DNA of 64,000 bases from Cupriavidus sp. IDO (lineage in GTDB: Bacteria; Pseudomonadota; Gammaproteobacteria; Burkholderiales; Burkholderiaceae), in assembly GCF_000812465.1 (NCBI RefSeq), contig NZ_JWMA01000014.1:1-64000 (forward strand). Reading direction: 5' to 3'. Shown one piece after another: positions 1 through 64,000 of this stretch. The position numbers were made by a program, and so were the translations under genes. Within the stretch, counting starts at the first letter, position 1. Each line of letters begins with the position of its first letter. Under the pieces are notes generated by a model that was not told where the DNA came from, did no database searches, and worked only from the letters and a program-made list of their open reading frames with translations.

Positions 1-119
1 CTTTTTCGCGGGCGTAGCCGGCAAAACAGCCACGCCTCCAAGAACCCAATCCCGCAATCCGGCGAAGAACCTTTTCTTTGGTTTTGGCCGGGCGAGAGGA
101 AGCGTAGATTGGACCTTCT

Positions 120-161
120 ACCGCCCAATATCGGAAACTCCCTATAATCGAACGACCGTTC
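120..161 (+). promoter_or_regulatory. Promoter and TetR-type operator of the nitronate monooxygenase gene
   Basis: A perfect -10 hexamer TATAAT lies at 143-148; no strong -35 is visible at the usual distance. Immediately downstream, 150-161 is the dyad GAACG-AC-CGTTC, which would overlap the transcription start. Short GAACG/CGTTC dyads of this kind resemble sites of TetR-family acyl-CoA regulators (FadR/PsrA/FadP type). The dyad is seen; the regulator is inferred. Confidence 0.45.
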
Positions 162-207
162 ATTTAGCGTGCCCCCCAAAGGCACCCCCCGTGGTTCAGG
201 AGACACC

Positions 208-1185
208 ATGCCCGCCGCCAAACAACTGCCCAAGGCCCTGCAAAACCTGGCCCTGCCTGTGATTGCCTCGCCGATGTTCATCGTCAGCTACCCCGAGCTG
301 GTGCTGGCGCAATGCAAGGCCGGCATCGTCGGTTCCTTTCCCGCGCTGAATGCGCGTCCGGCGGAACTGCTTGACGAATGGCTCACGCAGATGCAGGAAG
401 AGCTGGCCAGCTTCACGGCGGCCAATCCCGGCAAGCCGGTCGGCCCGATTGCGGTGAACCAGATCGTGCATACGTCCAACGCGCGCCTCGAACATGACGT
501 GAAGGTCTGCGTCGAGCACAAGGTGCCGATCTTCATCACCTCGCTGCGCGCGCCGGTGAAGGAGATGATCGATGCGGTGCATAGCTATGGCGGTATCGTG
601 CTGCACGATGTCATCAGCCTGCGCCATGCCGAGAAGGCAATCGAAGCCGGGGTTGACGGCCTGATCCTCGTCGCGGCCGGCGCCGGGGGCCATGCGGGCA
701 TGCTGTCGCCATTCGCGCTGGTGGGCGAAGTGCGCAAGATCTTCGACGGCCCGATCGCACTGTCGGGCTCGATCGCCACCGGCGATGCCGTGCTGGCCGC
801 GCAGGCCATGGGGGCGGACTTCGCCTACGTGGGCACGCGCTTCATCGCCTCGCAGGAAGCCCATGCCGCCGAGTCGTACAAGCAGTCGATCACCGGCTCG
901 GCCGCCGCAGACATCGTCTACACCAACCTGTTCACGGGCGTGCACGGCAACTACATCCGCGAGAGCATCGAGAACGCGGGCCTGGACCCCGACAACCTGC
1001 CCGTGGCCGACAAGACCAAGATGGACTTCTCCAGCGGCAGTTCCAAGGCCAAGGCGTGGAAGGAAATCTGGGGCGCCGGCCAGGGCGTGGGCCAGATCCA
1101 CGACATCCCCGCCGCCGGCGAGATCGTCGCCCGCATGAAGGCCGAGTACGACGCCGCCAAGGCGCGTCTGGGCATCAAGGTCTGA
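208..1185 (+). CDS. Nitronate monooxygenase family flavoprotein
   Basis: Predicted FMN-dependent oxygenase (2-nitropropane dioxygenase family) that oxidises alkyl nitronates such as propionate-3-nitronate to the carbonyl and nitrite; cytoplasmic TIM barrel of 325 residues, normal for the family. The phosphate/flavin-binding stretches GAGGHAG (about 158-164) and GADFAYVGTRF (about 202-212) are present, and the N-terminal PVIASPM motif is typical. ATG at 208 is chosen over an upstream in-frame GTG at 169 because AGGAGA sits at 198-203. The next gene starts 8 bp after the stop. The natural substrate cannot be read from sequence; some relatives are enoyl reductase-like. Confidence 0.85.
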   Translation: MPAAKQLPKALQNLALPVIASPMFIVSYPELVLAQCKAGIVGSFPALNARPAELLDEWLTQMQEELASFTAANPGKPVGPIAVNQIVHTSNARLEHDVKVCVEHKVPIFITSLRAPVKEMIDAVHSYGGIVLHDVISLRHAEKAIEAGVDGLILVAAGAGGHAGMLSPFALVGEVRKIFDGPIALSGSIATGDAVLAAQAMGADFAYVGTRFIASQEAHAAESYKQSITGSAAADIVYTNLFTGVHGNYIRESIENAGLDPDNLPVADKTKMDFSSGSSKAKAWKEIWGAGQGVGQIHDIPAAGEIVARMKAEYDAAKARLGIKV

Positions 1186-1192
1186 CCCGCCA

Positions 1193-1651
1193 TTGCAGCC
1201 GCAGCATCAGGACCTCTCCGCGACAAAACTCACAGCCGTCGCTGAACTGAGCCGCCGGCAGCGGGCGTTGCGCGCGATCTGGGTGTTTCTGGGAGCGCTG
1301 AGCCTGCTGCTTGGCTTTATCGGCATCTTCCTGCCGGTGCTGCCGACCACGCCCTTCGTGCTGCTGGCTGCGGCGTGCTTCGCGCGCGGGTCGGAGCGCT
1401 TCCATCACTGGCTGCTGACGCATCAGCGCTTTGGCCCGCTGGTAAGCGACTGGCAGCGCCACCACAGCATTCCGCTGCGCGCGAAATGCTTGGCGCTGAG
1501 CATGATGTGGGTATCGATGGGTACCACGGCCTGGCTGATGCGGGCGCGGCCGCTGGCCTCGGTGGCGTTAGTCGCGTGCGCGGCTGCGGTCAGCATGTGG
1601 ATGCTGAGGCTGCCGACCCGCCCACCGGGCGGGCACAGCAATCAGTCGTAG
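1193..1651 (+). CDS. DUF454 (YbaN-like) small inner-membrane protein
   Basis: 152 residues with two or three hydrophobic segments, the first at about 28-60 holding the family motif around FLPVLPTTPF, followed by a short polar part (RFHHWLLTHQRFGPLVSDW). This pattern matches DUF454/YbaN inner-membrane proteins, whose function is unknown. Translation most likely starts at TTG 1193, 8 bp after the nitronate monooxygenase stop, so the two genes are probably co-transcribed. The last 10 bp overlap the 3' end of the convergent CoA ligase gene. Confidence 0.75.
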   Translation: MQPQHQDLSATKLTAVAELSRRQRALRAIWVFLGALSLLLGFIGIFLPVLPTTPFVLLAAACFARGSERFHHWLLTHQRFGPLVSDWQRHHSIPLRAKCLALSMMWVSMGTTAWLMRARPLASVALVACAAAVSMWMLRLPTRPPGGHSNQS

Positions 1652-2892
1652 CGGCGCGCGTCCTCGATCAGCTTGCCATCCTGCGGCAGCGAGCCCGCAG
1701 GCACGAACAACACGTCTCCGCGCAGCCGCATCACTTCGCGCAGCGATTCCGCGATCGCGCGCTTGAGCCCTTCGTCTTCGCTCGTGGCCTCGCAATGCAG
1801 TGTCATCACGTCAGCGCCGACCGCACCGGTCACCACCAGGCGCGCCGCGCGGATTTCCGGATGCCGGCGCAGCACATCGGCCACCTGTCCCGGATGCACG
1901 AACATGCCCTTGACCTTGGTCGTCTGGTCGGCGCGGCCGAGCCAGCCCTTGAGCCGGACATTGGTGCGTCCGCACGGGCTGGCGCGGTGCGAGGAACCGG
2001 CCACGATGGCCGACAGGTCGCCGGTGCCGAAGCGGATCAGCGGATAGTCGCCGTTACCGAGCACCGTCACCACCACCTCCCCGGTCTCGCCTTCCGGCAT
2101 CGGGCGCGAGCCGCCCGGCTCGACGATCTCTACCAGCACGCCTTCATCGACTACCCAGCCATCGCCGCCATCGGTTTCATAGGCAATCAGGCCGAGATCG
2201 GCGGTGCCGTACATCTGGTGGACGTGCACGCCCCGCTCCAGGAACCAGGCGCGCAGCGATGGCGGCAGCGCCTCGCCCGATACCAGCGCCTTGGCCAGGC
2301 TCGTGCAAGGCGTGCCCATCTCCGCGCCGCGCTCCAGCAGCAGCTTGAGGAAGGACGGCGTGCCCGCATACGCCGCTGGCCGCAGGCTTGCCAGCGCCTG
2401 CACCTGCGATTCGGTCTGCCCGACTCCGGCCGGGAACACGCAGCAGCCCAGCCGGTGCGCGCCGGTTTCCATCATCATGCCGGCCGGCGTGAAGTGGTAG
2501 GAGAAGGTGTTGTAGACCAGATCGCCCGAACGGAAGCCCGCGGCAAACATCGCCCGCGCGATCCGCCACCAGTCGGCATCGTGGCCGTCCGGCTCGTGGA
2601 TCGGCCCCGGCGACTGGAAGATATGCTTCAGCCCGCCCAGCGGCGTGGCATTGAGGCCGCCCAGCGGCGGCACTGCGTGCTGGCGCGCCGTCAGCTCGGA
2701 CTTGCGCGTCACCGGCAGCGCCGCCAACGCCTCGCGCGAGGTCAGCGCAGAGGGATCGACGTCGCGCAGGATGTCAGCAAAGTACGGCGCATTGGCTCGC
2801 GCATGGGCCACCTGGCGCGACAACGCGGCAAGCAACGCCTGCTCGCGGACTTCCGGCGCGCGGGTTTCGAGCGAATCGAAGTGTTCTGGCAT
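1642..2892 (-). CDS. Phenylacetate-CoA ligase-like AMP-binding enzyme with atypical phosphate loop
   Basis: 417-residue adenylate-forming enzyme related to PaaK (COG1541), expected to activate an organic acid to its CoA thioester. Visible family stretches include YAGTPSFLKLLLERG, HQMYGTADLGLIAYE and RFGTGDLSAI. The usual Ser/Thr/Gly-rich ATP loop (SSGTTG) is replaced by QSPGPIHEP, so it belongs to a divergent PaaK branch. ATG 2892 is chosen because the conserved part begins at MPEHFDSLETR. It is the last gene of a seven-gene minus-strand operon with an ABC importer and a second CoA ligase, 164 bp after livF. The acid substrate is unknown. Confidence 0.75.
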   Translation of the reverse strand: MPEHFDSLETRAPEVREQALLAALSRQVAHARANAPYFADILRDVDPSALTSREALAALPVTRKSELTARQHAVPPLGGLNATPLGGLKHIFQSPGPIHEPDGHDADWWRIARAMFAAGFRSGDLVYNTFSYHFTPAGMMMETGAHRLGCCVFPAGVGQTESQVQALASLRPAAYAGTPSFLKLLLERGAEMGTPCTSLAKALVSGEALPPSLRAWFLERGVHVHQMYGTADLGLIAYETDGGDGWVVDEGVLVEIVEPGGSRPMPEGETGEVVVTVLGNGDYPLIRFGTGDLSAIVAGSSHRASPCGRTNVRLKGWLGRADQTTKVKGMFVHPGQVADVLRRHPEIRAARLVVTGAVGADVMTLHCEATSEDEGLKRAIAESLREVMRLRGDVLFVPAGSLPQDGKLIEDARRYD

Positions 2893-2961
2893 GGTGCGGT
2901 ACGTTGCAGGATTAGGGGGTACTTTGAAAGCTGCGACAGCGCGTCGAGAAGCCGTAGCGAG

Positions 2962-3033
2962 CGGGTCGGAGCGGGCCTGAGGAGCGCAGCCGTACATGGG
3001 TACGGCGAGCACCGCAAGGCCCGATCCGGCCCG
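2962..3033. repeat. Nested intergenic inverted repeat
   Basis: Outer arms 2962-2978 and 3017-3033 are complementary over 17 bp with two mismatches. Between them is a perfect 7-bp hairpin GCCGTAC (2989-2995)/GTACGGC (3000-3006) with loop ATGG. It lies between livF and the CoA ligase gene and looks like a REP-type intergenic element or an mRNA-stabilising/attenuating structure. No second copy was noticed in this window. Confidence 0.6.
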
Positions 3034-3056
3034 CGCAGCAGGCTTATTCGTTTCTC

Positions 3057-3872
3057 TCAGGCAAGCCAGCGTTTGCGCCGGCGGTAACTCTTCACATCCC
3101 GGAACGACTTCCGCCCGGCGCCATCGGCATCATTGGCCGCAACGCCAAGGTAGAACTCCTTCACGTCCTCATTGGTGCGCAGCGATTCGGCATCGCCGTC
3201 CATCACCACGCGGCCGTTCTCCAGGATGTAGCCGTAGTCGGCATAGCGCAGTGCCACCATGGTGTTCTGCTCGGCGAGCAGGAAGCTGACCTTCTCGCGC
3301 GAGTTCAGGTCGCGCACGATCTCGAAGATCTCCTCGACGATCTGCGGCGCCAGGCCCATCGACGGCTCGTCGAGCAGGATCATCGCGGGCTTGGCCATCA
3401 TGGCCCGGCCGATCGCGCACATCTGCTGCTCGCCGCCCGACGTGTAGCCGGCCTGCGACTTGCGGCGGGTCTTCAGGCGCGGGAAGTAGTCGTAGATCTT
3501 CTCCAGCTCTTCACGCGTCTGCGCGCGCGACAGGCCGCGCGTGTAGGCGCCGGTGAGCAGGTTTTCCTCGATCGTGAGGTGGGCGAAGCAGTGCCGTCCC
3601 TCCATCACCTGGATCACGCCGCGCCGCACGAGGTCGTTGGGCGTGAGCTGGTCGACGCGGCTGCCGCGGTATTCGATCGAGCCCTTGGTCACGTCGCCGC
3701 GCTCCGCGTGCAGCAGGTTGGAAATGGCCTTCAGCGTAGTGGTCTTGCCCGCGCCGTTGGCGCCCAGCAGCGCCACGATCTTGCCTTCGGGCACGTCGAG
3801 CGAAACGCCCTTGAGCACGAGGATCACGTGATCGTAGATGACTTCGATGTTATTGACGGAGAGAAGGCTCAT
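3057..3872 (-). CDS. livF: LIV-type ABC transporter ATPase, LivF family
   Basis: 271-residue ATP-binding subunit of a hydrophobic amino acid/organic acid importer. Walker A GANGAGKTT is at about 37-45, the signature SGGEQQM and Walker B ILLDEPSMGLAP follow in order, and the LivF-type AEQNT switch region is present. ATG 3872 is used because homology begins at MSLLSVNNIEV. The C-terminus carries a basic tail (SYRRRKRWLA) slightly longer than usual. It works with LivG, LivH, LivM and the binding protein encoded upstream in the same operon. Confidence 0.9.
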   Translation of the reverse strand: MSLLSVNNIEVIYDHVILVLKGVSLDVPEGKIVALLGANGAGKTTTLKAISNLLHAERGDVTKGSIEYRGSRVDQLTPNDLVRRGVIQVMEGRHCFAHLTIEENLLTGAYTRGLSRAQTREELEKIYDYFPRLKTRRKSQAGYTSGGEQQMCAIGRAMMAKPAMILLDEPSMGLAPQIVEEIFEIVRDLNSREKVSFLLAEQNTMVALRYADYGYILENGRVVMDGDAESLRTNEDVKEFYLGVAANDADGAGRKSFRDVKSYRRRKRWLA

Positions 3873-3927
3873 GGTGCGGCTCGGTTGGGTATTGCGGTAA
3901 CTCTGGACTTCGCTTTCCTGCCGTTTT

Positions 3928-3956
3928 GCTCCCCTCGCCCTCCGGGAGAGGGGAGC
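3928..3956. repeat. Inverted repeat between livK and livF
   Basis: Arms GCTCCCCTC (3928-3936) and GAGGGGAGC (3948-3956) pair perfectly over 9 bp, with a small CCC/GGG inner helix in the loop. Repeats built on CCCTCTCCC/GGGAGAGGGG are, from general knowledge, common between Cupriavidus genes. Just after livK, it may protect the abundant binding-protein mRNA. Confidence 0.6.
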
Positions 3957-3979
3957 CAACCGTCAGGATTCGCGCGGCA

Positions 3980-5317
3980 TCAAGACTTCATGCAAGCCGG
4001 CGTAATCCCCTTCTCCTTCGCATACTGCGCGGCGGTCGCCTTGAACAGCGGATGGATCAGGTTCTTGTTGCCCTCGATCCAGTCGGACACCACCACCCAC
4101 TTGGTGCCATCCCATTGCTGGATCTTCACCTTGCCGGAGCCTTCATGGTTATCGCAGCTGGTCTTGATCTCCGGCAGCAGGCCGGTGGCACCCAGCTGCT
4201 GCAGGCGTGCATTGGTGATGTTGAGGTTCTCGAAGGCCCAGCGCATCTGCTCGCCGGTCATCGGCTTGCCCTTGCCGAACTTCGCCTGCGCCACACGGAT
4301 GGCTTCCACCGTCACCACCGCGGCCGACACGCCACGGTTGTACAGCACCGAGCCCACCTTGTTCTTGTCCTGCATATTGCCCTTGCCGGCGCCATAGACC
4401 ACCTTGTCGATATCGGCAATCAGGGGCACGGCGTGGCCCGCGACGTTCCAGGTCGCGCTCATGTAGCCCTTGGCGGCATCGCCGGCCGGCACGGTGTCTT
4501 CTTCCGAACCTGCCCACCATGAGCCGATCATCTTGTCGCGCGGGAAGCCCACCTTCTGCGCGGCCTTCAGCGCGGTCTGGTTCATCACGCCCCAGCCCCA
4601 GAAGATCACGTAGTCAGGCTTCTCCTGGCGGATCTTCAGCCACTGGGCGCCCTGCTCGTTGCCGGGGTGGGCTACCGGGATCTCGACCAGGTCGAACTTG
4701 CCGAGCTTCGCTTCGGCCTGTAGCGCCACGATCGGCTCCTTGCCATAGGCCGAGTCGTGATACAGGTAGACGATCTTCTTGCCCGCCAGCGAGCCGCCGC
4801 TCTTAGAGGCCAGGTACTTGACGATGGCCGAGACCTGCATCTGGTAGGTCGTCACCAGCGGGAAGGCATACGGGAACACCGAACCGTCCACGGCATCGGT
4901 ACGGCCGTAGCCCATCATCACCAGCGGCACCTTGTCGGCGGCAGTCTTGTCGACCAGCGCGTACGAAATGCCAGTCGACATCGAGTGATACGCAGTGCCC
5001 TTGGACGTGGCGTTCTTCGACTTCAGGCGCTCATAGCATTCCACGCCCTTGGCATTGTTGTATTCGGTCTCGCACTCTTCCCACGACAGCTTGACGCCAT
5101 TCACGCCCCCTTCCTTGAGGTTGACGTAGTTCAGGTAGTCGATGAAACCGCCGTACCACGACTGCCCGTTAGCGCCATACGGTCCCACGCGATAGCTCGG
5201 CAGCGCAACGAACTGCTCGCTGCTTTGCGCCAGTGCCGTTGCCGCCGGCGCCAGCAGTGCAGCCGCGGTGCTGAGCACCAGGGCGGCGCGTTGCACATTG
5301 CGGATCAGGTTGGTCAT
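3980..5317 (-). CDS. livK: LIV-type ABC transporter periplasmic binding protein
   Basis: 445-residue periplasmic substrate-binding protein of the LivK (type I fold) family. Residues 1-30 form a Sec signal peptide (basic MTNLIRNVQR, hydrophobic core, cleavage after ATALA or nearby). The start is supported by a good ribosome site (AAGGAGACTGTC before ATG). The mature protein shows the type I layout with the hinge region YHDSAYGKEP and FWGWGVMNQTAL. It is longer than LivJ/LivK (about 345 residues) and resembles binding proteins found beside acyl-CoA ligases, so the ligand is more likely an aromatic or aliphatic acid than leucine; that is inference. Confidence 0.85.
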   Translation of the reverse strand: MTNLIRNVQRAALVLSTAAALLAPAATALAQSSEQFVALPSYRVGPYGANGQSWYGGFIDYLNYVNLKEGGVNGVKLSWEECETEYNNAKGVECYERLKSKNATSKGTAYHSMSTGISYALVDKTAADKVPLVMMGYGRTDAVDGSVFPYAFPLVTTYQMQVSAIVKYLASKSGGSLAGKKIVYLYHDSAYGKEPIVALQAEAKLGKFDLVEIPVAHPGNEQGAQWLKIRQEKPDYVIFWGWGVMNQTALKAAQKVGFPRDKMIGSWWAGSEEDTVPAGDAAKGYMSATWNVAGHAVPLIADIDKVVYGAGKGNMQDKNKVGSVLYNRGVSAAVVTVEAIRVAQAKFGKGKPMTGEQMRWAFENLNITNARLQQLGATGLLPEIKTSCDNHEGSGKVKIQQWDGTKWVVVSDWIEGNKNLIHPLFKATAAQYAKEKGITPACMKS

Positions 5318-5330
5318 GACAGTCTCCTTC

Positions 5331-5344
5331 GCCCTCGAGGGCGT
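5331..5344. repeat. Perfect GC palindrome between livM and livK
   Basis: CGCCCTCGAGGGCG is a perfect 14-bp palindrome just upstream of the livK ribosome site, followed on the plus strand by TTTGTT. It may fold as a short stem in the intercistronic RNA and modulate livK expression. Confidence 0.4.
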
Positions 5345-5412
5345 TTGTTATGTGCAGGCTTTGCAGCCTTGATACGACAGACAGGAACTGCGAATAAATG
5401 GATGCGCCAACA

Positions 5413-6489
5413 TCAATGCGGGAACGGCCACAGGCGCAGCTTCTCCTTGGCGATCTGCCAGAGGCGCGCCAGGCCATGCGGCTCGACGATCAGAAAGAAG
5501 ATGATGAGCCCGCCGAATACCATCAGCTGAATATGCGACACCGTGGCGTTGGTGAACGGCAGGTGCAGCATCGACGCCAGCGGCGGCAGCATGTTGTCCA
5601 GGAAGATCGGCAGCAGCAGGATGAACGCCGCGCCGAGGAACGAGCCGAGGATGCTGCCCACGCCGCCGATGATGATCATGAACAGCACGCGGAACGACAG
5701 GTCCAGCGAGAAGCCGTCGGGCTCCACCGAGCCGAGGTAGCAGAACGCATACAAGGCGCCGGCCACGCCGCAGTAAAACGAGCTGACCGCAAACGCCAGC
5801 AGCTTGGTGCGCATCAGCGGAATGCCGATCACCTCTGCGGCAACATCCATGTCGCGCACCGACATCCAGGCGCGGCCGGTGGCCGAGCGCACCAGGTTCT
5901 TGGCGATCAGCGCCAGCACCGTCACCACGCCCAGCACGAACAGGTACTTCTTCACCGGTGTGTCGATGGCGATGCCGAACAGGTCCAGCCGCTGTGCCGT
6001 GATCACGCCCGACGAGCTGTTGTTCGAGAACCAGGGGAACTTGGTCAGCGCCCACACCACGAAGAACTGCGCCGCCAGCGTCGCCACCGCAAGGTAGAAG
6101 CCCTTGATGCGCAGCGACGGCAGGCCGAACGCCACGCCCACCAACGCGGCGGACAACCCGGCGAGAATGAACGTCAGCAGCACCGGCAGCCCTTCGATGC
6201 GCAGCTGGAAGTTGTATGCCGCATAGGCGCCTACTGCCATGAAGGCCGCGGTGCCGAGCGACAACTGCCCGGCGTAACCGGTCAGGATATTCAGCCCCAG
6301 CGCCGCCAGCGCGAAGATCAGGAACGGGATCAGGATGGCCGAGAACCAGTACTCCGAGCCGGTGAACGGGATCACCACGAACGCCACGGCCATCAGCACG
6401 GCAAAGCCGATGCGGTCCTGGCGGATCGGGAAGATCTGGCTGTCGGCAACGTAGCTGGTCTTGAACTGGCCGGCTTCACGATAGAACAT
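5413..6489 (-). CDS. livM: LIV-type ABC transporter permease, LivM family
   Basis: 358-residue integral inner-membrane permease with about ten hydrophobic segments. The LivM signatures LNILTGYAGQLSLGTAAFMAVGAY (about 85-108) and the EAA-like stretch ATGRAWMSVRDMDVAAEVIG are clear. The ribosome site AGGAGACTTGCC precedes ATG. It lies 24 bp downstream of livH and 95 bp upstream of livK. It pairs with LivH to form the channel energised by LivG and LivF. Confidence 0.9.
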   Translation of the reverse strand: MFYREAGQFKTSYVADSQIFPIRQDRIGFAVLMAVAFVVIPFTGSEYWFSAILIPFLIFALAALGLNILTGYAGQLSLGTAAFMAVGAYAAYNFQLRIEGLPVLLTFILAGLSAALVGVAFGLPSLRIKGFYLAVATLAAQFFVVWALTKFPWFSNNSSSGVITAQRLDLFGIAIDTPVKKYLFVLGVVTVLALIAKNLVRSATGRAWMSVRDMDVAAEVIGIPLMRTKLLAFAVSSFYCGVAGALYAFCYLGSVEPDGFSLDLSFRVLFMIIIGGVGSILGSFLGAAFILLLPIFLDNMLPPLASMLHLPFTNATVSHIQLMVFGGLIIFFLIVEPHGLARLWQIAKEKLRLWPFPH

Positions 6490-6513
6490 GGCAAGTCTCC
6501 TGTGCGAAGTCGG

Positions 6514-7428
6514 TCAGACGCGGTCAATGTGTTTCTCGCCGAACAGCCCTTCGGGCCGCACCAGCAGAAACAGCAAGGCAAATACATACGGGAACCAGCC
6601 TTCGATGCCGCCGAAGTTGCCGCCGAACACCGACTGGAACACCGGCGGGATGTAGATCTCGGCCAGCTTCTCCGACGCGCCGATGATCAGCCCGCCGACG
6701 ATCGCGCCGGGCACCGAGGTGAAGCCGCCGAGGATCAGCACCGGCAACGCCTTCAGCGCGGTCAGCGTCAGCGCGAACTGCACGCCGTTGCGCGACCCCC
6801 ACAGCAGGCCGGCCACCAGCGCGACGAAGCCCGCCACGCCCCACACGATGGCCCAGATGTTCTGCAGCGGAATGCCGAGCGACAACGCCGCCTGGTGATC
6901 GTCCGCCACCGCGCGCAGCGCGCGGCCGACCTTGGTGTACTGGAAGAACAGCGCAAGGGAACCCACCAGCACGCCGGCAATGCCAGCCGCCGCCAGGTCG
7001 AACTTGGAGATGACGATGTTGAAGTTGGTCAGGATCGATTCGATCGGCTCGTCGACGATGCCCAGGTTGATCGGGCGCACTTCATTGCCGAACAGCAGCG
7101 GCCCCAGCCCTTCGAGGAAGAACGACAGGCCGATGGTCGCCATGAACAGCGTGATCGGCGGCTGGTTGACCAGCTTGCGCAGCACGAAGCGCTCGGTGCT
7201 CATGCCGACCAGGATCATCACGATAAAGGCGCCGATCACCGCCGCCCACATCGGCATGCCCTTGTCCATCAGCCCCACCACCGCCAGCGCGGCGAAGTAG
7301 ACCATCGCGCCCTGCGCAAAGTTGAACACGCCCGAGGCCTTGTAGATCAGCACGAAGCCGAGCGCCACCAGCGAGTACATCAGCCCCGATAGCAGGCCGC
7401 CGATCAGGATTTCGAAGAAGAACGTCAT
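6514..7428 (-). CDS. livH: LIV-type ABC transporter permease, LivH family
   Basis: 304-residue inner-membrane permease with about eight hydrophobic segments. LivH hallmarks are LLSGLMYSLVALGFVLIYKASGVFNFAQGAMVYFAA near the N-terminus and GRALRAVADDHQAALSLGI in the cytoplasmic coupling loop. It sits between livG (46 bp upstream) and livM (24 bp downstream) in the same operon and forms the heterodimeric channel with LivM. Confidence 0.9.
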   Translation of the reverse strand: MTFFFEILIGGLLSGLMYSLVALGFVLIYKASGVFNFAQGAMVYFAALAVVGLMDKGMPMWAAVIGAFIVMILVGMSTERFVLRKLVNQPPITLFMATIGLSFFLEGLGPLLFGNEVRPINLGIVDEPIESILTNFNIVISKFDLAAAGIAGVLVGSLALFFQYTKVGRALRAVADDHQAALSLGIPLQNIWAIVWGVAGFVALVAGLLWGSRNGVQFALTLTALKALPVLILGGFTSVPGAIVGGLIIGASEKLAEIYIPPVFQSVFGGNFGGIEGWFPYVFALLFLLVRPEGLFGEKHIDRV

Positions 7429-7474
7429 GGCTGCGTTCCAGTGAATGCGATTTAGGAGTGAGCCCGTCTGGGGC

Positions 7475-8437
7475 TCAGTGCGACGTACCCAGGTAAGCCT
7501 TGATCACGTCCGGATTACCCTTGACCTCGTCCGGCGTGCCGTCGCCGATCTTCTTGCCGTAGTCGAGCACCACCACGCGGTCGGAGATATCCATCACCAC
7601 GCCCATGTCGTGCTCGATCAGGACGATGGTGGTGCCGAACTGGCGGTTGACGTCGAGGATGAATCGGCACATATCCTGCTTCTCTTCCACGTTCATGCCG
7701 GCCATCGGCTCGTCCAGCAGCAGCATCGACGGCTCGGCCGCCAGCGCGCGCGCCAGTTCCACGCGCTTCTGCAGGCCGTACGGCAGGCGCCCCACCGGCG
7801 TCTTGCGGATCGACTGGATCTCGAGGAAGTCGATCACTTCCTCGACCTTCTGGCGGTGGCGCATTTCCTCATTGCGCGCCGGCCCCCACCACAGCGCATG
7901 GGCGAAGAGCCCGGTGCGGAACTGCGTGTTGCGCCCGGTCATGATGTTGTCCAGCACCGTCATGCCCTTGAACAGCGCGATGTTCTGGAACGTGCGCGCA
8001 ATGCCCTGCCGCGCGGCGGCGGTCGGGTGCATCTGCTTGCGCTCTTCGCCGCGAAAGACGATGCGGCCCTGCTGCGGGTGGTACACGCCGTTGATCACGT
8101 TCAGCATCGAGCTCTTGCCCGCGCCGTTGGGCCCGATGATCGCGCGGATCTCATGCTCGCAGACATCGAACGAAATATCCGTCAGCGCCTTCACCCCGCC
8201 GAACGCCAGCGAAATATGCTGCAGGTCGAGAATCACTTCGCCGCCGGTGCGCGCGTGCTCACCGGTGCGCTGTGCGTGTTGCGTGCCGGTTTGCGCGCCG
8301 CTGTCGTCAGCCAGCCCTGCCGGCGACAGCGGGCCGGATGGCGCAATCGCACCACCGCTGCCCGCGCCGCTCGCATCGGTCCGTGCCGTGCCGGTCCACT
8401 CGCGCTGTCCAGCGCCTTGCCAGGCCACTTGCGTCAT
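7475..8437 (-). CDS. livG: LIV-type ABC transporter ATPase, LivG family, with N-terminal extension
   Basis: 320-residue ATPase; LivG proteins are usually about 255. The ATPase domain starts near residue 68 (VILDLQHISLAFGGVKAL), with Walker A GPNGAGKSS, the signature region LPYGLQKRVELARAL (glycine-poor, YGLQK in place of SGGQ) and Walker B MLLLDEPMAGMN. The first ~65 residues are a Gly/Ala/Thr-rich, probably disordered extension not expected in the family; GGAGA in front of ATG 8437 supports translating it. Second gene of the operon, 23 bp after the acyl-CoA synthetase gene. Confidence 0.88.
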   Translation of the reverse strand: MTQVAWQGAGQREWTGTARTDASGAGSGGAIAPSGPLSPAGLADDSGAQTGTQHAQRTGEHARTGGEVILDLQHISLAFGGVKALTDISFDVCEHEIRAIIGPNGAGKSSMLNVINGVYHPQQGRIVFRGEERKQMHPTAAARQGIARTFQNIALFKGMTVLDNIMTGRNTQFRTGLFAHALWWGPARNEEMRHRQKVEEVIDFLEIQSIRKTPVGRLPYGLQKRVELARALAAEPSMLLLDEPMAGMNVEEKQDMCRFILDVNRQFGTTIVLIEHDMGVVMDISDRVVVLDYGKKIGDGTPDEVKGNPDVIKAYLGTSH

Positions 8438-8460
8438 CTTGCTGTCTCCGCTTGTACCGC

Positions 8461-10419
8461 TCAGGCTGCGCGCGCTGCCGGCGGCAGGCGCTTCGCATCT
8501 ACCAGCTTCAGCGTTGCCGACACGCTGCCTTCACGCCCGTCCTCGAACTTCACGCGGGTCTCGATAAACTGCTCGGCCTTGCCGGCATAGAGCGCCTCCA
8601 CCAGCACGCCGTACTTGTCGGCAATGAAGCCGCGCCGCACCTTGCGCGTGCGCGTCAGCTCGTCGTCGTCCGGGTCCAGTTCCTTATGCAGGATCAGGAA
8701 GCGCGCAACCTGCGAGCCGGCCAGCATGGGATCGTTGGCCAGGTCGGCATTCACCTGGTTCACGCATTCGCCGATCATCTCGAGCACGTCCGGCTGCGCG
8801 GCCAGGTCCACGTAGCCGGCGTACGGCAGGTGGCGGCGCTCGGCCCAGTTGCCGACGGCCTCGAAATCGATGTTGATAAAGGCGCAGACCTTGTCGCGGC
8901 CAGTGCCGAACGCCACGGCTTCCTTGATGTACGGGAAGAACTTGAGCTTGTTCTCGATGTACTTGGGCGCGAACATCGAGCCGTCCGCCAGCTTGCCCAC
9001 ATCCTTGGCGCGGTCGATGATCTTCAGGTGGCCGTCGGCGTCGATCACGCCGGCGTCGCCGGTCATGAAATAGCCTTCGTCGTTGAGGGCCTCGCGCGTG
9101 GCGTCGTCACGCTTGTAGTAGGACTTGAGCAGGCCCACGCCGCGCACCAGCACTTCGCCGTTCTCGGCAATGCGGATTTCCATGCCGGGCGCAGCCGGGC
9201 CCACGGAATCGAACTTCACCTGGCCATCCGGCTGCAGGCAGACATAGGCGCAGGTTTCCGTCTGGCCGTAGAACTGCTTGAGATTCACGCCGATGGAGCG
9301 ATAGAAGCGGAACAGGTCCGGCCCGATCGCCTCGCCGGCCGTGTAGCCGACGCGGATGCGGCTCATCCCCAGCACGTTGCGCAGCGGGCCGTAGATCAGG
9401 AACTCGCCAGCCGCATAGCGCAGGCGATCGGCCAGCGGCACCGGGCGTCCGTCGAGAATATCGGAGCCGCAGCGACGCGCCACGCCCATCGCCCAGTGGA
9501 AAAGCTTGCGCTTGACCCACCCGGCATCTTCCATGCGGATCATCACTTGCGTGAGCAGCCCTTCATAGATGCGCGGCGGCGCGAAGTAATACGTGGGGCC
9601 GATCTCGCGCAGGTCGGTCATCACCGTCTCGCGCGATTCGGGGCAGTTGACGGTGAACCCCGCCACCATCGCCTGCGCATACGAGAACAGGTTGTCGCCC
9701 ACCCAGGCCATCGGCAGGTAGGACAGCACATCGTCGTCGGCCTTCAGGCCATCGAAACCGCATCCGTTCTGCGCCGCGCCGATCAGGCCCTGGTGCGCAT
9801 GGCACACGCCCTTGGGCTTGCCGGTGGTGCCGGACGTGTAGAGGATGATCGCGGTGTCTTCGGGCGATCCCGCGGCAACGGCCTCTTCATAGAAGCCCGG
9901 GTGCGCCTGGTCATATTCGCGGCCGATTTCCTGCAGGCGCGCATAAGACATCAGCGACGGATGATCGTAATCGCGCAGCCCGCGTGGATCTTCATAGATG
10001 ACGTGGCGCACGCCGCGGCCGATGGCAGCAAGCTGCTCTTCGACCTCCAGCAGCTTGTCCACCTGCTCCTGGTCCTCGACGATGGCGAATTCGATCTCCG
10101 CATCGTCCAGCACATAGACCATCTCATTGGCGATCGCGTCCTGGTACAGCGGCACCGGTACGCCGCCAAGCGCCTGCGCGGCGGTCATGGCCCAGTACAG
10201 GCGCGGGCGGTTGTCGCCCACCACCGCGAGGTTCATGCCGCGCCGGAAGCCGAGCGCGGCCAGCCCGCACGCAAGCGCCCTGACCTCAAGCGCTACCTGT
10301 GCCCAGCTGTATGTCTGCCAGATGCCGAGATCCTTCTCGCGATAAGCCGGGTGTGCCGGCCGCTGCCGGGCGTGACCCAGCAGCAATCGCGGAAAGGTCG
10401 TCGCCGACGATTCCTGCAT
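8461..10419 (-). CDS. AMP-dependent acyl-CoA synthetase (long-chain type)
   Basis: 652-residue adenylate-forming ligase expected to convert a carboxylic acid, ATP and CoA to acyl-CoA. The ATP loop TSGTTGKPKG is at about 195-204, followed by the A5-type region (YGQTETCAY) and the hinge GYFMTGDAGVIDADGHLKIIDRAKD. It resembles long-chain fatty acid or FadD-like synthetases. It is the promoter-proximal gene of the operon encoding a LIV-type importer and a second, PaaK-like ligase, and is divergent from a Crp-family regulator. The context suggests coupled uptake and CoA activation; the actual acid is unknown. Confidence 0.85.
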   Translation of the reverse strand: MQESSATTFPRLLLGHARQRPAHPAYREKDLGIWQTYSWAQVALEVRALACGLAALGFRRGMNLAVVGDNRPRLYWAMTAAQALGGVPVPLYQDAIANEMVYVLDDAEIEFAIVEDQEQVDKLLEVEEQLAAIGRGVRHVIYEDPRGLRDYDHPSLMSYARLQEIGREYDQAHPGFYEEAVAAGSPEDTAIILYTSGTTGKPKGVCHAHQGLIGAAQNGCGFDGLKADDDVLSYLPMAWVGDNLFSYAQAMVAGFTVNCPESRETVMTDLREIGPTYYFAPPRIYEGLLTQVMIRMEDAGWVKRKLFHWAMGVARRCGSDILDGRPVPLADRLRYAAGEFLIYGPLRNVLGMSRIRVGYTAGEAIGPDLFRFYRSIGVNLKQFYGQTETCAYVCLQPDGQVKFDSVGPAAPGMEIRIAENGEVLVRGVGLLKSYYKRDDATREALNDEGYFMTGDAGVIDADGHLKIIDRAKDVGKLADGSMFAPKYIENKLKFFPYIKEAVAFGTGRDKVCAFINIDFEAVGNWAERRHLPYAGYVDLAAQPDVLEMIGECVNQVNADLANDPMLAGSQVARFLILHKELDPDDDELTRTRKVRRGFIADKYGVLVEALYAGKAEQFIETRVKFEDGREGSVSATLKLVDAKRLPPAARAA

Positions 10420-10603
10420 CGCTGTCTCCTGTCCCTCCGGCGTGGGGGTCCACGCGCGGTGTCAAGCGCCGGTCCGGTCGTTATACTTGGCTTGTTTTGC
10501 CTGGCGGCGCTCATGCCGCAGTGCATCAAGCCCGTTGTGCCTTGTATTTACTGGCACTCGCGGTTCGGTGTGATCGTAAGATAGCCGATGCCAATCACCG
10601 GGG

Positions 10604-10621
10604 TTGTCACGCCGGTGACAA
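10604..10621. promoter_or_regulatory. Crp/Fnr-type operator dyad
   Basis: TTGTCAC-GCCG-GTGACAA is a perfect 7+4+7 dyad 35 bp upstream of the Crp-family regulator ATG (10657) and in the shared region with the divergent acyl-CoA synthetase operon. Arm spacing and sequence fit the Crp/Fnr superfamily (compare TGTGA-N6-TCACA and TTGAT-N4-ATCAA). It is the natural candidate for autoregulation and operon control. Confidence 0.6.
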
Positions 10622-10656
10622 TTCCGGGTTAATCCCTACGGGAGCCATTCCAGGCC

Positions 10657-11325
10657 ATGCTCAACGATTTTGTCGACCGCTGCGTGTGGGCAGCCGACCT
10701 CAGCCCCGAGCAGCGCGAGCGCGTGCGCCGCGCGATGTTCGTGCATGATTACAGCCAGGGCGACTACGTCTGTCACAAGGGTGACATCGCCGAGCACTGG
10801 ATGGGCGTGCTCGAAGGCATCGTCAAGATCACTACCGTCTCGCCCTCGGGCAAGTCGGTCACCTTCACCGGCGTGCCGACCGGCGGCTGGTTCGGCGAAG
10901 GCGCCGTGCTCAAGTCGGAAATCCGCAAGTACGACGTGATGGCACTGCGCCGCTCCACCATCGCCTTCCTGCCGCGCGACACTTTTCAGTGGCTGCTGGA
11001 TACCAGCCTGCCCTTCACCCGCTTTCTGCTGACGCAGTTCAACGAGCGGCTCGGGCAGTTCATCGCGGCGGTGGAATACGAACGGCTGCTCGACATCGAT
11101 TCACGCGTGGCGCGCGCGGTGTCGTCGCTGTTCAACGAGCACCTGTATCCGGGGATCGGGAAGACGCTGGAAATCTCGCAGGAAGAGATCGGCTTGCTGG
11201 CCGGCATCTCGCGTCAGCGTGCCAACCAGGCGCTGAAGGTGCTTGAGCAGCAGGGGCTGGTGCGCGTGGATTATGGCGTGATCGAGGTGCTGGACCTCGA
11301 CGGCCTGCGGCAGTACGGCGAGTAG
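10657..11325 (+). CDS. Crp/Fnr-family transcriptional regulator
   Basis: 222-residue regulator with an N-terminal cyclic-nucleotide-binding-like beta-barrel (about 25-115, GDYVCHKGD and GGWFGEGAVL) and a C-terminal winged helix-turn-helix (about 172-201, ISQEEIGLLAGISRQRANQAL). The Fnr cysteine cluster is absent, so it is not an iron-sulfur oxygen sensor; the ligand is unknown. It is divergent from the ligase/LIV operon, with a perfect Crp-like dyad between them. This placement makes it the likely local regulator. No strong ribosome site is seen before ATG 10657. Confidence 0.85.
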   Translation: MLNDFVDRCVWAADLSPEQRERVRRAMFVHDYSQGDYVCHKGDIAEHWMGVLEGIVKITTVSPSGKSVTFTGVPTGGWFGEGAVLKSEIRKYDVMALRRSTIAFLPRDTFQWLLDTSLPFTRFLLTQFNERLGQFIAAVEYERLLDIDSRVARAVSSLFNEHLYPGIGKTLEISQEEIGLLAGISRQRANQALKVLEQQGLVRVDYGVIEVLDLDGLRQYGE

Positions 11326-11337
11326 CGGCGAGTGGCG

Positions 11338-11766
11338 ATGTCTTGCGCTTCAGTGATTGATGACGCCACCGTCCGGGCCTACCGGGAAACGCATTACTGC
11401 GTCCACGGCGACACGCCCATGACGCTGAAGGTGGACGAAGCCAGCCCGCCACTGGCGGCACTGCATTGTCGGCTCCAGGTCGCGTCGAGCGCGTTCATCA
11501 CCGCCGCCAACCCGTTCAGCCAGCGCTGCGATGAACAGGCCAACGCCCGCCGACAGCAGTCATTGTCAAAGGAGCTGGCGCAACTCGGCCTGAGCGTCAT
11601 CGCAGGCCTGGGCGAGCATCCGTCCAACGGCTGGCCTGGCGAGCCGAGCTTCCTGGTACCCGGCCTCTCGCTCGAAGCGGCAAAGGCACTCGGCCGGAAA
11701 TACGGCCAGAACGCGGTGATCTGGTGCGGCGCCGACGCGGTGCCGCGCCTGATCCTGCTGCGCTGA
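11338..11766 (+). CDS. DUF3293 domain-containing protein
   Basis: 142-residue protein matching the small DUF3293 family by the pattern FITAANPFSQRCDEQAN (about 55) and GEPSFLVPGLSLEAAKALGRKYGQNAVIW (about 100-128). No signal peptide, membrane segment or known catalytic motif is visible; function unknown. ATG 11338 is preferred, with an in-frame GTG at 11332 the alternative; both are within 15 bp of the crp-like stop and lack a clear ribosome site, suggesting translational coupling. Confidence 0.6.
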   Translation: MSCASVIDDATVRAYRETHYCVHGDTPMTLKVDEASPPLAALHCRLQVASSAFITAANPFSQRCDEQANARRQQSLSKELAQLGLSVIAGLGEHPSNGWPGEPSFLVPGLSLEAAKALGRKYGQNAVIWCGADAVPRLILLR

Positions 11767-11820
11767 ACGCGCAGGCGCCCTCCGGAGCCGCACTACCGCG
11801 GCCCCGTTCTCGCTTAGCGC

Positions 11821-12153
11821 TTAATAGCGGTAGTGGCGTGGATGGTGGCCATACCAGGCGTCATGCGTCCACCAGCGGCGGCCATCCCAGTAGCGGTCGC
11901 CATGCCAGCCGATCACAAAGGCCGGCGCGACCACGGCCGGAGGCGGCGCATAGACCACGGGCGGGGGCCCGTAGACGACCGCCGGCGGAGATGGCGGGGC
12001 CACATAAACCGGGGGCGGCGGAGGCGGCGGCGCCACGTAGACCGGAGCGGGCACGCCGATATTCAGGTCGACATCGACACGGGCCATCGCGGACCGGGCT
12101 GCAACCAGCGACAGCGCGCCGAGCATCAGGGCAGCAAAGACCGGGCGGGACAT
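11821..12153 (-). CDS. Proline-rich exported protein (PXPV-repeat type)
   Basis: 110-residue secreted protein. Residues 1-24 are a signal peptide (cleavage near AMA-RVDV); the mature part has ARVDVDLNIGVPAP, a long run of Pro/Val/Tyr (PPPPPVYVAPP, VVYGPPPVVYAPP) and an aromatic/His C-terminus (WHGDRYWDGRRWW). Start ATG 12153 follows AAGAGGA. A second protein with the same architecture is encoded at 36764-37081. Such proteins are common envelope proteins of unknown function in Burkholderiales. Confidence 0.75.
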   Translation of the reverse strand: MSRPVFAALMLGALSLVAARSAMARVDVDLNIGVPAPVYVAPPPPPPPVYVAPPSPPAVVYGPPPVVYAPPPAVVAPAFVIGWHGDRYWDGRRWWTHDAWYGHHPRHYRY

Positions 12154-12290
12154 GGATTTCCTCTTTTCGTTAATGTGCACAATTCCACTTTAGCGGTGGT
12201 TCCCAGTAATCGGTTGCGGCGAAATGTTTCGGCATATCACCGCGTGTAAGCACGCCTTGGCTGCACACAAAAGGGGCCGCAAAATGCGCA

Positions 12291-12312
12291 CCGGCCGCTG
12301 AAAAGCGGCCGG
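12291..12312 (-). terminator. Hairpin downstream of the PaaH-type gene
   Basis: CCGGCCGCT-GAAA-AGCGGCCGG forms a perfect 9-bp stem 50 bp beyond the stop of the 3-hydroxyacyl-CoA dehydrogenase gene; on the minus strand it is followed by TGCGCATTTTGCGG. Probable terminator with a weak U-tract. Confidence 0.55.
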
Positions 12313-12361
12313 CGGGTCTCGCTTGCCGATCCCCGACGCTGCGCGCGGGGATCAGTGCGGA

Positions 12362-13216
12362 TCACTTGCTGTAGACGTACACGCCACGGCCGGTCTTGCG
12401 GCCCAGGTAGCCCGCAGCCACCATCTCGCGCATCAGCATGGCCGGACGATACTTCGGATCGGCAAACTCGGTGTACAGCACTTCCATCACCGCCAGCATG
12501 GTGTCCAGGCCGATCATGTCGGCGAGCGCCAGCGGCCCGATCGGGTGGTTGCAACCCAGCTTCATGCCTTCGTCGATTTCTTCCGGCGAGGCCAGGCCTT
12601 CGCCCAGCACGCAGAAGGCTTCGTTGATCATCGGGCACAGGATGCGGTTGACGACAAAGCCCGGGCTGTTCTTCACGGTGATCGGGTACTTGCCTAATGC
12701 CTTCGACAGCGCCTCGACGGCGCCGTGCGTGGCGTCGCTGGTCTGCAAGCCGCGGATCAGTTCCACCAGGGCCATCACCGGCACCGGGTTGAAGAAGTGC
12801 ATGCCGATGAAGCGGTCGGGACGCGCGGTCACCGCGGCCAGCTTGGTGATCGAGATCGACGACGTGTTCGAGGCAATGATCACGTTCTCGCCGACGATGC
12901 CATCGATCTGCTTGAGGATCTTGACCTTCAGGTCGAAGTTCTCGGTAGCCGCTTCGATCACGATGTCGGTGGCCTTGAGGTCATCGTAGGACGTGCTGCC
13001 CTTGATGCGCGCCAGCGCGGCGGCCTTGTCGGCTTCGCTGATCTTTTCCTTCTTGATCAGGCGATCCAGGCTGCCCGATACGGCGGCAACACCTTTCTGT
13101 ACGGCGGCGTCGCTGATGTCCACCATCACCACGTTAAGGCCTGCCACTGCGCAGGCCTGGGCGATGCCATTGCCCATGGTACCGGCACCGACGATGCCCA
13201 CTGTCCTGATTGCCAT
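12362..13216 (-). CDS. paaH: (S)-3-hydroxybutyryl-CoA dehydrogenase (PaaH1/Hbd type)
   Basis: 284-residue NAD-dependent dehydrogenase oxidising (S)-3-hydroxybutyryl-CoA and related short acyl-CoAs to acetoacetyl-CoA, in butanoate/phenylacetate catabolism. The N-terminal Rossmann motif GAGTMG (10-15) binds NAD, and the catalytic set Ser119, His140, Glu152 and Asn190 is complete in NTSS, MHFFNPVP, VELIRG and FVVNR. Length and residue numbering agree with the C. necator PaaH1 enzyme as I recall it. ATG 13216 follows AGAGGAAGAC. The HIT gene lies immediately upstream, and a hairpin follows the stop. Confidence 0.92.
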   Translation of the reverse strand: MAIRTVGIVGAGTMGNGIAQACAVAGLNVVMVDISDAAVQKGVAAVSGSLDRLIKKEKISEADKAAALARIKGSTSYDDLKATDIVIEAATENFDLKVKILKQIDGIVGENVIIASNTSSISITKLAAVTARPDRFIGMHFFNPVPVMALVELIRGLQTSDATHGAVEALSKALGKYPITVKNSPGFVVNRILCPMINEAFCVLGEGLASPEEIDEGMKLGCNHPIGPLALADMIGLDTMLAVMEVLYTEFADPKYRPAMLMREMVAAGYLGRKTGRGVYVYSK

Positions 13217-13258
13217 CTTGTCTTCCTCTGTTGCTGGTTAAACTGGTTAAGTATCGGG

Positions 13259-13696
13259 TCAGGCCGCCTGCTCGCGCAGCGCAGCGATGATGCGTTCGGC
13301 ATGCTCCTTGAGCAGCTCGGGCTCCTGCATTTCGCGCGCGTGGCCACGCAGGGCGTGGTCGGCATAGCGCGGGACGATATGGAAATGCACGTGCGGCACG
13401 GTCTGCCCCGCTGCCGCACCGTTGAACTGTCCGATAGAAATGCCGTCGGGCGAGAACGCCGCGCGTACCGCGCGCGCCACGCGCTGGGTGGCGACGATGG
13501 CCGTCTGTGCGCCATGCTCCGACAGGTCGAAGAGATTCACCGCGGCTTCCTTGGGCACCACCAGCGTGTGGCCGTCGGCCTGCGGCATGATGTCCATGAA
13601 GGCCACCGTGTCGTCGTCTTCGTACACCTTGATGCACGGCAGCTCGCCGCGCAGGATCCTGGCAAAGATGTTGTTCGGGTCGTACTGGCTGTTCAT
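13259..13696 (-). CDS. HIT-family nucleotide hydrolase/transferase
   Basis: 145-residue histidine-triad protein. The triad HVHFHIVPR (His102, His104, His106) and the conserved GHTLVVPKEA and QFNGAAAGQTVPH stretches are present, as in HINT/HIT phosphoramidases that hydrolyse AMP-linked substrates. ATG 13696 is chosen because MNSQYDPNNIFARILRGELP is the usual family start. It lies 42 bp upstream of the 3-hydroxyacyl-CoA dehydrogenase gene in the same orientation. The physiological substrate is unknown. Confidence 0.85.
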   Translation of the reverse strand: MNSQYDPNNIFARILRGELPCIKVYEDDDTVAFMDIMPQADGHTLVVPKEAAVNLFDLSEHGAQTAIVATQRVARAVRAAFSPDGISIGQFNGAAAGQTVPHVHFHIVPRYADHALRGHAREMQEPELLKEHAERIIAALREQAA

Positions 13697-13826
13697 GATC
13701 TTGTCTTGCAGTTGTCTCGAATGGGGGCTTACGGCGCAGCCATTGAGTGTAACGCAGGGCAGCCGCCGGTTGAGGGCACCCCGCCCGTCACCCACCCGTC
13801 AAACCGGCTGCGGCGTGAACCGGGGT

Positions 13827-16800
13827 CTACATATTGCGCCGATATTGCCCCCCGACCTCGAACAGCGCATGCGTGATCTGGCCCAGCGAGCACACCCGCA
13901 CGGCATCCATCAACACCGCAAACACGTTCTCGTTGTCGATCACGGCCTGGCGCAGCCGCTGCAGCATGGCCTGCGCTTCTCCCGCATGTGCCGACTGGAA
14001 GGCATGCAGGCGGTCTAGCTGGCTCTGCTTCTCGGCCTCGCTCGAACGCGCCAGCGCCAGCTTCTGCGGCGTCGGATCGCCTTCCGGATTGCGGAACGTG
14101 TTGACGCCGATGATAGGCAGCGTGCCGTCGTGCTTGAGCTGCTCGTAGTAGAGCGACTCCTCCTGGATCTTGCCGCGCTGGTAGCCGGTTTCCATCGCGC
14201 CGAGCACGCCGCCGCGCTCGGCGATGCGTTCGAACTCCTGCAGCACGGCCTCTTCCACCAGGTCGGTCAGCTCCTCGATCAGGAAGCTGCCCTGGTTGGG
14301 GTTCTCGCATTTCGCCACACCCCACTCGCGGTTGATGATGAGCTGGATTGCCAGCGCGCGGCGCACCGATTCGCCGGTGGGCGTGGTGATGGCCTCGTCG
14401 TAGGCGTTGGTGTGCAGCGAGTTGCAGTTGTCGTAGATCGCGATCAGCGCCTGCAGCGTGGTGCGGATATCGTTGAAGTCGATTTCCTGCGCGTGCAGCG
14501 AGCGGCCGGAAGTCTGGATGTGGTACTTGAGCTTCTGGCTGCGCTCGTTGGCGCCGTACTTTTCGCGCATCGTCACGGCCCAGATGCGGCGCGCCACGCG
14601 GCCCAGCACGCTGTACTCGGGGTCCATGCCGTTGGAGAAGAAGAACGACAGGTTGGGCGCGAAGTCGTCGATATGCATGCCGCGCGCCAGGTACGCCTCC
14701 ACATAGGTGAAGCCGTTCGCCAGCGTGAATGCCAGCTGCGAGATCGGGTTAGCGCCAGCTTCCGCGATGTGATAGCCCGAGATCGACACCGAATAGAAAT
14801 TGCGCACCTGGTGGTGCACGAAGTACTCCTGGATATCGCCCATCACCTTGAGCGAAAACTCGGTGGAGAAGATGCAAGTGTTCTGGCCCTGGTCTTCCTT
14901 GAGGATGTCGGCCTGCACCGTGCCGCGCACATTCTGCAGCACCCACGCGCGGATCTTGGCTTCCTCGTCGGCGGTAGGCTCGCGCTGGTTGTCGGCGCGG
15001 AACTTGTCGAGCTGCTGGTCGATGGCGGTGTTCATGAACATCGCCAGGATGGTCGGCGCCGGGCCGTTTATGGTCATCGACACCGACGTGCCCGGGCTGG
15101 TCAGGTCGAAACCGTCGTACAGCACCTTCATGTCGTCGAGCGTGGCGATCGACACGCCGGAATTGCCGACCTTGCCGTAGATGTCGGGGCGCACGTGCGG
15201 ATCTTCGCCATACAGCGTGACCGAATCGAATGCAGTCGACAGGCGCTTGGCATCCATGCCTTCCGATACCAGCTTGAAGCGCCGGTTGGTGCGGAAGGCA
15301 TCGCCCTCGCCGGCAAACATGCGGGTCGGGTCTTCGTTCTCGCGCTTGAAGGCGAACACGCCGGCGGTGTATGGGAAGCTGCCGGGCACGTTCTCGCGCA
15401 TCAGCCACTTCAGCACTTCGCCGTCGTCCTCGAAGCGCGGCAGCACCACCTTGCGCACCTTGGTCCCGGACAGCGTGGTCGTCACCAGCCCGGTACGGAT
15501 CTCCTTGTCGCGGATCTTCACCACGTATTCGTCACCGCTGTAGGCCTCGCGCATCCGCGGCCACATGGCGAGCAGCTTGCGCTCGACCTGGCCGAGCGCG
15601 GCGTCGCGTTCGGCGGCGAGCGCATCGAGTGCCGAGCCGTCGCCCTGCGCCACCTGCAGCATGCGGCTCGATTCGCGCAACTGCTGGCGCTCGCGCGCGA
15701 TGCGGCTCTGCCCGGCCACGCGGCGGTGGTAGGCGCGCATGGTGTCGGCCAGCTCCGCCAGGTAGCGGCTGCGCGCGGGCGGCACGATCACGTTCTGGCC
15801 GGTGGAGATGCGGCCGGACAGCGCGGGCAGCATGCCCGGCTTTACTTTCAGGCCGCGCGTGGCCAGTGCATCGCGCAGGCCCTGGTACAGCATCGTCACG
15901 CCGTCGTCGTTGAAGCGAGAAGCCTGCGTGCCGTAGACCGGCATCTCTTCGGCCTTACTGTGCCACTGCTCGCGGTTGCGCTGCACCTGCTTGGCCACGT
16001 CGCGCCAGGCATCCTGCGCGCCCTTGCGGTCGAACTTGTTGATGGCGACGAAGTCGGCGAAGTCCAGCATGTCGATCTTCTCGAGCTGGCTGGCCGCGCC
16101 GAATTCGGGCGTCATCACGTACAGCGATTGGTCGACATGCGGCACGATGGCCGCATCGCCCTGCCCGATGCCCGAGGTCTCGACGATCACCAGGTCGAAG
16201 CCCGCCACCTTGCACGCGGCGATCACGTCCGGCAGCGCCTGCGAGATCTCAGAGCCCGCCTCGCGCGTCGCCATCGAGCGCATGAAGACGTTCGGATTGT
16301 TGATCGCATTCATGCGGATGCGGTCGCCCAGCAGCGCGCCGCCCGACTTGCGGCGCGACGGATCGATCGAGATCACGGCGATGGAGAGCGCATCCTGCTG
16401 GTCCAGGCGGATGCGGCGGATCAGCTCGTCGGTCAGTGAAGACTTGCCGGCGCCGCCGGTGCCGGTGATGCCGAGCACCGGGGTCGATGCATTGGCTGCC
16501 TGTACATACATCGCCTTTACCAGCTCCGGATCGGCCTTGCCGTTCTCCAGCGCGGTCATCAGTTGCGCCAGCGCGCGGCGGTTGCCGCTGGTCACAGGAT
16601 CGAGACTGGCTGGCGCATAGCGCGACAGGTCGATGTCGCAGCGCTGCACCATGTCGGCAATCATGCCGGCCAGGCCCATGCGCTGCCCGTCCTCGGGGCT
16701 GTAGATGCGCGCCACGCCATACGCCTGCAGTTCGCGGATCTCGTCCGGCACGATCACGCCGCCACCGCCACCGAACACCTGGATATGCTCGCCGCCCTTC

Positions 16801-17117
16801 TCGCGCAGCAGGTCGACCATGTACTTGAAGTACTCGACGTGCCCGCCCTGGTAGCTCGAAATCGCAATGCCCTGCGCGTCTTCCTGCAGGGCTGCCGTCA
16901 CCACTTCCTCGACCGAGCGGTTGTGGCCCAGGTGGATCACCTCGCAGCCGGAGGACTGGAGAATGCGGCGCATGATGTTGATCGAGGCGTCATGCCCATC
17001 GAAGAGCGACGCCGCCGTGACAAAGCGCACCTTGTTGGCCGGACCGCGACCTTGCGCGGTGGGCTTGGGCTGTGGCGCGCCGCGCCGCACATCATGCACA
17101 TCGGAAAGGTCGGTCAT
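13827..17117 (-). CDS. icmF: Fused isobutyryl-CoA mutase IcmF
   Basis: 1096-residue adenosylcobalamin enzyme interconverting isobutyryl-CoA and n-butyryl-CoA (possibly also pivalyl/isovaleryl-CoA). Domains in order: B12-binding domain with lower-ligand motif DGHDAS (His42) and the GGGGGV loop; MeaB-like G-protein chaperone domain with P-loop GTGGAGKSS (about 219-227) and NKFD base-recognition motif; linker; and mutase TIM barrel ([14 protein letters not shown] stretches near the C-terminus). The fused order defines IcmF. ATG 17117 follows GGTGGAGACA. A MerR-type promoter lies about 115 bp upstream, fitting branched-chain acyl-CoA control. Confidence 0.95.
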
Positions 17118-17232
17118 TGTCTCCACCGTGTCTGGTGTTGGCTGGCTGCCGCAGCGTCCACCGCTGGCGCCGCTCTGTGTCGGCTTGGCAGGATCGTGCG
17201 GGCTGTCCCTCGCGACGGGCGGGGGCCCGTCG

Positions 17233-17263
17233 ATTATATGACGTTGACGTTAACGTAAAGCAA
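17233..17263 (-). promoter_or_regulatory. MerR-type (LiuR-like) promoter of icmF
   Basis: On the minus strand a perfect -10 TATAAT occupies 17238-17233 and a -35-like TTGCTT occupies 17263-17258, 19 bp apart. The spacer contains the dyad TTGACGTTAACGTAAA (17244-17259, one asymmetric position). A long 19-bp spacer holding a dyad is the hallmark of promoters activated by MerR-family proteins; the ACGTTAACGT core resembles the LiuR regulator of branched-chain amino acid degradation. The regulator gene is not in this window. Confidence 0.6.
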
Positions 17264-17321
17264 TGGGGTGGAACACCGACGCCGGCTCGTGCTGGCTCGG
17301 CGTGTCCTCCCTTATAGAGTA

Positions 17322-17340
17322 GGTGCCCGGAGCGGGCACC
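17322..17340. repeat. Strong stem-loop abutting the TnpB-related element
   Basis: GGTGCCCG-GAG-CGGGCACC is a perfect 8-bp stem with a 3-nt loop, 10 bp outside the left terminal repeat of the insertion. It has no U-tract. It may be part of the target site or an icmF upstream structure. Confidence 0.5.
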
Positions 17341-17350
17341 GGGCAAACAA

Positions 17351-17390
17351 AAGGCCACCTGTCGGTCAAGGGGGTCGCTTAAAGTGTTGA
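17351..17390 (+). repeat. Left terminal inverted repeat
   Basis: Inward-reading sequence begins AAGGCCACC (17351-17359) and ends GGTCGCTTAAAGTGTTGA (17373-17390). Both blocks recur, inverted, at the right end. The middle part (17360-17372) is not conserved in inverted orientation, but CCTGTCGGT (17358-17366) is repeated directly at 19391-19399. Confidence 0.8.
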
Positions 17391-17440
17391 CGTGGGTAAC
17401 GAGAAAAGCATAGAGTACTGTATATCCATACAGTACTCTA
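17387..17440 (+). promoter_or_regulatory. Promoter with LexA (SOS)-like box for the TnpB-related gene
   Basis: A -35 TTGACG (17387-17392) overlaps the inner end of the terminal repeat; a -10-like TAGAGT (17411-17416) follows at 18 bp. The sequence 17416-17435, TACTGTATATCCATACAGTA, matches the E. coli LexA consensus (TACTGT-N8-ACAGTA) with a fully symmetric CTGT-N8-ACAG core, within a perfect 12-bp dyad spanning 17411-17440. Betaproteobacterial LexA uses this box type. It overlaps the -10, so repression is expected. Binding itself is inferred. Confidence 0.65.
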
Positions 17441-17449
17441 GGTAGGCTT

Positions 17450-19221
17450 TTGCTCCACACCTTTGAAACCCGCCTCAATCTGCCCCCCGAGTTTGCCGCC
17501 TTGTTGGCGGTTAACTCGGAACGCTGGTCGTGGGGCGCGCGTAAGGCTTGGAGTCTTCTGTATCGACAAAACCTCACTCGAGCGACCGCCTACGCCACCT
17601 TAACGAGGGAAGGCTTTACCTCGCATCAGGTCAATTCCATGCTGACGCAAGCTGAAATGCGCCATGCAGGCTTGGTCGAACTCAAAAAGTACGAACGAGG
17701 TCAGCTTGAGCTGGCCATTCAGCGACGCGAACGCGCACTAGCGGACAAAGGCAAGAAAATTCAGGCCCTGTCAAAACGGCAAGCCAAGCTACGCGCTCAA
17801 CGCAATAAAGTAGCGCCGAAGCCGGGGAAAGCCCGTTCAAACCGCTACCTTACGACGCTAGCCCGCCTGCGGGAAGTCGATACCGAACTCAAATTTTGCC
17901 GCAACTGGGTCGCACAAAAAGAACGCGTTCTTACTGCCAAGCGCGGCAAGCTGTCCTCGCTGCTTATAGCTATTGATGAAGGCCGCTACAGTCTCTGTTT
18001 TGGCTCGAAGAAGCTGCTTCAGCAGCGGCCCGGCGAACACAACACCGAGACCACCCGTTCGCCTCTGTCGAGGATTGGCACGAGGCCTGGAACACAGCCC
18101 GAAACGGTCAGGTCTGGTCGATAGGACATACGGCTAAGCCCAGCGGCAATAGCGAACTACAGTGGCTGCCGGATACCAACCAGTTGCGCGTCCGGTTGAC
18201 GGACAAGCTTGCGCATGAACGCATGGACGCTTTGGGCATTCCTCGCAGCGGAGGGCCGCAAAAGGTGATGCCCCTTCGCATGAAATGCCGATTCATTGTG
18301 ATTGACGGGGTCGACTTTGCCTCGCATCGGGGCGCGGCGCGCGCAGCGCTGATTGACGCGTTTGGAAAGCGGCCTGTCACAATGCGGCTCTTGTAAAGGC
18401 TATCACCGGCCGGCGAGCGCATTTGGTATCTGCAAGCGAGCGTTGACGTTCCCACCGGTTTCAACCTAGAGACCGCTCGCACTAGAGAGGCCGGTGTCCT
18501 TGGACTGGATTTGAATGCCCGGGGCGTTGCCTGGGCTGTGGTGAAGCCCGATGGGAACCGATTGCGGGAGGGCCATCCGCAGAGCGGCTTTCTCGGCTGG
18601 GACCTAAAAGGCCTTTCCGACGCTGTACGCAAGCAAGTCATCGGAACAACCGTTGCAGAGCTTGCCCGCCTGGGCAAGCGCCTAGGCCTCGCAGTGGCCA
18701 TCGAGAACCTCGATTTCGCGACGAAGAAGGCCGGCTTGCGCGCCGACGGCATCAACAAGCGATACAACGAGATGCTGAGCACGTTTGCAAGCTCACAGTT
18801 CGCGGAGCTAATGACCCGTGCCTGTGAAAAGGCTCATGTTCGGCTCTATTTGGTGAACCCTTCGTACAGTTCGGTCGGAGGCTTCACCAAATATGGCCGT
18901 CCCAATCGAATCGGCGCGGATGAGTCCGCCGCTCTTTGGTTGGGCCGGCAAGCTTTGTACGGTATCCCCTGGAAGACAGTGGGTGCCCAGTGCTTCGTCA
19001 AGAGGCACAACGAGCGACTCGTCTTTTCGCACCTGCCAGCCACCCCGAAGCAGAGCAAGACGGCCCTGGCAGGGGCTCAATGGAAAGATGTCGCTTGGGC
19101 TCTAGGCAAGAACCGACAGCGATGGGGTGAAAACCTCCGCAATTGGTTCCTCTGCCAGGTCGAAACCCCTTCCCCGCAGACCGTCTGCGAGCCTGGTGTG
19201 GCGTCATTGGCAACGGGATAG
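17450..19221 (+). pseudogene. TnpB-related RNA-guided-nuclease-like gene, disrupted
   Basis: Reading through two lesions gives one protein of about 590 residues: a coiled, basic N-terminal half (KKIQALSKRQAKLRAQRNK) followed by a RuvC-like nuclease domain. Putative catalytic acids are Asp in GLDLNARG (codon 18508-18510), Glu in AIENLDF (18703-18705) and Asp in GADESAAL (18919-18921). The usual TnpB zinc ribbon between the last two is missing. The lesions are a -1 frame change between about 18026 and 18060 and an in-frame TAA at 18394-18396. The most upstream start is TTG 17450, just after the SOS-like box. It matches what databases call IS200/IS605 TnpB-related proteins. Confidence 0.8.
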
Positions 19222-19366
19222 AAGTGTGGTTTTCAGCTCGAGACCTCTAGGACCTCGAGCGGCGCAGTGAAAACTGCGTTTTGTCGCCGTGTTCTCTTGT
19301 GGAAGAAATTTTGCCTAAGAGAATGGCCATCTCTGCTAGGACAGAAGATGACCATTGAGAATTACA
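19222..19366 (+). ncRNA. Candidate guide-RNA-like structured tail of the TnpB-related element
   Basis: Between the nuclease stop and the right terminal repeat are consecutive stems: GCTCGAG (19236-19242)/CTCGAGC (19254-19260), then CGCAGT-GAAA-ACTGCG (19263-19278, GAAA tetraloop), then AGAGA/TCTCT around TGGCCA near 19318-19335. In TnpB elements the omega/reRNA scaffold comes from the gene's 3' end and right end. The stems are seen; an RNA product is inference. Confidence 0.35.
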
Positions 19367-19405
19367 TCAACACTTTAAGCGACCGTCTAGCCTGTCGGTG
19401 GCCTT
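19367..19405 (-). repeat. Right terminal inverted repeat
   Basis: TCAACACTTTAAGCGACC (19367-19384) is the exact reverse complement of the inner 18 bp of the left repeat, and GGTGGCCTT (19397-19405) of its outer 9 bp. The 12-bp middle differs. Confidence 0.8.
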
Positions 19406-19438
19406 GCGTGGGTCTGGGAATGAACGCTTGTCAGCAAT

Positions 19439-19777
19439 TCAGGCCCAGATCTTCGGGCACTCCCCAAAGGCATCCGTGCTGTGCTCTTCGGCGCGGTGCC
19501 GCAGCGCGCGCGCCCACGCCACCAGCCGGCGCAGCGACCACGGCGCCGGCGTCTGCGCCAGCGTGAAGCGCGCGCCCGGGCCGTCGCCCGACAGCCACAC
19601 GCGGTAGCCTTCCGGCAACGCCAGGGCGGCGCCCGGCTCCAGCCAGATATCGTGCGGATTGCCCTCGACTGTCACCCACAGCCTGCCGGCCACCGCGCGG
19701 ACGGTCTGTCCGTAACCGGCGCGCCAGCTCACGGGCTGCCCGGGCTCATCCAGTTCGAAAATCCTTAGTTCGCGCAT
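19439..19777 (-). CDS. DUF2917 domain-containing protein
   Basis: 112-residue soluble protein resembling the DUF2917 family: an all-beta, cupin-like small domain with the pattern AGRLWVTVEGNPHDIWLEPGAALALPEGYRVWLSG (about 28-64). No catalytic residues or export signal are visible; function unknown. It is divergent from a MocR-type regulator 192 bp away, an arrangement common in Burkholderiales. The TnpB-related element ends 33 bp beyond its stop codon, so the insertion just spared the reading frame and may have removed its terminator. Confidence 0.7.
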   Translation of the reverse strand: MRELRIFELDEPGQPVSWRAGYGQTVRAVAGRLWVTVEGNPHDIWLEPGAALALPEGYRVWLSGDGPGARFTLAQTPAPWSLRRLVAWARALRHRAEEHSTDAFGECPKIWA

Positions 19778-19891
19778 TTCGCCACTCCTGTTCAGCTCGG
19801 CGGTTTTGCTCCGCGCCAGCCCCGAATCCGGTCGCCGGCACCCTCCTCCGCCACGCTTCCATTATTCGCATCGCCAACTAGAATCCCATGT

Positions 19892-19922
19892 ACAGTTGCG
19901 AACAGTTTTCGATGAACTGTTC
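19892..19922. promoter_or_regulatory. Operator cluster of the MocR-type regulator
   Basis: ACAGTT occurs as direct repeats at 19892-19897 and 19902-19907 (10-bp period), and GAACAGTT (19900-19907) forms a perfect dyad with AACTGTTC (19915-19922), 7 bp apart. Mixed direct and inverted repeats between divergent genes are typical of MocR/GabR-type binding sites, suggesting autoregulation and control of the DUF2917 gene. Confidence 0.55.
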
Positions 19923-19969
19923 AGCAGTTTTCCCTGACACTTGCCAGGCAACGCCAGCCGCCCTCGCAG

Positions 19970-21373
19970 ATGAAGCTAATCCTCGACCCCGCTACCGGCA
20001 TCCCGCTGACCGACCAGATCGTCAACGCCGTCAAATCGTGGATCAGCAACCGCGAGGCCCGGCCGGGCGCGCGCCTGCCGTCGATCCGGCAGCTCGCAGC
20101 GGAGAACGGCATCAGCCGCTTTCCGGTGATCGAGGCGTATGACCGGCTGGTATCGCAGGGACTGCTGGATTCGCGGCAAGGCTCCGGCTTCTATGTGGCG
20201 GACAGCCCGCTGGCCGGCCGCTCGGCCCGCGGCTGGTCCGACCCGAGCCTGGCCGAGGATCTTTCCGACCACATCCTGGAGCAGTTCAACCACCCGAGCG
20301 GCACGCTCAAGCTCGCGGGAGGCTTCGTGCCCGAGACCTGGCGCGACGTGGAAGGGCTGACGCAGGCGATCCGCGCGATCTCGCGCAACGAGATCGACAG
20401 CGTGATCCACTACGCCACGCCGATGGGCCATCCGGAACTGCGCCGGCAGGTGCTGCTGCGCGTGCGGCAGCTGGGCATCGCGGCGGATCTGCCGCAGGTG
20501 CTGATCACCACCGGTGCCAGCCAGGCGCTGGACCTGGTGGTGCGCCATCTGCTCAAGCCGGGCGACACGGTATTTGTGGAAGACCCCGGCTACTACAACC
20601 TGTTCGGCCTGCTGCGCCTGCATGGCGTGCAGCTGGTCGGCGTGCCACATACGCCCAACGGTCCCGATCCGGAAGCCACCGAGGCGCTGTTGCGCCAGCA
20701 CAAGCCCAAGCTGTTCTTCACCAACAGCGTGCTGCAGAACCCCACCGGGTCCACGCTGGCGCCGCCGGTGGCGTTCCGGCTGCTGGAGCTGGCGCGCCGG
20801 CATGGCTTCCGCTTTGTCGAAGACGACATCTTCTCGGACTTCCAGACGCACTTCACCGACCGGCTGGCCACGCTGGACCAGCTCGAACATGTGATCTACA
20901 TCGGCGGGTTTTCCAAGACGGTGTCGGCGTCGCTGCGCATCGGCTACCTGGTGGCCGACAAGGCGCTGGTCAAGGACCTGGTCGACGTCAAGGTGCTGAC
21001 CAGCGTAGCCGGCTCGCACTTTGCGGAGGCCGTGACCGCCGCGCTGCTGGAGCGCGGCGGCTACCGCAAGTATGTGGAACGATTGCGCCTGCGCGTGCGC
21101 GAGTCCTCGGCCAATGCGGTGCGGCAACTGGCGTCGTGCGGATGGGAACTCTTCTGCGAACCCGCCGGCGGCAACTTCCTGTGGGCGCGTCCGCCGGGCA
21201 TCGAGGATTCGCGCGAGCTGGTCGCGCTGGCCGAGGCGTTCGGCGTCACGCTGGCGCCGGGCAACTACTTCCGGCCCGGCGGCGAGGCCTCGGCATGGAT
21301 CCGGATCAACACGGCGTATGCCAACGAACCGCGCGCGGTGGCGTTCATGAAGGAAGCCGCAGCGCGCGGCTGA
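19970..21373 (+). CDS. MocR-type regulator (GntR HTH fused to PLP aminotransferase-like domain)
   Basis: 467 residues: an N-terminal GntR winged helix (about 1-75, LPSIRQLAAENGISRFPVIEAYDRL) joined to a fold-type I aminotransferase domain. The PLP lysine lies in GGFSKTVSASLRIGYL and the aspartate in FVEDDIFSDF; the arginine for substrate carboxylate is in IRINTAYAN. Such proteins sense amino acids or PLP derivatives and act as transcription factors. It is divergent from the DUF2917 gene with an operator-like repeat cluster between; the permease gene is convergent with it. The effector is unknown. Confidence 0.85.
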   Translation: MKLILDPATGIPLTDQIVNAVKSWISNREARPGARLPSIRQLAAENGISRFPVIEAYDRLVSQGLLDSRQGSGFYVADSPLAGRSARGWSDPSLAEDLSDHILEQFNHPSGTLKLAGGFVPETWRDVEGLTQAIRAISRNEIDSVIHYATPMGHPELRRQVLLRVRQLGIAADLPQVLITTGASQALDLVVRHLLKPGDTVFVEDPGYYNLFGLLRLHGVQLVGVPHTPNGPDPEATEALLRQHKPKLFFTNSVLQNPTGSTLAPPVAFRLLELARRHGFRFVEDDIFSDFQTHFTDRLATLDQLEHVIYIGGFSKTVSASLRIGYLVADKALVKDLVDVKVLTSVAGSHFAEAVTAALLERGGYRKYVERLRLRVRESSANAVRQLASCGWELFCEPAGGNFLWARPPGIEDSRELVALAEAFGVTLAPGNYFRPGGEASAWIRINTAYANEPRAVAFMKEAAARG

Positions 21374-21388
21374 TCTGCCTCGGCTGTC

Positions 21389-22786
21389 TTAGCCGCCGTG
21401 GTTATGCAGCACGGCATTGCGCCGCGCATAGGCAAAGTAGATCACCAGGCCAAGTACCAGCCAGACCAGGAAGGCCATCCACGTCAGCGCCTGCAGGTGT
21501 GCCATCAGGAACAGGCAGAACCCCGCGGACAGCAGCGGCACCACCGGCACGCCGGGGCAGCGGAAGGCGCGCGGCAGCTCGGGCCGCGTCTTGCGCAGCA
21601 CCAGCACGGCAATCGAGATCAGCGTGAAGGCGGCCAGCGTGCCGATATTGATCAGCTCGGCCAGCACATTGAGCGGCACGAAGGCGGCAATCGCGGCAAA
21701 TACCAGGCCCACGGTCCAGGTCGCGAAGTACGGCGTCGCATGCACCGGATGCACCGACGACAGGCGCTCGGGCAGCAGCCCGTCGCGCGACATCGCAAAG
21801 ATGATGCGGGTCTGGCCGTAGGTCATCACCAGGATCACCGTGGTCATGCCCAGGATGGCGCCCAGGTCGACAAAGCCCGCCACCCAGTTCTGTCCGGCGA
21901 ACTGCAGCGCCAGCGAAACCGGGTGATCCACGCCCGCGAACCTCGCGAACGGCACGATGCCGGTCATGATTGCCGCCACCGTCACATAGAGCACCGTGCA
22001 CACCGCCAGCGAGCCGATAATGCCCACCGGCAGATCGCGGCGCGGGTTGCGCACCTCCTCCGCCGCGGAGGTGACGGCATCGAAGCCGATAAAGGCGAAG
22101 AACACCAGCGCCGCCGCGTTGAAGATTCCGGTCATGCCGAACGGTGCAAAGGGTTGCCAGTTGACGGGCCTGACGTGCCAGACGCCCACCGCAATGAAGA
22201 GCAGCACCACGCTGATCTTGATCGCAACCATCAGGTTGTTGATACGCGCCGATTCCCGCACGCCATATGACACCACCCAGGTAATCGCCAGCATGATCAG
22301 GCAGGCCGGCAGGTTCAGCAGCGTGTGCACGCCCGGCACCGAGCCTGGCGCGGCGGTCAGCGCCGCCGGCAGCGTCAACCCGAAGCCGGCCATCAGCGAC
22401 TGGAAATAGCCCGACCAGCCCACTGACACCGCTGACGTGGCCAGCCCGTATTCCAGCAGCAGGTCCCAGCCAATCATCCACGCGACAATCTCGCCCAGCG
22501 TGGCATAGCTGTAGGTATAGATCGACCCCGACACCGGGATTGCCGAGGCGAACTCGGCATAGCACAGCGCGGCAAACCCGCACGCCATTGCCGCAATCAC
22601 GAAAGACACCGTCAGCGCCGGGCCGGCGGTCAGCGCACCGGTGCCGGTCAGCACGAAGATGCCGGTGCCGATGATCGCGCCGATGCCCATCATCACAAGG
22701 TCGATGGGGCCAAGCACTTTCTTCAGGCCATCGTCGCGCGCAACGGCCAGCATTGCGTCGATGTCCTTGGTGCGGAACAAGCTCAT
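21389..22786 (-). CDS. APC-superfamily amino acid permease (CAT/YfnA type)
   Basis: 465-residue inner-membrane permease with about 12 to 13 hydrophobic segments. The first helix has GIGAIIGTGIFVLTGTGA, the unwound substrate-binding glycines of the APC fold; other family stretches are YAEFASAIPVSGSIYTYSYATLGE and FIGFDAVTSAAEEVRNPRRDLP. ATG 22786 follows GCAGGAGTCCCCTC. It most resembles cationic/general amino acid permeases such as YfnA. Its neighbours, a MocR regulator and the beta-alanine/valine catabolic pair, suggest an amino acid fed into those pathways; the substrate is not defined. Confidence 0.85.
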   Translation of the reverse strand: MSLFRTKDIDAMLAVARDDGLKKVLGPIDLVMMGIGAIIGTGIFVLTGTGALTAGPALTVSFVIAAMACGFAALCYAEFASAIPVSGSIYTYSYATLGEIVAWMIGWDLLLEYGLATSAVSVGWSGYFQSLMAGFGLTLPAALTAAPGSVPGVHTLLNLPACLIMLAITWVVSYGVRESARINNLMVAIKISVVLLFIAVGVWHVRPVNWQPFAPFGMTGIFNAAALVFFAFIGFDAVTSAAEEVRNPRRDLPVGIIGSLAVCTVLYVTVAAIMTGIVPFARFAGVDHPVSLALQFAGQNWVAGFVDLGAILGMTTVILVMTYGQTRIIFAMSRDGLLPERLSSVHPVHATPYFATWTVGLVFAAIAAFVPLNVLAELINIGTLAAFTLISIAVLVLRKTRPELPRAFRCPGVPVVPLLSAGFCLFLMAHLQALTWMAFLVWLVLGLVIYFAYARRNAVLHNHGG

Positions 22787-22965
22787 GAGGGGACTCCTGC
22801 TGCAGACGGTGCGCGGCAGCCTCCAGGCTCGGGCCGGCACCTCGAAAAGGGCGCTAGTTTACGCCTGCGCGCAGGCGTACCCATCACATTTTCCGGCCCG
22901 TGGCCCTGGCAACGATTCATTTGACTTGCACTGTGTCCCCTTTGCGCCAGGCCGGCCAGAAAGCA

Positions 22966-22995
22966 GAAAGGCACGATCCACGGACCGTGCCTTTC
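22966..22995 (-). terminator. Terminator of the transaminase-mmsA operon
   Basis: GAAAGGCACG (22966-22975) pairs with CGTGCCTTTC (22986-22995); the inner ATCC/GGAC extends the stem with one mismatch. On the minus strand it is followed by TGCTTTC. It sits 36 bp after the mmsA stop. Confidence 0.7.
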
Positions 22996-23031
22996 CTTCA
23001 TCCGCGGCGGGCGGACGCGCCGCCAGCCCTA

Positions 23032-24549
23032 TTACTTCGCCACCGGCATGGTGAACTCTGCACCCTTGGCGATCGAATCCGGCCACCGCTGCATGATGCT
23101 CTTGTAGCGCGTATAGAAGCGAACGCCCTCTTCGCCGTAGGCATGGTGATCGCCAAACAGCGAGCGCTTCCAGCCACCGAACGAATGCCATGCCATCGGC
23201 ACCGGGATCGGCACGTTGATGCCCACCATGCCCACCTGGATCTGCCGCGAGAACGCGCGCGCGATGCCGCCGTCGCTGGTGTAGCACGACACGCCGTTGC
23301 CGAACTCGTGCGCATTGATCAGTTCCACCGCCTCGGCAAAGTCGTGCACCCGCACCACCGACAGCACCGGACCGAAGATCTCTTCCTTGTAGATCGTCAT
23401 GTCCGGCTTCACGTTGTCAAACAGCGTGCCGCCGACGTAGAAGCCGTTGTCGTGCCCTTCCACCTTGTGGCCGCGGCCGTCGGTCACCAGCGTGGCGCCC
23501 TCTTCCACGCCCCTGGCGATATAGCCTTCGACCTTGGCCTTGTGCGCGCCGGTCACCAGCGGACCCATTTCGGCGTCAGGTTCCATGCCGTTGCGGATCT
23601 TCAGCGCGCGGGCGCGTTCGGCCAGGCGCGGCACCAGCTTGTCGGCCACGTCGCCGACCGCCACCGCCACCGAGATCGCCATGCAGCGCTCGCCGGCCGA
23701 GCCATAGGCGGCGCCGATCAGCGCGTCCACGGCCTGGTCCAGGTCCGCATCGGGCATCACCACCAGGTGGTTCTTGGCACCGCCCAGCGCCTGCACGCGC
23801 TTGCCGTGCTTCGTGCCTTCCGTGTAGATGTACTGCGCGATCGGCGTGGAGCCGACAAAGGACAGGGCCTCCACGTCGGGGTGCGCCAGCAGCGCATCGA
23901 CCGCTTCCTTGCCGCCCTGCACCACGTTGAACACGCCGTCTGGCAGGCCGGCCTGCTTGAGCAGATCGGCGATCAGCAGGCTCGGCGACGGATCGCGCTC
24001 GGAGGGCTTGAGCACGAAGGTATTGCCGCACGCCAGCGCCACCGGGAACATCCACATCGGCACCATCACCGGGAAGTTGAACGGCGTGATGCCGGCCACC
24101 ACGCCCAGCGGCTGGCGCAGGTTCCAGTTGTCGATGCCGCCGCCGATGTTGTCGGTGAAGTCGGTCTTGAGCAGGTTCGGGATGCCGCAGGCGAACTCCA
24201 CCACCTCGATGCCGCGCGTGACTTCGCCCTTGGCATCAGAGAACACCTTGCCGTGCTCGCGCGTGATCAGCGCGGCCAGGTCGTCATGGTGCTTGTCGAG
24301 CAGCTCCTTGAACTTGAAGAGGATGCGCGCGCGGCGCAGCGGCGGCAGCTCCGACCAGGCGGGAAAAGCCGCCTTGGCCGCGGCAACGGCCTCGGCCACA
24401 TCCTGCGCGGTGCCGAGCGCGACGCGCGCGCCGACTTCGCCGGTCGCGGGATTGAAGACGTCGGCAAACCGCGGCGATGCTGCCTGCCGCATTGCGCCGC
24501 CGATGTAGTGATGGATTTCGGCAATCTGCCGGTTTTCTGCGATGTTCAC
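23032..24549 (-). CDS. mmsA: Methylmalonate/malonate semialdehyde dehydrogenase (CoA-acylating)
   Basis: 505-residue aldehyde dehydrogenase converting (methyl)malonate semialdehyde, NAD and CoA to propionyl- or acetyl-CoA and CO2. The nucleophile is Cys289 in [20 protein letters not shown] and KPSERDPS are the MmsA-type cofactor stretches. GERCM in place of GQRCT-type sequences is characteristic of the CoA-acylating branch. The start is GTG 24549 with AAGGA upstream. It lies 31 bp downstream of the omega-transaminase gene; together they take beta-alanine to acetyl-CoA and serve valine breakdown. C. necator has a like pair described, I believe, as oapTD. Confidence 0.93.
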
Positions 24550-24580
24550 TTCAGTGTCCTTCGTTGTTGCTGGGGCGGGG

Positions 24581-25912
24581 TTACTGCACGTCCTGCAGCA
24601 CTTTCTTCACGGTGTCGAACATCTCGCCGATCTGCGCCTCCGAGATGATCAGCGGCGGCGAGAACGCGAGGATGTCGCCGGTGTAGCGCACCAGCACGCC
24701 ACGCTCCAGGCATTTGAGGAAAGCCTCGTAGGCACGGGCGCCCGGCTGGCCGGGACGCGGCTCCAGCTCAATGCCGGCCACCAGGCCGAAATTGCGGATG
24801 TCCTTCACATGCGGCGCGCCACGCACGCCGTGCACGGCCGCTTCGAACACCGGCGACAGCTCGGCGGCGCGGCCGAACAGGTTTTCGCGCTGATACAGAT
24901 CGAGCGTGGCAATCGCCGCAGCGGCGGCCAGTGGATGGCCCGAGTAGGTGTAGCCGTGCAGCAGCTCGATCGCGCCCGGCGCGGCCGAGTTGACTACGGT
25001 GTCATGCACTTCGCGGCGCACCGCGACCGCGCCCATCGGCACGGCGGCATTGTTGATGGCCTTGGCCATCGTGATCAGGTCCGGCGTGACCTTGAAGCGC
25101 TCGGCCGCGGTGGCGGCGCCGAGGCGGCCGAAGGCGGTGATGACTTCGTCGAAGATCAGCAGGATGCCGTGCTTGCTGGTGATCTCGCGCAGCTTTTCCA
25201 GGTAGCCCACCGGCGGCACCAGCACGCCGGCCGAACCGGCCAGCGGCTCGACGATCACGGCCGCCACGTTGGACGGATCGTGCAGCGCGAGGATGCGCTC
25301 CAGCTCGTCGGCAAGGTGCGCGCCCCATTGCGGCTGGCCCTTGGAGAAGGCGGCCTCGGCAATGTTCAGCGTGGCCGGCAGGTGGTCGGTGCCGGGCATC
25401 AGGTTGGCGGAGAACGCCTTGCGGTTCGGGCCGATGCCGCCCACGGCCATGCCGCCGAAGCCGACACCGTGGTAGCCGCGCTCACGGCCGATAAAGCGGG
25501 TGCGTTGGCCTTCGCCACGGGCACGGTGATACGCCAGCGCGATCTTCAGCGCGGTATCGACCGATTCCGAACCGGAATTGGTGAAAAAGATGCGGTCCAG
25601 GCCCTGCGGCATGATCGCCGCCACCTTGGTGGCCGCCTCGAACGACAGCGGATGCCCCATCTGGAACGGCGGCGCGTAGTCGAGCGTTGCAGCCTGCCGT
25701 GCCACGGCCTCGGCGATTTCCTTGCGGCAGTGGCCCGCCGCCACGCACCACAGGCCCGCGCAACCGTCCAGGATCTGGCGGCCGTCGTGGGTGGTGTAGT
25801 ACATGCCGCTGGCCGACGCCAGCAGGCGCGGCGCCGCCTTGTACTGGCGGTTGGCGGTAAAGGGCATCCACAGGGCATCGAGATCGGGAATCACGGTCTT
25901 GGCGGCGTCCAT
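24581..25912 (-). CDS. Beta-alanine (omega-amino acid)-pyruvate transaminase
   Basis: 443-residue class III PLP aminotransferase moving the amino group of beta-alanine to pyruvate and yielding malonate semialdehyde. Asp255 in [13 protein letters not shown] contacts the PLP nitrogen and Lys284 in [15 protein letters not shown] forms the Schiff base; [12 protein letters not shown] is the typical N-terminus of omega-amino acid transaminases. ATG 25912 follows the strong site CAGGAGGACGT. It heads a two-gene operon with mmsA and is divergent from a MocR regulator. Other omega-amines may also be used. Confidence 0.9.
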
Positions 25913-26015
25913 ACGTCCTCCTGAGGGGAAACGGGTTGGTGCTGGCACGGCGACTGGTCCAGCGTCGTTGGGGCAATGACGGCCACTCTACCGGCGGCGC
26001 GGAGCCGACAAAATA

Positions 26016-26218
26016 TACAGTCGGGAATGGGCCGCCTTACCGTACAGTTTAGGCAACCCGAACCGTACTGGTCGGCGCGGCCGGCATAAAGCCCCGGCGA
26101 GCACCTTGCCGCTGGCGCAGGCCATCTGCGGCGCGGCACGCCACGCTGCACCGCGTCATTTTGCGCAAACCGGAACACGGCGGGCGACACGCGGCAGACG
26201 GGCCGCTAAACTGTACAG
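26016..26218. promoter_or_regulatory. Operator region between transaminase operon and MocR regulator
   Basis: The 329-bp divergent gap carries TACAGT at 26016-26021 and 26043-26048, a direct repeat ACCGTACNG at 26039-26047 and 26062-26070 (23 bp apart, about two helical turns), and a palindrome CTGTACAG at 26211-26218 near the regulator start. Direct repeats two turns apart fit MocR dimers. Nothing else is seen in this gap. Confidence 0.55.
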
Positions 26219-26241
26219 GTCAACGCACCCGAAAGTGCTTC

Positions 26242-27699
26242 ATGATTACCCTGGACCTGATCCGCAGCCGCCGTGGCGGCGAAACCCTGACCGAGCAGAT
26301 CGTGGCCGGCATTGCCGGACTGGTCGACCGGCGCGCCCTGCGCGCGGGCGCTGCGCTGCCGTCGGTGCGGCGCTTTGCGCAGCAGCACGGTGTCAGTACG
26401 TTCACGGTGGCCGAGGCCTACGGGCGGCTGACGGCGCTGGGCTACCTGGCGGCGCGCCCGGGGTCCGGCTATACGGTCGCGCACCGGCATGCCCCCGCCG
26501 GCAACGCCCGCACGCTGCAATGGGAGGCACCGGGGCTGAATGCGGCGTGGCTGCTTTCGGATGTCTTTGCCGATCATTCCGTGCCGATCAAGGCCGGTGC
26601 CGGCTGGCTGCCTGGCGACTGGCTCAACGAGGAAGGCCTGCACCAGGCCATGCGCGCGGCCGCGCGGGTGCCGGCCGCGCAGGTCTCAGGCTACGGCCAC
26701 CCGTATGGCTTTGCGCCGCTGCGCGAACATATCGCCGCCAGCCTCGGCCAGTACGGCATCCCGCTGCAGGCGCAGCAGGTGGTGCTGACGCAGGGCGCCA
26801 CGCAGGCGCTGGACCTGGTGGTGCGCACGCTGCTGCGCGCCGGCGACACCGTGCTGGTCGAATCCCCCTGCTACTGCAACCTGCTGCAGATCCTGCGGCT
26901 GGCCGGGCTGCGCGTGGTGGGCGTGCCGCGCACCGCGGCCGGGCTCGATACCGACGCGCTGGACGACGCCATCCGCGCCCATGCGCCGCGCGCGCTCTTC
27001 GTCAACACCGTGCTGCAGAACCCGACCGGCGCCAGCCTGACCAGCATGAATGCCTTCCGCGTGCTGCAGCTGGCCGAGCAGCACCGGCTGCTGGTGGTGG
27101 AGGACGATATCTACCGCGAACTGGCGCCGGCCGGATCGCCGATGCTGGCGGCCATGGACGGCCTGTCGCAGGTGGTCTACATCAACGGTTTTTCCAAGAC
27201 CATCACGCCATCGCTGCGCGTGGGCTACCTGGCGGCGAGCCCGGACCTGGCCAAGGCATTTGCGCGCACCAAGATGGCGGTCGGGCTGACCTCGTCGGAA
27301 GTGACCGAGCGGCTGGTCTACTCGGTGCTGACCAGCGGCCACTACGGCCGCCATGTGGCCGCGCTGGCCGAACGGCTACGCGCCCAGCAGGATCATGTGA
27401 CGGAAAAGATGGAGGCGCACGGGCTGGAAGTGCTGCTGCGCCCGGAAGGCGGGATGTTTGCCTGGGCGCGGATGCAGGGCGCCACAGGTGGCGAGCCCAT
27501 GACTGGCAACCGGCTCGCCACGCTGGCGCTGGAGCATGGCATCTGGCTGGCGCCGGGTTCCTATTTCGAGCCGGATGAAACCGACTCGCCGTGGATCCGC
27601 TTCAATGTGGCGACCGGCGATGCGCCACAACTGTGGCAGTTCTTCGATCGCCTGGCCGGCAGGCCGCGCGATGAGGCGGCCGGGGCACGCGCCGCCTGA
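26242..27699 (+). CDS. MocR-type regulator of the beta-alanine operon (OapR-like)
   Basis: 485 residues: GntR winged helix (about 10-80, LPSVRRFAQQHGVSTFTVAEAYGRL) plus aminotransferase-like domain with the PLP lysine in NGFSKTITPSLRVGYL and the aspartate in VVEDDIYREL. ATG 26242 is chosen because MITLDLIRSRRGGETLTEQIV is the natural family start. It is divergent from the transaminase-mmsA operon and a direct-repeat operator lies between, so it probably activates that operon on beta-alanine, as recalled for C. necator OapR. It is paralogous to the regulator at 19970-21373. A hairpin follows the stop. Confidence 0.85.
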   Translation: MITLDLIRSRRGGETLTEQIVAGIAGLVDRRALRAGAALPSVRRFAQQHGVSTFTVAEAYGRLTALGYLAARPGSGYTVAHRHAPAGNARTLQWEAPGLNAAWLLSDVFADHSVPIKAGAGWLPGDWLNEEGLHQAMRAAARVPAAQVSGYGHPYGFAPLREHIAASLGQYGIPLQAQQVVLTQGATQALDLVVRTLLRAGDTVLVESPCYCNLLQILRLAGLRVVGVPRTAAGLDTDALDDAIRAHAPRALFVNTVLQNPTGASLTSMNAFRVLQLAEQHRLLVVEDDIYRELAPAGSPMLAAMDGLSQVVYINGFSKTITPSLRVGYLAASPDLAKAFARTKMAVGLTSSEVTERLVYSVLTSGHYGRHVAALAERLRAQQDHVTEKMEAHGLEVLLRPEGGMFAWARMQGATGGEPMTGNRLATLALEHGIWLAPGSYFEPDETDSPWIRFNVATGDAPQLWQFFDRLAGRPRDEAAGARAA

Positions 27700-27702
27700 G
27701 GC

Positions 27703-27723
27703 GAATCGATGCAAAATCGATTC
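27703..27723 (+). terminator. Hairpin just after the MocR stop; gap to 28005 otherwise empty
   Basis: GAATCGAT-GCAAA-ATCGATTC is a perfect 8-bp stem 3 bp after the stop codon, without a U-tract. The remaining gap to 28005 is noticeably AT-richer (about 27830-27940). It includes a weak 30-codon minus-strand frame (27747-27836, MTYRFIAICLGIWLGICATA) that could be a single membrane helix, but with no convincing start signals. Confidence 0.45.
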
Positions 27724-28005
27724 GGCAGTGCCGCAAGCGGCCGGAGTCAGGCCCAGAGGCGCTCGACCACCCAGCCGGCTGTTGCGCAAATTCCCAGCCA
27801 AATCCCAAGGCAGATAGCAATAAAGCGATATGTCATCTCAAAATCAACAACAAAAGTGAGTCGATTGCATGAATCTTTCGCGAAATTATACATCCATCCG
27901 TGAATGTATGTTTGCCTCGGAAGATTCTGAGATGACTTAATGAGCATCGGGCGCAGCGGCGAGCCGCACGAACACCCGATGGCCGGCCCCGGGCAGGGGA
28001 TATCG

Positions 28006-28884
28006 TCAATCCAGCAGGAATGGCAACGCCTCCTTCAGCAGCCGCTCCGGCATCTCCTCCGCAATGTAGTGCCCGCACGGCAAGGCATGCCCGCGCACGC
28101 GCCGGGCCACCTTGCGCCATTCCTCCAGCGGCGCGAAGCATTGGCCGACGGCGCCCTGTTCGCCCCACAGCGCCAGCATCTCGCATTCGATCATGCGGCC
28201 CGCGGCGAGGTCGGCGCGGTCGTGCTCCAGGTCGATCGAGGCGCTGGCGCGATAGTCTTCGCACAGTCCGTGCGCGGCGCCGGGGCTCGCCAGGCCGCGC
28301 AGGTATGCGGCCAGCGCGGCTTCGGTAAACGGTGCGAGGCCGGCGCTGCGGCTGCCCATGGTCTGCTTCAGGTACAGCTCGGGATCGGCTTCGATCAGCG
28401 TCTCGGGAAACGGCGCGGGGCGGATCAGGAAGAACCAGTGGTAGTAGGCGCGCGCAAAGGCCAGGTTGGTCTGCTCGTACATGGCCAGGGTCGGGGCGAT
28501 GTCGAGCGTGACGAGCTTGCGCACCGCATCCGGGTGATCCATCGCAAGCCGGTGCGCGACACGTGCGCCGCGGTCGTGGGCGAGCACGCTGAAGCGATCG
28601 AAGCCGAGCGCCCGCATTACGGCGATCTGGTCGGCCGCCATGGTGCGCTTGCTGTAGTTGCTGTGGTCCGGCAAACCCGCCGGCTTGTCGCTGTCGCCGT
28701 AGCCGCGCAGGTCGGTCGCGACCACGGTGAAGTGGCGCGCCAGCGTGCCCGCGACCTTGTGCCAGATCACATGCGTCTGCGGGTGGCCGTGCAGCAGGAG
28801 CAGCGCCGGGCCCTGCCCGCCGACAATGGCGTGAATGCCGATGCCGTCGCTGTCGATGCGGTGTGGGGTGAATCCTTCGAACAT
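28006..28884 (-). CDS. Alpha/beta hydrolase, fluoroacetate dehalogenase type
   Basis: 292-residue alpha/beta hydrolase. The nucleophile motif AHDRGARVAH places Asp104 with Arg105 and Arg108; Asp128 (TLDIAP), His149-Trp150 (YYHWFF), Tyr211 (CEDYRA) and His272 (CGHYIAEE) complete the residue set recalled for fluoroacetate dehalogenases (Asp110, Arg111, Arg114, Asp134, His155, Trp156, Tyr219, His280) with matching spacing. The predicted reaction is hydrolytic removal of halogen from a 2-haloacid, giving the hydroxy acid; relatives act on fluoroacetate or chloroacetate. Start ATG 28884 is at the family N-terminus. It stands alone, divergent from dmeF. Epoxide hydrolase activity is the alternative. 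Confidence 0.8.
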   Translation of the reverse strand: MFEGFTPHRIDSDGIGIHAIVGGQGPALLLLHGHPQTHVIWHKVAGTLARHFTVVATDLRGYGDSDKPAGLPDHSNYSKRTMAADQIAVMRALGFDRFSVLAHDRGARVAHRLAMDHPDAVRKLVTLDIAPTLAMYEQTNLAFARAYYHWFFLIRPAPFPETLIEADPELYLKQTMGSRSAGLAPFTEAALAAYLRGLASPGAAHGLCEDYRASASIDLEHDRADLAAGRMIECEMLALWGEQGAVGQCFAPLEEWRKVARRVRGHALPCGHYIAEEMPERLLKEALPFLLD

Positions 28885-29100
28885 ATCGGGCTGCCTCCTG
28901 CCTGGGTGGAATGGTGGCTGGGCAGCCAGTGTAGCGGCGCTAGCGCTCTCCATCATTGCCGGCAAGGACTTTCATCCATGCCTGCCATTCACCAATTCCG
29001 CCGAACCCCCTTTCGCAGTCAGGGTCGCGGACGGGCCGTCAGGCCGCCTCTGCTACCCTTCGGGGCAACACCTTCACACTATCAACTGGCCGAGCCCGAT

Positions 29101-30084
29101 ATGCATTCCCACGATCTCTCGGCGTGGACCCACAGCCACGTCTTCGATACCGGCAACCACGCGGCCGAACGCGGCACGCGCCTTGTCATGCTGATCACCG
29201 CCGCGACGATGGTGGTCGAAATCGCCGCCGGACTCTGGTTCAACTCGATGGCCCTGCTCGCAGACGGCTGGCACATGAGCTCGCACGCGCTGGCCATCGG
29301 GCTGTCCGCCTTCGCGTATGCCGCGGCGCGGCGCTATGCCAGCGACCGCCGCTTCGCCTTTGGTACCTGGAAGATCGAAGTGCTGGCAGGTTTTGCCAGC
29401 GCCATCTTCCTGCTCGGCATTGCCGTGCTGATGGCCGCGGGCTCGGTGGAACGACTGTTTACGCCGCAGGCGATCCACTATCGGGAAGCCATGGCGGTGA
29501 CCGCGCTCGGCCTGCTGGTCAATCTCGGCTGCGCGCTGATCCTCGGCGGCACCCACCATCACGATCACGGCCATGACCACGGGCACGGTCATTCGCACGG
29601 ACACGACCACCATCATCATCACGACATCAACCTGCGCTCGGCCTATGTGCACGTGCTGGCCGATGCCGCGACCTCGGTGCTCGCCATCGTCGCCCTGGCC
29701 GGCGGCTGGTGGCTGGGCTGGAGCTGGCTCGACCCGGTGATGGGCCTGGTCGGCGCGGCGCTGGTCGGCAGGTGGGCCTATGGGCTGATGCGCGAGAGCG
29801 GCACGGTGCTGCTCGACCGCGAGATGGACCACCCGGTGGTGGAAGAAGTGCGCGAAGTGCTGGCGGAGTTCGACGACGGCGAGGACGGCACGCGTGTGAG
29901 CGACCTGCATGTCTGGCGCGTCGGCCGGCAACAGTTCGCGTGCATCGTCTGCCTGGTCACGCATGACGCCACGCTGACGGCGCAGCGCGTACGCCAGGCC
30001 TTGTCCGTGCATGAGGAACTGGTGCACGTGACAGTGGAGATCAGCTGGTGCGATGGCGTCGCCCCGGCGCTGCGGGCGGCTTAA
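29101..30084 (+). CDS. dmeF: CDF-family divalent metal efflux pump DmeF
   Basis: 327-residue cation diffusion facilitator exporting Co(II)/Ni(II)/Zn(II) from the cytoplasm in exchange for protons. Six hydrophobic segments; metal-site residues occur in LLADGWHMSSHA (about 53-63) and YVHVLADAATS (about 182-192), with a His/Asp/Gly-rich loop at 152-174 between helices IV and V. The N-terminus MHSHDLSAWTHSHVF is typical of the DmeF branch. ATG 29101 is used; the frame is open far upstream but lacks homology there. No dmeR regulator is adjacent. Confidence 0.88.
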   Translation: MHSHDLSAWTHSHVFDTGNHAAERGTRLVMLITAATMVVEIAAGLWFNSMALLADGWHMSSHALAIGLSAFAYAAARRYASDRRFAFGTWKIEVLAGFASAIFLLGIAVLMAAGSVERLFTPQAIHYREAMAVTALGLLVNLGCALILGGTHHHDHGHDHGHGHSHGHDHHHHHDINLRSAYVHVLADAATSVLAIVALAGGWWLGWSWLDPVMGLVGAALVGRWAYGLMRESGTVLLDREMDHPVVEEVREVLAEFDDGEDGTRVSDLHVWRVGRQQFACIVCLVTHDATLTAQRVRQALSVHEELVHVTVEISWCDGVAPALRAA

Positions 30085-30169
30085 GCCCGAGTGCGGGGAG
30101 CGGTTATAAAGGGGTTCCGGCTGCGGCCGCAGGCAAAATCCTTCCGCTCACCGGATCCACCACCAAAAC

Positions 30170-30613
30170 CTACGTCAACTCGCAATACATGCACAGCGGC
30201 GGCGTATCCGTATGCCGGTGAAACTCGCTGGACTGCATGACCTCCTGCGGCAACTTCGACGCCTGAATCAGAGAGAAGCCATAGCGCGCAAAGTAGCTGG
30301 GACAGCTCGATGACAACAACACCGCGTGCCTGGCACCGTTGGCGCGCGCGCGCATCAGCACGGCACGCACCAGGTGCGTAGCTACGCCCTGGTCGCGCTG
30401 CTCCGGCAGCACGGCCACCGAGCGGATCACCACGGTCTCGCCGAATCGTTCGCCCGCGCCGCAGCCGACGATCTGCTTTTCGAGCACGGCGACATGGAAG
30501 TGTTCCAGTAGCCGGAAGACATCGTCCGTGGGCAAGCCACAGCGTTCCAGCACTGCCCCGACAGCCGGTGCGTCCGACGTCTGGGCCGCCCGGATTTGCA
30601 AATCTCTGATCAT
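30170..30613 (-). CDS. GNAT acetyltransferase, ArsN2-like
   Basis: 147-residue GNAT-fold N-acetyltransferase. Acetyl-CoA motif A is in VLPEQRDQGVATHLVRAVL (about 72-90) and the C-terminal YFARYGF motif is present. The pattern RAAQTSDAPAVGAVLERCGLPTDDV resembles the ArsN2 group associated with arsenic resistance islands, though no other ars gene is nearby. Convergent with dmeF. A second ArsN2-like enzyme is encoded at 37163-37594. The substrate is unassigned. Confidence 0.7.
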   Translation of the reverse strand: MIRDLQIRAAQTSDAPAVGAVLERCGLPTDDVFRLLEHFHVAVLEKQIVGCGAGERFGETVVIRSVAVLPEQRDQGVATHLVRAVLMRARANGARHAVLLSSSCPSYFARYGFSLIQASKLPQEVMQSSEFHRHTDTPPLCMYCELT

Positions 30614-30927
30614 CTGGAGCCTCTTTTTCTCACATCACTTGCGACGGGAACACCACGGAAGCCCTGCATGGTTGTCACGCGCGGCGGCGTGCCGGACAAG
30701 CGCCCGGCAACACCAAGCCAGCGGCGACACACTACATGAATCATCGTAGTTGTTCCAGACGGGGAGAACGCTGAGAAACGCCGCCTTGCAAGGCACAGAC
30801 CTGTACGGGGCATGCGGCAAGACAGGGCTGGAAGCCGAGGGGCGGAAAGGGGAGTACTGCCGGGTGCCGGCGGGCCTTGTGCAAGCCGCGGCGGGAAGAA
30901 CGGGCGAGCGTGCCCGGGAAAGAATGC
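30614..30927. other. Gene-free gap between the acetyltransferase and tRNA-Cys
   Basis: No supported coding region. On the tRNA side, CGGGC (30901-30905)/GCCCG (30912-30916) followed on the minus strand by TTCTTCC may terminate the tRNA transcript. The acetyltransferase promoter must also lie here; no clear hexamers were found. Confidence 0.4.
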
Positions 30928-31002
30928 TGGAGGCGGGGATCCGGAATCGAACCGTCGTATACGGCTTTGCAGGCCGTTGCATCACCACTCTGCCACCCCG
31001 CC
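30928..31002 (-). tRNA. tRNA-Cys (anticodon GCA)
   Basis: Read on the minus strand, the acceptor arms GGCGGGG and CCCCGCC pair over 7 bp with discriminator U and an encoded CCA. The anticodon stem-loop CGGC-CTGCAAA-GCCG carries GCA, and the T arm CGACGG-TTCGATT-CCG is canonical. Length 75 nt including CCA. The first nucleotides are at 31002; the bfr gene lies upstream on the same strand. Confidence 0.95.
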
Positions 31003-31086
31003 ATGGGACGTCCGAGGACAAACCGTGTTGCGGGCCGCAGTGTAGCGGGAAATCGAAAAGTCTGCAGGAGGCGGCGCAAACGCCCT

Positions 31087-31102
31087 CCCGCCCGCAGGCG
31101 GG
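31087..31102 (-). terminator. GC hairpin downstream of bfr
   Basis: CCCGCC-CGCA-GGCGGG, a perfect 6-bp stem 27 bp beyond the bfr stop and ahead of tRNA-Cys. No U-tract, so termination would be weak. Confidence 0.35.
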
Positions 31103-31129
31103 ACCGCCCCCGCGCCGGGGCTACCGATC

Positions 31130-31606
31130 CTACGACGGGCTGCCCATGGCCGACTGCAGGTAGTTCTGCAATCCAACCTTCTTCACCAGGTCGAGCTGGG
31201 TTTCCAGCCAGTCGATATGCGATTCGGTCGCATCGAGAATGTGTTCGACAATCTCGCGCGACACATAGTCACCGACAGACTCGAAGTACTTGATGGCTTC
31301 CTTGCAGCTGGCCTGGGACGTCTGCTCCAGCTTCAAATCGCATCCGAGCATTTCCTCGGTATTTTCGCCGATCAGCAATTTGCCCAGATCCTGCAGGTTT
31401 GGCACGCCATCGAGCAGGAGAATGCGCTCGATCAGCATGTCGGCATGCTTCATCTCCTCGATCGATTCCTCGTACTCGTGCTTGCCCAGCGCGCCGAATC
31501 CCCAGTGGCGGTACATGCGGGCGTGCAGGAAATACTGGTTGATTGCAGTCAGCTCGTGCTTGAGCTGGCCATTGAGCAACTGGATTACTTTCTTATCGCT
31601 TTTCAT
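31130..31606 (-). CDS. bfr: Bacterioferritin
   Basis: 158-residue 24-mer iron-storage protein. Ferroxidase ligands Glu18, Glu51 and His54 and the haem ligand Met52 (EEMKHAD) are at the standard positions, with further ligands in [21 protein letters not shown]. It oxidises Fe(II) and stores it as ferric mineral. ATG 31606 is the canonical start. An AT-rich stretch with ATGAGAATCGAGATATT (about 31635-31651, minus strand) upstream loosely resembles a Fur box; this is weak. No bacterioferritin-associated ferredoxin gene is adjacent. Confidence 0.93.
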
Positions 31607-32064
31607 GGCATTTTCCCAACCCCTCGAAACCCAAAATATCTCGATTCTCATTTCCCGTGCAGCCGGCGTTTCCGGTGCATTTTCATGGTAGTCGCGTTCT
31701 GTTATTTATTCTGGAATGGGATTGCGTTTGATTGTTTTTCACGTTTTCAAGGGCGACCGGCGAACTGCCGGGGTCGGGGGCGGTGCACGACCGGGCACGC
31801 CACGGCCCGCTGAGGCGCCATAAAAAAGTTACTCGCTCGTCACCACCCAAGACTTAGCAAAACTCCTCCTGAATGCGCCTCACGGGCCAATTGTCGATGA
31901 CTTCGAACGCCGACTTTATGGCGCTGCGTCCTGTGTGCCCGATCGTGGACCTCCTCCCACCATCGCGCAGGCGCCAGGCACTGTTGGCTGCTGCTGCGAC
32001 TGAGTTACGCCTGATACACAAGCGGCCGCGATCATCCGCTGCCACGCCCGACGCTTCTCCCGGT
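31607..32064. other. 458-bp gap upstream of bfr
   Basis: No supported gene. The bfr promoter region is AT-rich (31620-31760), with a weak Fur-like ATGAGAAT sequence near 31650. The part 31800-32064 returns to high GC and contains the region after the spermidine-synthase-like gene stop, without an evident terminator hairpin. Confidence 0.4.
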
Positions 32065-34536
32065 TCACGGGACCACGACAGTCGCCGCCAGGTACAGAAG
32101 CAGTGCCATCAGCAGCACCGCAGTGAATCCGAGGTGAATCGCCAGCAGGGTCGCCAGCACTGCCGCCACCACCGATACGCAGGCATTGACACCCCACGCC
32201 ATCGGGACCAGCGGTTCGGCACGATCCGAGACGCGTTTGAGCCCGAACGGAAACGGTATGCCCATGGCAAATGCCAGCGGCGCGACCAGCAATGCGCAGA
32301 CGCCGATCCTGGCAAGCCCTGGAAGTGGTGCCAGCAGGCGGAACAGCGGGGGCAGCACGGCCAGGTAGACAAGGGCGATCGTGCAGATCGCGAAGACAGT
32401 CCTCTCCAGAGGACGGCGGCGAATCCTGCTGCCACTCACACGCTGTCCGCTGGCAGCTACCGGTGCCATGCCGGCCTGCAGGCGTCTGGAGTATCGGCTG
32501 CCGAGACTGGCAAAGATCAGGAAGGCACTCAGCGTTACCGCTACCGAGTACAGCGGATGGCTCAGGAACAGCGTGAACTTCTGGATGAACGCTATCTCCA
32601 CGAACATGAAAGCAAAACCGATCGCGGCAAAGTACGCCACGACCCGCAGCTCGAACCCGCCTGCGACAGCTGGTGCTGCGTCGCGAGACCGCCGCTGGCG
32701 ATACCGTGCCACCCACAGCGGCACCAGGATCAGCAGCACGGCAGCCACGCAGGCCTGCAGCAGCGTGGCGATCAGCACGGGATAGCCCCACTCCAGCATC
32801 GACAGGCTGCCCTGCGCCTTCAGCGCGAGCAGTTCCGGCAGCGAACGCCACTTGAAGAAGTGGAAGAAGTACGGCCTGTCGTCCGTGGCGGGACGCACAT
32901 CGAACTTGTAGCGCGCTAGGAATCCCGCTCGATCGCCCGATAGCAAGGCCTGTGCCGTGTCGAAGTAATAGGGTTGATCGAGCACGTTGTACCGGTTTGC
33001 CTGCGACGCGGGCATCCCGGGATAGTAAGCAAGATCGAACGATCGCGCCCGGCAGAATTCCTGCAATGCCGCGATGCTGGCGTCGCTGATATCCCCGTTG
33101 CTGATCACCAGTGTTGCGGTCTTCCAGCCGCGGATCATGGCGATGCGGCGCGATGCACTGGCCTGCCCGCCGCGCTCGATGGCCTCGATCGCGGTGGACA
33201 GCAGCCTGGGAATATCGCGCGGCGGCAGCGTGACCCAGCGCGTGATGGCGAGCAGACCGCCGGGCCTGAGATGGCGCAGGTATTCCTCGAAGGCCTCCAC
33301 CGTGTACAGGTAGTTCTCGGAAAGCGCGTGCAGGCCGCCCGACGCCGCACCAAACGAATCCAGCAGCGCAATCTGGATCAGGTCATAAGGCTCGCTGCGC
33401 GATGCCACCAGACCGCGCGCCTCGCCGATCAGCACGCGGACGCCGGGCGCGCTGTAAGGCTTGCCGGAGAAATCCGCGAACCGGTGCTGGACCAGATCGA
33501 TCACCTGCGGGTTCAGTTCGATGGCATCGACGGCGCTTGCACGATGGTAGATTGCCTGCAGCACATCGGCGCCGGCGCCGCTGCCCAGCACGAGCACGCG
33601 GGGGCGTTGCAGCAAGTGGTACGGCAACGCGGACGTCAGGTAGTCCAGGTAGGCGAGCGGCTCGCGGCGTCCGTCATAGCGGTTCAACACGGAAAGGCCG
33701 TCGCCGTCAGTGAAGATGCCCAACTGCGCGGGCGGCTCCATGGTGGCGTTGAGGCTCAGGCCCGGTGCGTGCCGCAAGGGAATGGTAGGGCTGTCGACGA
33801 CCGTGATCAGGCCCATCGGACTCCACGCCTGCGCAATCGTGCGCGCATCCTTGATGCGCAGCGTCTGGCTCAGCTCCTTGTACTCGGAGGGCGACAGCGC
33901 GATCCAGCGCTCGGGCACGCTGGCCGGCACGATCACCGCTGTTGCCAGCAGCAATACGGGAAGCCAGCGCCGGTGCCATCCGCATGCCATGCTCGCCAAC
34001 GCACCCGCGGCGGTGCCGGTGCCACCCAGCAGCCTCAAGGCATCGACAGGCGTCAGCACAAACAGCGCGCCAACGATCGCGAGGCTGCCTATGCCGGCGC
34101 CAAGGATATCGAAGGCGTAGATCCGATGGATCTGTGCCTGGAAGCTGGTGAAGGTCAGGCAGATGCAGACGGCCGCGCAGAAGAACGGGATGAACAGCAG
34201 CAGATAGATCCACAGCAGGCGCACCGGCTGTCGCGGGTCCCACAGGATCTCAAGCGGATTGAACGGAATGTGCTGGGCAAGGTTAAAGCAGGCGATCGCA
34301 CTCAGTCCGAACAGCACTGCGCCGACCGTGAACACGCTGCAGAACCGCGGCACCAGCACACGCTGCGCCAGCGTCACGGCGGTACCGGCCGCGCCGTAGC
34401 CCAGCAGCGCGACGCTGATCATCATGTAGGCGAAGTGGTGCCACTGGATGATCGAGAGCAACCGCAGCAGCAGCACTTCATAGCCGAGCGCGGAAGCGGA
34501 CAGCAGCCCCATCGCGAGCAATGGCGGGGACCGCAT
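32065..34536 (-). CDS. Polytopic membrane protein with central spermidine-synthase-like (SAM-binding) domain
   Basis: About 823 residues: an N-terminal membrane half (roughly seven helices, residues 1-215), a soluble Rossmann domain like spermidine synthases (about 300-520, LVLGSGAGADVLQAIYH and VDAIELNPQVIDL), and a C-terminal membrane part of about seven helices. Fused spermidine-synthase-like membrane proteins are known but mostly unassigned; polyamine synthesis is not certain because catalytic Asp motifs are not clear. ATG 34536 (alternatively TTG 34542) overlaps the end of the pcm-like gene upstream, so the two are translationally coupled. Confidence 0.75.
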   Translation of the reverse strand: MRSPPLLAMGLLSASALGYEVLLLRLLSIIQWHHFAYMMISVALLGYGAAGTAVTLAQRVLVPRFCSVFTVGAVLFGLSAIACFNLAQHIPFNPLEILWDPRQPVRLLWIYLLLFIPFFCAAVCICLTFTSFQAQIHRIYAFDILGAGIGSLAIVGALFVLTPVDALRLLGGTGTAAGALASMACGWHRRWLPVLLLATAVIVPASVPERWIALSPSEYKELSQTLRIKDARTIAQAWSPMGLITVVDSPTIPLRHAPGLSLNATMEPPAQLGIFTDGDGLSVLNRYDGRREPLAYLDYLTSALPYHLLQRPRVLVLGSGAGADVLQAIYHRASAVDAIELNPQVIDLVQHRFADFSGKPYSAPGVRVLIGEARGLVASRSEPYDLIQIALLDSFGAASGGLHALSENYLYTVEAFEEYLRHLRPGGLLAITRWVTLPPRDIPRLLSTAIEAIERGGQASASRRIAMIRGWKTATLVISNGDISDASIAALQEFCRARSFDLAYYPGMPASQANRYNVLDQPYYFDTAQALLSGDRAGFLARYKFDVRPATDDRPYFFHFFKWRSLPELLALKAQGSLSMLEWGYPVLIATLLQACVAAVLLILVPLWVARYRQRRSRDAAPAVAGGFELRVVAYFAAIGFAFMFVEIAFIQKFTLFLSHPLYSVAVTLSAFLIFASLGSRYSRRLQAGMAPVAASGQRVSGSRIRRRPLERTVFAICTIALVYLAVLPPLFRLLAPLPGLARIGVCALLVAPLAFAMGIPFPFGLKRVSDRAEPLVPMAWGVNACVSVVAAVLATLLAIHLGFTAVLLMALLLYLAATVVVP

Positions 34537-34538
34537 GC

Positions 34539-35282
34539 TCAACGCCCTCCGGCCAGCGGGACGAACCGGACGGGCAGGACCTGCCGGGTGGAGATGGTGC
34601 CGTCGCTCGCCTTCTCGATCAGCAACAGATACTGGGTCATGAACGGCGCGCCGACCGGGATCACCATCCGCCCTCCGGGCTTGAGCTGCGCAATCAACGG
34701 CGGCGGGACATGGCTGGCCGCTGCGGTGACGAGGATGGCGTCATAGGGCCCGTGCTCGGCCCATCCGTAGTAGCCGTCGCCCAGCCTGGCTTCCACCTGC
34801 CGATACCCAAGCACGCCCAGGCGCTCCCTTGCCTGCGTTGCCAGGGGCTCGATGATCTCCATCGTGTAGACCGCACGCACCAGCTCCGCGAGGATCGCCG
34901 CCTGGTAGCCCGAGCCGGTGCCGATCTCGAGCACCACGTCCGTGGGCCCGACCCGCGCCAGGTCAGTCATGAGGGCAACGATGTAGGGTTGCGAGATCGT
35001 CTGGCCGTGCCCGATCGGCAGTGGCCGGTTCTCGTAGGCATAACGTTCCTCCTCGGGCGGGACGAACCTGTGGCGCGGCACCTTCGCCATGGCGGCCATC
35101 ACCCGCGCATCGAGTGTAGCCTTGCCGGTTCCGTCACGCGTGGCAGCCGATATGGCGGCGATGTCCCGGACCATGGCATTGCGCAACGGCGTGAATGCGT
35201 CATCGGCACGCAGGCCGGCGGATGCCAGCGCCAGCGCAATGGCGGGCACCAGGATACGCATCAGGAGCGTCGCCGGCTTCAC
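34539..35282 (-). CDS. pcm: Exported protein-L-isoaspartate O-methyltransferase
   Basis: 247-residue SAM-dependent methyltransferase repairing isoaspartyl residues. The PIMT signatures GQTISQPYIVALM (about 93-105), the SAM motif LEIGTGSGYQAAIL (about 118-131) and the C-terminal GGRMVIPVG are intact. Residues 1-27 (MKPATLLMRILVPAIALALASAGLRA) form a signal peptide, unlike cytoplasmic Pcm. The start GTG 35282 is chosen for its ribosome site GGGAG; ATG 35261 is possible. It is coupled to the membrane spermidine-synthase-like gene downstream. Confidence 0.83.
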   Translation of the reverse strand: MKPATLLMRILVPAIALALASAGLRADDAFTPLRNAMVRDIAAISAATRDGTGKATLDARVMAAMAKVPRHRFVPPEEERYAYENRPLPIGHGQTISQPYIVALMTDLARVGPTDVVLEIGTGSGYQAAILAELVRAVYTMEIIEPLATQARERLGVLGYRQVEARLGDGYYGWAEHGPYDAILVTAAASHVPPPLIAQLKPGGRMVIPVGAPFMTQYLLLIEKASDGTISTRQVLPVRFVPLAGGR

Positions 35283-35641
35283 AATGACTCCCAGACTAAG
35301 GGACAGTCCAATCGTATGGCCGGCGGGCGGGCTCTGCAAGGTGGCTTTGGGGGATGCCGGCAGCAGCTCTGGCGTGGAGGCTACTGCCGGTGGAGGCGGG
35401 ATGTTGCCGGCATCGCGGGGGATAAGCAGAGGAAGGGAGTCGCTCGTTAAGCGTTCCGGCGCAACTATTAACTGACTTGCGCGCGAGTGGAGAGGCATGA
35501 CAAGCGATACCACGTGGCAGGCCAATCCGACAAGCTGCGTCACGCTCGACGCTTAGGCACAGTACCGGTTGATTTTTCGACACGGATGCCGCGACAACTT
35601 GGCGCATATCGCAGCGCGGCGTTGCTGCCGCTTTCTCTGCC
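35283..35641. other. 359-bp gap upstream of the pcm-like gene
   Basis: Nothing supported. A 158-codon minus-strand frame crosses it, but its translation is low-complexity and lacks family resemblance or a ribosome site. The pcm promoter presumably lies here. Confidence 0.4.
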
Positions 35642-35797
35642 TCAGTCGTCGTTATCTCCGTGGTGTCGATGGTGTCCGTGGTATCCATAGCCCCAGTACC
35701 CATACGGACGATAGCCGTACCCGCTATCGTACGGCACCACGACACAGCCGCCGAGCATCGTGGAAGCGGCAATCAGCAATGCGAGCATGGGTTGCAT
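35642..35797 (-). CDS. Small Gly/Tyr/His-rich lipoprotein
   Basis: 51 residues: a lipoprotein signal peptide ending in the lipobox LGGC (Cys18) and a mature tail VVVPYDSGYGYRPYGYWGYGYHGHHRHHGDNDD, rich in Tyr, Gly and His and possibly metal-binding. ATG 35797 is preceded by TTGGGGAATCGCC, an acceptable ribosome site. Probably outer-membrane anchored; function unknown. Similar short lipoproteins occur in Burkholderiales near envelope genes. Confidence 0.6.
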   Translation of the reverse strand: MQPMLALLIAASTMLGGCVVVPYDSGYGYRPYGYWGYGYHGHHRHHGDNDD

Positions 35798-35942
35798 GGC
35801 GATTCCCCAAAGGTGACAAACGCGGAGAGGCCAGGCTGGCTTTCCAGCCAACCTGCGCTCTCCGCAAAGCTCCTGCACTCAGGCTACGTTGCAGCGGCCT
35901 TCGCCCTGGCAACGCCCCCTCGGTTCGCCCGGTGGGAGCAGC

Positions 35943-36389
35943 TTACTGTTTCTTTGTCTTGTTCACGCTGGCTGCGGCCTTCGCGGCTTCGGGCTGCGCC
36001 TCGGGCTTCGCCACATCCGCCTTGGCCTTCGCCTTCTCGGAATCATTCTTTGCTTCAGGCTTCGGCATACCAGTTGCCTCTGTATGGGTGGCCTTCGTCT
36101 TGCTCGCCTTGTGGTGTGTGCCCTTGGCGGTGGACTTATTGGCATCAGCCTTTACGTCAGCCTTCTCCTTATTGGCGCTGGCTTGGGCCTTTACTTCATC
36201 GCCCTGCGCGCCGGCACTCTTCGTGTTCTTGTCGGCTTTTTCCTGCGTGGCGCTCTTTTCCTTGACGACCTTCACCTGGTCTTTCGTCGCCCCGGCTTGT
36301 GGCTGAGTCGCGGAAGCTGGCACACCAGTCTGCGCGAAAACGGTACCGACAAGGGCTGCAGAGGCGAGAGCAGCGAACAGCTTCTTCAT
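35943..36389 (-). CDS. Exported lysine/alanine-rich disordered protein
   Basis: 148 residues. A signal peptide (MKKLFAALASAALVGTVFAQ) precedes a mature chain made almost only of Lys, Ala, Glu, Thr, Asp and Gln (AKAKADVAKPEAQPEAAKAA), histone H1-like in composition and predicted disordered. ATG 36389 follows AGGAGTTCACGTC. A dyad lies about 70 bp upstream. Function unknown; periplasmic location is likely. Confidence 0.65.
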   Translation of the reverse strand: MKKLFAALASAALVGTVFAQTGVPASATQPQAGATKDQVKVVKEKSATQEKADKNTKSAGAQGDEVKAQASANKEKADVKADANKSTAKGTHHKASKTKATHTEATGMPKPEAKNDSEKAKAKADVAKPEAQPEAAKAAASVNKTKKQ

Positions 36390-36456
36390 GACGTGAACTC
36401 CTGAGGAATTTCTGGCAGCTCGGCAATGCGCCGTGCTTACCCGCTAAAACGGTACT

Positions 36457-36481
36457 GTCCTGAGCCAAGTTGACTCAGGAC
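36457..36481. promoter_or_regulatory. Dyad in the 36390-36763 divergent gap
   Basis: GTCCTGAG (36457-36464) and CTCAGGAC (36474-36481) are a perfect 8-bp inverted repeat with a 9-bp spacer, 68 bp upstream of the Lys/Ala-rich gene. It could be an operator or a leader hairpin. The rest of this 374-bp gap shows no gene. Confidence 0.45.
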
Positions 36482-36763
36482 CCGTGACAATCCGTAAGTT
36501 CTGAAACAGGCAAACTCAATTCGCGAGCATGGCCGGATGTGCCTACGCTTGCAGCACGGGGCTTCGTCCCTTCGGAAGAACTCCGACTGAACTCCGACTT
36601 CGGTCCGCGCTAAAAATACTCGGTTGTTTTGTAGCCCCAAAAGTCCGGCTGGACACCTGGCGCCTCGACGTCGCGTTACAGAAAGTCACCGCTGTGCGAA
36701 TCCGCTAATACACTGCCGACCCATGCTGACCTAGAGTCTCTGCAAGAGAAAAAGGAGAAAATC

Positions 36764-37081
36764 ATGCGAAAGGCCGCATCGCTCTTGCTTCTGGTCGGCG
36801 TTACCGCGCTTGGCTCCAACATGGCTGAGGCGCGAGTGGACGTCGGCATTGGTATTGGCATCCCCATGCCAGCGATTGTCGCCCCGCCGCCCGTCTACTA
36901 CGAGCCAGCTCCCGTAGTCGTTCAGCCGCCGCCCGTGGTAGCGGCTCCGGCCTACTATTACGACGACTGGCAGGGCCGCGCCTGGAGAGAGCGCCAATGG
37001 CGCGAACAGCGATGGAGGGAGCACGAATGGCGGGAGCGCCGGCGGGAATGGCGGCGCTGGCATGACGACTACGATGACTAG
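36764..37081 (+). CDS. Proline-rich exported protein with arginine-rich tail (PXPV-repeat type)
   Basis: 105 residues: a signal peptide (MRKAASLLLLVGVTALGSNMAEA), then ARVDVGIGIGIPMPAIVAPP, Pro/Val/Tyr repeats, and a charged C-terminus of Trp-Arg-Glu repeats (WRERQWREQRWREHEW). It is a paralogue of the protein encoded at 11821-12153, sharing the ARVDV-x-IGVP start of the mature part. ATG 36764 follows AAAAGGAGAAAATC, a strong ribosome site. Function unknown. Confidence 0.75.
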   Translation: MRKAASLLLLVGVTALGSNMAEARVDVGIGIGIPMPAIVAPPPVYYEPAPVVVQPPPVVAAPAYYYDDWQGRAWRERQWREQRWREHEWRERRREWRRWHDDYDD

Positions 37082-37162
37082 CATGCGCAAGCGCTTGGCT
37101 TGTGGGTAACAGTCGGAACGCCGAGGGGCTCGTCATCACTCATTAGATTTGCAGGTAACAGT

Positions 37163-37594
37163 ATGAGGCCGCGTCATGCGACCAAGGCAGACCTTCGAGA
37201 TGTGGAAGCATTGCTCCGGTCGTGTTCACTACCCGTTGGCGGAATACATAGCGAAGCGGTGCAATTTCATGTCAGCCGGGACAAGACTGGCCTCCTCGGC
37301 TGCGTCGGTATCGAGGTGTTCGGTGACAGCGTTGGCCTGTTGCGAGGAGTCGCTGTCGCCGAGCGCGCGAGACGGGCAGGGCTGGCCGCCTTGCTGGTGT
37401 CCGCACTGGTCGCTGATGTCCGCCTGCGTGGCGTCGATACCCTGGTCGTCGGAACTAGAGCGGCAGCCGGCTATTTCTCCCTCCTTGGCTTCACGCTCGC
37501 CGACCCTGCTGCCATCCCTCCGGAATTGCTGGCTTCACGTGAATTCGCTAACGCCCGTATCAGTGAAATGGCTCTATTGAAGGCTAAGCTCTAA
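37163..37594 (+). CDS. GNAT acetyltransferase, ArsN2-like (second copy)
   Basis: 143-residue GNAT protein with the ArsN2-type layout: RHATKADLRDVEALLRSCSLPVGGI at the start, LLGCVGIEVFGDSVGLLRGVAVAERARRAGLAALLV (acetyl-CoA motif A) and YFSLLGF near the C-terminus. It is divergent from, but clearly the same family as, the protein encoded at 30170-30613. No arsenic genes surround it. ATG 37163 is used; GCAGG lies upstream. Substrate unknown. Confidence 0.72.
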   Translation: MRPRHATKADLRDVEALLRSCSLPVGGIHSEAVQFHVSRDKTGLLGCVGIEVFGDSVGLLRGVAVAERARRAGLAALLVSALVADVRLRGVDTLVVGTRAAAGYFSLLGFTLADPAAIPPELLASREFANARISEMALLKAKL

Positions 37595-38310
37595 CCTCGC
37601 CAAACACCGAGCTATCCCACTGCCGCACTATCGAGCCGCCCTGGTCCAAGTGCAGACATAGGAATGCTTTCGATACGCACGTTCCATACCATTCCGGTTG
37701 CAGCAACCATTTCTCATGAATGCATTCTTGGGCTATGTGACTTCGCCATGAGGTTTCGTCCATGAGCTGTCGACGTTGCACAACAAGTTGACGGCAGATT
37801 TGGACTGAGGGCAGTCAATGTCAACGTAGAACCCGAAGCCAATGGCCGGGTTGAGGAACTACCAATGCGCAAAGCTCGCGTCATTCTCTATATTTCGCGT
37901 AGACATCTCGAGAACATCTTCGGATGCCCTGCACGTGGCAGGTTCGTTCAGAAAAGAGAAGGTGGTTTCCAAATTTCGCTGACCACCGCTCTCGCCTACC
38001 GAAAGGCAAACTCCAGAGGATAAAAGCGGTGGCGACCAGCGTTGCGCGGATGAGGTTAGGAAATTCCCACGTTTCCGTTATGTTGGGGACAATTCCCTGA
38101 CTGCCGGAGACTCGCCCGCGTGTGTGACTAAAAAGCCGCCACGATGGCATGACGCCAGCCGAACGTCCCGGCCTCGCCGAAGGCCGCGTGCGTGTCGACA
38201 CGCACGTACGTTGCACCTACCAGCAACAGATGAAACAGAAGGCGAGTTTCACGAGACATTATTTGAGCAGTCAAGGGCCGACTGAACAGAATTAGATATA
38301 GGAGGCGCGT
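37595..38310. other. 716-bp low-information gap
   Basis: No recognisable gene. There is a minus-strand 65-codon frame (37584-37781, begins MQRRQLMDETSW) and a plus-strand 52-codon frame (37865-38023). The sequence is less GC-rich than core regions and may be relic DNA. The promoter of the acylphosphatase/ligD group should lie near its right end. Confidence 0.4.
37865..38023 (+). CDS. Possible 52-residue small protein
   Basis: ATG 37865 is preceded by GTTGAGGAACTACCA (GAGGA at suitable distance) and the frame runs to TAA at 38021-38023. The product is basic (begins MRKARVILYISRRHL) with no signal peptide or known domain. The ribosome site is the only support; a chance frame is quite possible. 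Confidence 0.2.
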   Translation: MRKARVILYISRRHLENIFGCPARGRFVQKREGGFQISLTTALAYRKANSRG

Positions 38311-38619
38311 ATGCAATCTGACGGAAGCGATGGGACGCTTGAGACCCGATTGGCACGAGTACATGGTCGCGTGCAGGGTATCGGCTACCGGGAAGCCTGT
38401 GTGCGCCGCGCCCAGGAATTAGGCATCACCGGCTGGGTGCGCAATCGCATGGATGAATCGGTAGAACTGATGCTGCAAGGCTCGCCGGCGCAACTTGCCG
38501 AAATGTGTGCTTGGCTAAGCGACGGCATGCCGGCAGCCCTCGTGGAGCGAATTGAAGTCACCGATGTACAACCACCGTTTGCACGCTTCCACAGCTTCGA
38601 GCGCTTGCCTACTTTGTGA
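38311..38619 (+). CDS. acyP: Acylphosphatase
   Basis: 102-residue acylphosphatase hydrolysing carboxyl-phosphate bonds. The signature VHGRVQGIGYREACVRRAQELGITGWVRNRMDESVE includes catalytic Arg27 (in GYR) and Asn45 (in VRNR). Ile-Tyr replaces the common Val-Phe in VQGVGFR, a mild deviation. ATG 38311 follows the strong ribosome site AGGAGGCGCGT. It lies 87 bp upstream of ligD in the same orientation, but a functional link to DNA repair is not evident. Confidence 0.85.
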   Translation: MQSDGSDGTLETRLARVHGRVQGIGYREACVRRAQELGITGWVRNRMDESVELMLQGSPAQLAEMCAWLSDGMPAALVERIEVTDVQPPFARFHSFERLPTL

Positions 38620-38706
38620 GGGATGGCAATTCGGTGCCGCACGCGAAGCACTCAGGACACGAATAAGCTACGCTAAGTAGGTTGATCAGCGAACCGAGCG
38701 AAGGCT

Positions 38707-41220
38707 ATGGTCGCCAACTCTGACCGGACGCGCCTGCCGCTGTCCAAGTACCGGAAGAAGCGTGACTTTAATGTCACGCCGGAGCCCGCGCCTCACGCCG
38801 GCGGTCCTTCAGCCGAAGGCCAGCACTTGTCGTTCGTTGTGCAAAAGCACTGGTCCGGGCGGCTGCACTACGACTTTCGACTCGAGCTAGATGGTGTCCT
38901 GTTGAGCTGGGCCGTCCCCAAGGGGCCGTGTTACGACCCCCAGGAGAAACGGATGGCCATCCATGTCGAAGACCATCCAATTGGCTACGCAAGTTTCCAA
39001 GGAATTATTCCCCCGAAGCAATACGGAGCTGGAAAAGTCATTGTCTGGGACCACGGCACTTGGGAACCAGTGGGCGACCCTCGTGAAGGGATTCAGACCG
39101 GAAAGCTAGTTTTCCAGCTGCATGGGGAGAAGCTCGCCGGGCGCTGGGAGCTAGTGCGCATTTCAAAGTCCGAAGACAAGCAAGACCAGTGGATGCTTTT
39201 CAAGAAGCGAGATGAGTGGGCGCGATCCCTTGCAGAGTATGACGTCGTCAAAGCCCTGCCGGACAGTGTCGTCGACAAGCCCCTGGGGCCTATCGAGGAG
39301 CGCGAACCCAAATCCAACCCCCGGCCTTCGCTCGGCGTGGAACCCGAAGCCGACCTCACCCTTGCAGTGGCCACCACATTGCCGGCGACGCTCGAGCCGC
39401 AGCTCGCTACCCCGGCTGCGTCCCTTCCAAAGGGGAATGGCTGGATAGTGGAGACGAAATTCGACGGGTACCGCCTTCTTGCGCGGGTAGACAAGGGCCG
39501 CGTCAAGCTCTTCACCCGAGGCGGCCACGATTGGACAAGCAAGCTCAAAACCCTTGCGGCAGAGTTGAAAGACCTGAGCGCCTCGAGCGCCTGGCTCGAC
39601 GGCGAAATCGTTGTTCTCAAAGATGGCCTACCTGATTTCAACGCTTTGCAGAATGCCATCGACGCGGCTCGCGGCGAGAGCATCGTCTACTTCCTCTTCG
39701 ACCTTATCTACCTGGACGGAAAAGACTTGCGCAAGGTGCCACTGAGCTCCCGGCGAGCCCTCCTCGCACGCCTTGTTGGAGAGCCCGGCGAGCGAATCCG
39801 AATCAGCGAGCATTTCGACGCGCCACCAACCCAAGTATTCAAGGCTGCATGCGATTTGGGGCTGGAAGGGCTAATGTTCAAACGGCATGACGCGCCGTAT
39901 GTCTCGACGAGGACTCAGACTTGGCTAAAGGCGAAGTGCACGCTTCGCCAAGAGTTCGTCATCTGTGGCTTCACGAATCGTGCTGGCGCGCCTCAGGAGG
40001 TAGGCAGCCTGCTGCTGGCATATCACGATGATGACAAGCTCCGCCATGCCGGCAGTGTCGGCACAGGCTGGGATGCCAAGACTGCCAGAGACTTGTGGGC
40101 ACGTCTGAAAGCGCTCGAGGTGCCTTCTCCATCGTTCGACCCGAAAGCCGTCAAGCCGAGGCGCTGGTCCAGGCGCACCGTCGGTAGCGAACACTGGGTC
40201 CAGCCAGTACTGGTGGCAGAAGTCGCCTTCGCTGAGTGGACCGCTGACGGTCTTGTGCGACAAGCCTCGTTCAAAGGCTTGCGCACGGACAAGCCGGCAA
40301 GCGGAATCACCCGGGAAGCCGCCAAGACAGCAGCCTCAGCCCCGGCACCCAGTGCGGTGAAGGTGACTCACCCTGAGCGGGTCATCGACCCGTCAACCGG
40401 GATGACCAAGCTCGACCTCGTCCGCTACTATGAAAGCGTAGCCGACTGGATGCTGCCCCACCTCAAGGACCGCCCACTATCGTTGTTGCGCGCGCCCAAT
40501 GGCATCATCGAAGAACTGTTTTTTCAGAAGCACCCTGAGAGCAAGATGCCTGGGCTCAAAGAACACGACCCCACCTTGTGGCCAGGTCACGGTGCCTTGC
40601 TTACCGTCGACAACATGGACGCGCTTGTATCCGCCGCTCAGATGAACGTCGTCGAGTTCCACACCTGGAACTCCACGGTCGGACGCCTGGACAGGCCTGA
40701 CAGGGTGATTTTCGACCTGGACCCCGGCGAAGACCTGAAGTGGTCGCACATGCAGGAAGCAGCACTCCTTGTCCACACGCTGCTGACTGAACTTGGCCTC
40801 AAGGCTTGGCCAAAAACCAGCGGCGGCAAGGGCTTGCACGTCGTCGTACCGCTGGCACCAAGGCTCGATTACGACACTGTGAAGGGCTTCGCCAGAACCT
40901 TCGTCGTGCATATCGCCAAGAGCATCCCCCAGCGATTCTCCGCAGTGCCAGGGCCTGCGAACCGCAAGGGAAAAGTCTTCGTCGATTACCTTCGCAACGG
41001 CATGGGCCAGACCACTGTCGCGGCATTCTCCGCTCGTGCACGCCCTGGCCTGGGAGTGTCCATGCCAGTAACGTGGGAGCAGCTTATGTCGCTAAAAAGT
41101 GGAGCGCAGTGGACTGTCGCGACAGCGCGCGAGTACCTTAGCTTCCAAACCGGGGACCCGTGGGCGGAATTTTGGTCGACCAGTCAGACATTGACCTCCG
41201 CGATGAAGCGGCTAATCTGA
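38707..41220 (+). CDS. ligD: Multifunctional DNA ligase D (non-homologous end joining)
   Basis: 837 residues in the Pseudomonas-type order: phosphoesterase domain (about 25-175, QKHWSGRLHYDFRLE with the catalytic His), ATP-dependent ligase domain (about 225-525, adenylated Lys251 in VETKFDGYR), and primase-polymerase domain (about 545-837, LFFQKHPESKMPG and metal-binding FDLDPGED). It trims 3' ends, fills gaps with ribo- or deoxynucleotides and seals double-strand breaks bridged by Ku. ku follows 60 bp downstream. The start ATG 38707 has only a weak GAAGG site. Confidence 0.95.
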   Translation: MVANSDRTRLPLSKYRKKRDFNVTPEPAPHAGGPSAEGQHLSFVVQKHWSGRLHYDFRLELDGVLLSWAVPKGPCYDPQEKRMAIHVEDHPIGYASFQGIIPPKQYGAGKVIVWDHGTWEPVGDPREGIQTGKLVFQLHGEKLAGRWELVRISKSEDKQDQWMLFKKRDEWARSLAEYDVVKALPDSVVDKPLGPIEEREPKSNPRPSLGVEPEADLTLAVATTLPATLEPQLATPAASLPKGNGWIVETKFDGYRLLARVDKGRVKLFTRGGHDWTSKLKTLAAELKDLSASSAWLDGEIVVLKDGLPDFNALQNAIDAARGESIVYFLFDLIYLDGKDLRKVPLSSRRALLARLVGEPGERIRISEHFDAPPTQVFKAACDLGLEGLMFKRHDAPYVSTRTQTWLKAKCTLRQEFVICGFTNRAGAPQEVGSLLLAYHDDDKLRHAGSVGTGWDAKTARDLWARLKALEVPSPSFDPKAVKPRRWSRRTVGSEHWVQPVLVAEVAFAEWTADGLVRQASFKGLRTDKPASGITREAAKTAASAPAPSAVKVTHPERVIDPSTGMTKLDLVRYYESVADWMLPHLKDRPLSLLRAPNGIIEELFFQKHPESKMPGLKEHDPTLWPGHGALLTVDNMDALVSAAQMNVVEFHTWNSTVGRLDRPDRVIFDLDPGEDLKWSHMQEAALLVHTLLTELGLKAWPKTSGGKGLHVVVPLAPRLDYDTVKGFARTFVVHIAKSIPQRFSAVPGPANRKGKVFVDYLRNGMGQTTVAAFSARARPGLGVSMPVTWEQLMSLKSGAQWTVATAREYLSFQTGDPWAEFWSTSQTLTSAMKRLI

Positions 41221-41280
41221 CCCCAACGCCGCACTTTGCCGGGTGCTGCCTCACCGACAGCTTATTGCGTGGAGGAATTC

Positions 41281-42192
41281 ATGCCAGCTCGTTCAATCGC
41301 CTCCCTATCCCTTTCATTCGGGTTGGTCTCAATCCCCGTCAAGCTGTATTCCGCGACCGAGAGCGAAACTGCCGTCAGGTTTAATTTCCTCGCCCCGGAT
41401 GGCTCCCGTGCCAAGCAGCAGTACATATCAGAGAAGACGGGTAAGCCCGTCGACCGTGCAGACTTGCAGAAGGGGTACGAATTTGAAAAAGACCGCTTTG
41501 TCGTGTTCTCACCTGAGGAGCTGAAAGCCTTAGAGGAAGGCGCCAGTCATGTTGTTGAGATCGTTGCGTTCATTCCTGAAATGGCCGTTGACCCTATTTT
41601 CTACGACAAGGCTTACTACATCGCTCCCGACAAGCGCGGCGGCAAGCCCTACAGCTTGCTCCAGAAGGCCATGGCCCAAAGCCACCGCTGCGCCCTGGCC
41701 AGATGGGCTTCCAAGGGAAAAACGCATATCGTGCAGGTTCGCCCCGCCGACGACGGGCTGGTGTTCCAACAGCTTCTCTTTGCCGATGAAGTCAGGTCAT
41801 TGAAAGACCTGCACATTGAGCAAGTCGATGTTTCCGATGCCGAGTTGCGATTGGCGCTGCAGATTATCGACCAGGCCACAGAAGAGACCTACGACCCGAC
41901 GCAGTACGCAGACGAAGAAAAGAAGCGTGTTCTCAAAGCCATTGACGAGAAGATCGCAGGCAAGAACATTGTCACGCACGAGCAGGTGGAGGTGTCCCCT
42001 ACAGGCCAGGTAATCGACCTGATGGATGCTCTGCGCGCGAGCCTGGCAAAAGGCGGCAAGGCCAAAGCACCTGCCGCAAAAGCCAAGGTTGCCGCCACAG
42101 ATGTCTCTGCTCTTGCAACAAAGGAGCGCAAAGGCGTGAAGCGGGCGGAAAAAGTCGCACCGGCACCTACCAGAGTTCGGGCACGGAAGTGA
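41281..42192 (+). CDS. ku: Ku homodimer protein for end joining
   Basis: 303-residue bacterial Ku with the core beta-barrel (MPARSIASLSLSFGLVSIPVKLYSATE) and the LigD-interacting region, ending in an extended Lys/Ala-rich tail (about 255-303, KGGKAKAPAAKAKVAA...RVRARK) like the tails that thread DNA in some bacteria. ATG 41281 has a strong site (GGAGGAATTC). It binds broken DNA ends and recruits LigD, encoded upstream. The stop codon overlaps the next gene's GTG (GTGA), so the third protein is made coupled to Ku. Confidence 0.95.
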   Translation: MPARSIASLSLSFGLVSIPVKLYSATESETAVRFNFLAPDGSRAKQQYISEKTGKPVDRADLQKGYEFEKDRFVVFSPEELKALEEGASHVVEIVAFIPEMAVDPIFYDKAYYIAPDKRGGKPYSLLQKAMAQSHRCALARWASKGKTHIVQVRPADDGLVFQQLLFADEVRSLKDLHIEQVDVSDAELRLALQIIDQATEETYDPTQYADEEKKRVLKAIDEKIAGKNIVTHEQVEVSPTGQVIDLMDALRASLAKGGKAKAPAAKAKVAATDVSALATKERKGVKRAEKVAPAPTRVRARK

Positions 42193-43031
42193 CAGGCAGC
42201 GCTTCAGACCAGAAGTTTTCGCTAAGCAAGCTTCAGTCGCTGCTCGGCGTTTCGCGAGCCGTCCTGTCGGGCCTTGTGAGCGCCGGCTTTGTGAAGCCCG
42301 TCCGCGGTCGGCGCAACGAGCTGCGCTTCAGCTTCCAGGATGTCGTCCTGCTGCGCACCGCCTATCAGCTGCAGTCCGCCAACATTCCGGCGCGGAAGAT
42401 TCTTCGTTCGCTCGAACGGCTCCGAACTTCCCTGCCGGCAGAGCTTCCCCTCACGGGAATTCGAATCACTGCGGTCGGTAATGCAATTGCTGTGCGTTCC
42501 GGCCCCGCTCAATGGGAGGCCGACTCGGGGCAGCTTCTCCTGGACTTCGAAGTGGCACAGGTAAAGGGCGACGTGGCGTTTCTGGACAGCGCACCTCGCG
42601 GCGCGAGGGAGGCTCACATCCAAGCCGAGGAGTGGTTTGAGCTCGGTGAGGAGCTGACTGCCACGGACCGGCGTGGGGCCGAGCATGCCTATCGGAAAGC
42701 CATGGAGTTGCTGCCGGTGGCGCACTATGGCGCTTACACTAACCTGGGCGTTCTCCTATGTGAGGACCGGCGGGGCGAAGAAGCTCTGGCGGTGTTTGAC
42801 AGGGCTTTGGAATATTTCCCGGAAGATTGTCAACTTCACTTCAATCGCGCCGTCGCCCTGGAGGAGCTGGACCGGGGCGACGACGCCCTGGACGGTTACA
42901 GGCGGTGCCTGGAGCTTGCTCCAGACTATGCGGATGCGCACTACAACCTGGCGCGGCTTAACGAACTGCGAGGAGACAGACAGGGCGCACTACGGCACTA
43001 CAACGCGTACCGTCGACTCCAGGAGCCCTGA
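42189..43031 (+). CDS. MerR-type HTH protein with TPR repeats, coupled to ku
   Basis: 280 residues: an N-terminal MerR-like winged helix-turn-helix (about 9-83, FSLSKLQSLLGVSRAVLSGLVSAGFVKP and FSFQDVVLLRTAYQL), a middle linker with beta strands (about 85-130), and at least three tetratricopeptide repeats (about 150-275, AYTNLGVLLCEDRRGEEALAVFDRALEYFPED). The GTG 42189 start overlaps the ku stop. A DNA-binding/protein-binding adaptor is suggested: a regulator or accessory factor of LigD/Ku repair. No exact family name is known to me. Confidence 0.8.
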   Translation: MTGSASDQKFSLSKLQSLLGVSRAVLSGLVSAGFVKPVRGRRNELRFSFQDVVLLRTAYQLQSANIPARKILRSLERLRTSLPAELPLTGIRITAVGNAIAVRSGPAQWEADSGQLLLDFEVAQVKGDVAFLDSAPRGAREAHIQAEEWFELGEELTATDRRGAEHAYRKAMELLPVAHYGAYTNLGVLLCEDRRGEEALAVFDRALEYFPEDCQLHFNRAVALEELDRGDDALDGYRRCLELAPDYADAHYNLARLNELRGDRQGALRHYNAYRRLQEP

Positions 43032-43041
43032 CGCCCCACCC

Positions 43042-44880
43042 TCACTCCACCGTCACCGACTTCGCCAGGTTGCGCGGCTTGTCCACATCCGTGCCGCGCG
43101 CGCATGCCGTGTGATACGCCAGCAGCTGCAGCGGCACCACGTGCAGGATCGGCGAGAGGTCGCCATAGTGCTCGGGCATGCGGATCACCTGGATGCCGTC
43201 CGACGACTGGATCTGCGTGTCGCTGTCGGCAAACACATAGAGGCGGCCGCCGCGGGCGCGCACTTCCTGGATGTTGGACTTGAGTTTTTCCAGCAGGGCG
43301 TCGTTGGGCGCTACCGTGACCACCGGCATGGCTTCGGTGACGAGCGCCAGCGGGCCGTGCTTGAGTTCGCCTGCGGGATAGGCCTCGGCGTGGATGTACG
43401 AGATTTCCTTGAGCTTGAGCGCGCCTTCCATGGCGATCGGGTAGTGCAGGCCGCGCCCGAGGAACAGCGCGTTCTCGCGGCGGGCGAAGTCTTCCGACCA
43501 GGCGATGATCTGCGGCTCGAGCGCCAGCACGCCGTGCAGCGCGGCGGGCAGGTGGCGCAGGTTGGCCAAGTCCTTCGCTTCGGCCTCTTCGGACAGGAAG
43601 CCGCGCACCTTTGCCAGGGCCAGGGTGAGCATGTAGAGGGCGGCGAGCTGGGTGGTGAAGGCCTTGGTCGACGCCACGCCGATCTCGGTGCCGGCGCGGG
43701 TCAGGAAGCGCAGTTCGGTTTCACGCACCATCGCGCTGGTGGCCACGTTGCAGACGGCGAGCGTATGGGTGTGGCCCAGTGCCCGCGCGTGACGCAGCGC
43801 GGCCATGGTGTCGGCCGTTTCGCCGGACTGGGAGATCACCACCACCAGCGCGCGCGGATTGGGGACCGTCTGGCGGTAGCGGTATTCGCTCGCCACCTCG
43901 ACCTGGGTCGGAATCCTGGCGATGCTTTCCAGCCAGTACTTGGCCGTGCAGCCGGAGTAGTAGCTGGTGCCGCAAGCCAGGATCAGCACGCTGTCGATCT
44001 CGGCGAAGACCTCGCCGGCGCGCTCGCCGAACAGTGCCGGTGAAATGCCTTCAATGCCTTCGAGCGTGTCGCCCAGCGCGCGCGGCTGCTCGAAGATTTC
44101 CTTCTGCATGAAATGACGGTACGGGCCCAGGTCCACCGAGGCGGCGTGGGCTTCGACCAGGCGCGCTTCGCGCTCGACTGGGTGGTCGTTGGCGTCGTGG
44201 ATGGTGACGCCGTCGAGCGTGATCTCGACCACATCGCCCTCTTCCAGGTAGATGATGCGGTTGGCGGTGCCGGCCACGGCCAGCGCATCCGAGGCAAGGA
44301 AGGCCTCGTTCTCGCCCAGTGCCACCACCAGCGGCGAGCCGGCGCGCGCGCCGACCACACGGCCGGGCTGGTCCTTGGCGAACACGGCAATGGCGTAGGC
44401 GCCGTGCAGGCGCTTGGTGACCGCACGCACCGAAGCGAACAGGTCGCCCCGTGTGGCGCCGCTCGGGTAGGTGTAGGCCTGGTGGATCAGGTGGGCCACA
44501 ACCTCGGTGTCGGTCTGCGACTCAAACCCGTAGCCCACCGCGCGCAGCTCTTCGCGCAGCGGCTCGTAGTTCTCGATGATGCCGTTGTGCACCAGGGCGA
44601 TGGTATCGCCGGACAGATGCGGGTGGGCATTGACGGTATCCGGCTTGCCATGCGTGGCCCAGCGGGTGTGTGCCACGCCGGTGAAGCCGGCCAGGCCGGA
44701 AGCCTGCGTCTGCGCATCCAGATCGGCCACGCGCGACACGGTACGCGCGCGTTCGACCGCATCGTCGCGCACGACGGCGACGCCGCATGAGTCATAGCCG
44801 CGGTACTCGAGGCGGCGCAGGCCTTCGATCAGGACCGGAACGATATTGCGCGTGGAAACCGCGCCGACGATGCCACACAT
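43042..44880 (-). CDS. glmS: Glutamine-fructose-6-phosphate aminotransferase (isomerizing)
   Basis: 612-residue enzyme making glucosamine-6-phosphate from fructose-6-phosphate and glutamine, the first committed step of UDP-GlcNAc and cell-wall synthesis. N-terminal Ntn glutaminase domain with nucleophile Cys2 (MCGIVGAV) and [13 protein letters not shown]; two C-terminal SIS domains ([25 protein letters not shown]) binding the sugar phosphate; and the C-terminal end AKSVTVE. It follows glmU on the same strand. The 10-bp gap to the convergent MerR/TPR gene leaves no room for a long terminator. Confidence 0.97.
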
Positions 44881-44937
44881 GGTGAACCCCCGTTCATGGC
44901 GCCCTTCCCGGGCGCCGGAAATTGAATGCCAGTGAAA

Positions 44938-44952
44938 GCGCCTTCGCGGCGC
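44938..44952 (-). terminator. Short hairpin between glmU and glmS
   Basis: GCGCC-TTCGC-GGCGC, followed on the minus strand by TTTCAC, lies just after the glmU stop; a second GGCGCCC/GGGCGCC hairpin sits near 44899-44917. These may attenuate read-through into glmS, separating its expression from glmU. Confidence 0.4.
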
Positions 44953-44961
44953 CTCCCCTGC

Positions 44962-46326
44962 TTACTTTTTCGCTTGCTTGACCGGACGCTGCCAGGCGTC
45001 GACGGTCAGCTGCTTGGCCCGCGACAGTGTCAGCTTGTCGGCCGGCGCTTCCTTGGTGAGCGTGGTGCCCGCGCCCAGCGTGGCGCCGCGGCGCACCGTC
45101 ACCGGCGCCACCAGCTGCGTGTCCGAGCCAATGAAGACATCGTCCTCGATCACCGTGCGGTGCTTGTTTACACCGTCATAGTTGCAGGTGATGGTGCCGG
45201 CGCCAATATTGACGCGCGAGCCCACTGTGGCGTCGCCCACATAAGCCAGGTGATTGGCCTTGCTGTGCGCGGCCACTTGCGCGTTTTTCACCTCGACGAA
45301 GTTGCCGATATGCACGTCCTCGCCCAGATCGGTGCCCGGGCGCAGGCGTGCGTACGGGCCGATCCGGCCGGCGGGGCCGATCTTCGCCTCGTCGATATGG
45401 CAGAACGGATGCACCAGCGCGCCGGCACCCACGGTACTGTTGCGGATCACGCAGTGCGCGCCGATCCGCGCCCCGTCGTCCAGGTGCACGCGGCCTTCGA
45501 ACACACAGCCCACGTCGATCGTCACGTCGCGGCCGCAGGTCAGCTCGCCGCGCACGTCGATGCGTGCGGGGTCCAGCAGCGTCACGCCGGACTCCAGCAG
45601 GCGCCGTGCCAGGTTGTGCTGGTGGATGCGCTCCACTTCGGCCAGTTGCAGCTTGCTGTTCACGCCCAGCGTCTCCCACAGCGCGGCCGGCTGGGCCGAG
45701 ACGATGTCGAGGCCCTCGGAAGCCGCGCGCTCGACGGTATCAGTCAGGTAGTACTCGCCCTGCGCGTTGTCGTTGCCCAGCGTGGAGAGCCAGCGGCGCA
45801 GATGGCCGGTGGGGCACACGATGATGCCGGTGTTGATCTCGCGGATGGCCCTGACCGCCTCGCTGGCGTCCTTCTGTTCGACGATGCGCACAATGCTGCC
45901 TGCCGCATCGCGCACAATCCGGCCGTATCCGGTAGGATCGGTCATCTCGACCGTGAGCACGCCAAAGCGCTCCGTGCCCGCCTCGGACACCAGTGCCTTG
46001 AGCGTCGCAGCCGTAGTGAGGGGCACGTCACCATAGAGAACCAAGGTGGGCTGGCTGTCGTCCAACAGGGGAAGTGCCTGCATCACCGCATGGCCGGTGC
46101 CCAGCTGCTGGGCCTGCTCGGCAAAGGCGACGTCACCGGCACCCACGGCTTCGCGCACGCGATCGGCACCGTGGCCGACCACGACCACCAGCCGGGCAGG
46201 CGACAAGGCACGCGCCGTATCGAGGACGTGGGCAAGCATGGGGCGGCCGGCCACGGGATGGAGAACCTTGGGCAAGTCGGAATTCATCCGCTTTCCCATG
46301 CCCGCGGCAAGAATGACGATATTCAC
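44962..46326 (-). CDS. glmU: Bifunctional GlmU (N-acetylglucosamine-1-phosphate uridylyltransferase/acetyltransferase)
   Basis: 454-residue enzyme making UDP-GlcNAc from glucosamine-1-phosphate. N-terminal nucleotidyltransferase domain with [20 protein letters not shown] (residues 6-25) and [14 protein letters not shown]-terminal left-handed beta helix of hexapeptide repeats with acetyltransferase residues in [11 protein letters not shown] and [20 protein letters not shown]. Length is normal. ATG 46326 follows AAGGAG-like TCCTTGTG on the opposite strand. Upstream of glmS, it supplies peptidoglycan and LPS precursors. Confidence 0.97.
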
Positions 46327-46511
46327 AAGGAGACCCCTCAGTGAGTGTGTCTAAAAATATTCTGGAACGAGCCAACCGGGTGATTCGCAACGCGCGCCTC
46401 CCGGTATTGCCGAAAGCCTTCGCGCGGCCTCTGCCGAATCGCCGGAAGCCTTGTCAGGACTGGGCTGGCGGGCGATCAGGCAGCCCATTCAGGATGCGCG
46501 CCGATTTTAAC

Positions 46512-47447
46512 ATGACGGTTTCTGCGCAATACGGGACTGTTTCCGATTTTCACAACCGCTGGACCCGGCGTTTCATCACGGCATTCGCCGCCACGGTGCT
46601 TTGCGCCTGCAGTGCGATGAAGGTCGGTTACCAGCAGGGTGATCGGCTGGCGTACTGGTGGATCGACCATTATGTCGACGTCAGCGCCGCCCAGGAGCCG
46701 CCCACGCGCGAAGCCATCGCCCGCTTCTTCGCCTGGCATCGCAAGGCGCAGTTGCCGGAAATCTCGGCGCTGCTGACGCAGGCGAAGTCACAGGTGCAGC
46801 AACCGGTCACGCCCGCCATGGTCGGGCAGTTCCAGGATGCCAGCCAGCGGCTGGCACGGCAGTCGTTCGAGTACGCCATGCCCGACCTGGCCGACCTGCT
46901 GCTGACGCTGAAGCCGGAGCAGATCGACCGCATGGACAAGAAGTTCGCCGAAGGCAACACCAAGTATCGCAAGAAATTCCTGAGCGGCGACGCCGGCGAC
47001 CGCGAGGACGCCCGCTACGACAAGGTGATGGACTACGCCAAGTTGATCTACGGCCGTTTCTCGGACGAGCAGGAGAAAGCCATCCGCGCCGCCGTCGTCC
47101 CCGTGGTGCGGGGCGCCGATGCGCGCTATGCCGAACGGATCAGGCGGCAACAGGAATGGCTGGCGCTGGCGCGGCAGGTGCAGGCGACCCATCCGCCCAA
47201 GGCGCAGGTGCTGGACATGCTGCGCCACTACGGCGAGCACTGGCAGAATCCGCCCGGCAAGGCCCGGGCCGCGAGCTACGAAGCCAACAACGAGGCTGGC
47301 ATTGCGCTGACGGTGACAATCGCCAACCTGACCACGCCGGCGCAGAAGGCGCACGCGGCCGAGCGGTTCCAGAAGTGGATCGACGACACGCAGGCGCTGA
47401 TGCGCGAGAAACATGGCGGCGCGGCGCAGGCGGCGGTCAGCTACTAA
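46512..47447 (+). CDS. DUF6279-type lipoprotein
   Basis: 311 residues with a signal peptide ending in lipobox LCAC (about 31-34) and the family start CSAMKVGYQQGDRLAYWWIDHYVD in the mature part. The rest is helical and charged, typical of DUF6279 lipoproteins, whose role is unknown. ATG 46512 is the start giving a sensible signal peptide, though no ribosome site is obvious; the frame is open for another 57 codons upstream. A perfect hairpin lies 22 bp after the stop. Confidence 0.75.
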   Translation: MTVSAQYGTVSDFHNRWTRRFITAFAATVLCACSAMKVGYQQGDRLAYWWIDHYVDVSAAQEPPTREAIARFFAWHRKAQLPEISALLTQAKSQVQQPVTPAMVGQFQDASQRLARQSFEYAMPDLADLLLTLKPEQIDRMDKKFAEGNTKYRKKFLSGDAGDREDARYDKVMDYAKLIYGRFSDEQEKAIRAAVVPVVRGADARYAERIRRQQEWLALARQVQATHPPKAQVLDMLRHYGEHWQNPPGKARAASYEANNEAGIALTVTIANLTTPAQKAHAAERFQKWIDDTQALMREKHGGAAQAAVSY

Positions 47448-47469
47448 GCTTTGCCCACCTCGCAAAACA

Positions 47470-47495
47470 AGAACGGCCGCATCAGCGGCCGTTCT
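47470..47495 (-). terminator. Perfect 11-bp hairpin between convergent genes
   Basis: AGAACGGCCGC-ATCA-GCGGCCGTTCT. On the minus strand it is followed by TGTTTTGCG, a reasonable U-rich tail for terminating ttcA; on the plus strand the tail is poor. It serves the converging lipoprotein and ttcA genes. Confidence 0.8.
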
Positions 47496-47510
47496 GTCGG
47501 GCAGAGCAGC

Positions 47511-48443
47511 TTACTCCGCGCTGGCCGGCACCGCCGGCACCGCGGCAGGCCGCTCGAAGCGCACGAACTCCAGCCGGTTCTCTTCCACGCCACCGGCAAA
47601 CACCAGCGGCTGCTGCTGGAAGGTGGTTTCACCGAACAGTGACGCCTCATCCACCTTGGCCAGGCCCGTGGCCAGCCCGGTGAACGGGAACAGGTCGGTA
47701 TCCGCCAGGTGCGATGGCACTACGTTGCGCAGCGCCGCGAAGATGTTGTCGATGCGGCCCGGGTTCTGGCGCTCCCAGTCCTGCAGCATCTCGCTGACCT
47801 TCTTGCGCTGCAGGTTTTCCTGCGAGCCGCACAGGTTGCACGGGATGATCGGGAATTCCATCGCGCGCGCATACGACGCAATGTCCTTCTCCGAGCAATA
47901 CGCCAGCGGGCGGATCACGATGTGCTGGCCGTCGTCGGTCGACAGCTTGGGCGGCATCGCCTTCATCTTGCCGCCGAAGAACATGTTCAGGAAGAAGGTC
48001 TGGACGATGTCGTCGCGGTGGTGGCCCAGCGCGATCTTGTTGGCGCCCAACTCTTTGGCGGTGCGGTAGATCACGCCGCGGCGCAGGCGCGAGCACAGCG
48101 AGCAGGTGGTCTTGCCCTCGGGCACCTTCTCCTTGACGATCGAGTAGGTGTCCGCCTCGACGATCACATATTCCACGCCAACGGACTTCAGGTACTCCGG
48201 CAGGATGTGTTCCGGGAAGCCGGGCTGCTTCTGGTCCAGGTTCATCGCGATCAGCTTGAACTTGATCGGCGCGCGCTTCTGCAGCGCCATCAGGACCGAC
48301 AGCATGGTGTACGAGTCCTTGCCGCCACTCATGCAGACGAGCACGGTATCGCCGTCCTCGATCATGCCGAAGTCGCCGATGGCCTTGCCGGTTTGCGATT
48401 GCAGCCTCGTCTCGAGGCGATAGAAGTTATTGGAGTGGCTCAT
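47511..48443 (-). CDS. ttcA: tRNA 2-thiocytidine(32) synthetase TtcA
   Basis: 310-residue PP-loop ATPase inserting sulfur into cytidine 32 of tRNA. The PP-loop SGGKDS is at 39-44, the Cys pair Cys114/Cys117 (TTCSLCSR) and a third Cys205 in PCNLC bind the iron-sulfur cluster, and GHHRDD (about 140-145) is characteristic. The C-terminal ~60 residues are Ala/Pro-rich and variable. It lies 110 bp downstream of folB, both minus strand. Confidence 0.95.
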
Positions 48444-48553
48444 GGCGCATACCTGCTACGTGGCGCCCGCCGGATGGAATGGCCGGCCTGGCGCAAAAAG
48501 GGGCCCACATTTTACTTGAGGCGCTGGCGCGCTGCCGGGGCTCCGGTGCGCGG

Positions 48554-48955
48554 TCAGTTGCGCTTGATGTGGAAGACTTCAACGCCCACTGAATCGCAGT
48601 CCGGGTACACATCCGGCTTCTCGGTGGACACGCGCACCGCGCGCACCTTGGGGTGCTTCAGCATGGCACGCGCCACGTCGTCGCACAGGGTTTCCTGCAG
48701 GTGCACGTGGCCCAGCGCCATGCGCTCGGCCACGGTGTTGCGCATGAAGTCGTAGTCCACGACTTCGTCCAGCTTGTCGGCGTGCGGCGTGCTTTGTGCC
48801 AGCGGCACGAACAGGTCGATATTGATCAGCACCCGCTGCTCGCCCTTCTTCTCGAACTCGTGCACGCCGATATTGATCTGCACTTCGTAGTTGCGCAGGA
48901 ACATGCGGCGGCAGTCTTGCAGGCTGGGGTGGGAAAGGGCGGCGAGCATGGTCAT
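48554..48955 (-). CDS. folB: Dihydroneopterin aldolase
   Basis: 133-residue FolB of folate synthesis, converting 7,8-dihydroneopterin to 6-hydroxymethyl-dihydropterin and glycolaldehyde. Recognisable stretches are INIGVHEFEKKGEQRVLINIDL, VVDYDFMRNTV and the C-terminal STEKPDVYPDCDSVGVEV. Two starts are possible (ATG 48955 or 48949); neither has a strong ribosome site. It lies next to an SDR resembling pteridine reductases, which fits a pterin/folate context. Confidence 0.9.
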   Translation of the reverse strand: MTMLAALSHPSLQDCRRMFLRNYEVQINIGVHEFEKKGEQRVLINIDLFVPLAQSTPHADKLDEVVDYDFMRNTVAERMALGHVHLQETLCDDVARAMLKHPKVRAVRVSTEKPDVYPDCDSVGVEVFHIKRN

Positions 48956-49027
48956 GGTGAGCTACGAAGGGGAAAAGCGATTCAAGGCAGGCGTGCCGCG
49001 CCACATGGGCGCTGTACGGCCTGGAGG

Positions 49028-49873
49028 TCATTCATCGGTCAGGAACATCACGTCGCGCGACAGCGGCATCAGGTGCTGCCCGCCATCCACGTACAGGGTG
49101 GTGCCGGTCACCGCGCGCGCCTGCGCCAGGTAAGCCACGGCCTGGGCGATGTCTTCCGGCGTGGAAGACTGGCCCAGCGGCGTGACGCGGTGCGCGCGCC
49201 GGAAGCTCTGCTCCGACTGCTCGCCGGACACCAGTGTAATGCCCGGCGCCACGCCGACCACCCGCAGCCGCGGCGCCAGCGCCTGTGCCAGTTGCACGGT
49301 GGCGGTCTGCAGCGCAGACTTGGAGAGCGTGTACGACAGAAAGTCCGGATTCAGGTTGTCGAGCTTCTGGTCGAGCAGGTTGATCACCACGCCGCGCGGC
49401 TCGGCTGCGGTGGTGCCGGCAGCGCCCAGCGCCTTGTGCAGTTCGCGCGCCAGCAGCAGCGGCGCGGCGACGTTGGTGCGCATATGCGTATCGAGCGACG
49501 CATACGAGAAGCTGGTCGCCACGTCGTACTGGAACAGCGAGGCGTTGTTGACCAGGCAGGTCGGCACACCGAGCGCGGCCGTGCAGGCGGCGATCAGCTG
49601 CGCGGTGGCGGCTTCGTCGGCCAGGTCGGCACGCAGCACGGCGGCGCGGCGGCCGGCGGCGCGGATCTGCGTGGCCAGCACCTCGGCTTCGTCGACCGAG
49701 CGGTGGCAGTGCACGGCCACGTCCCAGCCTTGCGCGGCCAGTTCGAGCGCAATGGCGCGGCCGAGCCGGCGGGCGCCGCCGGTCACGAGCGCCACGCCGC
49801 GGGCGGCGCCGGTCGGGTGCCCCGGGGCCGGTGCACCACCGGGTGCGCTTGCAGGGGATTTGGATGCTGGCAT
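49028..49873 (-). CDS. Short-chain dehydrogenase, pteridine reductase/FolM-like
   Basis: 281-residue SDR with cofactor motif TGGARRLGRAIA (about 30-41), NNAS (about 109-112) and the Tyr-x3-Lys catalytic pair in LSYTLSKSAL. The basic TGGARRLG pattern is typical of NADPH-dependent pteridine reductases and dihydromonapterin reductase FolM. The first 25 residues are a Pro/Ala/Gly-rich extension. It is upstream of folB on the same strand and 15 bp from the divergent MidA-type start. Likely role: reduction of dihydropterin/dihydrofolate. Confidence 0.8.
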   Translation of the reverse strand: MPASKSPASAPGGAPAPGHPTGAARGVALVTGGARRLGRAIALELAAQGWDVAVHCHRSVDEAEVLATQIRAAGRRAAVLRADLADEAATAQLIAACTAALGVPTCLVNNASLFQYDVATSFSYASLDTHMRTNVAAPLLLARELHKALGAAGTTAAEPRGVVINLLDQKLDNLNPDFLSYTLSKSALQTATVQLAQALAPRLRVVGVAPGITLVSGEQSEQSFRRAHRVTPLGQSSTPEDIAQAVAYLAQARAVTGTTLYVDGGQHLMPLSRDVMFLTDE

Positions 49874-49888
49874 TGCTACAATCGCGAA

Positions 49889-51091
49889 ATGCAGAAAGCC
49901 GCTAGTTTACCCCTTCCCCCCGCCGACGCGCTGGCCGCCTCCGACTCGCTGGCCACGCGCATCGGCGAAACCATCGATGCGGCCGGCGGCTGGCTCGGAT
50001 TCGATCGCTATATGTCGCTGGCGCTCTACGCGCCCGGACTCGGCTACTACAGCGGCGGCGCCGCCAAATTCGGCCGCGACGCGCGCGACGGCAGCGACTT
50101 CATCACCGCGCCCGAACTCTCCCCCTTCTTCGCCCGCACGCTGGCGCGCCAGTTCGCGCCGCTGCTGGCGCAAGGGCTGCCGCGCCTGCTCGAATTCGGC
50201 GCCGGCACCGGCCGGCTTGCCGCCGACCTGCTGCTCGCGCTCGAACAGGATGGCCAGTTGCCGCAGGAATACGCAATCGTCGAACTGTCGGGCGAACTGC
50301 GTGCGCGCCAGCAGGCGACGCTGGCGCAGCGCGCGCCGCATCTGGCGCAGCGGGCAGTCTGGCTCGACACGCTGCCGGAGCATTTCGAAGGCGTGGTGGT
50401 CGGCAATGAGGTGCTGGACGCCATGCCGGTGCGCCTGTTCGCGCGCAAGGGCGGACGCTGGCACGAACGCGGGGTGGCCCGCAGCGTCGCCGGCGACGAC
50501 AGCACCAGCGCCCACGCCTTCACGTTCGAAGACCGCCTGCTGGCCGAGGCCGATATCCCGGAAGCGCTGCACGCGATTCCTGGCGACTACGACGTCGTCA
50601 CCGAAACCCACGCCGAAGCCGAAGGCTTTGCCCGTGCGGTGGGGGCGATGCTGGCGCGCGGCGCGGCGTTTTTCATCGACTACGGCTTTCCCGCCAGCGA
50701 GTACTACCACCCGCAACGCGCCGGCGGCACCCTGATGTGCCACTACCGGCACCACGCGCACCCGGACCCCTTCCTCTACCCCGGCCTGCAGGACATCACC
50801 GCGCACGTGAACTTCAGCGGCATCGCGCACGCGGCTGTCGACGCCGGGCTGACCGTGGCGGGATTCGCCTCGCAGGCGCGCTTCCTGATGAACGCCGGCA
50901 TCACCGACCTGCTGATGACGCTCGATCCGTCCGACGCCCGCACCTTCCTGCCGGCCGCCAACGCGGTGCAGAAGCTGCTTTCGGAAGCGGAGATGGGCGA
51001 ACTGTTCAAGGTCATCGCCCTGACGCGCGGCCTGGACGACGGCGAGCCGCTGGCAGGCTTCGCGCGCGGCGACCGCTGCCACGCGCTGTAG
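49889..51091 (+). CDS. MidA/NDUFAF7-type SAM-dependent methyltransferase
   Basis: 400-residue class I methyltransferase of the COG1565 family, whose eukaryotic member NDUFAF7 dimethylates an arginine of complex I. SAM motif LLEFGAGTGRLAADLLLAL (about 100-118), YAIVELSGELRARQQ, NEVLDAMPVRLF and FFIDYGFPASEYYHPQRAGGTL are characteristic. ATG 49889 is the family start; the reading frame is open much further upstream as antisense of the SDR gene. The bacterial substrate is unknown. Confidence 0.85.
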   Translation: MQKAASLPLPPADALAASDSLATRIGETIDAAGGWLGFDRYMSLALYAPGLGYYSGGAAKFGRDARDGSDFITAPELSPFFARTLARQFAPLLAQGLPRLLEFGAGTGRLAADLLLALEQDGQLPQEYAIVELSGELRARQQATLAQRAPHLAQRAVWLDTLPEHFEGVVVGNEVLDAMPVRLFARKGGRWHERGVARSVAGDDSTSAHAFTFEDRLLAEADIPEALHAIPGDYDVVTETHAEAEGFARAVGAMLARGAAFFIDYGFPASEYYHPQRAGGTLMCHYRHHAHPDPFLYPGLQDITAHVNFSGIAHAAVDAGLTVAGFASQARFLMNAGITDLLMTLDPSDARTFLPAANAVQKLLSEAEMGELFKVIALTRGLDDGEPLAGFARGDRCHAL

Positions 51092-51098
51092 GCCGGCC

Positions 51099-51293
51099 AT
51101 GTTGCGCTGGACCTTCACCATCTTCCTGAGCGTGGTCATACTGTCCGCGGCGCTGCCGTGGCTGCAGAAGATCGGGCTGGGCCGGCTGCCGGGAGACGTG
51201 CGTTTCCGGCTGTTCGGGCGCGAGTATGTGCTGCCGTTTGCTTCGACGATCCTGCTGTCGATGGTGGCATTGGTGATCGGGAAGCTGCTTTAG
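51099..51293 (+). CDS. DUF2905 small membrane protein
   Basis: 64 residues with two hydrophobic helices separated by the conserved LGRLPGDVRF and FGREYVLPF stretch, diagnostic of DUF2905. ATG 51099 is 7 bp after the methyltransferase stop, so the two are co-transcribed. The stop codon begins the 26-bp inverted repeat downstream. Function unknown; inner membrane. Confidence 0.85.
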   Translation: MLRWTFTIFLSVVILSAALPWLQKIGLGRLPGDVRFRLFGREYVLPFASTILLSMVALVIGKLL

Positions 51294-51345
51294 AACCCAT
51301 TTCACAATGAAGAAGGGGACCCTTCTTCATTGTGAAATGGGTTCT
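51292..51345. terminator. Perfect 26-bp inverted repeat between convergent genes
   Basis: 51292-51317 and 51320-51345 are perfectly complementary (starts AGAACCCATTTCACAATG), separated by 2 bp. Located between DUF2905 and the convergent permease gene, it could terminate both ways, yet it is far longer than normal terminators and has no U-tract. A mobile REP/MITE-like origin is possible. Confidence 0.6.
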
Positions 51346-51357
51346 TAGTCCAGTGAA

Positions 51358-52212
51358 TCACTTGACCGCTCCGACGGTGAAGCCCTCCACAAAGCGGTCA
51401 AGAAAACTGTTGTAAAGCACCGCCACCGGCACGCTGACAATCAGGCACGCCCCCATCAGCGAGCCCCAGAAATAGACATCGCCCCGCACCAGGAAGGTCG
51501 GCACGCCGACGCTCACCGTGTACTGCGACGAACTGGTGATGAAGGTCAGGGCGTAGACGAACTCCTGCATCGCCAGCGTCATGCTGAAGATGACCACGGT
51601 CAGTATCCCGCTCGACGACAGCGGCACCACCACCTTCAGGAAGGCGCCGAAGCGGCTCAGGCCGTCCATCATGGCGGCCTCCTCGATATCGCGCGGCACG
51701 GCCTTGAAGAAGCCCATCATCAGCCAGCTGCAGAACGGCACCGTGAAGCTCGGGTACACCAGCACCAGCGACCAGAGCGAATCCTGCAGGCCCAGCGCGC
51801 CGATGATGCGCGAGAACGGGATGAACAGGATGGTGGGCGGGATCAGGTAGGTCAGGAAGATGCCGATGGCCCACTGCCGGCCCCAGCGCCCTGACAGGCG
51901 GGCCAGGCTGTAGCCGGCGGGCACCGCCAGGAGCAGCGTGATCCCCACCACGCCCGCGGCCACCGCCAGCGTATTGAGCACCCAGCGCAGGTAACGGGTC
52001 TCGCCGAACAGTATGCGCAGGTTCTCCATCGTGGGCGGCAGGTTGAACAGGAACGGGTTGTTGGCGGTGTTGATCAGGTCGTGCACATCCTTGAAGGTCG
52101 TGATCAGCATCCAGTAGAAGGGAAACGCGCAGAACGCCGCGAACGCGGCGACCAGCCCGAAATGGACGCCGCGAGCGGCCCGGCGTCGCCAGATGAATGT
52201 GGCGGCGCGCAT
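51358..52212 (-). CDS. Carbohydrate-type ABC permease (MalG family)
   Basis: 284-residue inner-membrane permease with six helices and the EAA coupling loop EEAAMMDGLSRFGAFLKVVVPLSSSG (about 185-210). The MalG/UgpE-like start HFGLVAAFAAFCAFPFYWMLITTFKD is present. It is the last gene of a four-gene operon (binding protein, ATPase, two permeases) and starts one base after the stop of its partner permease gene. Substrate undefined; a polyol, glycerol derivative or sugar is likely by family. Confidence 0.88.
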   Translation of the reverse strand: MRAATFIWRRRAARGVHFGLVAAFAAFCAFPFYWMLITTFKDVHDLINTANNPFLFNLPPTMENLRILFGETRYLRWVLNTLAVAAGVVGITLLLAVPAGYSLARLSGRWGRQWAIGIFLTYLIPPTILFIPFSRIIGALGLQDSLWSLVLVYPSFTVPFCSWLMMGFFKAVPRDIEEAAMMDGLSRFGAFLKVVVPLSSSGILTVVIFSMTLAMQEFVYALTFITSSSQYTVSVGVPTFLVRGDVYFWGSLMGACLIVSVPVAVLYNSFLDRFVEGFTVGAVK

Positions 52213-52213
52213 C

Positions 52214-53161
52214 TCAGGTCACCTCGGCGCGACGCGCCAGGGTCAGCAGCACGATCACGACGGCCACCAGCACCGGGAACAGGAACAGCGAGATGGCGGC
52301 ACCTTCGGCCAGGTCGCCGCCCTGGATGCCGGTGAAGAACGCCAGGCTGGCCAGCACCTGGGTGGTGTCATAGGGCCCGCCCCGGGTCAGCACATAGATG
52401 ATGATCATGTCGGTGAAGGTGAACACGATGCCGAACAGCAGCGCCACCAGCATGATGGGCATCACCAGCGGGATGTTGATAAGGAACAGGTGCCGCCAGA
52501 AGCCGGCGCCGTCCATGGCGGCGGCGTCGTGGATATCCTGCGGGATGCCGCTCAGGCCCGCGAGGATGATCACCGTGGCCAGTGGCAGCAGGCGCCAGAC
52601 ATCTACCACAATGACCGAGGCCATCGCCAGGTTCGGCTGGCCGAGCCACACCGGCCAGTTGTGCACCCCCAGCACGCCGACCGCGGCCAGGGTCCAGTTG
52701 ATGATGCTGTAGACCGGGTCGAAGATCCACAGCCAGCCGATGGTGCCGAGCGAGATCGGCGCCACCCAGGGCAGCAGGATCAGCAGGCGCACCAGCCATT
52801 TGCCGCGGAAGTCCCGGTACAAGGCCATGGCCAGCATCTTGGCCAGCACCACCACCAGCGCCTGTGACACCAGCGTGAAGACCAGCGCGTTGCGCAGCGA
52901 ACGCCAGAATGTGCCGCTTTCCAGCACGCGCCGGAAGTTCTCCAGGCCGACGAAGTGCAGCACCTGGCTGCCGACCGTGGCATCCGAGAGGCTGTAGTAG
53001 ATCGACAGCAGGAACGGAAAGCCGACCAGCAGCGCGATATAGATCACCGCCGGGGCGAGCATGGCGCGGCCGAGCCAGCGGTCGTCGTCGGCCAGGCGCT
53101 GAGCGGGCTGCCTCGCCACGTCCTGCACTGGCTGCCCGGTGGCGATGTGCAGCGGTTTCAC
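52214..53161 (-). CDS. Carbohydrate-type ABC permease (MalF family)
   Basis: 315-residue permease with six to seven helices, the start LAPAVIYIALLVGFPFLLSIYYSLSD and the EAA loop DIHDAAAMDGAGFWRHLFLINIPLVMP (about 225-250). GTG 53161 overlaps the ATPase gene stop by 4 bp (GTGA), indicating coupling. It forms the translocation pore with the MalG-type partner. Confidence 0.88.
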   Translation of the reverse strand: MKPLHIATGQPVQDVARQPAQRLADDDRWLGRAMLAPAVIYIALLVGFPFLLSIYYSLSDATVGSQVLHFVGLENFRRVLESGTFWRSLRNALVFTLVSQALVVVLAKMLAMALYRDFRGKWLVRLLILLPWVAPISLGTIGWLWIFDPVYSIINWTLAAVGVLGVHNWPVWLGQPNLAMASVIVVDVWRLLPLATVIILAGLSGIPQDIHDAAAMDGAGFWRHLFLINIPLVMPIMLVALLFGIVFTFTDMIIIYVLTRGGPYDTTQVLASLAFFTGIQGGDLAEGAAISLFLFPVLVAVVIVLLTLARRAEVT

Positions 53162-54186
53162 GGCGCGGCTCCCAGGCTGGCCCCGGATTTCGCATCGAAA
53201 CGGCGCAGCTTGCGCTCGGGCACCACGAAGCGATGGCCGCGGCCGGCCTCGATCGGGACCGTCACTGTGCAGGGAATGCGCGAAACCACGCTGGCCGGCG
53301 GCAGCGGCGCTTCCAGCTTGCCGTACACGAGGCGGTCCGAGCCCAGGTTCTCGATGCGCGTCACATCCACGGTAAAGGCCTGCAAGGCATCCTCCGCCGG
53401 ATAGGCTTCGCGCGGCAGGAAATGCTCGGGCCGGAATCCGGTCACGACTCCGTCAGCCTCGATCAGGTTCATCGGCGGCGAGCCGATGAACGTGGCGACG
53501 AAGAGATCCGCGGGACGTTCATAGACTTCCTGCGGCGTGCCGATCTGGTGAATCCTGCCGTGGTCGAGGATAGCGATGCGGTCGCCCAGGCCCAGCGCCT
53601 CGATCTGGTCGTGGGTGACGTAGATGGTGGTGATGGCCAGCCGGCGCTGGAATCGTTGCAGCTCGTCGCGCGCCGAGGTGCGGAGCTTGGCGTCGAGATT
53701 GGACAGGGGCTCGTCGAGCAGGAATGCCACCGGTTCGCGCACCACCGCACGCGCCAGCGCCACCCGCTGGCGCTCGCCGCCGGACAGCTGGCGCGGCTTG
53801 CGCTGCAGCAGATGGCCGATGCCGAACAATTGCGCGGCCCAGTCCACCTTGCGCCCGACCTCCTCGCGCGACATATGCCTGGCCCGCAGCGGAAAGGCGA
53901 TATTGTCGAACACATCGAGGTGCGGGTACAGGGCGTAGCTCTGGAACACCATCGCCATGTTGCGCAGCCTGGGCGGCAGCGCCGTGACGACGCGGCCGTC
54001 CACCAGGACGTCGCCGCGGCTGGGCGCCTCGAGCCCGGCAATCAGGCGCAGCAGCGTGGTCTTGCCGGAACCGGACGGCCCCAGCAAGACCAGGAACTCG
54101 GCATCGCGGGCGCCAAGGTCGATATTGTCGACCGCGCTGGCGCCATCGAAATGCTTGGTGAGCGAGCGAACTTCTACGGAAGCCAT
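53158..54186 (-). CDS. Carbohydrate-type ABC ATPase (MalK/UgpC family)
   Basis: 342-residue ATPase with Walker A GPSGSGKTT (about 35-43), the signature LSGGERQRVALARA, Walker B FLLDEPLSNLDA and switch VTHDQIEAL, followed by a C-terminal TOBE/MalK regulatory domain (about 240-342, GFRPEHFLP). ATG 54186 is chosen because homology begins at MASVEVRSLTKHFDG. It powers the importer encoded by the adjacent permease genes. Confidence 0.9.
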   Translation of the reverse strand: MASVEVRSLTKHFDGASAVDNIDLGARDAEFLVLLGPSGSGKTTLLRLIAGLEAPSRGDVLVDGRVVTALPPRLRNMAMVFQSYALYPHLDVFDNIAFPLRARHMSREEVGRKVDWAAQLFGIGHLLQRKPRQLSGGERQRVALARAVVREPVAFLLDEPLSNLDAKLRTSARDELQRFQRRLAITTIYVTHDQIEALGLGDRIAILDHGRIHQIGTPQEVYERPADLFVATFIGSPPMNLIEADGVVTGFRPEHFLPREAYPAEDALQAFTVDVTRIENLGSDRLVYGKLEAPLPPASVVSRIPCTVTVPIEAGRGHRFVVPERKLRRFDAKSGASLGAAP

Positions 54187-54197
54187 ATGCAGCCGCG

Positions 54198-55589
54198 CTA
54201 CACCATGCCCTTGTCGCGCCACTTGGAGAAAATGCGCTTGCACGCGGCGTCGGCAAGACGGACGGCGTTCTCGGGCGTCTCGTCGCCCGTGGCCGCCTTG
54301 GCGAACATGGTGTTGAGGACCCAGGTATTGAAGATTTCGTCGATGGCCGCGTTGGCGTAGCCGGGGTAGCCGACATTGGTCGCCTGGTTCATCAGCGCGC
54401 CGAGCACCTTGTACTTGTCATGCGGCATGGCCTTCTGGTCGTCGGCGATCAGCTTCTGCAGGTCGGGCACGGTGCTGTTGAAGCACGGGAAGTTGTAGAA
54501 CTCGCTGCCCAGGAAGCCCTGCCGGAAGTTGTCGATATAGTCGACCAGGAACTTCTTCGCACCGGCGATGTTCTCGGCGAATTTCCAGATCACGTAGCAG
54601 TCCATCACGTGCTCCAGCGCGATCCGCCGCACCGGCCCCTGCAGGGCCTGAGTGAGCCAGATATCCCGCGCGATCGGCAGGTTCTTGTTTTCGCCCTCCC
54701 GGGTGATGGAAATGGCGTTCAGGCACAGCGAGATCTTGCCTGCCAGCATGGCGCGATTGTTGGATGACGGGTCCCATGCCAGCACTTCCGGCGTCATGGT
54801 CTCCTGGAACAGCGCCTTGACGAACTTCACCGCTTCGATGGTGTTCTTCGAGTTCAGCACCACGGTGTGCCGTTCGTCCTGGACCGAGCCGCCGAACGCA
54901 TACAGGATGGTGCGCGCCGCCATCGCGGTGTCGAGTTCCGCGGATAGCCCGATGCCGACCGGAATGCCGTGCTTTGCCTTGATCTTGCGGCCGGCCGCCA
55001 GGACATCCAGCCAGGTGTCCGGCGGCTTCATGCCGACGTCGTCCCAGAGGTCCTTGCGGTAGTTGATCGGGTCCGGCACGAAGCTGTCCGAGAAGCCGAA
55101 GTACTTCTTCGTCTTCGGGTTGTACGTGCTCTTGATCGCCAGCTCCATCGGCTTGCCATGCTTGCGCTGGCATTCCTCGTAGAGCTCGCGGTGGTCGATC
55201 ACCTGCTCCTCGTAGACCGGCGCCGGCGAGAGGAACATGAACAGGTCATGCCCCTTCTGCGCCGAGACCTCGGCAGCGGCGCGCGTGGCCAGCGCGGGGA
55301 TGCCGACGTGGTCGACCACCACCTCGGTATCGTTCTGCTGCCCCCATTGCTTGATGTAGGTGTCGTCGAACCACTTGTCGTAGCCGGGCACGAAGTGGTT
55401 CCACTGCAGGATCCTGAGAGTGTGCTTTGCCGCATGGGCATGCCTGGGGATCAGGAAGGGTCCGAGGCCGGCAGCAAGCCCGACGGCGCCCGTGGTCCGG
55501 ATGAATCTGCGCCTGCCGGTGTTGGTGTCCGCGCTGGCGCTGGTGGCGACGGCCATGTCGGTACCACCTGGATGCGCTGTCTTGGCCAT
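54198..55589 (-). CDS. Tat-exported ABC substrate-binding protein (family 1)
   Basis: 463-residue periplasmic binding protein. The N-terminus carries a Tat signal with TGRRRFIRTTGAVGLAAGLG (about 21-40) and cleavage near RHAHA, meaning the protein is exported folded. The mature part shows the family 1 fold (ILQWNHFVPGYDKWFDDTYIKQW, FGFSDSFVPDPINYRKDLWDDVG). ATG 55589 follows AAGGAGATAGCC. It heads the ABC operon and is divergent from a LIV-type binding protein gene. Ligand unknown. Confidence 0.85.
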   Translation of the reverse strand: MAKTAHPGGTDMAVATSASADTNTGRRRFIRTTGAVGLAAGLGPFLIPRHAHAAKHTLRILQWNHFVPGYDKWFDDTYIKQWGQQNDTEVVVDHVGIPALATRAAAEVSAQKGHDLFMFLSPAPVYEEQVIDHRELYEECQRKHGKPMELAIKSTYNPKTKKYFGFSDSFVPDPINYRKDLWDDVGMKPPDTWLDVLAAGRKIKAKHGIPVGIGLSAELDTAMAARTILYAFGGSVQDERHTVVLNSKNTIEAVKFVKALFQETMTPEVLAWDPSSNNRAMLAGKISLCLNAISITREGENKNLPIARDIWLTQALQGPVRRIALEHVMDCYVIWKFAENIAGAKKFLVDYIDNFRQGFLGSEFYNFPCFNSTVPDLQKLIADDQKAMPHDKYKVLGALMNQATNVGYPGYANAAIDEIFNTWVLNTMFAKAATGDETPENAVRLADAACKRIFSKWRDKGMV

Positions 55590-55645
55590 GGCTATCTCCT
55601 TGTACGAGAAAGCGGTCGGCTCCCACCCCGGTTCTGGGTAGCCAG

Positions 55646-55725
55646 CTACCCTACCTTCAAGGGTAGGCTTCATTTCATGAATAGGAAATCCCGACACATG
55701 TCACGAAGTGATGGAACCGTGACAT
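55646..55725. promoter_or_regulatory. Divergent promoter region with two dyads
   Basis: Between the two ABC operons, CTACCCT (55646-55652)/AGGGTAG (55660-55666) and ATGTCAC (55698-55704)/GTGACAT (55719-55725) are perfect 7-bp inverted repeats. They are candidate operators for the divergent binding-protein genes; no regulator gene is adjacent. Confidence 0.45.
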
Positions 55726-55781
55726 GCCGCCCCTTCCACTTTCAGAAATGAGTCCTAAGCTGGAAAGAGTGAGGAGGTGAT

Positions 55782-57071
55782 ATGAAAACCGCATCCGCAC
55801 ACAGCTTTCCGGCCGGTGCCAGGTCCGGGCCCCCTACCCGGATACGCCAAGCCACCGTCTGCGCCCTGGCCGGCCTGGAACTGGCGCTGTCCGTCCCCGC
55901 CGCCGCCAGGGTGGAAGGCGACACCATCGTGCTCGGTGCCGCGGTCTCGCTCACCGGCAAGTACTCCACCAACGGCAAGAACACTCAGGACGGCTACAAC
56001 CTCGCAGCGAAGCGTATCAACGAGACGGGCGGCGTCAAGGTCGGCGGCAAGGCCTACCAGCTGAAGATCATCTTCTACGACGACGAATCCACCTCGGCCC
56101 GCGGCGCGCAGCTGGCCGAGCGGCTGATCAGCCAGGACGGCGTAAAGTTCGTGCTGGGGCCTTACAGCTCCGGGCTCACCAAGGCGATCGCCCCGGTCAC
56201 GGAGAAGTACCGGATCCCGATGGTCGAGGGCAACGGCGCGGACCGCAACCTGTTCACGCAGGGCTACCGCTACATGTTCGCGGTGCTCAATACCTCCGAC
56301 TACTACCTGCGCGCCGCCATCAGCCTGGCTGCCGAGGAAGCGCAGCGGGCCGGCAAGTCACCGAAGAGCCTGAAGGTGGCCATCGCCATCGAGAACGACA
56401 ACTTCTCGCAGGACGTGCGCGACGGCGTGGCCGAGGATGCGAAACGCCTGGGCATGCAGGTGGTGATCGACGACAAGCTGCCGCCCGAGCTGAACGACAT
56501 GTCGGTCACGCTGGCCAAGGTGAAGGCGCTCAAGCCGGACATCCTGGTGGTATCCGGCCATGAAAAGGGCGCGACACTGGCGGTGCGGCAGATGGCGGAG
56601 ATGCGGATCGACGTGCCGATGCTGGCCCTGACCCACTGCGACTCCGCGCAGATCATCGAGAAGTTCGGCAAGAGCGCGGAATTCGCGGTGTGCGGCTCGC
56701 AATGGGACCGCTCGCTGAGCTACAAGGACCGCTGGTTCGGCACGGCCGACCAGTATGCGCGGCGATTCGAGCAGGAGTTCCGCTACGAGGCACCGTACCA
56801 GGCGGCCGAATCCAGCGCGTCGGTGCTGGCCTTCGTCGACGCCTTCGAGCGCGCCGGTTCGTTCGATACGGAAAAGGTCCGCGAGGCGCTTGCCGCCACC
56901 GACCTGATGACGTTCTACGGCCCGCTCAAGTTTGACCAGAGCGGCAAGAACATCGCCAAGTCGATGGTGCTGTACCAGGTACAGGACGGCAAGTTCAAGG
57001 TGGTCGCGCCGGGCAAGTGGGCGTCGTCGAAGGTCATCTATCCGGCACCCGCCTGGGCGCGGCGCAAATAG
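55782..57071 (+). CDS. LIV-type ABC binding protein (second system)
   Basis: 429-residue periplasmic binding protein of the LivK/type I family. A signal region (about 20-43, RIRQATVCALAGLELALSVPAAA) precedes the mature start EGDTIVLGAAVSLTGKYSTNGK, followed by the hinge motifs VKFVLGPYSSGLTKAIAPV and LKPDILVVSGHEKGA. ATG 55782 has a strong ribosome site (GAGGAGGTGAT). It heads a six-gene operon with LivH, M, G, F-like genes and a universal stress gene. Ligand unknown; probably an amino acid or organic acid. Confidence 0.87.
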   Translation: MKTASAHSFPAGARSGPPTRIRQATVCALAGLELALSVPAAARVEGDTIVLGAAVSLTGKYSTNGKNTQDGYNLAAKRINETGGVKVGGKAYQLKIIFYDDESTSARGAQLAERLISQDGVKFVLGPYSSGLTKAIAPVTEKYRIPMVEGNGADRNLFTQGYRYMFAVLNTSDYYLRAAISLAAEEAQRAGKSPKSLKVAIAIENDNFSQDVRDGVAEDAKRLGMQVVIDDKLPPELNDMSVTLAKVKALKPDILVVSGHEKGATLAVRQMAEMRIDVPMLALTHCDSAQIIEKFGKSAEFAVCGSQWDRSLSYKDRWFGTADQYARRFEQEFRYEAPYQAAESSASVLAFVDAFERAGSFDTEKVREALAATDLMTFYGPLKFDQSGKNIAKSMVLYQVQDGKFKVVAPGKWASSKVIYPAPAWARRK

Positions 57072-57096
57072 GGGGCCGCTGCGCGGCCTGGCACAG

Positions 57097-57993
57097 ATGA
57101 CCGATCTCGCGGTCCTCATCCAGAGTCCCGAGCTGAACCTGCAGCTCGTGGTGGATGGCCTGCTGGCCGGCGCGATCTTTGCGCTGGCCGCCTACGGCAT
57201 GGCGCTGGTATGGGGCGTGATGAACCTCATCAACGTGGCCCAGGGCGAGCTGGTGATGCTGGGCGGCTATATCGTGATCTGGCTGGCCGGCAAGGGCGTG
57301 CCCCCGATGCTGGCCGTGCCGGTTGCCGCGGCGGTGATGTACTGCGTGGGCTGGGGGCTCTATCGCATCGTCATCTTCCGGCTGGTCGAGCGCGATCTCT
57401 TCGTCTCGGTGCTGGCCACCTTCGGCCTGAGCATCGTGCTGCAGCAGCTCGCCAACCTGGCGTTCGGCGCCAACGTGCGCACGCTCGATGCCGGGCTGGG
57501 CAGCCTGTTCCTGGCCGGCGGACTGGTGGTGCCGAAGATCAAGCTGGCCGCGTTCGCCGCAGCCCTGGCGCTGGGCGCAGCGCTGATGCTGTTCCTCAGG
57601 TATTCCCGCCGTGGCCAGGCAATCCGGGCCACGGCGCAGAACGCGCGCGCAGCCCGCGTGCTGGGCGTGGACACCGATCGCGTCTATGCCGCGACCTTCG
57701 CCCTCAATGCCGCCATCTGCGGCGCCGCCGGCGGTCTGGTGGCGATGACCTGGATCATCCACCCCTACCTGGGCCTGCCCTATACGGTGCGTGCCTTCAT
57801 GATCGTGGTGGTGGCCGGACTGGGCAGCATGCTGCCGGTCCTCGGCGCCGGCGGCGGACTTGGCATTGCCGAAAACTACGCCGGCTTCCTGCTCGGCACC
57901 GAGTACCAGACCGCCTTCCTCTACGCGCTGCTGGTGGTGATTCTGGTAAGCCGCAACCTGATGCTGCGCCGGCATCGAGGCTACCTGCGATGA
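57097..57993 (+). CDS. LIV-type ABC permease, LivH family (second system)
   Basis: 298-residue permease with about eight helices; ALAAYGMALVWGVMNLINVAQGELVMLGGY near the N-terminus and GQAIRATAQNARAARVLGVD in the coupling loop are LivH signatures. ATG 57097 lies 25 bp after the binding-protein stop, and its own stop overlaps the LivM-like start (ATGA). Partner of the LivM-type permease. Confidence 0.88.
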   Translation: MTDLAVLIQSPELNLQLVVDGLLAGAIFALAAYGMALVWGVMNLINVAQGELVMLGGYIVIWLAGKGVPPMLAVPVAAAVMYCVGWGLYRIVIFRLVERDLFVSVLATFGLSIVLQQLANLAFGANVRTLDAGLGSLFLAGGLVVPKIKLAAFAAALALGAALMLFLRYSRRGQAIRATAQNARAARVLGVDTDRVYAATFALNAAICGAAGGLVAMTWIIHPYLGLPYTVRAFMIVVVAGLGSMLPVLGAGGGLGIAENYAGFLLGTEYQTAFLYALLVVILVSRNLMLRRHRGYLR

Positions 57994-59012
57994 ATCCCCA
58001 CCTGCGCGGCGTACGCCGGCTCGAAGCGGATGTCCCGGTGACCTCGCCCGCCCCGGTCACCGGGCTCGCCCTGCTCGCGGGCGGCCTGGGCGCCCTCGCG
58101 GCGCCGTGGCTGTTCGCCGGCATCACCACGCAACTGACCTTCCTCTGGCTGATGATGCTGTTCGCGCTGACGTGGGACGTGATGGGCGGCCAGATGGGCT
58201 ACAACTCCTTCGGCAACATCGTGTTCTTCGGCGTGGGTGCCTATGTCTGCGCGGTGGCGCAGCGCGACTTCGGGCTGGGCTACTTTGCCGGCCTGGCAGC
58301 GGGTACCGGCCTGGCGGCGCTGGGGGCTGTAGCCGTGGCGCTTGCGCTGGGCCCGGCCATGCTGGGCTTGCGCGGCCACTACTTCGCAATCGGGACGCTG
58401 GGCCTGGGGATTGCCTTCGCCGATGCCGCGGCCGGCTGGGATTTCATCGGCGCAGGATCGGGCATGACGCTCCCGCTGTTCCCGGGTGCGGCCGGCCGCC
58501 GTGAGCCGTTCTTCTACTACGCGATGCTGATGCTGGCCGCCGCTACCCTGCTGACGCTGCGCTGGCTCTATGCGCGCCCGTTCGGCCTGGCGCTCAATGC
58601 CATCCGCGACGACGAGGACAAGGCCGAGGCGCTGGGCCTGCACACCACGCGCTACAAGATCCTGGCCTGGTGTGTCTGCGCCCTCTTCCTCGGCATGGCG
58701 GGCGCCCTGGCGGGCAACCTGGTCGGCTTCATCGATCCGCGCGAGCTGGCGTTCGCCGGCACCACCTTCGGCGTGTGGATGGTGGTAATGGCGATCCTCG
58801 GCGGCAAGGGCACGCTGTGGGGGCCGGTGATCGGCGCCACGTTGTTCCACCTCACCCAGGAGCTGTTCTGGACCTACCTGCTGAACTGGCAGCGCGTTGC
58901 GCTGGGCGTGCTGATCGTGCTGATCGTGGTGCTGTTCCCGACCGGCATCATGGGCTGGCTGCGCGATGACAACCCAAACCGCCGCCGCATAACGGGGAGT
59001 GCCGCGCCATGA
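57990..59012 (+). CDS. LIV-type ABC permease, LivM family (second system)
   Basis: 340-residue permease, about nine helices; TWDVMGGQMGYNSFGNIVFFGVGAY and FGLALNAIRDDEDKAEALGLHTTRYK are LivM signatures. ATG 57990 overlaps the livH-like stop by 4 bp and its stop overlaps the livG-like ATG (59009), showing tight translational coupling through the operon. Confidence 0.88.
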   Translation: MNPHLRGVRRLEADVPVTSPAPVTGLALLAGGLGALAAPWLFAGITTQLTFLWLMMLFALTWDVMGGQMGYNSFGNIVFFGVGAYVCAVAQRDFGLGYFAGLAAGTGLAALGAVAVALALGPAMLGLRGHYFAIGTLGLGIAFADAAAGWDFIGAGSGMTLPLFPGAAGRREPFFYYAMLMLAAATLLTLRWLYARPFGLALNAIRDDEDKAEALGLHTTRYKILAWCVCALFLGMAGALAGNLVGFIDPRELAFAGTTFGVWMVVMAILGGKGTLWGPVIGATLFHLTQELFWTYLLNWQRVALGVLIVLIVVLFPTGIMGWLRDDNPNRRRITGSAAP

Positions 59013-59755
59013 CCGACCTGCTTGCGGTGCGCGGCGTCACCAAGCGCTTCGGCGGTGTCGTCGCCAACCATGAGATCTCCCTGCAGGTGCCGCACGGCAG
59101 CATCGTGGGCCTGATCGGGCCGAACGGTTCGGGCAAGACGACCCTGTTCAATTCCATCGTCGGTTATCACCCGATCGACGGCGGATCGATCCTGTTCGAC
59201 GGGCGCGAGATCTCGCGCCTGCGCGTACCCGAGATCGCCCGCCTGGGCCTGGTGCGCACCTTCCAGCAGACCCGGGTGTTCGGCAAGATGAACTGCCTGC
59301 AGAACCTGCTGGTCAGCGTGCCCCACGTGCAGGAAGGATTCGCCGCGATGTGCACGCGGCAGGCGCCGGCGGTGACGGAACGGGCCCGGCAGATCCTGCG
59401 CCTTGCCGGCCTGGAGGACCACGTGGACCAGCGCGGCGCCGATCTGTCGTTCGGACAACAGAAGCTGCTCGAGATCGCCATGGCCCTGATGAACGAGCCC
59501 AGGCTGCTGCTGCTCGACGAGCCGACCGCCGGCGTGAACCCGGTGATGATCGAGAGCCTGATCGCCCTGCTGCGGGACATCAACGCGCGGCTCGGCATCA
59601 CGCTGCTGGTGATCGAACACAATATGCGGGTGATGATGCAACTGGCCGGCCATGTCTGCTGCCTGGCGCATGGCGAGGTGCTGGCGCAGGGATCGCCGGC
59701 GCAGATCACCGCCAACCGCGCCGTGATCGAGGCCTACCTGGGAGGACAGCCGTGA
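59009..59755 (+). CDS. LIV-type ABC ATPase, LivG family (second system)
   Basis: 248-residue ATPase of normal LivG length. Walker A GPNGSGKTT (about 35-43), signature LSFGQQKLLEIAMAL, Walker B LLLLDEPTAGVNP and IEHNMRVMM follow in order. It lacks the long N-terminal extension of the first operon's LivG. Start and stop codons overlap both neighbours by 4 bp. Confidence 0.9.
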   Translation: MTDLLAVRGVTKRFGGVVANHEISLQVPHGSIVGLIGPNGSGKTTLFNSIVGYHPIDGGSILFDGREISRLRVPEIARLGLVRTFQQTRVFGKMNCLQNLLVSVPHVQEGFAAMCTRQAPAVTERARQILRLAGLEDHVDQRGADLSFGQQKLLEIAMALMNEPRLLLLDEPTAGVNPVMIESLIALLRDINARLGITLLVIEHNMRVMMQLAGHVCCLAHGEVLAQGSPAQITANRAVIEAYLGGQP

Positions 59756-60585
59756 ACATGGCGCACACCATGGCCCAGCCGGTTGCCCGGGTGCCTGCCG
59801 CCACGCTCGCCGCCGCCCTCTCGCGCCCCCGGCCAACCGTTGCGCAGCTCGAGCAACTGGCCGGCGGGACGCCGATGGTCGCCGTGGACAACCTGGTCGC
59901 GGGCTACGGCGGCATGGAGATCCTGCACGGCTTCGGCCTGCGCGTGGCGCGCGGCGGTTCGCTGTGCCTGATTGGCCCGAACGGCGCGGGCAAGTCCACG
60001 GTGCTGCGCGCCATCTACGGCCTCGCCCGGGTCATGTCGGGGACCATTACCGTGGCTGGCGCGCCGGTCACCCACCTGCGTGCCGAGCAGAAGCTGCTGC
60101 AGGCAGGCGTGGCCTACGTGCTGCAGGAGGGTTCGATCTTCCCCGACATGACGGTCGAGGAAAACCTGCTGATGGGCGGGTACCTGATGCGGCACCCGCG
60201 GGACGCCGCGGCCGCCGCCGAGCGCATCTTCCAGCGCCATGGCGCGCTGGCGCAGCGGCGCGGCCAGCGCGCCAGCGTGCTTTCCGGCGGGGAGCGCAGG
60301 CTGCTGGAAATCGCGCGCGCGCTGATGATGGACCCCGCCGTGCTGCTGGTGGACGAGCCCTCGATCGGACTGCAGCCGCGCTATGTCGACATGGTGTTCG
60401 AACTCCTGCGCCATCTGCAGCAAGACGAGGGCAAGACCATCATCCTTGTCGAGCAGAACGCCCGCAAGGGGCTCGCATTCGCCGACCTCGGCTATGTCCT
60501 GGTGGCCGGGCAACTGGCCATGGCCGGCACCGGTGGCGAACTGGGCCGGGACCCGGAGGTCGGCCGGCTGTTTCTCGGGGCCTGA
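59752..60585 (+). CDS. LIV-type ABC ATPase, LivF family (second system)
   Basis: 277-residue ATPase with about 40 extra N-terminal residues before the domain (MVAVDNLVAGYGGMEILHG). Walker A GPNGAGKST, signature LSGGERRLLEIARAL, Walker B VLLVDEPSIGLQP and the LivF-type VEQNARKGL are present. GTG 59752, overlapping the livG-like stop, has GGAGG 6 bp upstream and is preferred to ATG 59758. Confidence 0.88.
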   Translation: MNMAHTMAQPVARVPAATLAAALSRPRPTVAQLEQLAGGTPMVAVDNLVAGYGGMEILHGFGLRVARGGSLCLIGPNGAGKSTVLRAIYGLARVMSGTITVAGAPVTHLRAEQKLLQAGVAYVLQEGSIFPDMTVEENLLMGGYLMRHPRDAAAAAERIFQRHGALAQRRGQRASVLSGGERRLLEIARALMMDPAVLLVDEPSIGLQPRYVDMVFELLRHLQQDEGKTIILVEQNARKGLAFADLGYVLVAGQLAMAGTGGELGRDPEVGRLFLGA

Positions 60586-60626
60586 CCCGGACGGGATGGC
60601 AGGCGCCGGCATACAAGGAGACCCAA

Positions 60627-61064
60627 ATGTTCAAGCATCTGCTCGTGGCGGTCGACGGCTCGACCCTGTCCGATACGGCCTACCGCAAAGCCATTGCGCT
60701 AGCCCAGGCGCTGCAGGCCCGCATTACCGCAATCGAGGTTGTCGCGCACTATGACGTGATGCGCCTGCAGACCGCCATGCTGCGCGAAACCCGGGAACAC
60801 TACATGCAGGAAGCCTACCGGCAGGCCGAGGCGTACCTGACGACGATTGCGGAAGAGGCTGCCGCGGCCGGCGTGAACTGCGATACCGCCTGCGTCACCG
60901 GCGACCATATCTTCCAGGCCATCATCGACGAGGCCGAAGCCAGGCAATGCGACCTCATCGTGATGGCATCCCACGGGCGGCGCGGGGTGGAGGCGCTGGT
61001 GATCGGCAGCGAGACGCACAGGGTGCTCACGCATACGAAGATTGCGGTGCTGGTCTTCCGGTAG
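60627..61064 (+). CDS. Universal stress protein (UspA family)
   Basis: 145-residue USP with the start FKHLLVAVDGSTLSDTAYRKA, and the ATP-binding-type signature VMASHGRRGVEALVIGSETHRVLTHTKIAVLV at the C-terminus (G-2x-G-9x-G(S) pattern partly kept). ATG 60627 follows AAGGAGACCCAA. It is 41 bp after the livF-like gene, same strand, so likely the last gene of the transport operon. Role: unspecified stress or nucleotide-sensing protein. Confidence 0.87.
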   Translation: MFKHLLVAVDGSTLSDTAYRKAIALAQALQARITAIEVVAHYDVMRLQTAMLRETREHYMQEAYRQAEAYLTTIAEEAAAAGVNCDTACVTGDHIFQAIIDEAEARQCDLIVMASHGRRGVEALVIGSETHRVLTHTKIAVLVFR

Positions 61065-61074
61065 ACGCCTGCGC

Positions 61075-62310
61075 TTAGCTGCCGAGGCGCTCCGCCACGG
61101 CCGCCACACGCGCCGCATGGACGCGGTCGCGGATCTGGCTGACATCGTCGCCGCATGCGCGCGCGATGGCGCCGGCGTCCACCGCCGCGGCTGCGTCCAG
61201 TGCGGCCAGCAAGCGCGCTGCCTGGGGGTACTCGCTCGATTCAAAGCCCTTGCGTCCGCGCAGGTCGGCCTCGCAGGCCTGTAGCGCTTCGGCAAAGCGG
61301 GCCGGCTTGCGCAGTGCGTCGCAGCGCTCGAGCAGCCGCATCGCCGCCGCCGCGCCGATCTCCTGCGAGCGGTGGATATTGCCGTGCTCGCGCGCCACCA
61401 CCAGCGCCAGGTCGCGGCATTCGTTGGGCACGCGCAGGCGCGCGCAGACGTCCTCGAGCAATTTCACGCTGCGCATCTCGTGGCCGATATGGCGCGGCAG
61501 GATGTCCTCGGGCGTGGTGCCCTTGCCCAGGTCGTGCATCAGCGCGGCGAAGCGCACCGTCAGGGGGGCGCCCATCGCGGCGGCGCAATCGATCACCATC
61601 ATCACGTGCACGCCGGTATCGATTTCCGGATGGTAGTCCGCACGCTGGGGCACGCCCCACAGGCGGTCCAGCTCCGGCATCAGCCGCGCCAGCGCGCCGC
61701 ACTCGCGCAGCACTTCGAACATGCGCGAGGGCTTTGCTTCCATCAGCCCACGCGCCAGTTCCTGCCAGACGCGCTCAGGCACCAGTGCATCGACCTCGCC
61801 GGCAGCCACCATCTCGCGCATCAGCCGCACGGTTTCCGCGGCGACGCTGAACTCATGAAAGCGCGCAGCAAAGCGCGCTACGCGCAGGATGCGCACCGGG
61901 TCTTCGGCGAATGCCTCGGAGACATGCCGGAACAGGCGCGCCGCGAGGTCGCGCTGGCCGCCATGGGGATCGATGACCGGGCCGACCAGGTTGCCATCGG
62001 CATCGACCTCGCGCGCCATCGCGTTGATGGTGAGGTCGCGCCGCACCAGGTCGTCCTCCAGGGTGACATCGGGCTCGCAATAGAAGGCAAAGCCCTTGTA
62101 GCCCATCGCCGTCTTGCGCTCGGTGCGGGCCAGCGCGTACTCCTCTTTCGTGCGCGGATGCAGGAAGACGGGGAAGTCCTTGCCGACCGGCTTGTAGCCG
62201 GCGGCTTCCATTTCGGCCGGGGTCGCGCCCACCACCACGTAGTCGCGATCCTGGCTGGGCTTGCCCAGCAATTCGTCGCGAATCGCTCCGCCGACGGCGT
62301 ACACCTGCAT
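61075..62310 (-). CDS. cca: CCA-adding tRNA nucleotidyltransferase
   Basis: 411-residue class II nucleotidyltransferase adding or repairing the 3' CCA of tRNAs. N-terminal GGAIRDELLG (7-16) and metal-binding Asp21/Asp23 (QDRDYV) form the catalytic site, RRDLTINAMA is the second motif, and an HD phosphohydrolase domain (about 225-330, AALMHDLGKG) follows, as in E. coli Cca. ATG 62310 has GAGGGG upstream. Convergent with the universal stress gene. Confidence 0.95.
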   Translation of the reverse strand: MQVYAVGGAIRDELLGKPSQDRDYVVVGATPAEMEAAGYKPVGKDFPVFLHPRTKEEYALARTERKTAMGYKGFAFYCEPDVTLEDDLVRRDLTINAMAREVDADGNLVGPVIDPHGGQRDLAARLFRHVSEAFAEDPVRILRVARFAARFHEFSVAAETVRLMREMVAAGEVDALVPERVWQELARGLMEAKPSRMFEVLRECGALARLMPELDRLWGVPQRADYHPEIDTGVHVMMVIDCAAAMGAPLTVRFAALMHDLGKGTTPEDILPRHIGHEMRSVKLLEDVCARLRVPNECRDLALVVAREHGNIHRSQEIGAAAAMRLLERCDALRKPARFAEALQACEADLRGRKGFESSEYPQAARLLAALDAAAAVDAGAIARACGDDVSQIRDRVHAARVAAVAERLGS

Positions 62311-62353
62311 CGTTTGCCCCTCTGTGCTGTGGTCCGCCGGCTCCACCCGGCGA

Positions 62354-63043
62354 TCAGTGGCTGATGATAATCGCATCGGGGCGATCGGGCGCCATCCGGT
62401 ACGGCTCATCGTCGGCGAGGAAATCGCGCTCCTCGCGCGCGCCGGCAATCCAGGCCTGCATGGCGGGCAGTGCCAGCATGAAGTCCGCGTACGCCTTGGC
62501 CGCATCGGGCAGGTGGATGCCGTAGGTGGCGAAGCGGCTCACGACCGGCGCGAAGAAGGCATCCGCGATCGTGAACTCGCCGAACAGGAACGGCCCCGCG
62601 GCGCCATGCCGGGTGCGCAGGTCAGACCAGATCTCGGCGATGCGGGCGACGTCGCGCTGCACCGCCACGTTCCAGCCGCGCCCGGGCAGCACGGCGGTGA
62701 CGTTCATCGGCAGCTGGCTGCGCAGGTTGCCGAAGCCCGAGTGCATCTCCGCACAGATCGAACGCGCATAAGCGCGCGCGGCGGTGTCGGCGGGCCACAG
62801 CTTCTTCGCGGGAAATTTCTCGGCCAGGTATTCGGCGATCGACAGCGAGTCCCACACCGCGATGTCGCCGTCGATCAGCACCGGCACCTTGCCGGCCGGC
62901 GAATAGCGCGCAATCTCGGCGGCAAAGTCTCCGGCGAAAAGGCGGACCTGCACTTCCTCGAACTCGATGCCCGCATGCTGCATCAGCAGCCAGGGGCGCA
63001 GCGACCAGGAAGAATAGTTTTTGTTGCCGATGATGAGCTTCAT
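62354..63043 (-). CDS. Glutathione S-transferase family protein
   Basis: 229-residue GST with an N-terminal thioredoxin-like domain (IIGNKNYSSWSLRPWLLMQHAG, cis-proline in KVPVLIDGD, and DSLSIAEYL) and a helical C-terminal domain. The Ser in YSSWSLRPW is the likely glutathione-activating residue. ATG 63043 follows AAGGATTCCACG. It lies 43 bp upstream of cca. Substrate unknown. Confidence 0.87.
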   Translation of the reverse strand: MKLIIGNKNYSSWSLRPWLLMQHAGIEFEEVQVRLFAGDFAAEIARYSPAGKVPVLIDGDIAVWDSLSIAEYLAEKFPAKKLWPADTAARAYARSICAEMHSGFGNLRSQLPMNVTAVLPGRGWNVAVQRDVARIAEIWSDLRTRHGAAGPFLFGEFTIADAFFAPVVSRFATYGIHLPDAAKAYADFMLALPAMQAWIAGAREERDFLADDEPYRMAPDRPDAIIISH

Positions 63044-63224
63044 CGTGGAATCCTTGGGGGAGGCATTGAGAAAGGCGGGGCAGCAGGACATGCGCGGCCA
63101 GTCCTGCGATCGGAGCCGCTGGCCGCGCGCCCGAACCGCTCATTCTGCCAGCGCGAACGGCGGCGTCAAAGTGAATTGCGCTCGCAACCAGTATGAATCC
63201 TGGTCACATAGGCGCGCCGGATCG

Positions 63225-64000
63225 CTACCGATGGACGCTGGCGCGCATGGGCTTGAGCTGCATGTCGCGGCTGCGTCCGGCCAGCACGTCGGTCATCACG
63301 GACTCGAGGCTGGCCGGGCGCAGGCGCAGTTCGCTCGCCATGGGATGCTCCAGCACATTGTCCAGTGTCATCGAGTCAAGGTTGTCGCGCGACAGCAGCG
63401 GATCGCCGGGCATATGCTCCATGATGGCGGCCTCGACGCGCGCCAGCGCATCGGGCAGCGCGATCACGGGGCGCGGATGCCCGGACGCACGCCCGGCAAA
63501 GCGCACCAGTTCTTCCAGCGTATAAACCTGCGGGCCGCCCAGCTCGTAGCCATGGTCGATCGTGGCGGGCGTGACCATCGCATTGAGGAAGGCCTGCACC
63601 ACGTCCTGCACGAACACCGGCTGGAAGCGCGACTGCGCGCACGCCAGCGGCACCACCGGCGCCGCCTGCTGCATCCGGGCAAAGAGATTGAGGAAATGAT
63701 CGTCCGGCCCGAACACGACCGACGGGCGGAAGATAGTCCAGTCCAGGCCGCTGCCGCGCACGATGCGCTCGCCGTCGCCCTTGCTGCGCAGGTACATCGA
63801 CGGGCCCTGGCTGTCGGCGCCCAGCGCGCTCATATGGAGCAGCCGGCGAACCCCGGTGCTCAGGCACGACGCCACGATCTGCCGGACCAGCTCGACATGC
63901 GCCATGAGGAACGCATTGCCATATGGCTCGGCGCGTTCACCGTGCAGCACACCGACGAGATTGACGACGATGCCGTCGACGCCGAGCGAACCGATCGCGT
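63225..64000 (-). CDS. NDUFA9-like NAD(P)-binding epimerase/reductase, truncated at window edge
   Basis: The C-terminal ~258 residues of an atypical SDR (complex I NDUFA9 subunit family) are visible; the N-terminal Rossmann GxxGxxG lies beyond 64000. Stretches LLHMSALGAD, YLRSKGDGERIVRGSGLDWTIFRPSVVFG and FQPVFVQDVVQAFLNA are characteristic, with Tyr and Lys in MYLRSKGDGE as the degenerate active-site pair. It probably binds NAD(P)H and may act in quinone or respiratory-complex related chemistry; function unproven. Confidence 0.8.
   Translation of the reverse strand, partial: AIGSLGVDGIVVNLVGVLHGERAEPYGNAFLMAHVELVRQIVASCLSTGVRRLLHMSALGADSQGPSMYLRSKGDGERIVRGSGLDWTIFRPSVVFGPDDHFLNLFARMQQAAPVVPLACAQSRFQPVFVQDVVQAFLNAMVTPATIDHGYELGGPQVYTLEELVRFAGRASGHPRPVIALPDALARVEAAIMEHMPGDPLLSRDNLDSMTLDNVLEHPMASELRLRPASLESVMTDVLAGRSRDMQLKPMRASVHR

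Follow-up and report, generated by a model that had tools for sequence, protein, structure and literature searches.

A putative LexA operator at the promoter of a TnpB-like gene in a small inverted-repeat element of Cupriavidus

We propose that a 20-bp box found in Cupriavidus sp. IDO is probably a LexA operator, set on the promoter of a TnpB-like gene within a small element bounded by inverted ends. According to the model, drawn from sequence comparison, LexA would lie over the -10 and start region in an undamaged cell and keep the gene nearly silent; upon DNA damage LexA would be cleaved, and the protein would be made together with an RNA from the 3' region of the element. In this scheme we infer LexA binding, SOS induction, nuclease activity of the protein and a guide role of the 3' RNA. 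If the model holds, DNA damage would turn on a TnpB-type nuclease while recombinational repair is active, and an element retained by cutting and copying would need just such timing. The first-pass annotation had claimed SOS control of a TnpB-related nuclease gene; the box and its recurrence in relatives speak for this claim, but the gene at this locus is broken. The reading is thus partly supported: the box is a real LexA-type match and would be a conserved but patchy operator, inert where it was first seen.

The window, the whole stretch of 64,000 nucleotides that was analysed, carries the box TACTGTATATCCATACAGTA at 17416-17435 on the + strand, recognised by sequence reading and by matrix scores; its sequence, coordinates and placement are confirmed. 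An enclosing dyad, originally described as a perfect one of 12 bp, does exist at 17411-17440, although its computed length is slightly greater (13 pairs with a 4-nt centre). A sigma-70-type promoter, TTGACG-N18-TAGAGT, is predicted at 17387-17416 (+ strand; prediction only), and is the sole promoter-like site in 17300-17500, where 0.1 would be expected. Its -35, TTGACG, falls within the left terminal repeat and its -10, TAGAGT, runs into the box. The TTG start of the gene, at 17450, lies 14 nt 3' of the box.

The box closely follows the LexA sites of its host. The Cupriavidus genome has one protein carrying a LexA DNA-binding domain, and the pattern ACTGT-N8-ACAGT occurs in this genome at 14 places vs 4 for a reversed control; for the 13 sites other than the box about 4 are expected by that control, and several lie near genes without a known SOS role. 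A Pfam scan of ten frames near the sites, those at L066 and L072 being left out, placed sites upstream of recA, lexA, uvrA and a DEAD_2 helicase gene; one further frame is a lipid A acyltransferase, 290 nt off and on the opposite strand, and five gave no match at all, a weak one or one to an unrelated family. With a full matrix built from the other sites without L072 (12 of 13), the box scores 32.9 bits, next to 33.3 for recA and 33.1 for lexA, and the next-best place in the window reaches 7.6. Because the sites had been collected by pattern, a second scoring took its matrix from the full set of 13 other ACTGT-N8-ACAGT sites and counted just the 12 positions that had played no part in the collection. 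Here the box attains 11.9 bits, a score matched by no other of the 63,978 window 22-mers; leave-one-out values are 12.1 for recA, 10.9 for lexA and 7.5 for uvrA, with two sites below zero (L063, -0.6; L072, -15.8). The box agrees with the host LexA sites, even at positions not used for their collection. The same pattern outnumbers its control in C. necator A5-1 (14 vs 2) and in the genome of the element copy L004 (3 vs 0, one of the three places being the element itself); it is not enriched in the genome of copy L005, given 2 places vs 3 for the control.

Some of these genomic sites are worth recording on their own account. L063 and L064 (G000:C112:20287-20323) are two ACTGT-N8-ACAGT sites one nucleotide apart. 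At L071 (G000:C199:3115-3132) a site on the opposite strand repeats exactly the 18-bp core found in the window box; it stands upstream of a frame whose HAD and TniQ matches are weak and fall below cut-off. A LexA-type site of the L005 genome (L081, 1500-1518) precedes a frame which by eye resembles ImuA.

Seven copies of the element were compared at the DNA level: those of the window, L002, L003, L004, L005, L006 and L008. L002, from C. necator A5-1, has an intact 590-aa frame from TTG and 97.6% DNA identity to the window copy; L003, the second copy in A5-1, is broken: segments within it are inverted and some 1.2 kb has been inserted (2901-6043 of its locus). A second genome of the same genus, G035, holds the intact L008 and the frameshifted L006. 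L004, from a Burkholderiales MAG, shows 66% identity by its best C-terminal segment and has the gene in two frames; L005, from a Rhodoferax MAG, shows 58% identity and contains an internal TAG and a stretch of N. Before the start codon, CTGT-N8-ACAG is kept in six of the seven (window, L002, L003, L004, L006 and L008). It had been suggested that the intact relatives be checked for the box: L002 and L008 do keep it, as do the broken L003, L006 and L004, but L005 has lost the right half-site and scores 18.4, still the best place in its locus. L004 scores 32.4, L008 27.4 and L002, L003 and L006 24.7 each, the lower values of the last four being due to a G for A beside the core. Since, apart from L004 and L005, every copy matches the one in the window at 96% identity or more over the aligned stretches, independent support for the box comes from one lineage, that of L004. 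The leaders of the window copy and L004 are unlike in both length and letters, flanks and centre having changed, yet TACTGTA and TACAGTA persist in both. By the same rule as before, the promoter was found in the window and L002, and not in L004 or L005.

Relatives known as proteins without DNA were judged by their N-terminal extensions, present in 8 of 92; that of P0050 was too short and that of P0026 too short to reach the box, and six were assessed. The extensions of P0058 and P0060, which belong to one lineage, are compatible with an exact box 8 nt ahead of the start (as are 1.6% and 1.4% of 500 shuffles, respectively). No exact box fits those of P0016, P0033, P0062 and P0074: P0033 and P0062 are one base short, which 17.8% and 48.4% of shuffles equal, and P0016 and P0074 two. 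Given the loss in L005 and these incompatible extensions, the box appears to be kept in part of the family only.

Could the dyad act solely as an RNA device, a leader hairpin or attenuator useful where an element is lodged in terminators and perhaps read through from outside, with the LexA match incidental? We consider this unlikely, even if several features of the leader would suit it. Beyond the core the stem adds 7 pairs in the window copy and, in differing letters, 8 in L004, vs 1-4 pairs in the 13 other genome sites, and with G-T allowed it adds 7 in L003, L006 and L008; LexA alone does not require such a stem. Read-through leaders also out-fold their shuffles in the window (z -3.18) and in L004 (z -7.12), with 0 of 200 shuffles in each case, and the dyad has the look of a terminator, in L004 when read on the + strand and in the window when read on the - strand. 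Yet the letters that the window and L004 share are those of the LexA consensus, beyond mere complementarity, and strict pairing beyond the core drops to 0 in L002, L003 and L005 (3 in L002 with G-T allowed). The L005 leader, moreover, folds weakly (z -1.27, 19 of 200 shuffles), an RNA from the predicted native start would carry just half the dyad, and in none of five copies is the start codon clearly more hidden in the read-through RNA than in one starting at the box centre. A dyad that hides the TTG start in read-through RNA was rejected as a candidate: the chance of the TTG being unpaired is about the same as in native-start RNA in both the window and L004, falls only modestly below it in L002 and L003, and exceeds it at the last base in L005.

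A longer dyad than that of the host LexA sites might also point to another dimeric repressor, perhaps of phage or element type, whose half-site happens to be LexA-like; this we hold to be quite improbable, as the element is without a regulator gene and the unselected positions fit the host recA and lexA sites. Nor does a chance dyad seem credible, save at the very margin. It is true that the 8-base core by itself is not beyond chance, since the single CTGT-N8-ACAG of the 64 kb compares with an expectation of 0.61 and such a core turns up in 48 of 100 shuffles, and that some members of the family have a degraded box or none. Three things place the box above chance: its seat on the -10 of the promoter, its fit at the unselected positions and its recurrence in L004. 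A LexA operator remains our preferred reading of the box.

The element itself, delimited by sequence comparison, occupies 17367-19390 (+ strand; 2,024 bp). Its left terminal inverted repeat is at 17367-17393 (+) and its right one at 19364-19390 (-); the arms 17373-17393 and 19364-19384 were computed (21 bp, 95% complementary) and the outer 6 nt of each were added by reading. The target duplication CCTGTCGGT stands on either side, at 17358-17366 and 19391-19399 (both +), with a 9/9 match. A TnpB-like gene with a TTG start, at 17450-19221 (+), is the only conserved gene, and here it is broken: the frame changes near 18050, residues 1-203 and 201-590 being read in different frames, and there is an in-frame TAA besides. 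Because of the frameshift and this stop nothing functional is controlled in the window. The operator there is a remnant in front of a dead gene, and its place of action would be the intact copies L002 and L008. In a Pfam scan of the conserved gene no TnpA was found, nor any match to the rcr transposase of ISCR elements. IS607 elements are described as lacking both terminal inverted repeats (TIRs) and target duplications (PMC6188088). The present element has both, and so departs from IS200/IS605 and IS607 elements as defined by a TnpA, no TIRs and no target duplication.

The target duplications are perfect in the window (9), L002 (10) and L008 (10), with one mismatch in L003, L004, L005 and L006. 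When the flanks are joined, a terminator-like hairpin spans the insertion point in six of the seven copies (window flanks 17340-17366 and 19391-19415); the L006 site is a short palindrome with no clear stem. Contiguous target stems measure 9 pairs in the window, 5 in L002, 11 in L003, 10 in L004 and 11 in L005, the L004 value depending on the duplicate copy chosen (the left one gives 8 pairs and a mismatch). Stems of at least 9 pairs are present at 0.7% of 20,000 random window spots.

Of 8,000 scored candidates, 92 were relatives of the protein at E<=0.001; a 22-sequence profile gave 94 at E<=1e-30. The intact copy gives 28.7 bits with the NCBIfam model guided_TnpB, below the curated cut-off of 100, and the NCBIfam TnpB model is matched at E<=0.01 by all 22 aligned members. 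Pfam returned no match in the intact copy, the OrfB zinc-ribbon/TNB domain (PF07282) included; this domain is seen weakly, below cut-off, in the distant P0089 and P0092 and in the locus L013. Across the 22 aligned members D354 and E419 never change and D491 hardly does, and, judged by motif resemblance, these three would form a RuvC triad. A profile search of solved structures gave a best E of 0.017. We regard the protein as a remote relative of TnpB, not filed as a member of the family; the nuclease activity named in the earlier label is presumed from remote similarity only.

Downstream of the gene, two hairpins on the + strand covary among relatives, at 19236-19260 (7 pairs) and 19263-19278 (6 pairs). 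In an alignment of four copies (window, L002, L004 and L005), of which two rows are near-identical and from which the structure was both drawn and scored, both hairpins are kept in 4/4 copies and 52/52 cells are paired; 5 of the 13 pairs are changed on both sides, and the covariation score was reached by 0 of 500 shuffles, the pair-type count not being above shuffles (316/500). Whole 3' regions out-fold their shuffles in the window (z -3.29) and in L004 (z -5.54), and Rfam had no match in four loci. The 3' region may fit, without proving, a guide scaffold of TnpB type. The hairpins 3' of the stop codon, in 19236-19362, resemble right-end RNA.

Control of mobile DNA by LexA is not new in itself. 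For ISCR1, ISCR2 and ISCR8 the transposase promoters are reported to be LexA-controlled, with LexA binding and SOS induction shown; in the terminal region of these elements CTGT-N8-ACAG overlaps the -10 of a promoter that the element itself supplies, as it does here (PMC13393415). The ISCR gene is the transposase rcr, whereas ours is TnpB-like, no transposase was found with it, and LexA control is read from sequence. Integron integrases are likewise LexA-controlled, and loss or degradation of their box accompanies inactivated genes (PMC3108266); L005, with a degraded box and a broken gene, is alike in this, as is SOS control of a mobile-element recombination gene, but an integron integrase is a tyrosine recombinase and the element a different one. 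ISDra2 (IS200/IS605) of Deinococcus, like the present element, bears TnpB, and its transposition rises after irradiation; unlike here, irradiation acts on TnpA-catalysed excision and insertion, TnpB being dispensable, and the available sections of that source contain no mention of a LexA operator on its tnpB (PMC2806898). IS1272 shares inverted-repeat (hairpin) targets and terminal inverted repeats with our element, but it uses a DDE transposase and replaces its target hairpin without duplication, whereas 9-10 bp are duplicated here (PMC5678879). With TnpB of IS605 and IS607 there is remote similarity over the RuvC-like part and a 3' hairpin RNA region in common, set against TIRs, target duplication, no TnpA found and a score below the TnpB family cut-off. 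In the portions of the literature found for TnpB with LexA or the SOS response, no LexA operator on tnpB is described. The novelty would thus lie in the kind of gene and not in the kind of control, as LexA-controlled promoters of insertion sequences and integrons are already published. We can also envisage, though we lean slightly against it, a TnpA-less, TIR-bounded class of TnpB-like elements that insert into terminator hairpins and are switched by SOS, in which RNA-guided cutting, and perhaps movement or retention, would be coupled to damage. The element raises the question of what moves a TIR-bounded unit with 9-10 bp duplications at terminator hairpins, with no transposase in sight.

Close relatives of the element are few in what was searched. 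A nucleotide search of plasmids had no match to it, and tblastn against plasmids and phages gave 19 and 4 records, all distant, the best place of each at most 30.5% identical. Viral contigs yielded 21 pattern stretches with no relative among them, and the TIR-plus-box pattern 24 viral loci with a best tblastn E of 0.028. In an order-level sample, 2 of 399 genomes had a match, namely the own copy and a distant one. The family of G434 had matches in 5/399 genomes and its genus in 4/89, only G434 being close in either; at E<=1e-30, G433 itself was the one match both among its relatives (1/297) and in its family (1/369, where the listed rows are largely those of the G434-family search). Most protein relatives come from a metagenome collection. 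As to an autonomous partner, the TIR pattern was confined to element ends in four genomes, save for one unpaired place in G000; when 3 mismatches were tolerated in a scan of two genomes, its counts resembled those of a reversed control, and no inward-facing pair within 5 kb appears except the elements. A DNA search found matches in 3 of 60 genomes: the own one, G035 (two copies) and G003 (a 41-bp match). Among distant TnpB loci, nine had no CTGT-N8-ACAG and ten no convincing TIRs. Upstream of the distant TnpB relatives at L010, L012, L025, L028, L030 and L057 are frames which by eye resemble the C-terminus of IS607-type TnpA. The window's own genome carries a distant open TnpB-like frame as well (L013, 1159-2832; G000:C18:94036-95223 matched), of 558 aa and 28% identical.
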